DNA of 38,428 nucleotides from a virus. A model generated the notes under the pieces. The model did not search any database and was not told the origin of the DNA. It saw only the letters and a list, made by a program, of their open reading frames with translations. Positions 1-38,428 of the stretch are shown here, in pieces (the stretch's first letter is position 1; each line of letters begins with the position of its first letter). Location: IMG/VR virus record IMGVR_UViG_3300004369_000049, positions 1 to 38,428 of that record; one strand, given 5' to 3'. A program made the translations under genes and the position numbers.

Positions 1-146
1 GGCCCTTCTTCATGTCGGCCCTCAGGGCGCTCAGGGCGGCGCTCAGGGCGGCCGGCGACACATGGGGCCGCCGATGGCGACGCTCGACGCTCACGAAGGA
101 TCAGGGCGGCGCTCGACACTGACGCTCGGCGGCGCTCGACGCCGGC
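1..146. repeat. Degenerate GGCGCTC-rich repeats
   Basis: No gene is visible. The first 150 bases are built from variants of GGCGCTCAGGGC and (G/T)GCGCTCGAC; a seven-base GGCGCTC core recurs several times in the same orientation. It lies just before the first copy of the dispersed intergenic element. It could be a repeat-rich junction, a protein-binding array or slippage-generated sequence. No function can be assigned. Confidence 0.5.
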
Positions 147-170
147 TTGACACTGGCGCTCGACGATGAG

Positions 171-294
171 AGTCATCCGCCACCGTCACGAGAAGCGCGA
201 CGGCCGAAGGCGGGGAGTCCCGCTACGACGCCGCATCGGGCCGGCGCAGCAGGTGGATGGGCAGTCCCGCAGCGCAGCCGCGCCCCTCGGGGCT
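171..294 (+). repeat. Dispersed intergenic element, copy A
   Basis: Starts with the shared core AGTCATCCGCCACCGTCA (171-188). A first GGGGAGTCCCG lies at 212-222, then the conserved hairpin at 263-294: AGTCCCG, an inner GCAGC/GCCGC arm, and CGGGGCT. Related copies lie at about 2399, 3885 and 5812. All four point the same way, and all are intergenic whatever the direction of the flanking genes. This copy faces the 3' end of the leftward gene at 335-775. Confidence 0.75.
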
Positions 295-300
295 ACACGA

Positions 301-326
301 CCCCCACCCGCCGAAGCGGGCAGGGG
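301..326 (-). terminator. GC-rich hairpin after the gene at 335-775
   Basis: CCCC(C)ACCCGC, loop CGAA, GCGGGCAGGGG: a strong 11-bp imperfect stem just beyond the stop of the leftward gene. There is no T-run, so it may slow polymerase or protect the 3' end rather than act as a classical intrinsic terminator. Confidence 0.45.
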
Positions 327-334
327 CTTGGGTG

Positions 335-775
335 TCAGTCTTCGTCGTCAGTGAAGCCGAACAGTTCGTTCAGAGCGTCGATCTCAGTCTTCTGCTCTCG
401 CTGTTCGTCGTGAACTGCCCTAACGAACTCATCGAAGCCACCAAACTCTTCGGTGGCCTCATCGAGAAGTTTGGCCAGTTTGGCCGATCGCTCTTCCCGC
501 TCGGCTCGCTCTTCCGGCGTTTCCGAGCGAACCATGCGGTCGTACTCGATCATCATGCCGGCGTAGGCGAACGCTGAATACTGCTCACGGTCGAGATCAA
601 GTTCGGCCTTGATCTTGTCCACGAGCATCTGAACTGGGAGCATTTCGTTCCGTTCCACGCTCATCTCGGCCATCTCAAACACGATGTGTTTCCGAAACTC
701 ATGGAGGGCCACCAGGTTGTCTGGCTCCATCCAGTCGGACTCAGGCGAAATGCCGAAGTCGATAGCAGATTTCAT
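335..775 (-). CDS. Hypothetical acidic helical protein, 146 aa
   Basis: Family not recognised. The product is acidic and mostly helical, with a long charged Glu/Arg/Lys stretch in its second half that may form a coiled coil; there are no membrane segments or Cys motifs. I start at the ATG at 775, because GAAAGG lies six bases before it; the in-frame ATG at 781 directly abuts that ribosome binding site. A promoter (TTGTCT-18-TACACT on the minus strand, 806-835) and the TGACAACTAC leader box precede it. A cytosolic early phage protein is likely, with function unknown. Confidence 0.75.
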   Translation of the reverse strand: MKSAIDFGISPESDWMEPDNLVALHEFRKHIVFEMAEMSVERNEMLPVQMLVDKIKAELDLDREQYSAFAYAGMMIEYDRMVRSETPEERAEREERSAKLAKLLDEATEEFGGFDEFVRAVHDEQREQKTEIDALNELFGFTDDED

Positions 776-805
776 GGGCATCCTTTCTGTCGGTTGTAGT
801 TGTCA

Positions 806-835
806 AGTGTAATCGCAAAGTGCCGGCCGAGACAA
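806..835 (-). promoter_or_regulatory. Promoter for 335-775 (TTGTCT-18-TACACT)
   Basis: Read on the minus strand, -35 TTGTCT is at 830-835 and -10 TACACT at 806-811, separated by 18 bp. TGACAACTAC follows immediately. The same box sits in the leaders of 1140-1604 and 4624-4839, and in diverged form before 2751-3107. Confidence 0.6.
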
Positions 836-847
836 CTTGTGGGCCGA

Positions 848-1030
848 TCAGTCGGTGACGATGGGGATGTCGGCGTATCGAGGATCATCCTCGCTGATCT
901 TGGGCCAGGACGAGTACCAGCCATCCATAGGCTGGCATTTCGTACAGTCCTCGCATGGGAAGCCCTCATTGTCGTAGTCCAAGTTCAATGGATCTCCGCA
1001 GTTTGGGCAGGTGGGATGTGTGTTAGTCAT
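848..1030 (-). CDS. Small zinc-ribbon protein, 60 aa
   Basis: A 60-residue protein with CPNCG near the N-terminus and a second cluster (CEDCTKC) about 18 residues later. This is the spacing of a zinc ribbon, so it probably binds one zinc through four of these Cys. No other domain is visible. There is no ribosome binding site; TAGGCT lies six bases upstream of the ATG, so the transcript is probably leaderless. It is divergent from 1140-1604. The role is unknown; such proteins may bind nucleic acid or partner proteins. Confidence 0.75.
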   Translation of the reverse strand: MTNTHPTCPNCGDPLNLDYDNEGFPCEDCTKCQPMDGWYSSWPKISEDDPRYADIPIVTD

Positions 1031-1036
1031 GCGTCG

Positions 1037-1042
1037 AGCCTA
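1037..1042 (-). promoter_or_regulatory. Leaderless -10 box (TAGGCT-6-ATG)
   Basis: On the minus strand TAGGCT ends six bases before the ATG at 1030, and no Shine-Dalgarno sequence fits between. The -35 is weak (TTTTCT-like). Confidence 0.5.
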
Positions 1043-1078
1043 CCGAAAATGTGTGAAGACAGAAAATCCGATGCGAAG

Positions 1079-1108
1079 TTGTCACAGCCCTTGACTGTCC
1101 CCTAGAGT
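1079..1108 (+). promoter_or_regulatory. Promoter for 1140-1846 (TTGTCA-18-TAGAGT)
   Basis: TTGTCA at 1079-1084 and TAGAGT at 1103-1108. The leader then carries TGACAACTAC directly before GAAAGGAGG, the same arrangement as at 4566-4620. Confidence 0.6.
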
Positions 1109-1139
1109 TGGCAGTGACAACTACCGAAAGGAGGCCCAA

Positions 1140-1604
1140 GTGGGTCTTGACAACATTCCGAAGGAGTACCCCTGCCGGTCGAAGGGGACAGCCGTCCTGG
1201 TCGATGACCGCATCGACTGTAAGGCCACGCAAGCATGGGGCGGTTGCCCTTGGAAGAATGACTTGGAGAAGTCGGGGATTTCCACTGGGGCCGTGTACGG
1301 CATGTTCGGAACCGACTGCTGGTATCGAGGCAAGTACGGCAACTACTTGCTGGAAGAAGTGACTGACGCCGATCCGATGGGCGACAACTTGGATTTCTAC
1401 GGAGACAACGAAGACGGAACCGAGAAGTCGCCGGCCTCGTGTGTTGCTGTGGCCGATCTCATCGGCACGATCCTGGCCGACTACACGCCGGACGAGATCG
1501 CAGAAGATCAGGAGAAGAAGGAGACCGTCGATGGCTTGCGCTACGCAGAGTGGTATCTGCGCTGGGCGGCCGAGCAGTGCGGTGGACTGGTGTGCTGGTA
1601 CTGA
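1140..1604 (+). CDS. Conserved hypothetical phage protein, 154 aa
   Basis: Begins GLDNIPKEYPC, a beginning I recall from small conserved actinobacteriophage proteins of unknown function. Seven Cys are spread along it, among them YPC near the start, WGGCPW, GTDCWY and VCWY at the C-terminus, so metal binding is possible. The second half is an acidic helix (TPDEIAEDQEKKE). The GTG start is chosen because GAAAGGAGG lies about six bases upstream. It heads a short operon: its TGA overlaps the next ATG by one base. Confidence 0.8.
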   Translation: MGLDNIPKEYPCRSKGTAVLVDDRIDCKATQAWGGCPWKNDLEKSGISTGAVYGMFGTDCWYRGKYGNYLLEEVTDADPMGDNLDFYGDNEDGTEKSPASCVAVADLIGTILADYTPDEIAEDQEKKETVDGLRYAEWYLRWAAEQCGGLVCWY

Positions 1605-1846
1605 TGAGCGCACCCGTCATCATTCACATCTTCAACGGAGAGGTCGCCGGCATCGAGTGTGCTGGCGATCTCCCGAAGATCGTGATCGTGGATCACGTCG
1701 CAGAGAACATCGCAGTCATGGCCCCCAACGGAGCGAAGACTCCCGAAGGGTTCGCACTGCTGGAACTGGCAGGACCTGGGCATGCCGAGAAGCCCGACGA
1801 GGAATGGCGGCAGTGGGCCGAGAACCTCTTTGATCTCACAACATAG
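1604..1846 (+). CDS. Hypothetical protein, 80 aa
   Basis: Not recognised. A compact acidic protein whose first half alternates hydrophobic residues (VIIHIF, KIVIVDHVAENIAVM), suggesting a small beta-sheet fold, followed by a Trp-containing helix. The start codon overlaps the stop of the upstream gene (TGATG), so translation is probably coupled. It has no signal peptide or Cys motif. Confidence 0.7.
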   Translation: MSAPVIIHIFNGEVAGIECAGDLPKIVIVDHVAENIAVMAPNGAKTPEGFALLELAGPGHAEKPDEEWRQWAENLFDLTT

Positions 1847-1859
1847 GAAGGAGACAGAC

Positions 1860-2051
1860 ATGCTGGCGACAGCAGACGATCTGACTGGCTTTATCGGCCG
1901 CAAAGGACAGATCGAACTGAACAGTCTGACAGTCGAGGTGGGCGTGCTGAACGCTCGCCATCGCTACGGGCATGTCGATCTGCTGATCTCACCGAACGCA
2001 GGTTCAGGAGAACAGTGGGTCGAAGCACGTCGAGTGAAGCTCGCAGACTGA
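1860..2051 (+). CDS. Hypothetical small protein, 63 aa
   Basis: A small beta-rich protein: short strands (QIELNSLTVEVGVL, HVDLLIS, WVEARRVKL) separated by turns, which could form a small barrel. No family recognised. AGGAAGGAG lies just upstream of the ATG. It is the last gene of the unit starting at 1140 and is followed at once by a strong hairpin terminator. Confidence 0.7.
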   Translation: MLATADDLTGFIGRKGQIELNSLTVEVGVLNARHRYGHVDLLISPNAGSGEQWVEARRVKLAD

Positions 2052-2067
2052 CAGTTATCACCCCCCA

Positions 2068-2367
2068 TCAAGGGCCGCATCCGCAAGTCGGGTGCGGCCC
2101 TTGTGCTTTCTGGTCGATGTACGGAAGAAGCAGCCAGTGACGCTCGATCAGTTCGGGAAAGTCGTCCACGATGATCTGCCGCACCTCGGCCCATTCGGCC
2201 GGCGAAGGCTCGCTGCCGTGAGACTGCTCGGCAAGATTTAGCCAGAAGGTGATCTGGTCCTGGCCGGCACTGGCCGAAGCCATCGTGAAGGCGGCATCTA
2301 GCAGGAACTTTGTGAAGTTGGAGAGACTCATACTCCATACGAGGATCGTTCGATCCGCCGGTGTCAA
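2068..2367 (-). CDS. Hypothetical protein, 99 aa (start uncertain)
   Basis: Not recognised. Mostly helical, with SNFTKFLLDAAFTMASASAG followed by Trp/Leu-rich amphipathic helices; the last dozen residues, Gly/Pro/Cys-rich, are encoded within the terminator stem. The TTG at 2367 has AGAAAG upstream; an ATG at 2331 would give an 87-residue protein but its GGAG is too close. It is convergent with the gene at 1860-2051. Confidence 0.6.
   Translation of the reverse strand: MTPADRTILVWSMSLSNFTKFLLDAAFTMASASAGQDQITFWLNLAEQSHGSEPSPAEWAEVRQIIVDDFPELIERHWLLLPYIDQKAQGPHPTCGCGP
2070..2102. terminator. Hairpin between convergent genes
   Basis: AAGGGCCGCATCCG, a five-base loop, then CGGGTGCGGCCCTT: a 14-bp stem with one G-U pair. 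It ends the rightward unit and also encodes the C-terminal residues of the leftward gene at 2068-2367. Confidence 0.7.
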
Positions 2368-2398
2368 AACTTTCTGGGACTGCCAGTCGGCGAACGAG

Positions 2399-2470
2399 AC
2401 TCATCCGCCACCGTCACTGCGTACTGTTGGGGTGGTGGGGTCCCGCAGCGTGCTGCGCCGCCTCGGGGCT
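2399..2470 (+). repeat. Dispersed intergenic element, copy B
   Basis: Core ACTCATCCGCCACCGTCAC (2399-2417), 21 bases, then GGTCCCG (2439-2445), an inner GCAGC/GCTGC arm and CGGGGCT (2464-2470). A related GTCTCGATG follows downstream, as in copy C. It lies between the starts and ends of leftward genes, so it is not a coding remnant of either. Confidence 0.75.
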
Positions 2471-2523
2471 GCCTGGCCTCGACGTGGTCTCGATGTCGTG
2501 GGGTCTCGTCGATGTCGAGAACG

Positions 2524-2550
2524 AAAAAGGCCGGCCCTGGTGGGCCGGCC
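2524..2550 (-). terminator. Intrinsic terminator of the 2573-3107 unit
   Basis: On the minus strand a perfect GGGCCGGCC hairpin with a four-base loop is followed by TTTTT. It lies directly downstream of the small membrane-protein gene. Confidence 0.85.
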
Positions 2551-2572
2551 CTGATCGGGGGGATGGGGGGAT

Positions 2573-2743
2573 TCAGCGGAGTTGCGAACGCTTACGAACA
2601 CCCGCACGCAGAGCCTGGCGAGACTCGACGCAGGATCGACGCAGTCCCACCAGGCCAGCGATCAGCAGGACTGGCGAGACGATCGTCAGAACTTCCAGAT
2701 TCGTGCGGATGATCTCACGCACCAGGTCGGGATAGGTCAGCAT
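2573..2743 (-). CDS. Small single-pass membrane protein, 56 aa
   Basis: One clear membrane segment (LTIVSPVLLIAGLVGL, about residues 18-34), preceded by a helix and followed by a basic Arg-rich tail, predicting the tail inside the cell. The start is the ATG at 2743, seven bases after the stop of 2751-3107; GGAAG lies upstream, inside the end of that gene. It could be a holin/antiholin-like or superinfection-exclusion peptide, but nothing proves that. Confidence 0.65.
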   Translation of the reverse strand: MLTYPDLVREIIRTNLEVLTIVSPVLLIAGLVGLRRSCVESRQALRAGVRKRSQLR

Positions 2744-2750
2744 GGCCGGC

Positions 2751-3107
2751 CTACTTCCAGCACGAGGCGGAATAGGCAACCTGGCCAACCTCGTCAGCGA
2801 AAACGTCCGACTGCTCAAACTCGACCACGTCCGATCCTCGCCTAGCACCGCTGGCGATCGTCCGAATGCGGCGCACCGAGTAGGTGTCCGACCAGTCGAG
2901 GATCACATCGACTCGACGTGTTCCGTCGATGGGCAGGCGCAGGCCGACGACATCGTCTCGATCAGTCGAGTAGATGGGGAACGTCTTACCGCCCGAGATG
3001 GCGAGAAGATTCATAATGCCGATCTGCTGGGCAATGACTCGATGATCGCAGGAGCGGCCATCGGCAGTCTTTGTCAGCATTCGGAGCTGTGCGGGTGAAA
3101 TTTTCAC
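2751..3107 (-). CDS. Hypothetical protein, 118 aa
   Basis: Not recognised. It begins KISPAQLRML, followed by a short helical domain and a beta-rich region (VVGLRLPIDGTRRVDVILDW) with many acidic residues. The GTG at 3107 is chosen because AGGAGG sits six bases upstream and a promoter (TTGCCA-17-TACGCT) precedes it; a longer reading frame begins upstream but would cross this promoter. First gene of a two-gene unit with the membrane protein at 2573-2743. Confidence 0.75.
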   Translation of the reverse strand: MKISPAQLRMLTKTADGRSCDHRVIAQQIGIMNLLAISGGKTFPIYSTDRDDVVGLRLPIDGTRRVDVILDWSDTYSVRRIRTIASGARRGSDVVEFEQSDVFADEVGQVAYSASCWK

Positions 3108-3140
3108 GTCGTACCTCCTGGGGTTAGTAGTGACAGCGAC

Positions 3141-3169
3141 AGCGTACCGACTCGAGGCGATCGTGGCAA
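3141..3169 (-). promoter_or_regulatory. Promoter for 2573-3107 (TTGCCA-17-TACGCT)
   Basis: Minus strand: TTGCCA at 3164-3169, TACGCT at 3141-3146. GAGTCGGTAC(G/T)CT and GCGTTGCC around it match the promoter at 4566-4594, as does the downstream TGTCACTAC, so the two appear to share a common origin or regulator. Confidence 0.65.
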
Positions 3170-3172
3170 CGC

Positions 3173-3201
3173 TTGTCTTCGATCCTTGTCCCCTGTAGGC
3201 T
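3173..3201 (+). promoter_or_regulatory. Promoter for 3247-3807 (TTGTCT-17-TAGGCT)
   Basis: TTGTCT at 3173-3178 and TAGGCT at 3196-3201, back to back with the divergent promoter at 3141-3169. A 45-base leader with GGGAGG precedes the ATG. Confidence 0.6.
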
Positions 3202-3246
3202 CCAAGCACCCACCCGCTCCAGTGGTGGCACATAGGGAGGTTCACA

Positions 3247-3807
3247 ATGTCAGACACCGTCGATCAGTCGGCACTGGCCGACGATCTGCTCGATCGGCAG
3301 TCGATCGAGTTACCGGATGGGCGCACGTTGCGCCTAGTCGAGAATCCGGACTACGACTCCTCGATCGAAGACTTCGATTGCTACGGACGGATCGAACTTA
3401 TTCCACGTCACAAACGGCAATACTCGACACGGCCTGACGGATTCGATGGATTCGCACGCAAGGTCTGGTCCCACGATGGCGAGCGTTTCTGGTGGCAACC
3501 GCCGGACGACCTCCGCACGGCCAAGCGTGAGCCTGTCTACGTCGAGGATGCCTACGGAGTCGTCCACCGCCACCCCTACGCCTTCACTGATCCAGTGGGG
3601 ACCCTTCAGCGCAACGTGGCTGATCTGCTCACGTTCGGATTCGTGGTCGTTGGCGTCGAGGTTCTGTCCGATTGCGAGTCCTGCCATCGGGCGCAGGTGA
3701 TCGGTTCCGCCTACATCGGCGGAGTCGAGGCGATGGCCGATCGTGACCATACGCGCGATCTGGTCGCTGATCTGGTCGCTGAAGCCCTGGCAGACGCTAA
3801 GTCCTGA
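3247..3807 (+). CDS. Hypothetical protein, 186 aa
   Basis: A soluble acidic protein with a beta-rich first half (LPDGRTLRLVENPDY, GRIELIPRHKR) and Trp-rich WSHDGERFWWQPP in the middle. The C-terminus repeats DLVADLVAEAL as a helix. I do not recognise a Pfam-level family. GGGAGG is well placed before the ATG. It is a single-gene unit with its own promoter and terminator, divergent from 2751-3107. Confidence 0.8.
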   Translation: MSDTVDQSALADDLLDRQSIELPDGRTLRLVENPDYDSSIEDFDCYGRIELIPRHKRQYSTRPDGFDGFARKVWSHDGERFWWQPPDDLRTAKREPVYVEDAYGVVHRHPYAFTDPVGTLQRNVADLLTFGFVVVGVEVLSDCESCHRAQVIGSAYIGGVEAMADRDHTRDLVADLVAEALADAKS

Positions 3808-3818
3808 TCCGCTCGGAA

Positions 3819-3850
3819 CGACCGCCGGCCTGATCTGGGGCCGGCGGTCG
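3819..3850 (+). terminator. Terminator of 3247-3807
   Basis: CGACCGCCGGCC, an eight-base loop, GGCCGGCGGTCG: a perfect 12-bp stem followed by TTTCGC. Confidence 0.8.
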
Positions 3851-3884
3851 TTTCGCGTCTGGGCGCACACTGCCGGCACTGGCG

Positions 3885-3970
3885 ACTCATCCGCCACCGT
3901 CAGAAGAAGCGGGCGGGTCGGGGGGTCCCGCAGCGCAGCTGCGGCCCTCGGGGCTGATTGGGGTCTCGAT
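3885..3970 (+). repeat. Dispersed intergenic element, copy C
   Basis: Core ACTCATCCGCCACCGTCA (3885-3902), 21 bases, GGTCCCG (3924-3930), inner CCGCAGC-GCA-GCTGCGG hairpin, CGGGGCT (3949-3955), then GATTGGGGTCTCGATG. It is the most complete copy. The outer arm pairs as RNA using G-U pairs, whereas copy D pairs with A-U, which looks like covariation. Confidence 0.8.
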
Positions 3971-4204
3971 GAGTCTGGAGCCGGCCCTCGAGTCCTGGAT
4001 CGCCGATCCGCATTGATGTCGAGTGGATTATCGGCGACTCGAGTTTTTCGCAAGTTTTTCGCAGGCCTGTGACCAGGGGTTTTGTCGGGTCTTCAGGTTC
4101 TTGCCGGCGGAGCCAGCTCAAAGAGTACGATCGCCGGCGCGGATGGCCGATGCCTGCTTCGGGCGGTTGGGTGGTGGGGGAGTCCCGAGTCGAAAATGTA
4201 AGCA

Positions 4205-4408
4205 TCACACCCCCATCCGTCGGATCTCGAGAGCGCGCTGAACCGCAGGGTCGGACGTTGGCAGGCGATCGTGGAAAAGCACCAGGTCGAGCAACTCGTC
4301 GATCAGGCGGCGCAGATCCTCACATTGCTCGTCGGCAGCGAAGAACTTCGCCCAGCCGGCTCGTCGTGAGGCGTCTAGGGCGTAAAGGGTTCGGTCGTTG
4401 GGTGTCAT
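4205..4408 (-). CDS. Hypothetical small helical protein, 67 aa
   Basis: Not recognised. Short, charged and helical (CEDLRRLIDELLDLVLFHDR), beginning MTPNDRTLYALD. AAGGAA lies before the ATG. It stands alone between the gene-poor segment and the promoter of 4624-4839. No metal-binding or membrane motif. Confidence 0.65.
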   Translation of the reverse strand: MTPNDRTLYALDASRRAGWAKFFAADEQCEDLRRLIDELLDLVLFHDRLPTSDPAVQRALEIRRMGV

Positions 4409-4565
4409 GTGGTTCCTTTCGTTGTGCTTCTACCTATTGCAGTTTTTGGCTGGGTTTTTGGTCGGGCTGACGCCCATAACTGCCACTTCGCACGGAAAAA
4501 CCGGCAAGTCAGGTGCTGAAAAGCAATGTGAAATTAGCCACACAAAAGAAATCTCAGAAATAGCG

Positions 4566-4594
4566 TTGTCAAGCGTTGCCGGAGTCGGTACTCT
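4566..4594 (+). promoter_or_regulatory. Promoter for 4624-5298 (TTGTCA-17-TACTCT)
   Basis: TTGTCA at 4566-4571 and TACTCT at 4589-4594; the leader then has TTGTCAACTAC directly before the ribosome binding site. TGTCAAG overlaps the -35, as in other promoter regions of the window. Confidence 0.7.
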
Positions 4595-4623
4595 ACAGTT
4601 GTCAACTACAGGAAGGAACGGAC

Positions 4624-4839
4624 ATGACAGTTCACGCACACAAAGCAGTCAAAAGATTGTTCAAGCAGATCGAGGCTCTCGGGTTCGAGATCATCGCACG
4701 CAAGAACGGTTTCGCGATCTATCCGCCCAAAGAAATCGGCGGGCAGGTCTACTACACGCACGGAACGCTGAAGTCGATCAAGCCGATCGTCAAGCAGTTC
4801 AAGAAGATCTACAACGTCGATCTCGACATGAAACCATAA
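4624..4839 (+). CDS. HicA-like small protein, 71 aa
   Basis: The layout (helix KRLFKQIEALGFEI, strand ARKNGFAIYPP, strand QVYYTHGT, helix IKPIVKQFKKIY) resembles the dsRNA-binding-like fold of HicA toxins. The usual catalytic His in the GSH-type motif is absent (KNGF here), so an active RNase is doubtful and no HicB partner is adjacent. It may be an RNA- or DNA-binding derivative. The ATG at 4624 follows AGGAAGGA. It is cotranscribed with 4852-5298, twelve bases downstream. Confidence 0.75.
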   Translation: MTVHAHKAVKRLFKQIEALGFEIIARKNGFAIYPPKEIGGQVYYTHGTLKSIKPIVKQFKKIYNVDLDMKP

Positions 4840-4851
4840 GGAGAAACACAC

Positions 4852-5298
4852 ATGGCAACACGAGCAATTGTTGGCGTCGACTGCGGAGCAGGAGCGTGGG
4901 AAGGACGCTACATCCATTGGGACAACTACCCCGAGCGAATGGTTCCGCTTCTCGCTGAACTCGTCGAGCGTGACGGCTGGCAGAAGGTCGTCGACGTCAT
5001 CGTCAACAAACGTCAATCGTGGTCGATGCTCGATCCGAACGTGGACGAGTCCTCGCCATTCTTCACACGGGATAACTACGAGCCTGGCTACGGGTTCTTC
5101 CATTCTGATGGAATGATGGAGTCGTACACAAACGAGACCGGCTACTACTCATGGGCCGAGTACGTCTACGTCATGGATGACGAGGGCGTCACGGTGTTCA
5201 CGGTTCACGGCGACGAGCCGGAGACGACCGAGTTTGACGCACGCTTCACATGGAGCGAGGCGAAAGCCCTAGGCCTGAAACTACAGGCGTCCAAGTAA
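4852..5298 (+). CDS. Conserved hypothetical phage protein, 148 aa
   Basis: Contains GRYIHWDNYPERM near residue 20, a motif I recall from small actinobacteriophage proteins of unknown function (consensus roughly RYIHWDGYP). The rest is Tyr/Trp/acidic-rich, ending in a short helix. There are no membrane segments. AAGGAG precedes the ATG. Second gene of the unit starting at 4624; its last 18 bases overlap the end of the convergent metallopeptidase-like gene. Confidence 0.8.
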   Translation: MATRAIVGVDCGAGAWEGRYIHWDNYPERMVPLLAELVERDGWQKVVDVIVNKRQSWSMLDPNVDESSPFFTRDNYEPGYGFFHSDGMMESYTNETGYYSWAEYVYVMDDEGVTVFTVHGDEPETTEFDARFTWSEAKALGLKLQASK

Positions 5299-5730
5299 AC
5301 GCAGCACAAGCACAACGAGCCTCGGCGTGTGTCTTTCCCCTGGGGGACGCATGCCGAGGTTTCTTTGTTTGAACTGGCTGGCGAGTTTCCTGGCCCAGTA
5401 GGAGCCGATCTCTTCACGCACAACCTCGACGTAGAAGTGACGGAACACGTCATGGTGACCAGGTGGCGCACCAGCCAGGTCGGTCAGACCGTGGGCGATC
5501 TCGTGAGCGACGATCCAGGCCGGCGATCTTTCTCCGATCTCGATCCGGTTGACGGCGCAGTAGCACCAGGCCTGCGACTCATCGTGAGTGACCACGACTT
5601 TCCAGCCAGGTAGATGGCGGCGAACCATGGCCCTGGCGTTCCCCACGTCTGTGCGGCGGTTGATCTTTGCCGAGGTGAAGGTGTCCCATTCCGCTTCGTA
5701 GGTGCTTTGAATGCGGTCACGGTACGACAT
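5281..5730 (-). CDS. Zincin-like metallopeptidase, 149 aa
   Basis: Carries HEIAHGLTDLAG around residue 78: the HExxH zinc-binding and catalytic motif of small zincins (SprT/WSS1-like or ImmA/IrrE-like in size), followed by a His pair (GHHDVF) that could provide the third ligand. Substrate unknown. No signal peptide, so it probably acts in the cytosol. The ATG at 5730 lacks a good ribosome binding site; TGTAATTT lies nine bases upstream, suggesting a nearly leaderless mRNA. It converges with 4852-5298. Confidence 0.75.
   Translation of the reverse strand: MSYRDRIQSTYEAEWDTFTSAKINRRTDVGNARAMVRRHLPGWKVVVTHDESQAWCYCAVNRIEIGERSPAWIVAHEIAHGLTDLAGAPPGHHDVFRHFYVEVVREEIGSYWARKLASQFKQRNLGMRPPGERHTPRLVVLVLRLLGRL
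5320..5367 (+). terminator. Terminator of the 4624-5298 unit
   Basis: CCTCGGCGTGTGTC (5320-5333) pairs with GACGCATGCCGAGG (5346-5359), 14 bp with two G-U pairs, followed by TTTCTTTG. It lies within the 3' coding part of the opposite gene. Confidence 0.75.
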
Positions 5731-5811
5731 CGACCGGACAAATTACACCGGTGAAGTTGCCGGCGATGTCACCCCGAACAAACGCCCACGAGGCCGGCGC
5801 ACTCAGTCCGG

Positions 5812-5905
5812 AGTCATCCGCCACCGTCAGTAGTTGAAGGCGTGCGTGTGGGGGGTGTGGAGTCCCGAGAAATCGGACGACACATCGGGACTGATTGGGT
5901 AGGAT
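5812..5905 (+). repeat. Dispersed intergenic element, copy D
   Basis: Core AGTCATCCGCCACCGTCA (5812-5829), then AGTCCCG (5861-5867) and CGGGACT (5886-5892) as a perfect 7-bp outer arm, with a loop that differs from the other copies. GATTGGG follows, as in copy C, and here runs straight into the -10 box TAGGAT (5900-5905) of the helicase gene. So this copy sits in a promoter region. Confidence 0.75.
5877..5905 (+). promoter_or_regulatory. Leaderless promoter of the helicase gene
   Basis: ACGACA (5877-5882), 17 bp, TAGGAT (5900-5905), then six bases to the ATG. It overlaps the hairpin of repeat copy D, so the element could control this promoter. Confidence 0.5.
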
Positions 5906-5911
5906 GGCGCC

Positions 5912-7897
5912 ATGGGTTCTGAAGACGATGGCTCCATCTGGAGCTTTCCGACGTCACGCGCCGGCGGAAACCCAGATGGGAAGAGTCTTGCGCTTGTCGA
6001 CGACCATTTAGCACTAATTTTTCCCTACGACCGGGATCAGGTTGCGGAAATCAAACGCATACCTGGTGCGAAGTGGGACAAGATCGGCAGAGCGTGGCGC
6101 ATCCCGATGACGAGCTTGGACTCGGCGAGGGATTTTGCTCAGCGACACAGCTTCTGGATCGACCCAGACGTACTGATGTTCGATTTGCCAGCCCCAGACA
6201 ACGCAGTCACTGGCGTCAGCAGGGACGGAGCCTGGATTTTCCTGTCGTTTGGGTTTGATCCGGTCAAAGTGCGGGCGGTGAAGGGCATCCCCGGAGTGAC
6301 GTGGCACGCAAAGAGCAAAGCCTGGCGAGTTCCGGAGACCTCGATCGTCGAGGCAATCGCATGGGCCGATCGATTCGGTGAGCAAGTCCCGGATGAGGTT
6401 CGTGAAGAAGCAGCGCAGATCCGCTCGAGACACGAGGCGCTCATTGCAGCCTCGAGATCAACAGATGCAGAACTCGAGATCCCGGGTTTGCAGGTCAATC
6501 TCATGCCATATCAGCGTGCGGGGGTGAAGTACGCAGCAAATGCTCGGCGCTGTTTCATCGCTGACGACATGGGACTCGGCAAAACATTGCAGGCGATTGC
6601 AGCAATTGAGTTGAATCAGTCGTACCCAGCAGTTGTGGTTTGCCCGCCCACGCTCGTACTGAACTGGAAGAAAGAGTACTCGAAGTGGTTGCCCAGCCGA
6701 ACGGTGGAGTGCGTGACGAATCGCAAGGACTTTCCGACTGGTGAGTTCGACGTCCTCATCATTGGGTGGTCGAACATACATCACTGGATACGCCAAGTGT
6801 CGTCGTTCACGTCATATGTGTTCGACGAGAGTCACTACGCCAAGAGTCCCACGGCGCAGCGCACGAAAGCAGCCATCAAGATGGCCCGATCCTCGAAGAA
6901 GGAGGGGATGGTGCTGTGCCTGACTGGCACACCCATCACAAACAAGCCGGCGGAGTACGCGCCGCAGCTCGACATCATCGGTCGACTCGACAAGTTCGGC
7001 GGCCTTTGGGGGTTCTACCGACGCTACTGCGGGGCTTTCCGAGATCGCTTCGGGCAGTGGCACATCGACGGCAACTCGAACCTGGACGAGCTGAACGAGC
7101 GGCTCCGGGGTGAGTGCTACATCCGCCGCACCAAGGAACAGGTCTTGTCGGAACTGCCGCCGGTGGTTCACAGCCGGGTGTACGTGGAGGGAACCGAAGC
7201 TGGCATGAAGGAGTACCGCAAGGCCGAAGCCGACATCGTCGACTACCTGGTTGAGCGGGCGAAGCAGATTGCGCTGGAGATTGGGCAGTCGCCACGCTCT
7301 GCAGCAGTCCGAGCCAAGATGGCAGCCGAGGCGAGCCAACACCTCGTGCGAATCAGCGTGTTGAGGAAGTTGGCAGCGCAGGCCAAGATGCCGGCGATCA
7401 AGGAGTGGGTGCAGTCGCACATTGATGCCGGCCAAAAGGTCGTGATTGCAGCACATCACCGGGAAGTTGTTGATGAACTAGCCACGCAGTTCGGGGGCCT
7501 GAAGATCCAGGGCGGGATGACGGTCGAGGCAGTCGAGGAACACAAGGCGATCTTCCAGACCAAGTCATGTGAGGAAGCCCCGGTCATCGTTCTGTCGATC
7601 CAGGCTGCGAAGACCGGACACACGTTGACTGCAGCGCAAAACGTGCTGTTCGTGGAACTCCCGTGGACGCCGGCCGATGTGGATCAGACCTATTCGAGGT
7701 GTCACCGCATTGGGCAGGAAGGCTCCGTGATGGCGACCTACATGCTCGCCAGCGGTACGATCGACGAAGAAATTTACAGCCTGATTGATGAGAAACGAGC
7801 CGTCGTGAACGCTGCCATCGATGGGATTGTTGCCGATGCATCCGAGAGCAATGCTGCGAGAATCATCTCACTTTTCACCGAAAAGGGCGATTTGTGA
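5912..7897 (+). CDS. SNF2-family annealing helicase, SMARCAL1/HARP-like, 661 aa
   Basis: An ATP-driven DNA translocase expected to rewind or remodel DNA at forks. Two repeats resembling HARP domains lie at about residues 30-80 (DRDQVAEIKRIPGAKW...AWRIP) and 105-157 (DPVKVRAVKGIPGVTW...AWRVP). The SNF2 core follows: DMGLGKT (219-225, Walker A), DESH (305-308, Walker B), CLTGTPITNKP (motif III), and QTYSRCHRIGQ (592-602, motif VI with Arg finger). All key motifs are intact. Two HARP modules plus an SNF2 core is the arrangement of eukaryotic SMARCAL1. It is transcribed alone from a leaderless promoter. It probably acts in phage replication or recombination. Confidence 0.93.
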   Translation: MGSEDDGSIWSFPTSRAGGNPDGKSLALVDDHLALIFPYDRDQVAEIKRIPGAKWDKIGRAWRIPMTSLDSARDFAQRHSFWIDPDVLMFDLPAPDNAVTGVSRDGAWIFLSFGFDPVKVRAVKGIPGVTWHAKSKAWRVPETSIVEAIAWADRFGEQVPDEVREEAAQIRSRHEALIAASRSTDAELEIPGLQVNLMPYQRAGVKYAANARRCFIADDMGLGKTLQAIAAIELNQSYPAVVVCPPTLVLNWKKEYSKWLPSRTVECVTNRKDFPTGEFDVLIIGWSNIHHWIRQVSSFTSYVFDESHYAKSPTAQRTKAAIKMARSSKKEGMVLCLTGTPITNKPAEYAPQLDIIGRLDKFGGLWGFYRRYCGAFRDRFGQWHIDGNSNLDELNERLRGECYIRRTKEQVLSELPPVVHSRVYVEGTEAGMKEYRKAEADIVDYLVERAKQIALEIGQSPRSAAVRAKMAAEASQHLVRISVLRKLAAQAKMPAIKEWVQSHIDAGQKVVIAAHHREVVDELATQFGGLKIQGGMTVEAVEEHKAIFQTKSCEEAPVIVLSIQAAKTGHTLTAAQNVLFVELPWTPADVDQTYSRCHRIGQEGSVMATYMLASGTIDEEIYSLIDEKRAVVNAAIDGIVADASESNAARIISLFTEKGDL

Positions 7898-8095
7898 CAA
7901 GCGCCACACTGTAGGTTTCTGTATCAGCTGACCAGGGGCAGAAAATACGGAAACTCTTGATTTTCCGTCAAACGTTTGGCGAATGCCACCACTTCCGACA
8001 GCCCGTCCCCTAAAATGTTACGAATGCGTTACTGCCGTAGGCGGGCAGACCGGACCGGTCACCCGCAAGATCTATCCCTCGAACAAAGGATACTC

Positions 8096-8755
8096 ATGCG
8101 ATCAAACATCTACAGAGCGATTACCTCTATTGCCGTACTGCTGACAGTGTTTGGAGTTGGAAGCGCAGCGTTTGGTTTGAAGGGAGTGAGCGCTCCGGAT
8201 GTTTCGCAAGTACCGGTCGTTCAGACAACTCCGTTGGTCGTTCCTGACCGCACGGACACCATCGTTGCCGTTCAAGAAGTCGTAGAGGAACAGCTGCCGG
8301 ATTTGTCCGGAATCGATTGGTCAATGCTGGCTTTGCTGATCGAAGAAGAACGGCGTGTCGTCAAGCAGATGGAGATAGACGAGGCCCGTGCCGTCTACGG
8401 CAAGTGCGGAGAGTGGCGTGAACTCGCCCTTGCCGTTGGCTGGCCCGCCGAAGAATGGCCGACCCTCTCGTACGTTCTGCACCGGGAGAGCCGGTGCAAC
8501 ATCGGAAGCCACAACAAGACCGACCCGATGTCGGGTAGCCGTGGACTCATGCAGATCAACGGTTACTGGTGTAAGCCGACCAAGTATTCGAAGGCAGGTT
8601 GGCTCCAGGACAAGGGCATCCTTTCGAAGTGCGACGACCTCTACGACCCTGAGGTAAATCTCCGAGCCGGTCTAGCCATCTGGCAGTACGGCGAGGACAA
8701 GCACGGGTGCGGTTGGCGTGGGCCGTGGGCTACACCTTGTGGCAAATTTGGCTGA
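8096..8755 (+). CDS. Secreted lysozyme/transglycosylase-like protein, 219 aa
   Basis: N-terminal signal peptide or membrane anchor (residues 8-27, SIAVLLTVFGVGSAAFG), a Val/Pro/Thr linker, a charged helix, then an SLT/lysozyme-like domain from about 103: catalytic Glu in HRESRC (E131) and GLMQIN (150-155), with several Cys that could form disulfides outside the cell. It should cleave peptidoglycan glycan strands. AAAGGA precedes the ATG at 8096. It may help lysis or be a virion wall hydrolase; no holin is adjacent, the best holin candidate being at 27837-28112. An upstream -10-like TAAAAT (about 8011) would give an 80-base leader. Confidence 0.82.
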   Translation: MRSNIYRAITSIAVLLTVFGVGSAAFGLKGVSAPDVSQVPVVQTTPLVVPDRTDTIVAVQEVVEEQLPDLSGIDWSMLALLIEEERRVVKQMEIDEARAVYGKCGEWRELALAVGWPAEEWPTLSYVLHRESRCNIGSHNKTDPMSGSRGLMQINGYWCKPTKYSKAGWLQDKGILSKCDDLYDPEVNLRAGLAIWQYGEDKHGCGWRGPWATPCGKFG

Positions 8756-8759
8756 GAGG

Positions 8760-8789
8760 TTGGATAAATCTAGACAGGGCGAGTAGCAT
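8760..8789 (+). promoter_or_regulatory. Leaderless promoter (TTGGAT-18-TAGCAT-6-ATG)
   Basis: TTGGAT at 8760-8765 and TAGCAT at 8784-8789, six bases before the ATG at 8796; no ribosome binding site. Confidence 0.6.
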
Positions 8790-8795
8790 TGCCCT

Positions 8796-10241
8796 ATGAA
8801 AGATGTAACCCTCATCCGTCTCCCCTACCCGGTACAGCACCGAGCAGTCGGCTGCCTGGTCGGACAAGCCGTAGGCGATGCCCTCGGAGCGCCGTACGAA
8901 TTCGGCCTCCGAGGGCGTTACCGTTCTGAGAACCCGGAAGGCGAGAAGCACTACTACAAGGGCGGTGGATCGTTCGGCTGGGAGCCGGGCGAGTTCACGG
9001 ACGACACGCAGATGGCCGTCGTGCTTGCCCGTTGTCTCTTGAACGACCCGAACAATTACGAGGAATTGTTCCAGCAGTTCAAGAATTGGTCACGTTCGGC
9101 TCGTGATGTCGGTGTTGCGACGTCACGGGCTTTGGCTCATCCCAACTTGGAGAAGTCACGTCAAGACCGTTCACGTGATCCGGAGTCAAGCCGTGGCAAC
9201 GGAGCCGTGATGCGAGTGTCGCCGGTCGGCATTGCCGGGAACAAGTACGGACTCCTTTGGACCGAGAACGTCGCACGAGAGCAGGCGACTGTCACTCATC
9301 ACGATCCACGTACCGTTGAGGCATCGGTCATTACTGCCGTTGCCATCGCTGGAATCATCTCAGGTCAGTTCGCATCGATCGATGAAGCCGTTGGTTATGC
9401 GATCAACAATCACACCAACGTCGAAATGCGCCACTACTTCAATCGCTTGCTAGAGCCAAGCCTGAAGGATGACGACGAGTCGAATTTCCACGGAGACATC
9501 TGCTTGCGAGATGCGGTGCGATCAATTCGTGCAACGAGCAGCTTTGCCGATGCCGTCGAGTATGCAGCGAACCTCGGTGCTGACGCCGACACCGTCGCTG
9601 CCGTCACTGGAGCATTGGCCGGAGCGTTGTACGGCATGCAAGAAATCCCGGTGCGGTGGGCAACCTACGTTCACGGCTACGTCAATGAGCAAGAGACCAC
9701 TCTCGAAGACTTGCAGAAACTCGCCGTGCAACTCGCCGGAGGATCGTGGAAGAAGCGGTCGCCGGACTACAACGGCAAACTGGAGCCGAAACTCATTCAC
9801 TCCGCAGGGGTGTATGCAACGAATCTCGCCGGACTCGAACTGGCATACGACGAGTTTGCCGTCGTTTCGTTGTGCCGTACGTTCGAGGACAACTTGCGGT
9901 TCCCGTATCGCGCACAGTTTTACTTGATCGACGAGCCGGGAGCGAATCCGTCGCTACTGCACGTCATCAACGAAGCGTTTGAGACGATCAACGAGTTCAT
10001 CGTGTCCGGAAAGAAAGTGCTGGTGCATTGCCACGCAGGAGCCAGCCGTACCGGACTCATCCTGAAGGCGTGGTACATGTCCTGGGAGGGCAAGACAGCG
10101 CAGGAAGCCGACGAATGGCTGAAGGACCGCTGGGAGCCATACCGCAAGTCAAACGATGACTTCACCATCGCCCTCAATCAGGTCGGGTTTCAGCACGCAG
10201 TGTTTGGCCACCCGGGTCACTCGTCCGTACACGCATCTTGA
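8796..10241 (+). CDS. ADP-ribosylglycohydrolase fused to a Cys phosphatase, 481 aa
   Basis: Residues 19-285 are an ARH/DraG-type hydrolase: GCLVGQAVGDALGAPYEF, FTDDTQM (68-71 TDDT, metal ligands), RGNGAVMR, and GADADT (261-266, second metal-binding set) followed by the GAL(A)GA helix. It should remove ADP-ribose from a protein, nucleic acid or small molecule. Residues 330-470 are a dual-specificity/tyrosine-type phosphatase: HCHAGASR (411-418, C412 nucleophile, R418) followed by TG. Both active sites look intact. The gene is continuous with no frameshift. The pair could strip ADP-ribose and then dephosphorylate an ADP-ribose product or a protein. It could oppose a host NAD- or ADP-ribosylation defence; this is inference. 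Confidence 0.9.
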   Translation: MKDVTLIRLPYPVQHRAVGCLVGQAVGDALGAPYEFGLRGRYRSENPEGEKHYYKGGGSFGWEPGEFTDDTQMAVVLARCLLNDPNNYEELFQQFKNWSRSARDVGVATSRALAHPNLEKSRQDRSRDPESSRGNGAVMRVSPVGIAGNKYGLLWTENVAREQATVTHHDPRTVEASVITAVAIAGIISGQFASIDEAVGYAINNHTNVEMRHYFNRLLEPSLKDDDESNFHGDICLRDAVRSIRATSSFADAVEYAANLGADADTVAAVTGALAGALYGMQEIPVRWATYVHGYVNEQETTLEDLQKLAVQLAGGSWKKRSPDYNGKLEPKLIHSAGVYATNLAGLELAYDEFAVVSLCRTFEDNLRFPYRAQFYLIDEPGANPSLLHVINEAFETINEFIVSGKKVLVHCHAGASRTGLILKAWYMSWEGKTAQEADEWLKDRWEPYRKSNDDFTIALNQVGFQHAVFGHPGHSSVHAS

Positions 10242-10266
10242 TAAAATTTAGCCAGAGGAGACAGAG

Positions 10267-11295
10267 ATGGCACATGAACTAGAAATCACCAACGGCAAGG
10301 CACGGATGGCGTACAACGTCGAATCCGGCGTGCCGTGGCACAAACTCGGAACACCGCTGAAAGGCCTGCAGACCGTCGAAGCGATGCTTGAGGCTGCCGG
10401 AGCCGACTACGAGGTCGCAATCAAGCGAGTCGCTGCCGTAGATGACGACGGAAACTTGCTGCTGAACCCCGATGGCACTCCCGTGATCATCTCAGACAGC
10501 CGTGCAACTGTGCGGATCAACGAGGATGGCTCGTACAGCGACCTCTCGACGGTTGGCACTCGGTACGAAGTCCGGCAGAACCGGGAAGTCGCCGATCGCG
10601 CTCTTGCGGTTGTCGGGGCTTCTTCGGGTGAGGCGATCATCGACACATGCGGGGTGCTGCGTGAGGGCCGGCGGTTCTTCATGACCATTGATCTGGGCGC
10701 CCTGATCGTCGATCCGGCCGGCGTGAACGACAAGATCGACCGGTACTTGGTTGTGTCGTGCGGCCACGACGGCGTTTGGCCCATTCGGTACGCCAACACC
10801 GACATCCGGGCGGTGTGTAACAACACTGTTGTGATGGGACTCAAGTCAGCCAAGCGAGTGTTCACCGCTCGACACACGAGCAACGTGGACACGACGATTG
10901 CAGACGCACAGGAAGTGCTGCGCATCTCGACCAAGTGGGCATCGGAGTTTCAGGCAGAAGCAGAGCGAATGCTGCGCATTCCGGTCATCCCCGGCTCCAA
11001 GGCGATCGACAAAGTGTTCGCCGAGGTGTTTCCGCTTGCACATGATGCATCAGACCGACAGAAGCGCAACCACGACGAGATCATCGGCACTGTGCGATCC
11101 GTATTCGCCAATGAGCGCAACGCAGCAGGTTTCGGATGGAACGGTTGGTCGCTGTACAACGCAATCGTGGAGTATCTCGATCACACACGTGAAGCTGATC
11201 AGCTCGACAAAGCCGCAGCGTCAATGGACGAAAACTCGTGGGTTACTCGCTCAAAACTGACTGCACACAAGGCAGTTCTCTCTTTGGCGTACTAA
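10267..11295 (+). CDS. DUF932 phage/plasmid-like protein, 342 aa
   Basis: Matches the pattern of the DUF932 family found on phages and plasmids: GVPWHKLGTPL near the N-terminus, YEVRQNREVADRAL, CGVLREGRRFFMTIDLG, and the central VVSCGHDGVWPIRYANTDIRAVCNNT. Full length for the family. Its molecular function is unknown. GAGGAGACAGAG precedes the ATG, 25 bases after the hydrolase-phosphatase gene, so the two are probably cotranscribed. Confidence 0.88.
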   Translation: MAHELEITNGKARMAYNVESGVPWHKLGTPLKGLQTVEAMLEAAGADYEVAIKRVAAVDDDGNLLLNPDGTPVIISDSRATVRINEDGSYSDLSTVGTRYEVRQNREVADRALAVVGASSGEAIIDTCGVLREGRRFFMTIDLGALIVDPAGVNDKIDRYLVVSCGHDGVWPIRYANTDIRAVCNNTVVMGLKSAKRVFTARHTSNVDTTIADAQEVLRISTKWASEFQAEAERMLRIPVIPGSKAIDKVFAEVFPLAHDASDRQKRNHDEIIGTVRSVFANERNAAGFGWNGWSLYNAIVEYLDHTREADQLDKAAASMDENSWVTRSKLTAHKAVLSLAY

Positions 11296-11347
11296 ATGCG
11301 TCTAAACTGTGTCAAGCGCGTTTTTTGACGTGCAATTGGAGACACAG

Positions 11348-11776
11348 ATGAGCGACACTCCAGACCCATTTGATTCCAGTGATTCCGAAGATTGGCCGCA
11401 GGCCGACGATTGGGACGACTTCGACGACGATCAGTCAAATCTTCCAGCATTTGACCGCAACATCATTTTCGGAGTTGCGTTCTGCAATCACATCGTTCGT
11501 CAGATGGAGGACTCGTTCGGGGAGGAATCAATCGTCGATCTTCTTTGGGCGATCGACCGCAACATGCAGTGGTCTACCGAGATAATTGCACAGCGCACCG
11601 AAATTGAGGACTTGTTGCTCGAAAGGCACGGAGCGTTCGATCACGACATCTGGAACAAGGTGCAAGAAACGAAGGCATGGAGCAAGATGCTCCGTCAGAT
11701 CTACAAGCTCAGTAAAAGGTATCTGGCCGAAGCCGTTGATGAAGTTGTTCATTCCGAACTACAAGACACTCCGTGA
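11348..11776 (+). CDS. Hypothetical acidic protein, 142 aa
   Basis: Not recognised. The N-terminal 35 residues are extremely acidic (DSSDSEDWPQADDWDDFDDD), which could mimic DNA or tether to a basic partner; the rest is helical (FGVAFCNHIVRQMEDSF, EIEDLLLERHGAF). The ATG at 11348 is chosen because TTGGAG lies just upstream, rather than the earlier in-frame start. Its 3' end overlaps the convergent small zinc protein by 68 bases. Confidence 0.75.
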   Translation: MSDTPDPFDSSDSEDWPQADDWDDFDDDQSNLPAFDRNIIFGVAFCNHIVRQMEDSFGEESIVDLLWAIDRNMQWSTEIIAQRTEIEDLLLERHGAFDHDIWNKVQETKAWSKMLRQIYKLSKRYLAEAVDEVVHSELQDTP

Positions 11777-11870
11777 CGTCTGCGTACTCGTCAATCGGTT
11801 GATGGTCTTCTCTGTCCGGGTCGTACATTGCGCTGCAGTACGGACAGCGAACCTTATTGCCTTTGCTCAC
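11709..11870 (-). CDS. Small CxxC protein, 53 aa
   Basis: A short reading frame with VRCPYCSAMYDPD at residues 7-19, a typical zinc-knuckle start, then an acidic stretch and a helix. Its GTG overlaps the stop of the upstream gene 11867-12121 by four bases (GTGA) and GAAGGG lies about eight bases before it, which is good evidence for translation. It overlaps the 3' end of 11348-11776 on the other strand by 68 bases. A single CxxC suggests it dimerises or shares a metal site. Confidence 0.55.
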   Translation of the reverse strand: MSKGNKVRCPYCSAMYDPDREDHQPIDEYADVTECLVVRNEQLHQRLRPDTFY

Positions 11871-12121
11871 TCAATACCCTTCGGGTTGAGGGTCGCAGTC
11901 ACCAAGCCATCCTCTCCGACGCTGGTGATCTGAAAGTCCATCTCAGCAAGCATGACCGTGGCGACCTCGGACATCTGGAGGCGCACTTCCTCCAAGTCCA
12001 CCTCGGGAAGCCCATCGGCGTCAGCCATGTCCACCAGGACGTCGGCCATGAGGTCGACAATTTGGATGAACGCATCCGAGTCGTCAGATCCGGACAAATC
12101 TAGAAAGTTCTCGTCACTCAT
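11867..12121 (-). CDS. Hypothetical acidic protein, 84 aa
   Basis: Not recognised. Strongly acidic, with two helices (AFIQIVDLMADVLVDMADAD and LEEVRLQMSEVATVMLAEM) and a short C-terminal beta hairpin. No Cys or membrane segment. The ATG is seven bases from an extended -10 (TGCTAAAGT), so leaderless. Divergent from the SSB gene; the two promoters share one 70-base region. Confidence 0.75.
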   Translation of the reverse strand: MSDENFLDLSGSDDSDAFIQIVDLMADVLVDMADADGLPEVDLEEVRLQMSEVATVMLAEMDFQITSVGEDGLVTATLNPKGIE

Positions 12122-12123
12122 GG

Positions 12124-12152
12124 TTGCGACTTTAGCAAAGCGGGGCTACTCT
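12124..12152 (+). promoter_or_regulatory. SSB promoter (TTGCGA-17-TACTCT)
   Basis: TTGCGA at 12124-12129, TACTCT at 12147-12152, exact 17-bp spacer. It overlaps the divergent leaderless promoter, so the two may compete. Confidence 0.6.
12129..12137 (-). promoter_or_regulatory. Extended -10, leaderless (TGCTAAAGT)
   Basis: Minus strand TGCTAAAGT with TAAAGT at 12129-12134, seven bases before the ATG at 12121. The TG dinucleotide may compensate for a poor -35. Confidence 0.55.
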
Positions 12153-12192
12153 ACCGTGCATGCCCGGGTAGGCCCGGAGGAAAGAGGAAACC

Positions 12193-12630
12193 ATGTCAGC
12201 ATCAGCTATCACGATCACTGGGAATCTGACCAGTGATCCCGAATTGAAAGTATTCGACAGCGGGTCAAAGCTGTCGTTCGGAGTAGCCGTCAACTACTAC
12301 TGGAATGACCAGAAGGGGGAGCGCCAGGAGAAGACGTCGTTCTTCAACGTCGTGGCCTGGAAGCAGCTCGCAGATGATGCGGCAGAAGTTCTCTCCAAGG
12401 GCATGCGAGTGGTCGTCAGCGGCCGTCTTGAGCAGCGCTCGTACCAGGACAAGGATGGCAACAACCGTTCCGTCGTCGAAATCACGGCAGAGGACATCGG
12501 AGCCTCGGTCCGTGGAATCACCGGGGTGCAGCGCAAGCAGTCCAACGGAGAGGGCCGCCAGCAGGCTCGTCCGAAGGTTGCAGCATCAGCAGCTCGTCGC
12601 ACGATTGTCGAGGACGACGAACCGTTCTGA
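12193..12630 (+). CDS. ssb: Single-stranded DNA-binding protein (SSB), 145 aa
   Basis: An OB-fold SSB: ITITGNLTSDPELK at the start, KTSFFNVVAW, GMRVVVSGRLEQRSY and VVEITAEDIGASVRG, followed by a flexible Gln/Arg/Ala linker and an acidic tip DDEPF, equivalent to the DDDIPF tip that recruits replication partners in bacterial SSBs. The length fits. GGAGGAAAGAGG precedes the ATG. It has its own promoter and is translationally coupled to the 27-residue membrane peptide that begins inside its stop codon. Confidence 0.93.
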   Translation: MSASAITITGNLTSDPELKVFDSGSKLSFGVAVNYYWNDQKGERQEKTSFFNVVAWKQLADDAAEVLSKGMRVVVSGRLEQRSYQDKDGNNRSVVEITAEDIGASVRGITGVQRKQSNGEGRQQARPKVAASAARRTIVEDDEPF

Positions 12631-12713
12631 TGGGCCAAGCCATTGGTTTCGTCGTCACGATGATCGTCACAGGGCTGTTGGTGTACCTAGCTGTTCGGCT
12701 GTTTCCCAACTAG
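12630..12713 (+). CDS. Membrane micropeptide, 27 aa
   Basis: MGQAIGFVVTMIVTG, then LLVYLAVRLFPN: one hydrophobic helix with a basic residue near the end. The ATG shares the A of the SSB stop (TGATG), so it would be translated by re-initiation. It overlaps the 3' end of 12687-12926 on the opposite strand. One of six tiny membrane proteins in the window; function unknown. Confidence 0.5.
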   Translation: MGQAIGFVVTMIVTGLLVYLAVRLFPN

Positions 12714-12926
12714 CCAGCGATCCTCGAGCATTGTAAAGAGTTCCGCGGGAACGTCCCTCTTCGTCTTCTTATTGAAGGGGTCGAGGGGCGTACCACGGAT
12801 CTCCTCAGCAAGATCTGGGCGCAAGTCAAGTAGACCGTTGAACAGAGCCTGGCCGTAGCGCCACTCGTACTGCTTCTTGATCTTCTCGACACGACCGAGA
12901 AACTCATTGAACCGCAGTTTCGTCAT
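12687..12926 (-). CDS. Hypothetical basic helical protein, 79 aa
   Basis: Not recognised. Begins MTKLRFNEFLGRVEKIKKQY and is rich in Lys/Arg and aromatic residues, with a second helix (AELFTMLEDRWLVG). The ATG at 12926 has GGAG six bases upstream, preferred over a TTG four codons earlier. Convergent with SSB and its micropeptide. It could bind DNA by charge, but no motif supports that. Confidence 0.7.
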   Translation of the reverse strand: MTKLRFNEFLGRVEKIKKQYEWRYGQALFNGLLDLRPDLAEEIRGTPLDPFNKKTKRDVPAELFTMLEDRWLVGKQPNS

Positions 12927-12965
12927 CTGATTCTCCAATTACTATCGGGGGCCGGCACAACAAGT

Positions 12966-13445
12966 ATGACAAACGAAGACATCAGCCGGAAGAAAGCGCC
13001 CAAGCGAGACGTCATTGAGATCGTCAAGGCCGGATCGTGGGGCAAGATCGAGTATCGCCATCGCCTGTCGTGTGGTCACGTTGAAGTTCGCAAACGAGTC
13101 GCACCGGCGACGCAGATGGCCTGTACGTGGTGTGTCGTGGCCGCCGAGAAAGACGAGGACCTCCGGCGATTGACGACGCCGCAACCAACGAGGCAAGTGC
13201 TTGTCGATGTGGCCGACATCATCGACGAGATGAATGCGGATTTGGCTGGCGAGGAGAGCGCATCAACCGTTCAAGCCGGTCTCGCAGCGTCGCTTCGTGT
13301 TCCACTCGATGCCATCGATGTCGTGCTTGAAGACGAAGATGGTGAGTTGCGTCTGTCGTACGTCGTCGTCTTTCTCACTGCTGCCGACGCTCGACGACTT
13401 TCGTCCCCCGCACACGAAGACGCTACGATAGTTGATCACGAATGA
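12966..13445 (+). CDS. Zinc-binding hypothetical protein, 159 aa
   Basis: The N-terminal 60 residues contain HRLSCGHVEVRKR and CTWC (about residues 37-58), a CGH...CxxC arrangement likely to bind zinc; similar CGH proteins are common in actinobacteriophages. The C-terminal part is a separate acidic alpha/beta segment (VLVDVADIIDEMNADL, AIDVVLEDEDGELRLSYVVVF). No clear ribosome binding site. Starts a five-gene rightward run ending with the primase-helicase. Confidence 0.75.
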   Translation: MTNEDISRKKAPKRDVIEIVKAGSWGKIEYRHRLSCGHVEVRKRVAPATQMACTWCVVAAEKDEDLRRLTTPQPTRQVLVDVADIIDEMNADLAGEESASTVQAGLAASLRVPLDAIDVVLEDEDGELRLSYVVVFLTAADARRLSSPAHEDATIVDHE

Positions 13446-13458
13446 CGAGGGGACGCGA

Positions 13459-13917
13459 ATGAAGAAGCGCATAGAACAAATCGAACGGATCACAACAGCA
13501 ATCGTGGATGGCGTTGAGATCGAATCTGGACAACGACTCATCATTGAGAGCGAGGAGGGCGTGTTCAGTTTTCGCTACTTGAACACCGACGGCTCGCTCA
13601 CGTGTTGGGGTGGAGTGAATCAGCACGAGTCGTGGCGCAGCTTCCGCCCAGAGCGTTGCCATATGCCTGGATGGGTGCCTGCACTCGATCCGGACGCCGA
13701 CGATACGATGTCTCGATCAGGTCGATACGGAGCGTTCGAAGCATGGGCCATTGCGAATCAGGGGGAGGTCTACACGACACAACAGCTAGTCGAAGTTTCG
13801 GGGTTTTCAAGCGCAACCATGCTGAAGTACCTGAAGACCTCATTGCTATTTGAATCAGTCAAGAAAGGCACGTGGCGCGTGCTTCTAACAGAGGGGACTC
13901 GAAACGATGTATCGTGA
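13459..13917 (+). CDS. Winged-helix-like DNA-binding protein, 152 aa
   Basis: The first ~90 residues form an unrecognised beta-rich domain with a Trp-rich segment (GSLTCWGGVNQHESWRSF). The last 55 residues (AWAIANQGEVYTTQQLVE, then SGFSSATMLKYLKT and a wing ending WRVL) have the pattern of a winged helix-turn-helix. It is likely a transcription regulator or DNA-binding accessory. The ATG at 13459 follows GAGGGGACG. Its end overlaps the WhiB start by 11 bases. Confidence 0.72.
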   Translation: MKKRIEQIERITTAIVDGVEIESGQRLIIESEEGVFSFRYLNTDGSLTCWGGVNQHESWRSFRPERCHMPGWVPALDPDADDTMSRSGRYGAFEAWAIANQGEVYTTQQLVEVSGFSSATMLKYLKTSLLFESVKKGTWRVLLTEGTRNDVS

Positions 13918-14311
13918 CGCAGATGGAAACCCGCGACGACGGGAGAAGGTCAAGTCCGGCGAAGGCATTGCAAGCCCGTGCTTCGACGGTCCGTGCAGGG
14001 GCAAGACCGATTTGTTCTACCGGCCATTCTCGAACAAGCGTGAAGCACGCATACTCATGACGCAGGTCAAGGCGATTTGCGGCATGTGCAAGAACCTGTA
14101 CCCGTGCCGTGAATGGGGCATCAAGCACGAGGAGTTCGGAGTCTGGGGTGGTTGGACCGAACAAGAGCGGCGTGCGTACCGGATCAATCACGACATCGTG
14201 CTGGAGCGGCCGGAAGCACTGACGATCGAAACCATACGAGTCGGCCAGCGATCGAAGAAGGTCTCAGTCGAGCTGCCTGAACCCGTCGAGGAGGAGCAGT
14301 GGCAGTTCTGA
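13907..14311 (+). CDS. WhiB-family Fe-S regulator, 134 aa
   Basis: WhiB proteins are actinobacterial [4Fe-4S] transcription factors that bind the principal sigma factor. Here C25 or C30, C58, C61 and C67 give the four ligands (CGMC, then five residues to PC), followed by GVWGGWT (78-84), the family's sigma-contact turn. A basic/acidic tail extends about 45 residues beyond it. Phage WhiB proteins can redirect host transcription. Overlaps both neighbours, so it is cotranscribed with the regulator upstream and the replication genes downstream. The family points to an actinobacterial host. Confidence 0.92.
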   Translation: MYRDADGNPRRREKVKSGEGIASPCFDGPCRGKTDLFYRPFSNKREARILMTQVKAICGMCKNLYPCREWGIKHEEFGVWGGWTEQERRAYRINHDIVLERPEALTIETIRVGQRSKKVSVELPEPVEEEQWQF

Positions 14312-14826
14312 TCAAGTTCACCAGTCATGAACTTTTGATTGCGGGACTTTCTGGCGTGCAGCGTCGTGTTGCAGCTCTCGGCAAGGGTCGGCCCGCGTAC
14401 CACGGAGCTGACGATCGTCCGGAGAACAACTGGCAGATCGACATCATGGGCGTCATGGGTGAGATGGCGGTGTCGAAGGCGTTCAAGAAGTTCTGGAACC
14501 CAGCAGCAACGGACGGCAACCTCTCCGAACTGGAGGGGGACGTGGAGAAGTTCCAGGTGCGCTCAACCGGGTATGCGAGTGGCCATCTGATCATGTACGA
14601 GTACGACAAGCCCGATGCTCCGTACATCCTTGCTCTGGTGCGTGAGCCGTGGGTCAAGCTTGTTGGGTGGATGAACCTCGATGGCGCACAAAAGATCGGC
14701 GACGCACGTCCCTCGAAGACGCATATGTGTTACTGGATGCGTCAAGAGCAGCTGTACGAGATGGACGATCTCGGCTCCATCGCCTACGATGACGAGTTCA
14801 TTCGTTGTAGGGAGAAAGTCAAGTGA
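14299..14826 (+). CDS. Hypothetical protein, possibly PD-(D/E)xK-like, 175 aa
   Basis: Contains GEMAVSKAFKKFW (residues 54-66), GDVEKFQVRST (79-89) and a hydrophobic beta strand pair after it. The order Glu helix, then Asp, then Q-x-R/K resembles the restriction-endonuclease-like core in which the catalytic Lys is replaced, but the match is weak and catalysis is not demonstrated. I recall similar GD...QVR proteins near phage replication genes. The GTG start has GAGGAGGAG six bases before it and overlaps WhiB by 13 bases. Confidence 0.7.
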   Translation: MAVLIKFTSHELLIAGLSGVQRRVAALGKGRPAYHGADDRPENNWQIDIMGVMGEMAVSKAFKKFWNPAATDGNLSELEGDVEKFQVRSTGYASGHLIMYEYDKPDAPYILALVREPWVKLVGWMNLDGAQKIGDARPSKTHMCYWMRQEQLYEMDDLGSIAYDDEFIRCREKVK

Positions 14827-16610
14827 CTCGACCAGCAGCCTCCCCGGAGGTTCAGGACTTTCTCGACAAGCTCGATTACGTCAAGACCAGCGGCGACGGA
14901 TGGGCAGCGGCGTGTCCGTGCCGAAACGACGACTCGAACCCGTCTCTTTCGATCAATCAAGGCAATGACGGACGAGTCCTCGTCACGTGCCATAGGGGTG
15001 TGCCGTGCGACGTGAACCAAATCTGCTCGGCGATGGGCATCACGACGGCAGACCTGTACCCGAAAGACTCGCGCAAGAAGAAGGTTGAGGAGAAGGAAGT
15101 CCTCACACTCGTCTCCACGTACGACTACTACGATGAGAACGGCGTTCTGCTGTTCCAGAAGCTCCGCTACGTCAATCAGTGGGGCAAGAAGACGTTTCGC
15201 CAACGGCGGCCAGACGGTAGGGGCGGTTGGCAGTGGGGGTTGGGCGACACGCCAAAGGTGTTGTACAACCTGCCAGCAGTACGTCAGGCAATCAACGACG
15301 GCCAAAAGGTCTACGTCGTCGAAGGCGAGAAAGACGCTGATGCGCTGATCGCACTCGGTCGTGTCGCTACGACGATGCCCGGTGGTGCTGGAACAAACAA
15401 GTGGTTGGACATTCATACCAATGCGTTGGCTGGCGGCAAGGTCGAAGTTATTGCAGACAACGACGAGGTAGGCATCTTTCACGCATGGCAGGTGGTCGAT
15501 TCGCTCACCCAGGCCGAATGTGCAGTCCGTGCGTGGCGCACGCCAGCGGGCAAGGACATCGCTGACTACCTCGCTATGGACGGCGATCTGAGCGAGATGG
15601 TACCTCTCGAACGGCCAACGGACATGGCTCCGGTCGTTGCTGAGGAGAAGGAAGAAGATGGGCTGGCTGATCTTGCGGATCAGGTAGCAAATGTTCTGAC
15701 TCGCTCGGACCTGAGTGAGTCGCAGAAGCTTTCCCGTGCGTCGATGTTGATTGGGGCGCACAACAGGCCGGCTGTTGTCCCATCCGGCCGGCTGGTCAAT
15801 TGGCAAGAGTTCGTCAATGAGGACGTCGATGACTCATACGATTGGGTCATTCCGGGACTCATCGAGCGTCAGGAACGTGTGATCGTGGTTGCGAGTGAGG
15901 GTGTCGGCAAGACCATGCTTGCACGTCAAATTGCAATTTGCTCGGCAGCTGGGTTGCATCCGTTTAAGTTTTCTCGCATGCCCCCGATCACCACCCTGAC
16001 GATCGACTTGGAGAATCCGGAGCGCATCATTCGGCGTACATCTCGCAGCATCATGACTAGCGCACAGAAGTATGGGTTTGTCCAGAATGTGCGAGCGCAT
16101 CTGGTGATCCAGCCCGCTGGCTTGGACTTACTGAAACCCTCGGACCGCTCGTTCATTGAACAGCAGATCGAGGCAGTCAAACCAGACCTCATTTGTATGG
16201 GACCGCTCTACAAGTCCTTTATCGACCCTGGGGGCCGTACCAGCGAGGCGATCGCCGTGGAGATCGCCAAGTACCTCGACATGATCCGAGATGTCTACAA
16301 CTGCGCTCTTTGGCTCGAACATCATGCTCCTCTCGGTGGATCGATGGCTACACGTGATCTGCGGCCGTTTGGTTCGGCCGTGTGGTCACGCTGGCCTGAG
16401 TTCGGACTCAGCCTACAGCCAGACCCGACATCAACGGAAGGCTATGTGTACGAGGTCAAGCATTTCCGAGGTGAACGAGATTTGCGTGAGTTTCCGACTA
16501 AAATGAAGCGAGGCACTACATTTCCGTTTGACGTGCTGAATTTCCGTGAGGTCCCCGAATGGCGTCCCAAAAAGGGCTATCAAGAGAGTTTCTCGCAGAG
16601 CGAGACCTGA
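14823..16610 (+). CDS. Primase-helicase (zinc finger, Toprim, RecA-type ATPase), 595 aa
   Basis: Three domains. A CHC2-like zinc region has CPC at 31-33 and C56, C62, C68. A Toprim primase core spans about 95-255: VVEGEKDADAL with E167 and ADNDE with D212/D214. A RepA/AAA_25-type ATPase starts at about 340: ASEGVGKT (357-364, Walker A), TLTIDLENPE (Walker B region), and WLEHHAPLGG. It should prime and unwind DNA during phage replication. The ATPase is of the RepA-like kind rather than a classical DnaB. The GTG start overlaps the upstream stop (GTGA), and its end overlaps the next gene by 52 bases. Confidence 0.9.
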   Translation: MTRPAASPEVQDFLDKLDYVKTSGDGWAAACPCRNDDSNPSLSINQGNDGRVLVTCHRGVPCDVNQICSAMGITTADLYPKDSRKKKVEEKEVLTLVSTYDYYDENGVLLFQKLRYVNQWGKKTFRQRRPDGRGGWQWGLGDTPKVLYNLPAVRQAINDGQKVYVVEGEKDADALIALGRVATTMPGGAGTNKWLDIHTNALAGGKVEVIADNDEVGIFHAWQVVDSLTQAECAVRAWRTPAGKDIADYLAMDGDLSEMVPLERPTDMAPVVAEEKEEDGLADLADQVANVLTRSDLSESQKLSRASMLIGAHNRPAVVPSGRLVNWQEFVNEDVDDSYDWVIPGLIERQERVIVVASEGVGKTMLARQIAICSAAGLHPFKFSRMPPITTLTIDLENPERIIRRTSRSIMTSAQKYGFVQNVRAHLVIQPAGLDLLKPSDRSFIEQQIEAVKPDLICMGPLYKSFIDPGGRTSEAIAVEIAKYLDMIRDVYNCALWLEHHAPLGGSMATRDLRPFGSAVWSRWPEFGLSLQPDPTSTEGYVYEVKHFRGERDLREFPTKMKRGTTFPFDVLNFREVPEWRPKKGYQESFSQSET

Positions 16611-17266
16611 GAATCTTTAAGATGCGTCAGGCAGGCGTATCGAACCAGGAGATCGCTCGGCGTTTCTCAATGACGCCAGCGGCCGTATCGTCGGCGATCC
16701 AGCGGCAACTCCAGAAGATGAACCGAGAGGCTCTCGTGGCCTATCCGGAGGTTCTGCGTCTCGAATTGGAACGGTTGGATGCGCTGCAGCAAGCGATCTG
16801 GCCCTTGACGCAGCATCGCAAGGTCCAGTTGGACGACGGAACCGAAGTGTCGGTGGAGCCGGACATCAAGGCGATTCAGCAGGTACTTGCCATCATGGAT
16901 CGACGTTCGAAACTACTTGGCTTGGATCAGAACAATATTGCGATCACGGTCGATCATCAGCAGTCGAACGACGCTCGAGCCGTCCTCGCCGGTGCAGACA
17001 ACCGAGCGGCAGCCATCGACGCATTTGACCCAGAGCAGGAGGCTCGACAGTTGCTCGAGATCATGGGCCGGTCCGGCATCCTTCCGTCGGAGACCGTCTC
17101 GGAGTTGCTGGGTAGTCCCGTTGAGACAGCTGCCGAACTTCAGCCTGCTACTGTGGCAGACATCGAGGAGGTAGCTGATGGGCGAATCTACGGATTATCC
17201 CCAAGACAACTTGGAAGCGGCAATGGAGCAGGTGGCGCAGACGACATCGAAGGGGAGATCGTCTAA
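16559..17266 (+). CDS. HTH protein resembling terminase small subunit, 235 aa
   Basis: An N-terminal helix-turn-helix (QAGVSNQEIARRFSMTPAAV, about 24-44) is followed by YPEVLRLELERLDALQQAIW, then PDIKAIQQVLAIMDRRSKL and LGLD. The LELERLD...IW...VL-IMDRR-KL-GLD pattern is one I associate with phage terminase small subunits or packaging-associated HTH proteins. The C-terminal 90 residues are low-complexity and acidic. No large terminase is nearby, so a replication regulator remains possible. Overlaps both neighbours, by 52 and 89 bases. Confidence 0.65.
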   Translation: MASQKGLSREFLAERDLRIFKMRQAGVSNQEIARRFSMTPAAVSSAIQRQLQKMNREALVAYPEVLRLELERLDALQQAIWPLTQHRKVQLDDGTEVSVEPDIKAIQQVLAIMDRRSKLLGLDQNNIAITVDHQQSNDARAVLAGADNRAAAIDAFDPEQEARQLLEIMGRSGILPSETVSELLGSPVETAAELQPATVADIEEVADGRIYGLSPRQLGSGNGAGGADDIEGEIV

Positions 17267-17531
17267 CGCTGGCGGCAAGCAAGGCGACCCTGCGTCGAAG
17301 CAGGTTCTCATCCGTGCCAACGAGGTCGATCACGAACGCTGGAAGCGGGCCGCCGAGAAGAAGGGCGTGTCGATGTCCGAGTTCATTAGAGACTGCCTGA
17401 ACGATCGGGCCAAGGAACTGCTTGACTGCTCGCACCCATTGCAGATGCGTCGGTGGTACCCGTGGTCCGAGATGTGCTTGGCGTGCGGGCAGCGTTTGCG
17501 TAACGGCCCGGAGCCGAAGAAGAAAAAGTGA
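17178..17531 (+). CDS. Ribbon-helix-helix plus zinc-binding protein, 117 aa
   Basis: After a 40-residue disordered start comes KQVLIRANEVDHERWKRAAE, then KKGVSMSEFIRDCL (about 41-76): the strand-helix-helix pattern of Arc/MetJ DNA-binding proteins. A short Cys/His segment follows (CSH, then CLAC about 20 residues later), probably one zinc site. It ends in a Lys-rich tail. It would bind an operator as a dimer, possibly autoregulating. Its ATG, with GGAGG upstream, lies 89 bases inside the preceding gene. Confidence 0.75.
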   Translation: MGESTDYPQDNLEAAMEQVAQTTSKGRSSNAGGKQGDPASKQVLIRANEVDHERWKRAAEKKGVSMSEFIRDCLNDRAKELLDCSHPLQMRRWYPWSEMCLACGQRLRNGPEPKKKK

Positions 17532-17544
17532 CTATTTCTTCTTC
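17516..17544. other. Mirrored Lys-codon inverted repeat at convergent gene ends
   Basis: GAAGAAGAAA (17516-17525) and TTTCTTCTTC (17535-17544) form a 10-bp AT-rich inverted repeat spanning both stop codons, so both proteins end in KKKK. It could act as a weak two-way terminator while encoding both basic tails. Confidence 0.5.
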
Positions 17545-17918
17545 TTGTCTCGCTTAAACCACTTGAGCATGCGGTCACGGAGCGACTTCTTCTTGATGTC
17601 GTTTGCGAAGATGACCACCTTGTCGATGGCGTCATCGACAACATCGTCGATCTTGTCTGCGAGTTCCAGAGCCTCGTCCTGAATCTTGTCTACAAGTCCA
17701 TCGACGGCACCCTCGACGGCCTTCTCAATCTCACGCTCGAACGGCGTTCCGTCCTGAACGAGGCCGTCCCTGTCGCCGTCTTTAGCGTCGGCCTTGTAAA
17801 CGGCAGCCTTCGGTGGGCGGCCCCTCTTGGCCGGTCCTTGACGCTTGGCCGGAGCCTTCTTCTTGCTGGCCGCCGACTTCTTGGCCGGAGACTTCTTCTT
17901 GGGTGTGTCTGAACTCAT
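17532..17918 (-). CDS. Lys/Ala-rich AT-hook protein with calcium-loop-like motif, 128 aa
   Basis: Residues 5-40 are Lys/Ala/Pro-rich (KKKSPAKKSAASKKK) with an AT-hook-like KRGRPPK, similar to histone H1 or mycobacterial HU tails, so DNA binding is likely. Residues 47-58 are DGDRDGLVQDGT, followed by PFER; this motif recurs at 26830-27282 and in the large protein at 35541-38428. The rest is an amphipathic acidic helix (about 62-110) and a Lys tail. Leaderless: TAAGGT is six bases from the ATG. A role in DNA condensation or packaging is possible. Confidence 0.75.
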   Translation of the reverse strand: MSSDTPKKKSPAKKSAASKKKAPAKRQGPAKRGRPPKAAVYKADAKDGDRDGLVQDGTPFEREIEKAVEGAVDGLVDKIQDEALELADKIDDVVDDAIDKVVIFANDIKKKSLRDRMLKWFKRDKKKK

Positions 17919-17924
17919 GTCTCA

Positions 17925-17930
17925 ACCTTA
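17925..17930 (-). promoter_or_regulatory. Leaderless -10 box (TAAGGT-6-ATG)
   Basis: Minus strand TAAGGT, six bases before the ATG at 17918, with no Shine-Dalgarno sequence between and no obvious -35. Confidence 0.45.
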
Positions 17931-17994
17931 GCCCGTGTGATTCGTGTGTGGGGGAACTTCCAGTAAACCCCTGGTTGTGTGTAAGACTAGCGGC

Positions 17995-18618
17995 GTGGAG
18001 GCATATCCGACGATTGAGGGCAAGATGTCCTTGTGCCTTCAGTCGTCAATGGTTGCCAAAGAAGCGGCCGTCCAGGAGTTGGGCGTAGGCGAGGACTTGA
18101 CTTTCTCGCTGTTTGGCTGGGCCGGTGCGGAGATGAGAGTAATCGCCACGCTCGGTCGGGAGTTGATGTCGGAAGAACCCGAAAGGCGGCTGGAGTTGGT
18201 CGCTGTAGCGGCGACCGTGCTGAGAAAGGGCTGGCTGTGTGACTCGTTCTCGTTCGTGGCTGAGGCGTTCTGCTCGGTGGATGCCGAGGCGACCAAAGGC
18301 AAAGACCTGAGAGCCATGTTCACGAAGCGCAACTCGCCGGTGTTCGAGTGCCTGACCGTCACCCACGTCGAAAGAAACGAGATCATGCTCGTTACGCAAC
18401 CCTACGAGATCCTTCTCGGACGCAAAGTGTCGTGGCTACAGACGCTGGTCAATGAGGACGCAAGAGGACTGCGTGATGCCAAGTACCCGTCGATCCTGGC
18501 GAAGATACTGGAGATGGAAACCGATGGGTACGAGAGTCCCGACATGGAGGCGTTCTACGAGGCACTCGCTGAGGGCATGGCCGAGGATGGGTTTCATTTG
18601 CAGTGGAAGTTCGACTGA
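17995..18618 (+). CDS. Hypothetical protein, 207 aa
   Basis: Not recognised. An alpha/beta soluble protein with LELVAVAATVLRKGWLCDSF in the middle and EILLGRKVSWLQTLVNEDARG in the second half. I start at the GTG at 17995, six bases after AAGACT, which fits the leaderless pattern; the ATG at 18025 is an alternative. It is divergent from the AT-hook gene and followed by the tRNA region. Confidence 0.65.
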   Translation: MEAYPTIEGKMSLCLQSSMVAKEAAVQELGVGEDLTFSLFGWAGAEMRVIATLGRELMSEEPERRLELVAVAATVLRKGWLCDSFSFVAEAFCSVDAEATKGKDLRAMFTKRNSPVFECLTVTHVERNEIMLVTQPYEILLGRKVSWLQTLVNEDARGLRDAKYPSILAKILEMETDGYESPDMEAFYEALAEGMAEDGFHLQWKFD

Positions 18619-18788
18619 TGTCGGAGTATGATCCCCTCGGTGGCTAGCCCCTCTCCTTTCGGGGTAAAGGGGAACCTGCGCCCCTGGGTACGTCATCCCT
18701 GCCCAGACGGCGTCAAACAAAAAGCGCGAACGACAGGGTTCACCTCATTCCCTCGCTGCTGCCCGCAAGGTTCCCCGCCACCAACCCA
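18619..18788. other. Hairpin-rich leader before the tRNA
   Basis: No protein gene. It contains CCCC-TCTCCTTTC-GGGG with a nested AAGGGG arm near 18649-18675 and further GC-rich arms. It may terminate 17995-18618 or form the 5' part of the tRNA transcript. A second tRNA was looked for and not found. Confidence 0.4.
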
Positions 18789-18862
18789 GCCAGGTGGTCC
18801 GAACGGTTTGACGGAGGCACTCTTATATAGTGCTTGAGCAGGTTCGATTCCTGCACCTGGTA
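18789..18862 (+). tRNA. tRNA-Ile (anticodon UAU)
   Basis: Folds as a full cloverleaf: acceptor GCCAGGT/ACCTGGT with G1-U72, D-arm TCCG/CGGA with GG in the loop, anticodon arm GCACT/AGTGC with loop CTTATAT (anticodon TAT), T-arm GCAGG-TTCGATT-CCTGC, discriminator A, no encoded CCA. It would read AUA. Odd points: G at position 8, where U is nearly universal, and a UAU wobble base, unusual because bacteria generally read AUA with a lysidine-modified CAU tRNA. Confidence 0.78.
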
Positions 18863-18867
18863 CGCAC

Positions 18868-18873
18868 TAGACT
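18868..18873 (+). promoter_or_regulatory. Leaderless -10 box (TAGACT-6-ATG)
   Basis: TAGACT six bases before the ATG at 18880, immediately after the tRNA gene. No clear -35, so it may instead follow tRNA processing. Confidence 0.4.
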
Positions 18874-18879
18874 CGTCGC

Positions 18880-19101
18880 ATGATCCCAGACCGGCAGGCT
18901 CGACCGTTCGACGCTTTTAATCCGAAAATTCCTCGTGTGCGCCGACGTGTACGCAAGCAACGTATGGACATCTGTCGTGGGTGTGAGTTCCTGAACGGGT
19001 TAGAGCAATGCGTGAAGTGTGGGTGTTTCATGCCGATCAAGGTCATGCTTCCGCACTCGTTCTGCCCAATCGGCAAGTGGCACGACGAAAAGGAGTTGTG
19101 A
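18880..19101 (+). CDS. Phage zinc-ribbon protein, 73 aa
   Basis: After a basic start (RVRRRVRKQR) come MDICRGCEFL, CVKCGCFMPIK and SFCPIGKW: the C-x2-C...C-x2-C-x-C...CP-GKW pattern of a small zinc-ribbon family found widely in phages. It probably binds zinc and may recognise nucleic acid or a ribosomal/transcription partner. Followed one base later by the MazG gene with a proper ribosome binding site, so the two form an operon. Confidence 0.85.
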   Translation: MIPDRQARPFDAFNPKIPRVRRRVRKQRMDICRGCEFLNGLEQCVKCGCFMPIKVMLPHSFCPIGKWHDEKEL

Positions 19102-19102
19102 A

Positions 19103-19474
19103 ATGCCCAGAAAGAAAGCTGAACAGCCGGAACAGCCGGCCATCTCGGACTTTGATCTGTACCAGCGGGCGACCGAAGCGACGGCGATCTACCCGTCACA
19201 GGTTGGCATTGTGTACACGGGACTTGGCCTCGCCTCGGAGGCCGGCGAAGTCGTCGGGCAGCTCAAGAAGGCATTCCGTGACGACGGCGGGGGAACCCTC
19301 ACGAACGAACGTCGGGCAGCGATCCTCGGCGAAATCGGTGACGTTCTCTGGTACTGCGCTCGTCTCAGTGCCGAACTCGGTGCGTCGTTTGCCGAAGTTG
19401 CACAAGCGAACATCAACAAACTGAACGCACGCAAGGAAGCCGGAACCATTTCGGGAAGTGGCGATGACCGCTAG
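19103..19474 (+). CDS. MazG-like nucleotide pyrophosphohydrolase, 123 aa
   Basis: All-alpha NTP pyrophosphatase: LGLASEAGEV (E46, E49) and GEIGDVLWY (E77, D80) give the E-x2-E...E-x3-D magnesium-binding set. It should cleave an NTP or dNTP to NMP plus pyrophosphate. In phages this is thought to tune nucleotide pools or lower (p)ppGpp. The ATG at 19103 follows AAAGGAG. The rest is a helical core with a short disordered tail, a normal length for the family. Confidence 0.9.
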   Translation: MPRKKAEQPEQPAISDFDLYQRATEATAIYPSQVGIVYTGLGLASEAGEVVGQLKKAFRDDGGGTLTNERRAAILGEIGDVLWYCARLSAELGASFAEVAQANINKLNARKEAGTISGSGDDR

Positions 19475-19492
19475 GACACCTGCGTCATCTAC

Positions 19493-19498
19493 TACAAT
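19493..19498 (+). promoter_or_regulatory. Leaderless -10 box (TACAAT-5-ATG)
   Basis: TACAAT five bases before the ATG at 19504, shortly after the MazG stop. Confidence 0.45.
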
Positions 19499-19503
19499 GG
19501 GAC

Positions 19504-19671
19504 ATGGGCAAGAAGAAGGGTACAAGCGGTCGCACAAGCGAACGGACGTTCGTCGATCCCCTTACTGGCAAGGTGGAAACCGTTTCCGGCACGAAGGCTG
19601 GGAAGAAACGCCAACTACTCCCGCCCGGACACCCTCGGCGCACACACGACATCAACGGCCCGAAGCGATGA
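19504..19671 (+). CDS. Small basic protein, 55 aa
   Basis: Begins MGKKKGTSGRTSERTFVD; rich in Lys, Arg, Gly and Thr, probably disordered and nucleic-acid binding. Its TGA overlaps the ATG of the next gene (ATGA) and a leaderless -10 precedes it; these two links are the main evidence, since the protein is short and not recognised. Confidence 0.55.
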   Translation: MGKKKGTSGRTSERTFVDPLTGKVETVSGTKAGKKRQLLPPGHPRRTHDINGPKR

Positions 19672-19787
19672 GTCGGGCCGTTCTCGGCCGTGTCGTTGCT
19701 CTCGCATTGGTGGGCCTGGCCTCCTGGGTGGCCGGTGCGATCCTGTACGTCACGGTATCGGTCGCTCTCATGCGACGGTCTGAGTAG
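19668..19787 (+). CDS. Small membrane protein, 39 aa
   Basis: One long hydrophobic helix (VVALALVGLASWVAGAILYV) with basic residues at both ends. ATG overlaps the preceding stop by four bases, and its own TAG shares a base with the GTG of the next gene, giving a three-gene coupled unit of membrane and basic proteins. Confidence 0.6.
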   Translation: MSRAVLGRVVALALVGLASWVAGAILYVTVSVALMRRSE

Positions 19788-20050
19788 TGCGCTCTGCCCG
19801 TGCCGGTGGGTACGCATGGGCCGGACTCGTGGCCTACGTTGCGTCGTACGATGTAATCGCCGTCCTGACTGGTCGGCCCACTCTGTCGTCGGCGTTCTAC
19901 GGTGCGTCGGTGCGTCGTCGGAACCGGCTCGCTCTCCTGCTTGTGTGGGGATACCTCACGGCTCACCTGTTCCGTTGGATACCTGGCCGGTACGACGCTC
20001 TGCGCTACTTTGACCGTCCGTTGCCATCAACCAAGTGGTCGGCTCGCTAG
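19787..20050 (+). CDS. Actinophage membrane protein (RPTLS-AFY family), 87 aa
   Basis: Two hydrophobic segments (GLVAYVASYDVIAVL and LALLLVWGYLTAHL) separated by TGRPTLSSAFYGAS and a basic stretch, ending HLFRWIPGRYD. This arrangement matches a small membrane-protein family common in actinobacteriophages; its role is unknown. GTG start in a TAGTG overlap. It converges with 20047-20265, overlapping by four bases. Confidence 0.8.
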   Translation: MRSARAGGYAWAGLVAYVASYDVIAVLTGRPTLSSAFYGASVRRRNRLALLLVWGYLTAHLFRWIPGRYDALRYFDRPLPSTKWSAR

Positions 20051-20265
20051 AACGCCTGCGATCGTTCCAGTCGGCGCACCTCGGCACGAAGCCCGTCGAT
20101 CATCTCGTTGGTCGCTCTCATCTCGACAAGTAGTGCCTCAAGTTCCGGCTGGTGTCGTCGGAACAAATCCTCAACGGCGGTCTGCGGAAACACTTTCGCA
20201 CCAAGCATTCCAAGTCGCAATGCCTTGAGTGTTTCGATCATGTCCTCAACTGCTTTGGTGTTCAC
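20047..20265 (-). CDS. Helical coiled-coil protein, 72 aa
   Basis: Almost entirely helical, with a heptad-like second half (ELEALLVEMRATNEMIDG, then LRAEVRRLERSQ). The GTG at 20265 has TGGAGAG six bases before it. An earlier in-frame start would have to run through the overlapping upstream gene. Last of a four-gene leftward unit, 20047-20924. Function unknown. Confidence 0.65.
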   Translation of the reverse strand: MNTKAVEDMIETLKALRLGMLGAKVFPQTAVEDLFRRHQPELEALLVEMRATNEMIDGLRAEVRRLERSQAF

Positions 20266-20416
20266 GGCGACTCTCCAGGTCTGCTCGAAGTTTCTCCAGT
20301 CGCGGTAGTTCATCGGTAAACAGAGAGCCATAGATAGCCCCGTTGCCGGTGAGCTGCGCCGTGAGCCGGAGAGCGTGTAGTCGAGTGATGACGTCATCGA
20401 GAACCGTGGTATCCAT
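20246..20416 (-). CDS. Small helical protein, 56 aa
   Basis: Reads MDTTVLDDVITRLHALRL, then a helix ending ELPRLEKLRADLESRREHQ. It starts five bases after the stop of 20422-20691, with TAGGGG upstream, and overlaps the next gene by 20 bases in another frame. Coupling and compositional fit support it; no family recognised. Confidence 0.6.
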   Translation of the reverse strand: MDTTVLDDVITRLHALRLTAQLTGNGAIYGSLFTDELPRLEKLRADLESRREHQSS

Positions 20417-20421
20417 GACCC

Positions 20422-20691
20422 CTAGCCTATCGCTCGGTCAATCGCCTCGCCATCGACACCCTTGCCGTAGATGAGGGTCATGACCGTTTCCCGTCGTGCG
20501 TCGCATTCCTCGCACCCGCACCCTGGCGTGATCGTGCCGTAGATGAACTCGGCGAGAGCGATGAGAGCGTCGTTACGCTGTTTCCGCTCGGCGTTGCGTT
20601 CCTGTCCGACCCACTCGCCGAGAGGTGTTCGGCTCTCGGCGGTGCGTCGTGGTCGGCTCGTCATTGCGACGGCGTAGTCTCGGAGGCTCAT
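20422..20691 (-). CDS. Hypothetical Cys-containing protein, 89 aa
   Basis: A basic first half (SRPRRTAESRTPLGEWVGQ) and a helix with GCGCEECDARRE near residues 59-70, where three Cys in CxCxxC could bind a metal. Not recognised. The ATG at 20691 has GGAGGG upstream and overlaps the preceding TAA by one base. Part of the leftward unit starting at 20924. Confidence 0.68.
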   Translation of the reverse strand: MSLRDYAVAMTSRPRRTAESRTPLGEWVGQERNAERKQRNDALIALAEFIYGTITPGCGCEECDARRETVMTLIYGKGVDGEAIDRAIG

Positions 20692-20924
20692 TACTGCCAC
20701 CCTCCACGCCATGCCCTACCCCAACGGGGAGAGGTGCTACGCAAGTAGCACGCCATGACCGGCATGTCGTCGGCGATCAGTTCCGGCAGAATGACGTGAA
20801 CGACGATGTCGATCGTTCGCACGAACCGGCACGGAGAACCGAACCGGAACCGGCTCACCGGCCTACCCTCTCGTGCGAGTAGTCCGGCGATGTCGATACC
20901 GGCGTATGTCAGTAGCGTTGTCAT
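20691..20924 (-). CDS. Hypothetical small protein, 77 aa
   Basis: Not recognised. Short strand-rich protein (RFVRTIDIVVHVILPELIADDMPVM, written here in part) with a basic, Trp-rich C-terminus. First gene of a leftward unit, transcribed from a well-formed leaderless promoter: TTGACT, 17 bp, GATAAT, six bases, ATG. Confidence 0.65.
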   Translation of the reverse strand: MTTLLTYAGIDIAGLLAREGRPVSRFRFGSPCRFVRTIDIVVHVILPELIADDMPVMACYLRSTSPRWGRAWRGGWQ

Positions 20925-20930
20925 GTGTCT

Positions 20931-20959
20931 ATTATCGGGTATCCCTTGACAGAAGTCAA
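20931..20959 (-). promoter_or_regulatory. Leaderless promoter (TTGACT-17-GATAAT-6-ATG)
   Basis: Minus strand: TTGACT at 20954-20959 and GATAAT at 20931-20936. A perfect inverted repeat CTTGAC-AGAA-GTCAAG (20945-20960) covers the -35, an operator-like position. Confidence 0.65.
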
Positions 20960-20960
20960 G
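20945..20960. promoter_or_regulatory. Operator-like inverted repeat CTTGAC-4-GTCAAG
   Basis: A perfect 6-bp palindrome with a four-base spacer, overlapping the leftward promoter. The same half-site TGTCAAG recurs at 21024-21065 and at several other promoters, suggesting one repressor for a set of sites. Confidence 0.55.
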
Positions 20961-21024
20961 TCATACCGAAAAAAACCTTCTGACCAGGCACGATGCGTTT
21001 CTGAAAAAAATCTCGAAATAATGC

Positions 21025-21053
21025 TTGACACGCTACTGGGCATGTGGAATACT
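21025..21053 (+). promoter_or_regulatory. Promoter (TTGACA-17-AATACT) flanked by inverted CTTGACAC
   Basis: TTGACA at 21025-21030 and AATACT at 21048-21053. CTTGACAC (21024-21031) and its complement GTGTCAAG (21058-21065) bracket the promoter, so a dimeric repressor could loop or block it. Confidence 0.7.
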
Positions 21054-21105
21054 GAAAGTGTCAAGGCAAGCCACAGGGGCAAGCCACACACAGAAAGGGG
21101 TCACG

Positions 21106-21306
21106 ATGTACCAGATCGGCAAGCTCGGCTCGTACACCGTCACACGGTTCACCAGCGAGACAGTCAAGGTCACGTTCCATGACCTGCGACTCGTCGGAGA
21201 GTTCCGACCGCTGTCGATCGTTCACCGGAACTACCGACACGCCGAGGTGCGCGCTCAGTACCTCGTCGATCAGGGCAAGGCCACGACGACGCTAGGGGCG
21301 AGGTGA
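21106..21306 (+). CDS. Hypothetical small basic protein, 66 aa
   Basis: Not recognised. Beta-rich first half (LGSYTVTRFTSETVKVTFHD) then a basic helix (VHRNYRHAEVRAQYLVDQGK). GAAAGGGG lies before the ATG at 21106. It is driven by the best -35/-10 pair in this part of the window and is translationally coupled to the micropeptide at 21303. Confidence 0.7.
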   Translation: MYQIGKLGSYTVTRFTSETVKVTFHDLRLVGEFRPLSIVHRNYRHAEVRAQYLVDQGKATTTLGAR

Positions 21307-21395
21307 TCTGGGACATCGTGACGACCCTCTCGGGTCTCACGTTGATACTGATCACGAACTGGCTCGTGATGAGAGGGTGCGGTAAGCACCTCTGA
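21303..21395 (+). CDS. Membrane micropeptide, 30 aa
   Basis: IWDIVTTLSGLTLILITNWLV, one membrane helix, followed by a basic tail with Arg and Lys. Its GTG overlaps the preceding stop by four bases (GTGA). It ends eight bases before a terminator. Function unknown. Confidence 0.5.
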   Translation: MIWDIVTTLSGLTLILITNWLVMRGCGKHL

Positions 21396-21402
21396 GAGAC
21401 AA

Positions 21403-21424
21403 GGGGCAGGGGAAACCCTGCCCC
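21403..21424 (+). terminator. Terminator of 21106-21395
   Basis: GGGGCAGGG, loop GAAA, CCCTGCCCC, followed by TCTCTCATT: a perfect 9-bp stem marking the left edge of the gene-free origin-like segment. Confidence 0.75.
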
Positions 21425-21440
21425 TCTCTCATTGGGCCTT

Positions 21441-21467
21441 GTGAGGCTCTGTGAGGCTCTGTGAGGC
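21441..21467 (+). repeat. Tandem 10-bp repeat GTGAGGCTCT x2.7
   Basis: Two perfect units and a partial third. A GGCACGGCACGG-type repeat follows near 21508-21540. Both precede the DnaA-box array. Short direct repeats beside DnaA sites resemble iterons but no initiator gene is adjacent. Confidence 0.6.
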
Positions 21468-21550
21468 GTGGCATGCCCTCTGGGTGCGTCGGTGGCTCTG
21501 GGGCATGGCAGGCACGGCACGGCACGGTAGGGCAGGCACAGGGTCTGGGG

Positions 21551-21622
21551 GTGTCCACAGGGTGTGGATAAGGGTGTGGATAAGGTCTGTCCACAGGCTG
21601 TGGATAACCCTGTGGATGACGG
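21551..21622 (+). other. Array of six DnaA-box-like sites, 12-bp period (putative origin)
   Basis: Nine-base sites start at 21551, 21563, 21575, 21587, 21599 and 21611, exactly 12 bp apart. Sites 2, 3 and 5 are TGTGGATAA, the complement of the perfect box TTATCCACA; site 6 is TGTGGATGA; sites 1 and 4 are (G/C)TGTCCACA in the opposite direction, one base from the actinobacterial TTGTCCACA. Orientation is therefore F-R-R-F-R-R. An AT-rich stretch follows. It is likely to bind host DnaA; whether it starts replication is inference. Confidence 0.75.
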
Positions 21623-21671
21623 GGTAGAGAGTCCCGTGCGGACTTTCCGGACAGGGGTGGGGTGTGTGGGA

Positions 21672-21722
21672 GCCAATACGACACTATTTAAGCTCCCACT
21701 TTTTCAACTAGATTTAGCCAAT
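21672..21722. other. AT-rich segment beside the DnaA array
   Basis: After very GC-rich sequence, about 50 bases (around ACTATTTAAGCTCCC and TTTTTCAACTAGATTTAGCC) are markedly AT-rich and run into the end of the deaminase gene. It could be the unwinding element of an origin. Confidence 0.4.
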
Positions 21723-22129
21723 CCCCTTGGTTTGCGGGCTATCTGACCCAGCTTGTTGACTCGTGCTTTGGCTATGCCGCCGTTGTCGGTCCAGACTGCG
21801 GTTTGTATGCCGGCTAGCTCGAGCAGCTCTTGGCACGTCTCGCAGGGTCGGGCGATGCTGACGTATCCGCTTCGGGTGATACGTGCGACGTATATGGTTG
21901 CGCCTTCGGTTGATCCGGCTCGTCGGATGGCTACTTCTTCGGCATGGTACGACACGTCGTTTTTCCCGACGATGGCTGGATCGTTGCGGTAGCGGTTGTT
22001 TCCTCTGCCCAATACTCGTCCTGATCGTACGACGATTGCTCCGACCTTCCACTGTGGGTGTTCGGAGTTCATTGCCTCTTCTATCGCTGCATTGATGTAC
22101 TTGTAGTCACTCGTCTTGATGTAAGCCAT
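21704..22129 (-). CDS. Cytidine/deoxycytidylate deaminase, 141 aa
   Basis: HAEE at 62-65 (zinc ligand His and catalytic Glu) and PCETC at 95-99 (two zinc Cys) are the complete CDA-family active site. Family members convert dCMP to dUMP or cytidine to uridine. The N-terminal helix and size suit a dCMP/ComEB-type or small-molecule deaminase. With NrdJ and MazG it supports nucleotide supply. Noticeably more AT-rich than genes left of 21.4 kb. Ribosome binding site is weak. Confidence 0.88.
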   Translation of the reverse strand: MAYIKTSDYKYINAAIEEAMNSEHPQWKVGAIVVRSGRVLGRGNNRYRNDPAIVGKNDVSYHAEEVAIRRAGSTEGATIYVARITRSGYVSIARPCETCQELLELAGIQTAVWTDNGGIAKARVNKLGQIARKPRGLAKSS

Positions 22130-22198
22130 TGTTTCTCGGGTCTGCCGTACGTGGATGAAAAGAAGGGGCCGCTTGATTCAACATTTTTTGTCGTTGGG

Positions 22199-22486
22199 CT
22201 AGTCGTCTACCCGCCAGCTGTCGTCGTTGGGGTCTCCGGTGTTGTTGTAGTTAAAGATCTGATGCTCCAACCCCATGAGCGCATAGCTACAGTCTTCGCA
22301 GATCTCTTCGACTTCGACGCCGTTTTCACTCCACTTGTTCCAGTCCCATTTGCAGGTGATGGCCATCAAACCGTCGAGAATGCGCACCTTCAGTGGCTTC
22401 CTACAGACGTTGCATGATCGGTCGAAGGACAAGTATTCCGGCCCTTCATATCGCTTGACTTCGAATGAGAACTCTTCTCCGGACAT
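22199..22486 (-). CDS. Zinc-binding hypothetical protein, 95 aa
   Basis: Two Cys pairs, CNVC (about 25-28) and CEDC (about 63-66), separated by a Trp-rich middle (CKWDWNKWSENG): a treble-clef or zinc-ribbon-like layout. GGGAG precedes the ATG. Last gene of a leftward series of five small genes beginning at 23240. Confidence 0.75.
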   Translation of the reverse strand: MSGEEFSFEVKRYEGPEYLSFDRSCNVCRKPLKVRILDGLMAITCKWDWNKWSENGVEVEEICEDCSYALMGLEHQIFNYNNTGDPNDDSWRVDD

Positions 22487-22495
22487 GGTTTCTCC

Positions 22496-22657
22496 CTACC
22501 TCTTCTTGCCGGTCTTGCGGATCTCGGCACGATGGATGTGACACCAGCATTGGCAGGTGTTTTTGACTTGCTCCGACCAATCGGTCAAGGCGCGCTCGAC
22601 GGTTCCGCAGTGATCGCAGCCAGTTGGCCGCTTATGGAGTTCCGGATCGAGTGTCAC
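22496..22657 (-). CDS. Small zinc-binding protein, 53 aa
   Basis: CDHCG near residue 14 and CQCWCHIH near residue 36, with a basic tail ending RKTGKKR, suggest a zinc-stabilised nucleic-acid-binding peptide. The GTG overlaps the upstream stop by four bases (GTGA). The C-x2-C/C-x-C-x-C spacing and coupled position make it a credible gene despite its length. Confidence 0.62.
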   Translation of the reverse strand: MTLDPELHKRPTGCDHCGTVERALTDWSEQVKNTCQCWCHIHRAEIRKTGKKR

Positions 22658-22851
22658 TTTTCAGTTTTTTGCATCTCGTAGAGGAATTTGTAGTGTTCAG
22701 CTATTGTTCGTAGTACTTCTATTTCTTTGCTTAGGTTTTCGATTTTGTCTGCTGCATTGTGGCGATCGTTGCATACGTCGCATCGCCGGCCGACGATCGT
22801 GCAATTACATTCGTATCGCTTGCGGAGACGATACAGGAGTTCGTCACGCAC
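22654..22851 (-). CDS. Zinc and coiled-coil protein, 65 aa
   Basis: CNC...CDVC (residues 15-27) followed by a long charged helix (AADKIENLSKEIEVLRTIAE). Looks like a zinc hook or anchor plus coiled coil. The GTG at 22851 is inferred: GAGGG lies upstream and it overlaps the previous gene by eight bases; a longer start would overlap that gene heavily. Confidence 0.65.
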   Translation of the reverse strand: MRDELLYRLRKRYECNCTIVGRRCDVCNDRHNAADKIENLSKEIEVLRTIAEHYKFLYEMQKTEK

Positions 22852-23077
22852 CCTTGGCCGCCCTCGCGTACAACTTGCTGGCTTCTTTCGTTTGACCCTG
22901 CTCGTAGAGATCGGCGATATTGCGCCACACATCTCGATTGACGGTCATTTGAGCAAGCTCTGATCGTCGCATCTGAAGGTGATTGTTTAAGGTGCCGACT
23001 TCGTTGCGCAGACGGATGTATTCGCTGGCGGTGTGTTCGTCGACCTTGAGAAGTTTGAGTAGCAAGTTTCTAACCAT
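22844..23077 (-). CDS. Helical coiled-coil protein, 77 aa
   Basis: Almost wholly helical: EYIRLRNEVGTLNNHLQMRR, then VWRNIADLYEQGQTKEA. No family recognised. The ATG at 23077 has GGAGG ten bases upstream; its start overlaps the end of 23070-23240. Middle of a coupled leftward run. Confidence 0.68.
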   Translation of the reverse strand: MVRNLLLKLLKVDEHTASEYIRLRNEVGTLNNHLQMRRSELAQMTVNRDVWRNIADLYEQGQTKEASKLYARAAKGA

Positions 23078-23240
23078 TGCTTTGGTTCCTCCTTCGGCTA
23101 CAAAATACATTGGTGAGTAGACGTTTCCAACGTGGTTGGGTATCTAGTCGTAGCGCGGCCTTGATCAAAATCTGTTGATCGTATTCTGAGAGCCAGTTGG
23201 AGTTGGCGAGTTGGCGGAGTTCTTCGGCTAGCTTGTCCAT
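23070..23240 (-). CDS. Small basic helical protein, 56 aa
   Basis: MDKLAEELRQLANSNWLSEY, then a helix and a strongly basic C-terminus (CSRRRNQSN). It starts seven bases after the upstream oxygenase gene and overlaps the following one by eight bases. Weak ribosome binding site, so translation probably depends on the upstream gene. Confidence 0.6.
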   Translation of the reverse strand: MDKLAEELRQLANSNWLSEYDQQILIKAALRLDTQPRWKRLLTNVFCSRRRNQSNG

Positions 23241-23246
23241 CTATCT

Positions 23247-23873
23247 CTAATCCTCGAGACAAGTTATGATGTTGAATGCAATTGTTACTCGCTCTAAATT
23301 AATTGTCCTCTCTTTTACCCAATGGACTAGATCTGAAGGGAAAATCAACATGTCTCCTCGCCTTCCGGGGAAATTAATGTTGTTTTCAAAACATGTTTCC
23401 GACCCCTCTAGGCCACTAACGTAAATCACACCAGAAAAGTAACCATAATGAGAATGCATTGGCGCACTATCACCCATTATTGAAAAATTCACCCAAAAGT
23501 CGTAATCACTAAAATGACCCGGCTTTCTGTTCAAGCGAAAAACTTTAGCTAGATGCAAGGTATCGAAAGATGCTCCCGTAAGACGCGAATGCATAACTTC
23601 GGCGGCGGTCAATACAAAAGCCATGGCAGTTGAAGTACTTAAAATGTTCTGAGGAACGGAACACTGGAAAGTATTTTGGCCAGCGTTATCATGATGCATT
23701 AGAAACGAGTATGGGCGCTCTTTAATGCTGCGGCACGCATCGACCATTTCATCAATTTCGCTCATTATCAGTTCGGGAATCACCCCGTGAAAGATTGGCT
23801 TAGGTTCTAGCGCAAGGAACTTAAAATTGTTGAAAAGAAGATTTCGTTTATTTGACGCTGAATCCTCAGTCAT
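23247..23873 (-). CDS. 2-Oxoglutarate/Fe(II) oxygenase, 208 aa
   Basis: Fits the phage-type 2OG-Fe(II) oxygenase pattern: MHSHYGYFSGVIYV (H140, H142), a beta core with GRRGDMLIFPSDLVHWV (H184 as the distal iron ligand), and R195 followed by TIAFN for 2-oxoglutarate. It should hydroxylate or otherwise oxidise an unknown substrate, small molecule or protein. The ATG at 23873 overlaps the end of 23866-24300 by eight bases. One of three iron-dependent oxygenases in the window, belonging to a different subfamily from the other two. Confidence 0.82.
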   Translation of the reverse strand: MTEDSASNKRNLLFNNFKFLALEPKPIFHGVIPELIMSEIDEMVDACRSIKERPYSFLMHHDNAGQNTFQCSVPQNILSTSTAMAFVLTAAEVMHSRLTGASFDTLHLAKVFRLNRKPGHFSDYDFWVNFSIMGDSAPMHSHYGYFSGVIYVSGLEGSETCFENNINFPGRRGDMLIFPSDLVHWVKERTINLERVTIAFNIITCLED

Positions 23874-24300
23874 ATCCTGTCCATGGCTCGTACGCCTTGA
23901 TGAACCCTTCGCATGCATCGAGAGCGCTGTTCAGCTTTTGGTCCACCCCGTTGCCGCGAACTTCCCAGGGCCAGTTCCGGGAGTTCTCTCCAAGTTCATT
24001 GACGCTGACATAGAGGTCCTTCAAAATCTGAATAGCACCCTCGAGTTGGGATAAATTTATCTGAACTTGCTGTGCTTCATACCGAAGGGCCAATGCAGCT
24101 TCCCTACAGAGTGGGTCATAGCGAACTTCGTGCTGTTCGTTGAGAAGGTCGATCAGTTGATGGGTGTGAGTGAGCGCAACAGAGGTTTGGGTTGGGGTGT
24201 CGACGACGAAAGTCTTCATATGTTCGCCAGTGGCGCGAGTGGTGACACCGACCATTGCGATGGCACGAGCGTGAGCTGATTTCATTTCGTCAAAATCCAT
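23866..24300 (-). CDS. Hypothetical helical protein, 144 aa
   Basis: Long helices (REAALALRYEAQQVQIN, QLEGAIQILKDLYVSVNELG) and a Trp-containing C-terminus (NWPWEVRGNGVDQKLN). Not recognised; no metal or membrane motif. GGAG lies before the ATG. Overlaps the oxygenase gene downstream, so it may be its partner. Confidence 0.7.
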   Translation of the reverse strand: MDFDEMKSAHARAIAMVGVTTRATGEHMKTFVVDTPTQTSVALTHTHQLIDLLNEQHEVRYDPLCREAALALRYEAQQVQINLSQLEGAIQILKDLYVSVNELGENSRNWPWEVRGNGVDQKLNSALDACEGFIKAYEPWTGYD

Positions 24301-24351
24301 AACTCTCCAAAACCAAACGACTGTTTATGGGGCGTTTAAATTTAGCAGAAC

Positions 24352-24612
24352 TCAGCGTGAGCTGGAGTTAGTGCTGCCATTCAGGTGCTTGTAGACCGTC
24401 ACCCTGGAAATGTCTAGGGCGTCGGACACGAAACTAACGCTGCCTCGCATGCAGAAAAGACCAAGCTCGTCCATGCGCTTGATCGCACTGGCCTTCTCTT
24501 TAATGGAGAGAGTTTTCAGGTCTTTCACCTTGAATTCGCGCTGCACAAAATTCTCGATTGTGCGGGGAGCCTCGGCGAGAGACTTGATTTCAATTCCGCC
24601 TATCGTGATCAC
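24352..24612 (-). CDS. HTH DNA-binding protein (YheO C-terminal-like), 86 aa
   Basis: The C-terminal half, MDELGLFCMRGSVSFVSDAL, then DISRVTVYKHLN, closely follows the HTH_22 pattern of YheO-type regulators (GLF-x-G-V-x-V-A-x-L-x-S-TVY-YL). The YheO PAS-like sensor domain is absent, so this is a stand-alone DNA-binding module. GTG start with AAAGGAG upstream. Probably a phage transcription regulator for the leftward genes. Confidence 0.78.
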   Translation of the reverse strand: MITIGGIEIKSLAEAPRTIENFVQREFKVKDLKTLSIKEKASAIKRMDELGLFCMRGSVSFVSDALDISRVTVYKHLNGSTNSSSR

Positions 24613-24621
24613 GGATCTCCT

Positions 24622-25044
24622 TTACTGTACGGGCCACTTATATGGCAGGTCGGCGGGAACATCGGGCCAAATTAGTCCATAATGCTCCGGAAACTTGCGA
24701 ATTAGGTTGGATCTATGCGAAACGGCAACTTCCCGATCGTTGAGCCACCCTGGGAGGATCACCATATCGTCAATATCTTCGATAATGGTCAAAACTTTTT
24801 CTTTGCAGGTGTCTTTGTAGCCGAGGTTGATCCACCGGTTACAGATCTCGAGCGTGTACTGACCCAATGCGGCCGTGTGACCAAGCCACATTTTTACAGC
24901 AGGGTGATTTTTCCATCCATTTGAGCGGCCGGTAAGCGTGTTCAGAATCTGCAACCCCTCAACGCGCTGTTTGCCGAGGCGTTTCATGTCAAGCGCGCCA
25001 GCGTTTGCTTCGAAGTCGGCTCCGTAAGGTACAAAAGTTTGCAT
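24622..25044 (-). CDS. MSMEG_6728/DenV-like pyrimidine-dimer glycosylase family protein, 140 aa
   Basis: The start QTFVPYGADFEANAGALD, MKRLGKQRVEGLQIL, and GWKNHPAVKMW match the actinobacterial MSMEG_6728 family, which belongs with the T4 endonuclease V-type pyrimidine-dimer glycosylases. The C-terminal HRSNLIRKFPEHYG resembles the DenV tail. It may repair UV damage, but activity in this family is inferred from homology. The ATG at 25044 is preceded by GGAGGG. A palindrome at 25062-25080 lies just upstream. Confidence 0.8.
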   Translation of the reverse strand: MQTFVPYGADFEANAGALDMKRLGKQRVEGLQILNTLTGRSNGWKNHPAVKMWLGHTAALGQYTLEICNRWINLGYKDTCKEKVLTIIEDIDDMVILPGWLNDREVAVSHRSNLIRKFPEHYGLIWPDVPADLPYKWPVQ

Positions 25045-25061
25045 TTTCCCTCCATTTGATT

Positions 25062-25080
25062 TTGATTCATTTTGAATCAA
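25062..25080. promoter_or_regulatory. Perfect palindrome TTGATTCA-3-TGAATCAA
   Basis: An 8-bp inverted repeat with three central bases in the gap between 25077-25274 and the glycosylase-like gene. It could be an operator, or a weak hairpin between two cistrons. Confidence 0.5.
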
Positions 25081-25274
25081 TTTGGTTCATTATCAATTTC
25101 AGCCAATTCGTCCCAATGTCCAAGGCCAACGCGCCACAAGCGGACCAAGCCACCGTTCACTGCGCACTTTGTTTTTGAATCAATGAAGCATTTGCACCAT
25201 ACGAGATCATATTCATGCTTCGACTCGATTACTTGGCCGCAGGCATGGCACCGAATTGCGTTCCGTCGAATCAA
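25077..25274 (-). CDS. DUF7695-like zinc protein, 65 aa
   Basis: RRNAIRCHACGQVIESKHEYD, then WCKC and NGGLVRLWRVG match the small phage family with R-N-x-I-x-C-x2-C-G-x-x-I-E-S, C-x-C and (D/N)GG, thought to bind zinc through four Cys. Role unknown. The TTG start overlaps the stop of the micropeptide gene upstream (TTGA), so the two are coupled. Confidence 0.75.
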   Translation of the reverse strand: MIRRNAIRCHACGQVIESKHEYDLVWCKCFIDSKTKCAVNGGLVRLWRVGLGHWDELAEIDNEPN

Positions 25275-25357
25275 CGGCGGTTCCGGGTTCTAAAATACTC
25301 AACGATTACGATAGTGAATAGCAGCAGTGCAGCGTAACCCATTAGCCCAACTTCCAT
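25271..25357 (-). CDS. Membrane micropeptide, 28 aa
   Basis: MEVGLMGYAALLLFTIVIV, then EYFRTRNRR: one membrane helix and a basic cytosolic tail. It overlaps the lipoprotein gene upstream by 16 bases and the zinc protein start downstream by four. Positional coupling is the main evidence. Confidence 0.52.
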   Translation of the reverse strand: MEVGLMGYAALLLFTIVIVEYFRTRNRR

Positions 25358-25773
25358 GCTTGATCTGGGCAATACCAGGCGATTGCAGATGCTGCAACGA
25401 CGGACAAGAACTCGAGCATCGAAGGGTCATATCCCGATGCCGACAAGAGCGATTCATAAAGTTCGTTAGCGGTCATGCCACTTTGCAGGGCAGAGCATGT
25501 CAGCCGGCCTGTTTTGATCAGTTCTTGATCGCTCGTATAAACGCGATCAGAGTAAAGCTCGTGGACGGAGGCGACGAACATGCGATCGTCGTACGAAGAA
25601 TCGTTATACCGAGGCTGCGTCGTATACACAGGCTTTGGCATTGTTGTTGTTGTGCGTGCCGGCTTGGTCGTTGCTGGAGCTTCGGTTGTTGGGGCTACTT
25701 CTGTGACGTAATAGGTTTTACTGCCGCAGGCGGCAAGAAAAATCAACATTCCAGCAATTAGAACTTTGCGCAT
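25342..25773 (-). CDS. DUF732-like lipoprotein, 143 aa
   Basis: N-terminal lipobox LAAC (RKVLIAGMLIFLAACGS), a Thr/Pro-rich linker, then a compact domain DDRMFVASVHELYSD...GRLTC...GMTANELYESLL...AIAWYCPDQ with the two conserved Cys and spacing of DUF732, a family mainly from mycobacteria and relatives. It should be anchored outside the host membrane. Phage lipoproteins often block a second infection, but that is inference. GAGGAG precedes the ATG. Suggests an actinobacterial host. Confidence 0.82.
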   Translation of the reverse strand: MRKVLIAGMLIFLAACGSKTYYVTEVAPTTEAPATTKPARTTTTMPKPVYTTQPRYNDSSYDDRMFVASVHELYSDRVYTSDQELIKTGRLTCSALQSGMTANELYESLLSASGYDPSMLEFLSVVAASAIAWYCPDQAWKLG

Positions 25774-25775
25774 TG

Positions 25776-26048
25776 TTACTCCTCTAGAAATGGCATGACA
25801 ATAATTGGGGTTCCTTCGCCGAGCCATGCGCCGACAATATTGAAATCTACCCACTCCAGAGCGTCTTCGTAGGTCATTCCATCATTCATGAAAACATCTA
25901 TGAGTTTGTTGTAGTCATAAACCGCCAAAAGCGGAGAGTTGGCACGGTTTGTGAAGCCGATCAGGGCATCGTCAGTGCCGTCGAATAAAAGAGCTGACTC
26001 GCCAATGCTGTCCAAGTATTCGACGATTTGCTCACGGCTGATTCCCAT
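25776..26048 (-). CDS. Conserved phage protein, 90 aa
   Basis: FDGTDDALIGFTNRANSP and YEDALEWVDFNIVGAWLGEGTPIIV fit a small family found in many phages (D-x-D-A-I/L-G ... A-x-x-(W/Y)-x-x-x-N-I/V-x-G-A-W-x-G-E-x-TP), function unknown. Transcribed from TTGACG-17-TATAAC with the ATG seven bases downstream. The start at 26048 is chosen to fit that promoter and the absence of a ribosome binding site. Confidence 0.82.
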   Translation of the reverse strand: MGISREQIVEYLDSIGESALLFDGTDDALIGFTNRANSPLLAVYDYNKLIDVFMNDGMTYEDALEWVDFNIVGAWLGEGTPIIVMPFLEE

Positions 26049-26055
26049 GGCAGTA

Positions 26056-26084
26056 GTTATAGTCAAGAATTGTCAGTACGTCAA
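26056..26084 (-). promoter_or_regulatory. Leaderless promoter (TTGACG-17-TATAAC-7-ATG)
   Basis: Minus strand: TTGACG at 26079-26084, TATAAC at 26056-26061. It overlaps the end of the upstream gene. Confidence 0.6.
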
Positions 26085-26402
26085 ATCAATTTCTTCGGCT
26101 TTTTCTACGTGGCGACGGACCATGTCGGCGACAGCAGATCTAGCGGTCCTGCCACGACCGACAAGCTCACCGTCGATGGATCCAAGTATGTCCGTGTAGT
26201 AGTTACCGGTCAGGCCAGGCTGGTAAATGAAGTCATCTGGTACGGCAATCCAGCGGGCCTCTCCAAGTTCCACCCCTCTAACCTTGATAGCTGTAGGCCC
26301 TAGTCCTAATGGGTCGTAGCTTTTGGCAGATAGGTATCTGTCAAGGGAAATGATCGATAGGAGCAAAATTGAGAGAACAATTAAAACTATGCCGAGGAAC
26401 AA
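26073..26402 (-). CDS. Membrane-anchored hypothetical protein, 109 aa
   Basis: The N-terminal segment FLGIVLIVLSILLLSIISL is a membrane anchor; the rest is soluble, with LGEARWIAVPDDFIYQPGLT and a basic helix. Not recognised. The TTG at 26402 is one base from the upstream stop, with AGAAAG before it. Cotranscribed with 26404-26778. Confidence 0.65.
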   Translation of the reverse strand: MFLGIVLIVLSILLLSIISLDRYLSAKSYDPLGLGPTAIKVRGVELGEARWIAVPDDFIYQPGLTGNYYTDILGSIDGELVGRGRTARSAVADMVRRHVEKAEEIDLTY

Positions 26403-26403
26403 G

Positions 26404-26778
26404 TCAGAAACTTTCTACGATTTCCCAGCCGTCTTGTTCGGCAAAAGAAGCATTGAGCGTTTTGTATAGATGACCATTTCTTATCATCAGGAAGCCCTCT
26501 TCGCCTGTTACTTCACAGGTTTTGTATGACAGCGATTCATACTTGGAGATTATTGCGGTGATGATTGAGGAATTCTTTGGATCGGATGGAGCGTAGTAAA
26601 AGCGAAGTCCACCAAACTTCTCTTTTATTTGATACACACTGTAATTAGGATCTAGTTTGTTGATTTCGTCATCGATGGCCCTTATCAGTGGCCACCACCC
26701 TTTGCCGCAGTCGATGGTCGCAGGAAAGTTGCCAACAAACCGTTTCAGTACCGGTTGTAGGTATTCCGGGTACTCCAT
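26404..26778 (-). CDS. Conserved phage protein (KGW...VKEKFG type), 124 aa
   Basis: CGKGWWPLIRAIDDEI, then YQIKEKFGGLRFYYAPSD and YESLSYKTCEVTGEEG match a common phage family whose members have KGW, Q-x-K-E-K-F-G-x-L-R-F-Y and S-x-x-T-C-E-x-C-G. Here the second Cys is replaced by Thr (CEVTG), so the usual zinc pair is broken. Function unknown. Leaderless: TAGACT six bases before the ATG. Confidence 0.8.
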   Translation of the reverse strand: MEYPEYLQPVLKRFVGNFPATIDCGKGWWPLIRAIDDEINKLDPNYSVYQIKEKFGGLRFYYAPSDPKNSSIITAIISKYESLSYKTCEVTGEEGFLMIRNGHLYKTLNASFAEQDGWEIVESF

Positions 26779-26784
26779 GAGTCA

Positions 26785-26790
26785 AGTCTA
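26785..26790 (-). promoter_or_regulatory. Leaderless -10 box (TAGACT-6-ATG)
   Basis: Minus strand TAGACT six bases before the ATG at 26778; divergent from the TATACT at 26818-26823. Confidence 0.5.
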
Positions 26791-26817
26791 CGCCAGCCAG
26801 CCGTTTGCTCACTGACC

Positions 26818-26823
26818 TATACT
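26818..26823 (+). promoter_or_regulatory. Leaderless -10 box (TATACT-6-ATG)
   Basis: TATACT six bases before the ATG at 26830, no ribosome binding site. Two leaderless promoters fire outward from one 50-base gap. Confidence 0.55.
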
Positions 26824-26829
26824 ATTGAC

Positions 26830-27282
26830 ATGGCTACACAAGCAACTAATCTGCGCAGAGAACCTTACGATCCAGATACCGTAGACGCAGACAACGACGG
26901 AATAGTCCAAGAAGGTACAGCCTGGGAGCGCCCGTTTGGCACCAGACTTTTTGATGATCTTGGAAGAGAGATTGTTCGAGGAGCAATTTCTGGAGCGCGA
27001 CCGGCCAACATAAGAGTCACCGGCAGGGATGGGTCGGCTATTGAGTTTTCTCCGAGCTATTCAATATCAGGCAGACCCGAGACTGCGGTTGCCCCTCCAC
27101 AAAAACCCGGACAAAGCACTCTTGCTGCCCTTGGCTACCGGAGCTTCAAAGAAATGGGTTTGCCTACCGTGGGTCAGATTGCTGGCAAAGAAAACAGCGG
27201 CAAAAGGCTCAACGAAATAACTTCAGACATTGCAAAAATAGTAAATCCACCACAGGCCAGCGATGGGACAACTAAGAAGTAG
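26830..27282 (+). CDS. Protein with calcium-loop-like motif, 150 aa
   Basis: Residues 19-30 read DADNDGIVQEGT, followed by AWERP, a D-x-D-x-D-G loop resembling dockerin/EF-hand calcium loops. The rest is disordered Pro/Gly/Ser sequence with short strands and a segment FKEMGLPTVGQIAGK; no enzyme domain. The same motif occurs in the large head-module protein and the AT-hook protein, hinting at a shared partner or a virion-associated role. Confidence 0.7.
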   Translation: MATQATNLRREPYDPDTVDADNDGIVQEGTAWERPFGTRLFDDLGREIVRGAISGARPANIRVTGRDGSAIEFSPSYSISGRPETAVAPPQKPGQSTLAALGYRSFKEMGLPTVGQIAGKENSGKRLNEITSDIAKIVNPPQASDGTTKK

Positions 27283-27436
27283 GGCCGAACTCCTTTTCGC
27301 CCACCAGCTTCGTTAGTGTGATTATTGCGCTATTTACCTGGATGTCCAGAAATGGCTCCATTCTCAGATTGGTGCTTACAGCCAGTAGGGCTACCAGGGC
27401 TTCTTCTAGGGCCTCTATGGTCGTCTGGTCGTTCAT
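27272..27436 (-). CDS. Small helical protein, 54 aa
   Basis: MNDQTTIEALEEALVALLAV, then an amphipathic helix ending LTKLVGEKEFG. It converges on 26830-27282, overlapping by 11 bases. TATATT lies eight bases before the ATG, consistent with a near-leaderless mRNA. Not recognised; support is length, heptad-like helices and the promoter. Confidence 0.55.
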   Translation of the reverse strand: MNDQTTIEALEEALVALLAVSTNLRMEPFLDIQVNSAIITLTKLVGEKEFGPTS

Positions 27437-27498
27437 GGCTGGTCAATATAGCCGAGGATCGTCTGATTGAGGGCAGCCAAAATTGTTCTCTATTTGAG

Positions 27499-27527
27499 TT
27501 GAATCGGGCAAATCCTCGGCCTAGTAT
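27499..27527 (+). promoter_or_regulatory. Leaderless promoter (TTGAAT-17-TAGTAT-7-ATG)
   Basis: TTGAAT at 27499-27504 and TAGTAT at 27522-27527, exact 17-bp spacer, ATG at 27535. Confidence 0.65.
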
Positions 27528-27534
27528 CAGACCC

Positions 27535-27753
27535 ATGGAAACCAGCTACTTGCCGACTGCCAAGACAGAGGCTCCCGAACAGAAGAAGCGCGGCAGGAAG
27601 CCGCTTCCGCCGGAAGAGCGTGAGCGCCGGCGTGCCATCCAGGTTGCGAACAATCGCGTAAAGCAGGACGCTCGGCGCAAGGCACTCAAGATTCTGGCTC
27701 TTCGGCACACCGAAGAATTTCAGCAGCTTCTCAACGACGAGTTAAAATCCTAA
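27535..27753 (+). CDS. Basic AT-hook-like small protein, 72 aa
   Basis: Begins METSYLPTAKTEAPEQKKRG, then RKPLPPEERERRRAIQVANN and a long basic/leucine helix (KALKILALRHTEEFQQLL). The KKRGRKP stretch is AT-hook-like and the helix could dimerise, so DNA binding is probable. Single-gene unit with its own leaderless promoter and a strong terminator. Confidence 0.75.
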   Translation: METSYLPTAKTEAPEQKKRGRKPLPPEERERRRAIQVANNRVKQDARRKALKILALRHTEEFQQLLNDELKS

Positions 27754-27805
27754 GCAAGTCGAAAAGATCTTCGCCGTCTCAACTCCCCCCAGAGATGGCG
27801 AACGG

Positions 27806-27836
27806 AAAAGACGCCCCACGCCTCGGGGCGTCTTTT
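27806..27836. terminator. Bidirectional intrinsic terminator
   Basis: AAAAGACGCCCC, seven-base loop, GGGGCGTCTTTT: perfect stem with A and T runs, serving both 27535-27753 and the leftward holin-like gene. Confidence 0.9.
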
Positions 27837-28112
27837 CTATTTAGAGCCTGCCTTCTTTACAGGACTGCTGTTAAAGACCTTGTTGATTTCAGCGACGTCT
27901 AGTTTCCCGTCATCCAGAAACGCCCTAGACAGTCCTTCGACAACGCTGGCAACCCCGGCAATGCCCGCCATGAACATTGCCTTCCACAATGGAACACCAG
28001 CAATTGCGCCAGCACCGATGACACCCAGTGCCGATGCCGCAAACACCGCCACGATGCGAAGTAAAACGTTGTTCAGTTTCGCTGCTGCTTGAGCTTTTTT
28101 GCTTTTTTGCAT
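27837..28112 (-). CDS. Holin-like membrane protein, 91 aa
   Basis: A basic start (QKSKKAQAAAK), two membrane helices (LLRIVAVFAASALGVIGAGA and KAMFMAGIAGVASVVEGL), then DDGKLDVAEIN, a tail I associate with holin-like proteins of actinobacteriophages. Holins permeabilise the membrane at lysis. The start at 28112 follows AAGGTGG. The lysozyme-like gene is 19 kb away, so the pairing is uncertain. Confidence 0.68.
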   Translation of the reverse strand: MQKSKKAQAAAKLNNVLLRIVAVFAASALGVIGAGAIAGVPLWKAMFMAGIAGVASVVEGLSRAFLDDGKLDVAEINKVFNSSPVKKAGSK

Positions 28113-28188
28113 CCGTCCACCTTCTGACGATTCCTGCGGCAAAACGCATTGCCAATTTTAGCACTCCTGGGCCTGGCCATTAGTTGGG

Positions 28189-28194
28189 TAGAAT
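28189..28194 (+). promoter_or_regulatory. Leaderless -10 box (TAGAAT-5-ATG)
   Basis: TAGAAT five bases before the ATG at 28200; no ribosome binding site and no clear -35. Confidence 0.5.
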
Positions 28195-28199
28195 TAGGC

Positions 28200-28511
28200 A
28201 TGGCCTTTTACGATTCAACTGGACACGAGGAGATGATTCTCGGTAATGTCAGGCTGCTGCGGGCAGATCGGCAGCCATGTCCAGTTTGCGGTCACCCAAC
28301 GGGGGACTGTTCGGGGGAGAAGTTTGAGAAACCTACTCAGATCCTTTTACAGGGAACGGTTCCCTCGCTTGCTGACTCTGAAATGTTCTACGTCGAAGAG
28401 GACGTGTTCGAGGAACGTAAAGTCAGCCAGTTCAGCACCCTCAGAGTTTTGGTTGCTCGCAAGGGACAATCGATACCCCTGTCACAGGCCCGAGAATTGG
28501 GTTTATTTTAG
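28200..28511 (+). CDS. Zinc-binding conserved phage protein, 103 aa
   Basis: RADRQPCPVCGHPTGDC (about 22-38) is a Cys cluster (C-x2-C...C) that I recall from actinobacteriophage proteins of unknown function. The C-terminal part is beta-rich with FYVEEDVFEERK and VLVARKGQSIPLSQAREL. It sits 60 bases upstream of NrdJ and may be cotranscribed with it. Confidence 0.78.
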   Translation: MAFYDSTGHEEMILGNVRLLRADRQPCPVCGHPTGDCSGEKFEKPTQILLQGTVPSLADSEMFYVEEDVFEERKVSQFSTLRVLVARKGQSIPLSQARELGLF

Positions 28512-28574
28512 ACCCTTTCAGTATCTGCTGCGGTTGTATTCTAAATCTCTATCCCTTATTTGAAAGGCTTAACT

Positions 28575-30503
28575 GTGTCCGTTTTTAGCGCTGATTTTAT
28601 TTCGTCGTACAACGCAAAAGTTGCTCCGTGGGGGTTTGGTGGTTTAGGGGAGATTGTCTACCTTCGCACCTATAGCCGTCGCATCGAAGAGCTTGATCGC
28701 AACGAGACTTGGGTTGAAACTCTTGACCGAGTGATCAACGGAGCTATTGAAATTGGCGTCCCATACACGCAAGAAGAAGCAGAAGCACTGTTCGATCATA
28801 TGTTCAACTTGCGTTGCTCTTTTTCCGGTCGAGCGCTGTGGCAACTCGGAACACCGCTCGTTCAGAAGTTCAACGCAGCATCGTTGAATAACTGCTACTT
28901 CGTCAACATCGAAAAGATCGAGGATTTCGAGTTCTTGTTTGACTATCTGATGCTCGGTGGAGGCGTTGGTTTCTCGGTTGAACGCTCCAAGATCCACGAG
29001 CTTCCAAAGGTAAAGGCTGGCGTCAAGATCACGCACGAGCGAACCAACGACGCCGACATCATTGTTCCTGACTCACGTCAAGGATGGCGACGCATGTTGC
29101 ATTCCGTACTGAAGTCATACTTTGAAACTGGCAAGTCTTTCTCGTACTCGACAATTTTGGTACGCGAGTTCGGTGCGCCCCTGAAGTCCTTCGGTGGTAC
29201 GGCTTCTGGACCCGGCGCATTGATTGATGGCATCGCTGACATTTGCAAAGTCATGGACAACCGAGTAGGCAAGAAGTTGCGTTCGATTGATGTTCTGGAT
29301 ATCTGCAACATCATCGGACGTATCGTGGTGTCCGGATCTAGCCGACGTTCGGCGCAGATCGCAATCGGCGACCCAGATGACATCCTGTTCCTGCGAGCAA
29401 AGAACTGGGGGGCGGGCAACGTTCCTGGCTGGCGATCGAACTCGAATAACAGCATCTACGCCGACGCGTACGAAGAGATTATGCCCGAACTTTGGAAGGG
29501 TTACGACGGTTCCGGAGAGCCGTATGGCCTCCTGAATCGCAAGCTGGCTCGCACCATGGGTCGTGTTGGTGAGAAGCGACCAGACCCTTCGATCGAAGGC
29601 TTCAATCCATGCGCTGAGATTGCTTTGGGCGATGGCGAGTCGTGCAACTTGGCAACACTGTTTTTGCCGAATATCGAATCCTTCGATCAGTTTAAGGAGA
29701 TCTCAAAGCTTCTCTACATGGTTCAGAAGCAGATCACAGAGATGGATTATCCATACGAAAAGACCACGAACATTGTTCGCAAGAATCGCCGGCTTGGCCA
29801 GTCAATAACTGGAATCTTGCAAGCAACGGAAGAGCAACTCTCGTGGCTAAAGCCAGGGTATGAGTACCTCGACAAGCTTGATGTTGAGTACTCGGCAGAT
29901 AAGGGCATCTCACGTTCAGTGCGACTGACAACCGTTCAGCCATCGGGAACGCTTTCACTTCTGCCAGGAGTTACGCCCGGCATTCACCCGGCATACGCTC
30001 GCTACTACATTCGTCGCGTTCGATTCAGCTCAGCTGATCCGCTCGTCGAAGCATGTCGCAAGCGCGGCTACAAGGTGGTGCCAGAGATCCTCATCGATGG
30101 CCGAGAAGATCGGACCAAGTGGGTTGTCGAGTTCCCGTGTAAGTCGCCCGACAATGCTGTCCTGGCGAAGGACATGACCGCGATCGATCAGCTCGAGTGG
30201 GTTAAGAAGATGCAGTCAGATTGGGCTGACAACGCAGTATCGGTCACTGTCTATTACCGCAAGGATGAGCTGTCAGCCATGAAAGAGTGGCTGGCTGCGA
30301 ACTATAACGAAAACGTGAAGAGCGTCAGCTTCTTGCTTCACAGCGATCACAACTTCCCCTTGCCTCCATACGAAGAGATTACTCAAGAGCAGTACGAGAA
30401 GATGCTCTCCAAGGTCGACTTCTCTGTCCCGATTGCGCCAGACACGTCTAGCGACCTGCTCGATGACCCGTCATGCGCGACAGGGGCTTGCCCGATTCGC
30501 TAG
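28575..30503 (+). CDS. nrdJ: Adenosylcobalamin-dependent ribonucleotide reductase (class II), 642 aa
   Basis: Reduces ribonucleotides to deoxyribonucleotides with a B12-derived radical. Motifs of the monomeric RTPR type: NNCYFVN (C107, first active-site Cys), NPCAEI (C346, E348; thiyl radical Cys and catalytic Glu), ESCNLATL (C357), SRRSAQIAIGD, and C-terminal CATGACPIR (C634/C639), the redox pair that re-reduces the active site. About 640 residues against ~740 for the Lactobacillus enzyme, so peripheral loops are trimmed. GTG at 28575 follows GAAAGG. No NrdB-like subunit is needed. Host must supply or take up B12. Confidence 0.93.
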   Translation: MSVFSADFISSYNAKVAPWGFGGLGEIVYLRTYSRRIEELDRNETWVETLDRVINGAIEIGVPYTQEEAEALFDHMFNLRCSFSGRALWQLGTPLVQKFNAASLNNCYFVNIEKIEDFEFLFDYLMLGGGVGFSVERSKIHELPKVKAGVKITHERTNDADIIVPDSRQGWRRMLHSVLKSYFETGKSFSYSTILVREFGAPLKSFGGTASGPGALIDGIADICKVMDNRVGKKLRSIDVLDICNIIGRIVVSGSSRRSAQIAIGDPDDILFLRAKNWGAGNVPGWRSNSNNSIYADAYEEIMPELWKGYDGSGEPYGLLNRKLARTMGRVGEKRPDPSIEGFNPCAEIALGDGESCNLATLFLPNIESFDQFKEISKLLYMVQKQITEMDYPYEKTTNIVRKNRRLGQSITGILQATEEQLSWLKPGYEYLDKLDVEYSADKGISRSVRLTTVQPSGTLSLLPGVTPGIHPAYARYYIRRVRFSSADPLVEACRKRGYKVVPEILIDGREDRTKWVVEFPCKSPDNAVLAKDMTAIDQLEWVKKMQSDWADNAVSVTVYYRKDELSAMKEWLAANYNENVKSVSFLLHSDHNFPLPPYEEITQEQYEKMLSKVDFSVPIAPDTSSDLLDDPSCATGACPIR

Positions 30504-30574
30504 TTCTGCTTGAACTGGACTATCAGGATTAAGACGAGGAGTACTGGCAGCGCCAGGAGGTAAAGGCTGGACAT
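30500..30574 (-). CDS. Membrane micropeptide, 24 aa
   Basis: MSSLYLLALPVLLVLILIV, then QFKQN. Begins two bases after the stop of the PhyH-type gene, so it is probably translated by re-initiation, and its stop overlaps that of NrdJ on the other strand. Very short; accepted mainly because five other membrane micropeptides in the window occur in the same kind of position. Confidence 0.42.
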   Translation of the reverse strand: MSSLYLLALPVLLVLILIVQFKQN

Positions 30575-30576
30575 AA

Positions 30577-31368
30577 TTAGGCCTTTGGTTGGGTCGATTC
30601 GTACTGGATATTGTCTTGAATCGGGAAATACCAGCCCCCATTTGGCGACTGGATCGCTTTGGGCATATCATCTCGATGATGGATCCCAGAATAATGAGCG
30701 ATCAAACTCCGCCGCTCCATCCCAGGTACATTTGGCCGCGACCCACGATGCATGAGTCGTCCGTGCCAGACAAGGACATCGCCACGACTGGGCAGATGGC
30801 TAACAATAGGCGCGTTGCGTTTCTCGATTTCTTCTTCAAAAAGAGGCGTAAGAATTCGCTCTGAGAACTTCGGCCAACGGTGATCCTGCTCATCAGGACC
30901 CAATGCTCCGAGGATTAGTTCTCTGGTCACTTGCGGCCACCTATGAGAGCCAGGCACATACTGGAATGGCCCAGAATCAGGATGAATATCGTCTAGAGCC
31001 ACCCATATGGCGGCATAGTAATCGCCAACTCCTGGTGGGTTCAGATAGGAGTCTTGGTGCCAATCTCTTTCGGTTGTCTTCCAGCCCGTCAAGTTGAGAT
31101 GTACGCCGGCCGGCTCACCTATTAAGGCTTCGAGAAGGCCGCCAAGCGGACCGTAAGTAAGAACGTTAAACAGTTCTGGGTGCCGCCGATACGGGGTGCA
31201 ATCGGGCCAACCTCCAGGCCGTCCCTCGTTGTGTTCAATCCAGCACCTTTCGTAGGCGATCATGAGATCTTCTGGAATGAAGTTTTCCAGGATTACGACT
31301 CCGTCATCATTCCAGTCAGCTGAACTCACTGGCGGTGGCGGAACTGTCAATTCATCGAAAGTCGGCAT
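30577..31368 (-). CDS. Phytanoyl-CoA dioxygenase-like (PhyH) oxygenase, 263 aa
   Basis: Iron(II)/2-oxoglutarate oxygenase of the PhyH superfamily: WHQDSYLN (H104, D106), GPFQYVPGSH, and HRGSRPN (H207 as the third iron ligand, R211 for 2-oxoglutarate). Full jelly-roll length. Substrate unknown. AGGAGAGC precedes the ATG. It is the third gene of a leftward unit: methyltransferase, HxE oxygenase, PhyH oxygenase. Confidence 0.9.
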   Translation of the reverse strand: MPTFDELTVPPPPVSSADWNDDGVVILENFIPEDLMIAYERCWIEHNEGRPGGWPDCTPYRRHPELFNVLTYGPLGGLLEALIGEPAGVHLNLTGWKTTERDWHQDSYLNPPGVGDYYAAIWVALDDIHPDSGPFQYVPGSHRWPQVTRELILGALGPDEQDHRWPKFSERILTPLFEEEIEKRNAPIVSHLPSRGDVLVWHGRLMHRGSRPNVPGMERRSLIAHYSGIHHRDDMPKAIQSPNGGWYFPIQDNIQYESTQPKA

Positions 31369-31375
31369 TGCTCTC

Positions 31376-32194
31376 CTAAAAAAGCGTTTTGATGACGTAA
31401 TAATTTTCGGGTCCGAAGAAAGCTACGTCCTTGGTTGGTTTTCCAAGACGAATCATAATTCTTTTTAGCCATCTGTCGGTGCCATCGTACTTTGCTTGAA
31501 ACGGGGTTCTTCCATGCACTGTGCTGTGGTTGTGCATAACCAGTGCCTCACCCTTATGCAAATAGATCACTTTTTTGTGTTTAGTTATAGCAGTTGTCAA
31601 AATAGCTAAAGCTGAATCAGCGTCTTTATTCGCGCCCCTCATGAGGGTCTTGTCAAAGGTAATGGACCGCTCATCGTCCGAGAGTATAGAAGTTGATATC
31701 TCAATAGATGCTTGAGTTGACTTGGCAAAACTTTCGTCTATGGACGTCTTAAATACTTTTTGTTTTAGGATGGATTTCACGTCCTCGTCTAACTCAACAA
31801 TGAAATCGTCCAACTGTGAAACGACAGTTCCAGCCTTGGGATCGTCTTTAAGGCAGTACAAAAAAACCGTGTTTGCACGCTCGGAGTGAAAAGCTGTTTC
31901 GGTGTGAAGCTCCAACTCAACGGATGAGGAAGAGGATATTTGATGACTCGTGTCATTTTTTATCGGGAATATGTTTTGTACTACTTTGCCTTTTTGCTCA
32001 TTGGCAAAGCCGTATAGAGTTCCCCAACGTAGAGCATTGATTTTCAGGAGACTGTCAATTTCACGGAATCTTTCTGACTTGTAATAATTAGAATCTAATT
32101 CATCTAAATTATTTGGCGTTGGTGCATCGCCAAGCAGTTCCTCGATGCGACCAGAAGTATCAATCCTGATTACGCGTGCGCCTCGAGGGTTCAT
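31376..32194 (-). CDS. Clavaminate-synthase-like HxE oxygenase, 272 aa
   Basis: LELHTETAFH gives H97-x-E99, the HxE iron ligands of the clavaminate synthase/L-amino-acid beta-hydroxylase group, and STVHGRTPF (H227) with R245 complete the site; RANTVFLYCLKD and FDKTLMRG are also in the family's style. Relatives hydroxylate free or carrier-bound Arg, Asn or lysine. AT-rich and one base downstream of the methyltransferase stop, so part of the same operon. Confidence 0.8.
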   Translation of the reverse strand: MNPRGARVIRIDTSGRIEELLGDAPTPNNLDELDSNYYKSERFREIDSLLKINALRWGTLYGFANEQKGKVVQNIFPIKNDTSHQISSSSSVELELHTETAFHSERANTVFLYCLKDDPKAGTVVSQLDDFIVELDEDVKSILKQKVFKTSIDESFAKSTQASIEISTSILSDDERSITFDKTLMRGANKDADSALAILTTAITKHKKVIYLHKGEALVMHNHSTVHGRTPFQAKYDGTDRWLKRIMIRLGKPTKDVAFFGPENYYVIKTLF

Positions 32195-32195
32195 G

Positions 32196-32774
32196 TTACG
32201 CCCTGCACATGATGGCGAATTGCCAGAACCACTTAGCCACTACGGGCCAGGTGATGCCCGACGCGTCATCTTTCCACGTACGCATAGACGTGTTATTTGG
32301 AATTTTCTCGTAGTAGTCCTGTAGATCCGTGAAGTTAAGGCCAGTGAGCAGGTCCCACACTCGCTGATGATGACAATTCCAGTGATGAGTTGCCCCATCC
32401 CAGAATGCCGTATCAGCCTCTGGTTGGTAATTGTGTTCCTGATGCTCCATTGTGGAAATTACCATTTCCCATGGCTCTTTGTCCTCCCTCCATCGCTGAA
32501 TCGTTTTATATACGTCAGGACCCACGATAAGAATCGGCGCGCCGGGCTTAGCAATGCGACGCATATCAAGGAGAAATGGAGCCACATCATGCCAATCAAT
32601 ATGTTCGATGACATGGCCGAGATAAATAGCGTCAAAATGATTGTCAGGAAAAGGGTAAGGCTGACCCGCTTCAACCACCACATCGGGCTTCGTTTGATCG
32701 CTCGACCAGACATCGCAATTTACCCAACCTTTGGCGTAGTGGGTTCCACAGCCAGCATTTAGAAGGTTTTCCAT
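32196..32774 (-). CDS. SAM-dependent methyltransferase, 192 aa
   Basis: Class I Rossmann methyltransferase: LNAGCG (5-10, SAM-binding motif I), an acidic residue at the end of strand 2 (CDVW), and HVIEHID (54-60), the type-11 signature. The C-terminal part is unusual, His/Trp-rich (GATHHWNCHHQRVWDLL), which might bind a metal or substrate. First gene of the oxygenase operon. It could methylate a small molecule, glycan or protein; no DNA-methylase motif (NPPY or PCQ) is present. Confidence 0.85.
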   Translation of the reverse strand: MENLLNAGCGTHYAKGWVNCDVWSSDQTKPDVVVEAGQPYPFPDNHFDAIYLGHVIEHIDWHDVAPFLLDMRRIAKPGAPILIVGPDVYKTIQRWREDKEPWEMVISTMEHQEHNYQPEADTAFWDGATHHWNCHHQRVWDLLTGLNFTDLQDYYEKIPNNTSMRTWKDDASGITWPVVAKWFWQFAIMCRA

Positions 32775-32790
32775 GACCCCATTTAATCAG

Positions 32791-32816
32791 AAACCCCCCG
32801 GTTGCCCGGGGGGTTT
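32791..32816 (-). terminator. Strong terminator after the capsid gene
   Basis: AAACCCCCCGG, loop, CCGGGGGGTTT, with outer AATCAG/CTGATT complementarity. It separates the capsid gene from the oxygenase operon. Confidence 0.88.
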
Positions 32817-32842
32817 CTTCTGATTATTCCTGTCGGGAGTTA

Positions 32843-34177
32843 TCAGCTTGGCTCGGCGTCGAAGGTCACTTCCACGAAGGCCTCTGGACGCTTGACAGCC
32901 AGTGCGAGACGCTGCTCGGCGAGAACCACAATGGCGTTGCGCACGAAGAAGTCTGCGTGCTGCTCGCTGATGCGGATCGAAGCCTGCTCACGGTCGTAGA
33001 GCTGGGCGCCGGTGCCGAATGCGCCGACGAGGGCGGTGCCTTCAGCAATGGCTGGGGTCTCGACGACGGGGATGCGCCAGATGCGGGGTTCGCCACCGAG
33101 GGCGACCGAGACGGCGACCAGGTACTGGCCGTTGCTGTCCTTGGTCAGCTCGATGTCTTCCCAATCGTTCGGGTGGAGAACCACGCCGGTTGGCTCGTAG
33201 TAAGCCAGGAAGGCGAGGGTCGCCGCACGACGAAGTGCGTCAGCCTTGGTGTCCGGAACTGGCGAGGTCGCACCAGACGACCAGTCGTAGCTCTGGATGC
33301 CCGAGGTCTGGAGGATTCCGGTGAGGTTCTCACCCGAGCCATCGCCATTGAGGATCTGAGCGTCCTCCTGGAGACGGAGGCCGTACATCAACTCGTTGTC
33401 GATGATCGAGCGAAGCTGTGGCTCGTCAGCGAGAACGTTGCGGTGTGCGGCTTCCCAGTGGGCGAGGGTGCGGACCGGAGCCTGCTGACCAACGAACTGG
33501 AAGGACGACTGTGGCTTGGTCTGGAAGGCCGAGTTGCCCGAGTTACGCTCAGCGACGGACGAAGCAGCGTTCGATGCCGAGGTGCCAGGGGTCGTGAAGC
33601 CCAACATCCGGAAGTACTCGATCACCGCAGCGGTGGTGGTACGGCTCGGGAAGAGGTCACGAACTCGACGGGTACGGGTCGGCTGAGTAACGATCGGGTC
33701 ACGATCGATGCGGCCGAATGAACCGGGGGTGCCGGAGGGCAGGGCCGAGTAGACGTCCTTCACGCCGTAGCCACCGGTGATGTCGCTCTTCTGGAGAACG
33801 AAGGGGCTTGGCATGTTGGCGCCGTTGCGGCCACCGTTGAGGCTCTTGAACTCCTCGGAGGCGAGGAACATCTCGCCGAGGCTCATGGGCCGACGGGTGT
33901 CGAACTGACCAGCTGCGGCAGCAGCCTTGACAGCTACCGAGTCAGATGAGGCTTCGCTTCCCCATGCATCGACATCGCGCATTCCCTCAAGACCCTCGAT
34001 GAGGCTCTTGATTTCCTTGATGTCGCGCATGTTCTTGTCGAACGCGCTCTTCTGGTCGGGGTTGACAACGACTGTGCCTTCTTCGATTTGGAACGAGTCG
34101 GCAATAGCCTTGTTGTCAGCCATCTTGGTGCGGAGAGCAGTCTGCAGCTCCTGTAGACGGGATTCGTCAAAAGACAT
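32843..34177 (-). CDS. HK97-type major capsid protein, 444 aa
   Basis: An N-terminal coiled-coil scaffold-like region (about 1-100, rich in Glu/Lys helices, e.g. RLQELQTALRTKMADNKAI), then the HK97 core: TRTRRVRDLFPSRTT, AHWEAAHRNVLADEPQLRSI, GDGSGENLTGIL, VLHPNDWEDIELTKD, and GAFGTGAQLYDREQASIRIS. It forms the icosahedral shell; the N-terminal region is usually removed by a head protease. ATG at 34177 follows TAGGAGTG. GC-richer than its neighbours, as is often seen in highly expressed genes. Confidence 0.93.
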   Translation of the reverse strand: MSFDESRLQELQTALRTKMADNKAIADSFQIEEGTVVVNPDQKSAFDKNMRDIKEIKSLIEGLEGMRDVDAWGSEASSDSVAVKAAAAAGQFDTRRPMSLGEMFLASEEFKSLNGGRNGANMPSPFVLQKSDITGGYGVKDVYSALPSGTPGSFGRIDRDPIVTQPTRTRRVRDLFPSRTTTAAVIEYFRMLGFTTPGTSASNAASSVAERNSGNSAFQTKPQSSFQFVGQQAPVRTLAHWEAAHRNVLADEPQLRSIIDNELMYGLRLQEDAQILNGDGSGENLTGILQTSGIQSYDWSSGATSPVPDTKADALRRAATLAFLAYYEPTGVVLHPNDWEDIELTKDSNGQYLVAVSVALGGEPRIWRIPVVETPAIAEGTALVGAFGTGAQLYDREQASIRISEQHADFFVRNAIVVLAEQRLALAVKRPEAFVEVTFDAEPS

Positions 34178-34225
34178 TTGTTTCACTCCTAGGTGATGGG
34201 TTGGTGTTGTTCGGTTCGACCCGGC

Positions 34226-34255
34226 TACTTAGGTAAGCACCCAGCCCAAAGTCAA
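34226..34255 (-). promoter_or_regulatory. Capsid gene promoter (TTGACT-18-TAAGTA)
   Basis: Minus strand: TTGACT at 34250-34255, TAAGTA at 34226-34231, in a 160-base gap. A GTGGAA...TTCCAC inverted repeat near 34290-34312 may end transcription from the upstream gene. Confidence 0.55.
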
Positions 34256-34339
34256 ATCTCAATGTAACAGAAATACCATTGCTGTAGTGGAACTATTAAA
34301 AGTATTTCCACTTAGCGTATATCAGTTTTGATTAACGCT

Positions 34340-35554
34340 TTACGTCTTAGGCGATGCAATGTACGGTCGAAAATCGGGAGAATTCTTGTCGTTCGGAATC
34401 TCTTCGGGAACATCAGTATGAATGTTAAGAATTGCCATGATGTCACTCGCAGTTTTGCGAACCTTAGGCTCGATCGCAGCCATGTCATCAAGCTCCATTA
34501 GCTCGATTAGTTTGCCGGAAAGAATCATGTCCTCTTGAGCGCCGGAAATATTTCCATCGTCAATCGATGACTCGAGTGAGGTTTTGTATCCAAACCGACT
34601 CTTGACCACATCAACGGCGAACTCGAAGTCGTCAAAGGAGGAAAACGGCGGCTCCTGTTCCGTCAAATGCCTACGAACGATTCGGTCAAAAAGATTGTCT
34701 GGTATTTGATCGTTCATGGAAAGCTCCAGGGCTTCCGAGGATTGACGCAGAGATGATGCAACGCCCAAAGAGGCCGCATCTGCCCACTCCTCGATTTCAT
34801 CCATGTCTAATCGTGGAGCCGTCAGAAGCGCATAACTCGGATTGTTCATCTGCTTGTCGCGGCTCTTGTTCCATGCGGCAATACGTGTCTCAAAGGCCTT
34901 CGAATGCTCTTTCTTCTTGGGGGAGAAATCCGATCCTCCGTCAGCAAGTCCAAGATTGTCGAGTTCCGCCATGTATGACATGAGGTCGCTTGGGTCAAAA
35001 TCTCCGCGCGGGCGAGAAGTCAGAAAGTGTTCAGCCAAACGTTTCTGCGGAGTAAGAAAACCAACTGCAATCTCATTCCACTCATTCGGCGAACGTTGTG
35101 AAATGTCATCGAGAGTTTCTTTGTCCATTTCTGAGAACATTGAAGATATTTGGTCTCTTGTTCGAGCAGAGAGACCATTCCACTTGCGCAGGGACATATT
35201 GACTTTTCCGGGTACCGGAACGATCCGACGACGATCGACCCCAGATATCCATTGGCCACCCATCAGGCGGGCCTTGTCATCTCTCTTGTACGTGGTCTTA
35301 TTGACCTCGACTTTTTCGGGGAATGCTGAAGCGTCGTAGTCCTTGCCAATATTTAGGAAAACTCGACGTTCTTCGTTCTGCTCATCTACGGACGTTTCCA
35401 TTTCATCCTTCTTTACTTCTGTCGGGGGGTAATAAACCCTCGTTACGTGTCCGTAGTCGTCTACTTTCCATTCTTCGAGTTTGTTCCCCTGCTGGTCAAT
35501 AACTTCACTGTTTAATGAGCTGGGTTCTCCTGCATTAAAATTAACGTCGGTCAT
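34340..35554 (-). CDS. Hypothetical head-module protein, 404 aa
   Basis: Not recognised. Charged and mostly helical, with DEIEEWADAASLGVASSL and FDDFEFAVDVVKSRFG, and many acidic residues. Scaffold, portal-associated or decoration protein are possible because it lies between the capsid gene and the large protein at 35541, where scaffold/protease genes usually sit. The ATG at 35554 follows AGAG and overlaps the upstream gene by 14 bases; translation is probably coupled. Confidence 0.7.
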   Translation of the reverse strand: MTDVNFNAGEPSSLNSEVIDQQGNKLEEWKVDDYGHVTRVYYPPTEVKKDEMETSVDEQNEERRVFLNIGKDYDASAFPEKVEVNKTTYKRDDKARLMGGQWISGVDRRRIVPVPGKVNMSLRKWNGLSARTRDQISSMFSEMDKETLDDISQRSPNEWNEIAVGFLTPQKRLAEHFLTSRPRGDFDPSDLMSYMAELDNLGLADGGSDFSPKKKEHSKAFETRIAAWNKSRDKQMNNPSYALLTAPRLDMDEIEEWADAASLGVASSLRQSSEALELSMNDQIPDNLFDRIVRRHLTEQEPPFSSFDDFEFAVDVVKSRFGYKTSLESSIDDGNISGAQEDMILSGKLIELMELDDMAAIEPKVRKTASDIMAILNIHTDVPEEIPNDKNSPDFRPYIASPKT

Positions 35555-38428
35555 TGGTTTCTCTAATCTCATTTATTTGATGTGGGTGGGCGTGACTGGG
35601 GTAGTTGCCAACGTGCTGAGAAGCAACATTATTAGGGTCTGGCTTTGGCAGTGACTTAGCGTACTCAAGCCACTGATCCAAAACTCTCGCTCTGTTGGGG
35701 TACAAGTCGGCAAATGAAAATTCACGACCATCCATTAAACCCCATGAACCATCCAATTTGTCTTGCATGTAGTGCCGGAAAGATTCCGCTACATCCTCGT
35801 ATGCGTTCGTGCCACCGTATCGTGTAACGTTTCCATATTCGAAATCAGGAAATCCATCCCGTGTGACTCTACCAATACTTCTTTCTGTTAAATTGAGCCT
35901 TTGAGCGTGTAGGACGTCTTGTTGTACTGCCTCTTTCCACGCCTGAGTAGATCCTAGGTTTCGGGTAAAGAAATCAGGATTCTCTGCATCAGTTGCGTAA
36001 TTAAAGTCACTCGGAGATGTATTTTGGAAATTTTTCCAATTCCTTAGTTCTGCTGTAAAATCAAGCATGTGTGCCATCTCATGGATTAGAGTTGTACGTG
36101 AGTATTCTCTGCTTCCGGATCCATTTGCATAAGTAAAACTATTAGGACGACTGCTGTTCGCAAAACCAGCGGCCCCTGCCATTTCCGGCACTGAAGATTT
36201 TTGATAAATAATGGTCTCGATTACGTGCATCGATTCTGGCAATTCCTCATAAACTTCAGCTATAGCGTTTACATTTCTTAGTTCGCCTGCTATTGGGCCA
36301 TCTGTTAACGGATTGCCGATTGACCTGCCACTGGTGTTGTTGATTGCGGCGTTGTTGTATTGATTCAGGCTCTGAAGCTGAAGAGGGTCTAACTCAACTA
36401 TATGATTAACGCCCTTCCATCTAAAGACCACGCCACTATCCATAGCCGTCAGGCCAGTACCTCCCATGGTCGGTACGTTTTGAAATGTAATAAATTTTCC
36501 TTCTGGAAGATCTTTTACAATTTGAAGATCTTGTATCGCAAAGCCGTTTCCAGTGATTGGGCGATCTCCATCCATCGGCTGATTTGCAAAATCGATATTT
36601 GCCCGAATCCATGACGGACCTGGGTAATCCATGTTGATGTAGTTGCTGTCGTAGGTCCCCTCATGCCAGGTCGTGTCTCGAGGAATTCCTGGTTCTCGAG
36701 GAATTCCTGGCTCTCGAGGCTCACTCTGAGTTCGGCCTTCTGGTTTGTCACGTTCTCCACGAGGTTGACCAAACTCATTGATCGCCTGACCGCGACCCCC
36801 GCCAACCTGCTCTGAATCTTCATCCTGCGATCCAGGACGTTCGCCGCCAGGTTGACCAGTTGTATTTATGGCTTGGCGGCCACTATTTTCATCTTGCCCA
36901 GGACGCTGCCCGCCTTGCTGTCCGGTTCTATTGGTGCTACTGCCGCGGCCGCCACGAGAAGAGTCTTCCTCTTCGGGCGCATCGTTTGTGCCTGGCCTTT
37001 GTCCCCCTGGCTGGCCAGTTGTATTGGTCGCCTGACGACCTCCCTGTGTGGGCGTACCGTCATCAACTGAACCCTGTCGCTTGGGGCCTTCTGAACCGTC
37101 GGTAGGTTTTTCGGGCTGCGTTGTTTCACCCTGTCGTTTCGGACCCTCTGAACCATCTGTTGGCTTCGGCGGCTCGGGCTGCGTTGTTTCACCCTGTCGT
37201 TTTGGACCTTCCGAACCGTCCGTTGGCTTGGGCGGTTCCGGCTTGGGAGGATCTGGTTTTGGCGGTTCCGGCTTGGGAGGCTCTGGCTCGGGAGGCCGGC
37301 GATTCATTCCCTCTTCGACGCGCAGCCAGTCTTTATAGGCGTCGGCGTCAGCTCGATTGTTGAATTTCCCTAGATGCTCTCCGGTTTCCCGATAATGATT
37401 GAGAGCGGAACGCATTCCCTCTTCTGTTGAGGTATCCCAATCTTCGCCGTTGGGACCTATTGTGGGAATGAGGACTTCTAATCCATCTTCTCGGAAACTC
37501 ATTGCACGCAGCCCATCGCGTGAGCTTATTTGGATGTTTCCATTAATTGCTGCTGGCGGAATGTATCGGCGGCGAGCGTCAATGAACCCTCCGTTAGGTA
37601 AGCGACCAACATTCCAGTTTGTCTGTTGCCCAGGCTTGAGTTTTGCCGTTTCTCTTTGAATCAGTTCACCGAACTGCTGCCAGTTAACTTGGTTGAGCTG
37701 TCGACGCTGCTCTGGGGTTAGCCGACGAGACGCTCGCTCTTGCTGGTCAGCGCTACCCGAGCTACGTCGTGATCCGCTCTGGTTCGGCTTATCGCTACCA
37801 ACTTCTCGCTCTTGATTGGTGCCTTCCTGGACGATTCCATCTCCATCGGCGTCCTGAGCATTGGGATCGAATCGCTCAATAAGTACGCGTTCGCCCGAAC
37901 TGTTCGTTCGCGATTGCGTCGCCTGGCTGTTCGGCTTCCTTGCTGGATTTGAGGGCTTCGGTTTCGTAGACGTTCCCGAACGAGATCCGGAAACTCTCGC
38001 CCCCAGCTCTTTGGCTGCATACGAGTCGTCTTGCACCTGACGACGAGCGACTATTAGACGCTTTGGAATAGAAACGTCTGTGATTGACTTGAGAGTGCCT
38101 TTGCGCTTTGCGGCATTTTGCGCACGGGTACGACGTTGGTCGTAGCCCATCATTCCCAGTCTCTTGAGCTTCCCAAGGGTCTGCGAAATAACTCCCGTGG
38201 TCAACCCTAGATTAGCTGCAGACTCGGCCCTATTCATCCCCGAAAGCCAGTTGTCCAAGATCAAAAGGTCCCTGTCGGACGCGACCAGACCTTTGGGGAG
38301 TTTTTTAGCTCTGTCTGTATCGACAACTCGCAAGTAGGAGCTACGCACTTGCCCGTAGCTAATCCCTAAACGCTCTGCGATTTCTTTCAGTGAGTATCCA
38401 AAGCCGAGTAGCTCCGAAACATTTTGAT
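35541..38428 (-). CDS. Large multidomain protein: two HTH, calcium-loop-like motif, repeats, HExxH peptidase (partial)
   Basis: Runs off the right edge: the frame stays open past 38348 to 38428, giving at least 961 residues. Upstream of the first in-window GTG lies an HTH-like segment (LKEIAERLGISYGQV), and a second HTH follows (GMNRAESAANLGLTTGVISQ). DADGDGIVQEGT is encoded at 37818-37853. Residues about 340-540 are Pro/Glu/Lys repeats (PPKPTDGSEGPKRQG type, then TTGQPGGQRPG type). The C-terminal 200 residues hold HEMAH (36069-36083) with YEDVAESF 90 residues later, the gluzincin arrangement (HExxH...E). Next to the capsid module, so it may be a virion protein, internal or injected protease. 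Confidence 0.8.
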   Translation of the reverse strand, partial: QNVSELLGFGYSLKEIAERLGISYGQVRSSYLRVVDTDRAKKLPKGLVASDRDLLILDNWLSGMNRAESAANLGLTTGVISQTLGKLKRLGMMGYDQRRTRAQNAAKRKGTLKSITDVSIPKRLIVARRQVQDDSYAAKELGARVSGSRSGTSTKPKPSNPARKPNSQATQSRTNSSGERVLIERFDPNAQDADGDGIVQEGTNQEREVGSDKPNQSGSRRSSGSADQQERASRRLTPEQRRQLNQVNWQQFGELIQRETAKLKPGQQTNWNVGRLPNGGFIDARRRYIPPAAINGNIQISSRDGLRAMSFREDGLEVLIPTIGPNGEDWDTSTEEGMRSALNHYRETGEHLGKFNNRADADAYKDWLRVEEGMNRRPPEPEPPKPEPPKPDPPKPEPPKPTDGSEGPKRQGETTQPEPPKPTDGSEGPKRQGETTQPEKPTDGSEGPKRQGSVDDGTPTQGGRQATNTTGQPGGQRPGTNDAPEEEDSSRGGRGSSTNRTGQQGGQRPGQDENSGRQAINTTGQPGGERPGSQDEDSEQVGGGRGQAINEFGQPRGERDKPEGRTQSEPREPGIPREPGIPRDTTWHEGTYDSNYINMDYPGPSWIRANIDFANQPMDGDRPITGNGFAIQDLQIVKDLPEGKFITFQNVPTMGGTGLTAMDSGVVFRWKGVNHIVELDPLQLQSLNQYNNAAINNTSGRSIGNPLTDGPIAGELRNVNAIAEVYEELPESMHVIETIIYQKSSVPEMAGAAGFANSSRPNSFTYANGSGSREYSRTTLIHEMAHMLDFTAELRNWKNFQNTSPSDFNYATDAENPDFFTRNLGSTQAWKEAVQQDVLHAQRLNLTERSIGRVTRDGFPDFEYGNVTRYGGTNAYEDVAESFRHYMQDKLDGSWGLMDGREFSFADLYPNRARVLDQWLEYAKSLPKPDPNNVASQHVGNYPSHAHPHQINEIRETNDRR

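Follow-up and report, generated by a model that had tools for sequence, protein, structure and literature searches.

The stretch at 21,551 to 21,622 of IMG/VR record IMGVR_UViG_3300004369_000049 raises the question of why a phage should carry six DnaA-box-like sites in strict register in DNA that is free of genes. Large lytic actinophages are mostly thought to replicate with their own machinery. The record is a linear viral contig of 38,428 bp, a fragment of a genome, and the whole of it is referred to here as the window. It encodes an SNF2-type helicase, a DUF932 protein, a Toprim/AAA primase-helicase, a dCMP deaminase, a B12-type ribonucleotide reductase, 2OG oxygenases and a major capsid protein. 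The oxygenases are predicted to be of the 2OG-Fe(II) type (2OG-FeII_Oxy_5, PhyH, TauD) and lie at 23247–23918, 30577–31368 and 31376–32194. A methyltransferase follows at 32196–32774, and the PhyH, TauD and methyltransferase genes adjoin the capsid gene. Also present are a tRNA-Ile with the anticodon TAT (18789–18863) and an ADP-ribosylglycohydrolase fused to a dual-specificity phosphatase-like domain (8796–10241). The nearest known capsids are those of Brevibacterium and Gordonia phages (46–49%), and the primase matches with the best coverage are to Arthrobacter phages (~30%). On the basis of these matches, the host is most likely an actinobacterium.

The window carries a real DnaA-box-type array. 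The first-pass annotation had described six sites with a 12-bp period in the orientation F-R-R-F-R-R, and reading the sequence and locating the boxes recovered all of them exactly so. Every step between the 9-mer starts is exactly 12 bp, and three of the six boxes are perfect copies of TTATCCACA (Table 1). The two halves of the array, 21551–21586 and 21587–21622, are direct repeats (28/36 identical, with a 30-nt core at 87% identity at a spacing of 36), and therefore the real unit is the F-R-R triplet, present in two copies.

Table 1. Coordinates of the array, its flanks and the primase-helicase gene in the window
Feature	Position	Strand	Sequence or remark
Toprim/AAA primase-helicase gene (phage)	14823–16610	+	possible user of an origin; query for relatives
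GC-rich hairpin, strong	21400–21431	+	z −3.69; directly past the last + strand ORF left of the array
First F-R-R DnaA-box triplet	21551–21583	+	steps 12/12 bp
Triplet 1, box F	21551–21559		GTGTCCACA (+ strand letters)
Triplet 1, box R, perfect	21563–21571		TGTGGATAA (+ strand letters)
Triplet 1, second box R, perfect	21575–21583		TGTGGATAA (+ strand letters)
Second F-R-R DnaA-box triplet	21587–21619	+	steps 12/12 bp; direct repeat of the first at 36 bp
Triplet 2, box F	21587–21595		CTGTCCACA (+ strand letters)
Triplet 2, box R, perfect	21599–21607		TGTGGATAA (+ strand letters)
Triplet 2, second box R, one mismatch	21611–21619		TGTGGATGA (+ strand letters)
Hairpin GTGGGAGC/GCTCCCAC, then TTTTT	21666–21704	+	probable intrinsic terminator
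dCMP/cytidine deaminase-like gene	21704–22129	−	right neighbour, 3′ end towards the array; flank, outside the array

Chance does not account for the cluster, as the annotation had also supposed of a periodic array. When a site was defined as TTATCCACA with at most one mismatch or as the TTGTCCACA type, the maximum within 70 bp was six sites in the window, as against two in 150 order-1 Markov shuffles of the whole window. The shuffled windows held ~7 sites each in total, and the Poisson estimate for a six-site cluster is ~2e-11. Several 9-mers with no more than one mismatch to TTATCCACA or TTGTCCACA thus lie close together beyond chance, which is what defines a DnaA-box cluster.

The array resides in a gene-free stretch of 307 bp (about 21397–21703) between the 3′ ends of converging genes. 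The hairpin on the left is a possible terminator and has no U-run. The “AT-rich stretch” consists mainly of the loop and T-run of the right-hand hairpin, ~50–90 bp to the right of the array, and has more the character of a terminator than of a melting element. The annotation's account of the surroundings is hence right, with this reservation about the AT-rich DNA.

No direct DNA homologue of the whole region was found in the phage collection. The dCMP deaminase was tried as an anchor and gave only matches of 27–37%, which are not true relatives. The primase, used as a query, returned nine relatives, one of them 88% identical on a short contig and the others 51–58%; the larger records were examined piecewise. 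The relative G004 (51.9 kb) has ten core-matching boxes and two F boxes within 158 bp, with two 12/12 F-R-R triplets inside a ~69-bp repeat. A shorter array with one 12/12 F-R-R triplet is found in G008 (39.6 kb), and a weak box cluster with a 12-bp step in G009 (104.8 kb). The triplets of G004 and G008 lie in non-coding DNA. All of these arrays, that of the window and the G009 cluster included, are located 7–13 kb upstream of a ribonucleotide reductase gene and in the same sense. No such array was found in G005 (137 kb), which has the same primase. The spacing is conserved where the array exists, and the array itself is not universal among the relatives. The same 12-bp period, for which a search of related phages had been proposed, recurs in G004 and G008, and it is shared by numerous unrelated phages and by the DNA that adjoins host dnaA genes.

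A likeness between the AT-rich flanks of the window and those of G004 and G008 was considered and dropped, as in the window this flank lies at the 3′ end of the deaminase gene. Palindromes of the form GAACN4GTTC, which resemble actinobacterial LexA/SOS operators, directly adjoin the box arrays in all three array-bearing relatives (positions 1303–1376 of L234, from G004; 596–607 of L244, from G008; and 95325–95351 of L250, from G009, in record coordinates). There are five in G004, ~15–17 bp apart, three of them exact. No such palindrome adjoins the array of the window, and of the 19 unrelated F-R-R loci only one has a copy close by.

The exact pattern TGTCCACA-N3-TGTGGATAA-N3-TGTGGATAA was searched more widely. 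It occurs in 31 IMG/VR contigs, as against 4 of the 11.3 million bacterial/archaeal contigs of a 257-Gb set, and none of these four is recorded as actinobacterial. The viral consensus of the triplet is CTGTCCACAGSCTGTGGATAANNCTGTGGATAACTTT. The notion that the viral contigs are just host oriC was rejected on these counts and on the terminase and portal genes of a viral family among them. In this family of ~37–41 kb phage contigs, one exact F-R-R module precedes the large terminase gene by ~450 bp. The members of the family are the L022–L033-type contigs (e.g., L028, 8713–8744), in which the module has a long conserved flank ending in ACGCCCGACCGCGTTGCCAAC.

The spacing itself is favoured. In an unbiased IMG/VR sample, not chosen by spacing and with gaps of 0–25 allowed, 56 non-redundant F-R-R cases were obtained among the matches listed; 10 of these had the spacing 12/12 and 8 the spacing 15/12, which are proportions of the listed matches and not totals. 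The expectation is 0.08 per spacing combination (676 combinations), and under a uniform model the 12/12 count, again for the matches listed, has P ~2e-18. An earlier pooled count was biased by loci picked for 12/12 and is excluded from these frequencies. R-R pairs alone, among the matches listed, cluster at 11, 12, 13, 20–22 and 32–34 bp, i.e., near helical turns.

Known phages carry the module as well, many of them as a single triplet. Microbacterium phage Big4 has two near-terminal copies of a near-exact triplet. Streptomyces phages have a near-exact triplet whose F box is degenerate, placed in a ~1.5–1.8-kb non-coding gap, and Lactococcus phage 949 has a triplet with the F box TTATTAACA in a 1.1-kb AT-rich gap. 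The modules of phage 949 and of Streptomyces phage Kenrey lie in long non-coding gaps that are repeat-rich or AT-rich. Big4, Kenrey, MW202795, phage 949 and the L028-type contigs have the non-coding F-R-R 12/12 arrangement in common with the window; theirs is one triplet with a downstream CTTT/AT-rich tail, whereas the window has two triplets without the tail.

DnaA boxes in phage DNA were known before, from the injection stop signal of T5 (PMC13250531) and from an Ori-Finder prediction in a Pseudomonas phage (PMC11512268). The first-step-transfer region of T5-like phages, with the injection stop signal, resembles the window in being non-coding phage DNA with consensus DnaA boxes, some of them at 12 bp (PMC13250531). 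A block of bound DnaA could pause DNA transfer or mark a genome end, as proposed for T5. The modules close to genome ends or in terminal repeats (Big4, T5-like Spc35, Tiff81), and those that the L028 family has close to its terminase gene, would suit such a signal for DNA entry or packaging. It is nonetheless very unlikely as the role of the array: in the T5-like phages the R-R pairs lack an opposed F box and are set in terminal repeats, the host phylum differs, MW202795 is a circular record, and for T5 itself the idea is still an unproven proposal.

Equivalent triplets lie next to dnaA in three of the four actinobacterial chromosome pieces examined. On the Arthrobacter piece, which is labelled as a plasmid, a 12/12 triplet lies in the promoter region of dnaA, starting ~105 bp ahead of the gene, and a 15/12 triplet starts 29 bp past the dnaA stop; these are the two spacings favoured in the viral sample. 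In Nonomuraea a 12/12 triplet directly follows dnaA, in Nocardia an 11/12 triplet lies upstream of it, and none was found at the Tsukamurella dnaA locus. Scanned under equal mismatch limits, neither 293 kb of background phage DNA nor shuffles yielded a triplet. E. coli oriC and four dnaA-bearing records from Bacillota or Paracoccus, a poor sample with some plasmid-labelled pieces, gave no 12-bp triplet. The host triplets are like those of the phage in order, in a II–III step of 12 bp and in being non-coding, and have I–II steps of 11, 12 or 15 bp. Their boxes are more degenerate, whereas the phage array consists of two tandem triplets with no adjoining dnaA. It is highly probable, given the near-perfect consensus sites, the strict phasing and this host counterpart, that host DnaA binds the array.

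Three records used here, NZ_AP024649.1 (L354), NZ_LT559118.1 (L356) and NZ_LN868939.1 (L357), are filed as plasmids and carry chromosomal-type dnaA loci. They are probably chromosomes or chromosome pieces.

The position of the Arthrobacter triplet in a promoter region brings up a further possibility, namely that the array acts in transcription, as a DnaA-regulated operator, or as a structured RNA formed from the opposed boxes. The Big4 module is followed directly by promoter-like hexamers of the next gene, and the predicted RNA fold of the window array beats shuffles with a z of −3.5. Such a fold is, however, an automatic consequence of opposed boxes, and no Rfam match was found for the window array. 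An operator role is unlikely in the window phage because the genes on either side have their 3′ ends facing the array, where no promoter-like site was detected. Taken together, a transcriptional or RNA element is an extremely improbable reading.

The 12-bp step had been called unlike the classical spacing of oriC, and this view was not supported. The low-affinity sites of E. coli oriC are exactly 2 bp apart, an 11-bp step, and R4 and C1 are 3 bp apart (PMC4451416). These arrays share with the window tightly packed boxes at a near-helical step; their boxes are degenerate and point in one direction within an array, whereas those of the window are near-consensus, arranged F-R-R and without a clear melting element. 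The cores of DARS1 and DARS2, measured directly in E. coli MG1655, are both F-R-R with the spacing 14/12. The dnaA-adjacent triplets and the two DARS cores thus show that a step of 12 bp occurs elsewhere in DnaA biology. DARS2 was missed by a stricter triplet scan with another mismatch rule, and its boxes are taken from the direct measurement.

Each DARS core has three boxes, of which the first (I) is opposed in orientation to the other two (II and III; PMC5742627). The opposed boxes I and II are the defining and essential feature (PMC5742627; PMC10380432; PMC8682772), and their head-to-head arrangement has been called functionally essential (PMC10380432). The window triplet has box I opposed to II and III, and a II–III step of 12 bp, identical to that of DARS1 and DARS2. 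Its I–II step is 12 bp and not 14 bp, so the strict DARS spacing is absent, and the host phylum differs. By analogy, the phage triplet plausibly works like a DARS-type DnaA assembly. The stronger claim would be that the triplets make bound ADP-DnaA release its ADP, regenerating ATP-DnaA for initiation by the phage or the host. Mobile elements can carry such a site, as it was in the origin of plasmid ColE1 that the first DARS came to light (PMC5835720); no triplet was resolved in the ColE1 DARS at the mismatch limits used. The I–II step and the description of DARS from proteobacteria tell against this claim, which is judged improbable.

The skew of the window is ambiguous. Its GC skew, which the annotation had proposed to check for a switch, changes slope at the array, but the gene strand switches at the same place. 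The array of MW202795 lies within ~2 kb of the GC-skew minimum, and it is the only one so placed among the other array-bearing phages checked. GC skew does not point to the array as the origin in the window, Kenrey or phage 949.

The full statement favoured here, held with about even confidence, is that the array may be a host-DnaA assembly platform which most likely helps to start phage replication. As read from its sequence, it would be a cis-acting platform of two tandem F-R-R triplets like those beside actinobacterial dnaA/oriC. Host DnaA would occupy the R-R pairs head-to-tail and meet F-bound DnaA head-to-head, and six correctly phased boxes could then hold a stable DnaA oligomer on injected or replicating phage DNA. 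This complex would open nearby DNA and/or deliver the replicative helicase/primase, and phage replication would start. Initiation is the most economical role because the array is non-coding, recurs in origin-like gaps, has an oriC/dnaA-type architecture and lies near the skew minimum in MW202795. Confidence is kept near the even mark because the window has no clean melting region, G005 has no array and the skew is ambiguous.

The same boxes might instead act as a sink, whereby accumulating phage copies titrate host DnaA, weaken chromosome initiation and free the replication machinery. A short non-coding stretch packed with high-quality boxes and lacking a promoter close by would fit. The mioC promoter region of E. 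coli has been calculated to hold ~eight DnaA monomers (PMC5835720), and the datA/DARS loci account for much of the titration by the chromosome (PMC12371093). Titration, however, needs box number and not an exact 12-bp phasing with a fixed F-R-R order. Moreover, there are only six boxes in the 38 kb of the window, and many phages carry a single triplet. A sink is considered unlikely, yet together with the DARS reading it is a serious alternative.

A limited search of an open library of papers turned up no account of the F-R-R triplet recurring as a module of phages. If the assembly platform for initiation is taken further, the widespread triplet could be a transferable module that lets lytic phages, across several host phyla, commandeer the DnaA of their hosts. 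It might do so as a viral DARS that converts ADP-DnaA to ATP-DnaA, so that initiation would be licensed by the chemistry of the host initiator; this extension is doubtful. Should a recurrent, exactly spaced DnaA module prove true, many large lytic actinophages would still rely on the host initiator or manipulate it. One testable architecture would then connect the phage elements with DARS chemistry and with oriC/dnaA regulation in the host, and the 12/12 or 15/12 F-R-R pattern would provide a simple sequence mark for candidate phage origins. The 1.8-kb non-coding gap of Kenrey (L161, 736–2570) contains ACCATCGTAAAG repeats, several inverted repeats and one F-R-R module, and it is a good origin candidate in a cultivable phage.
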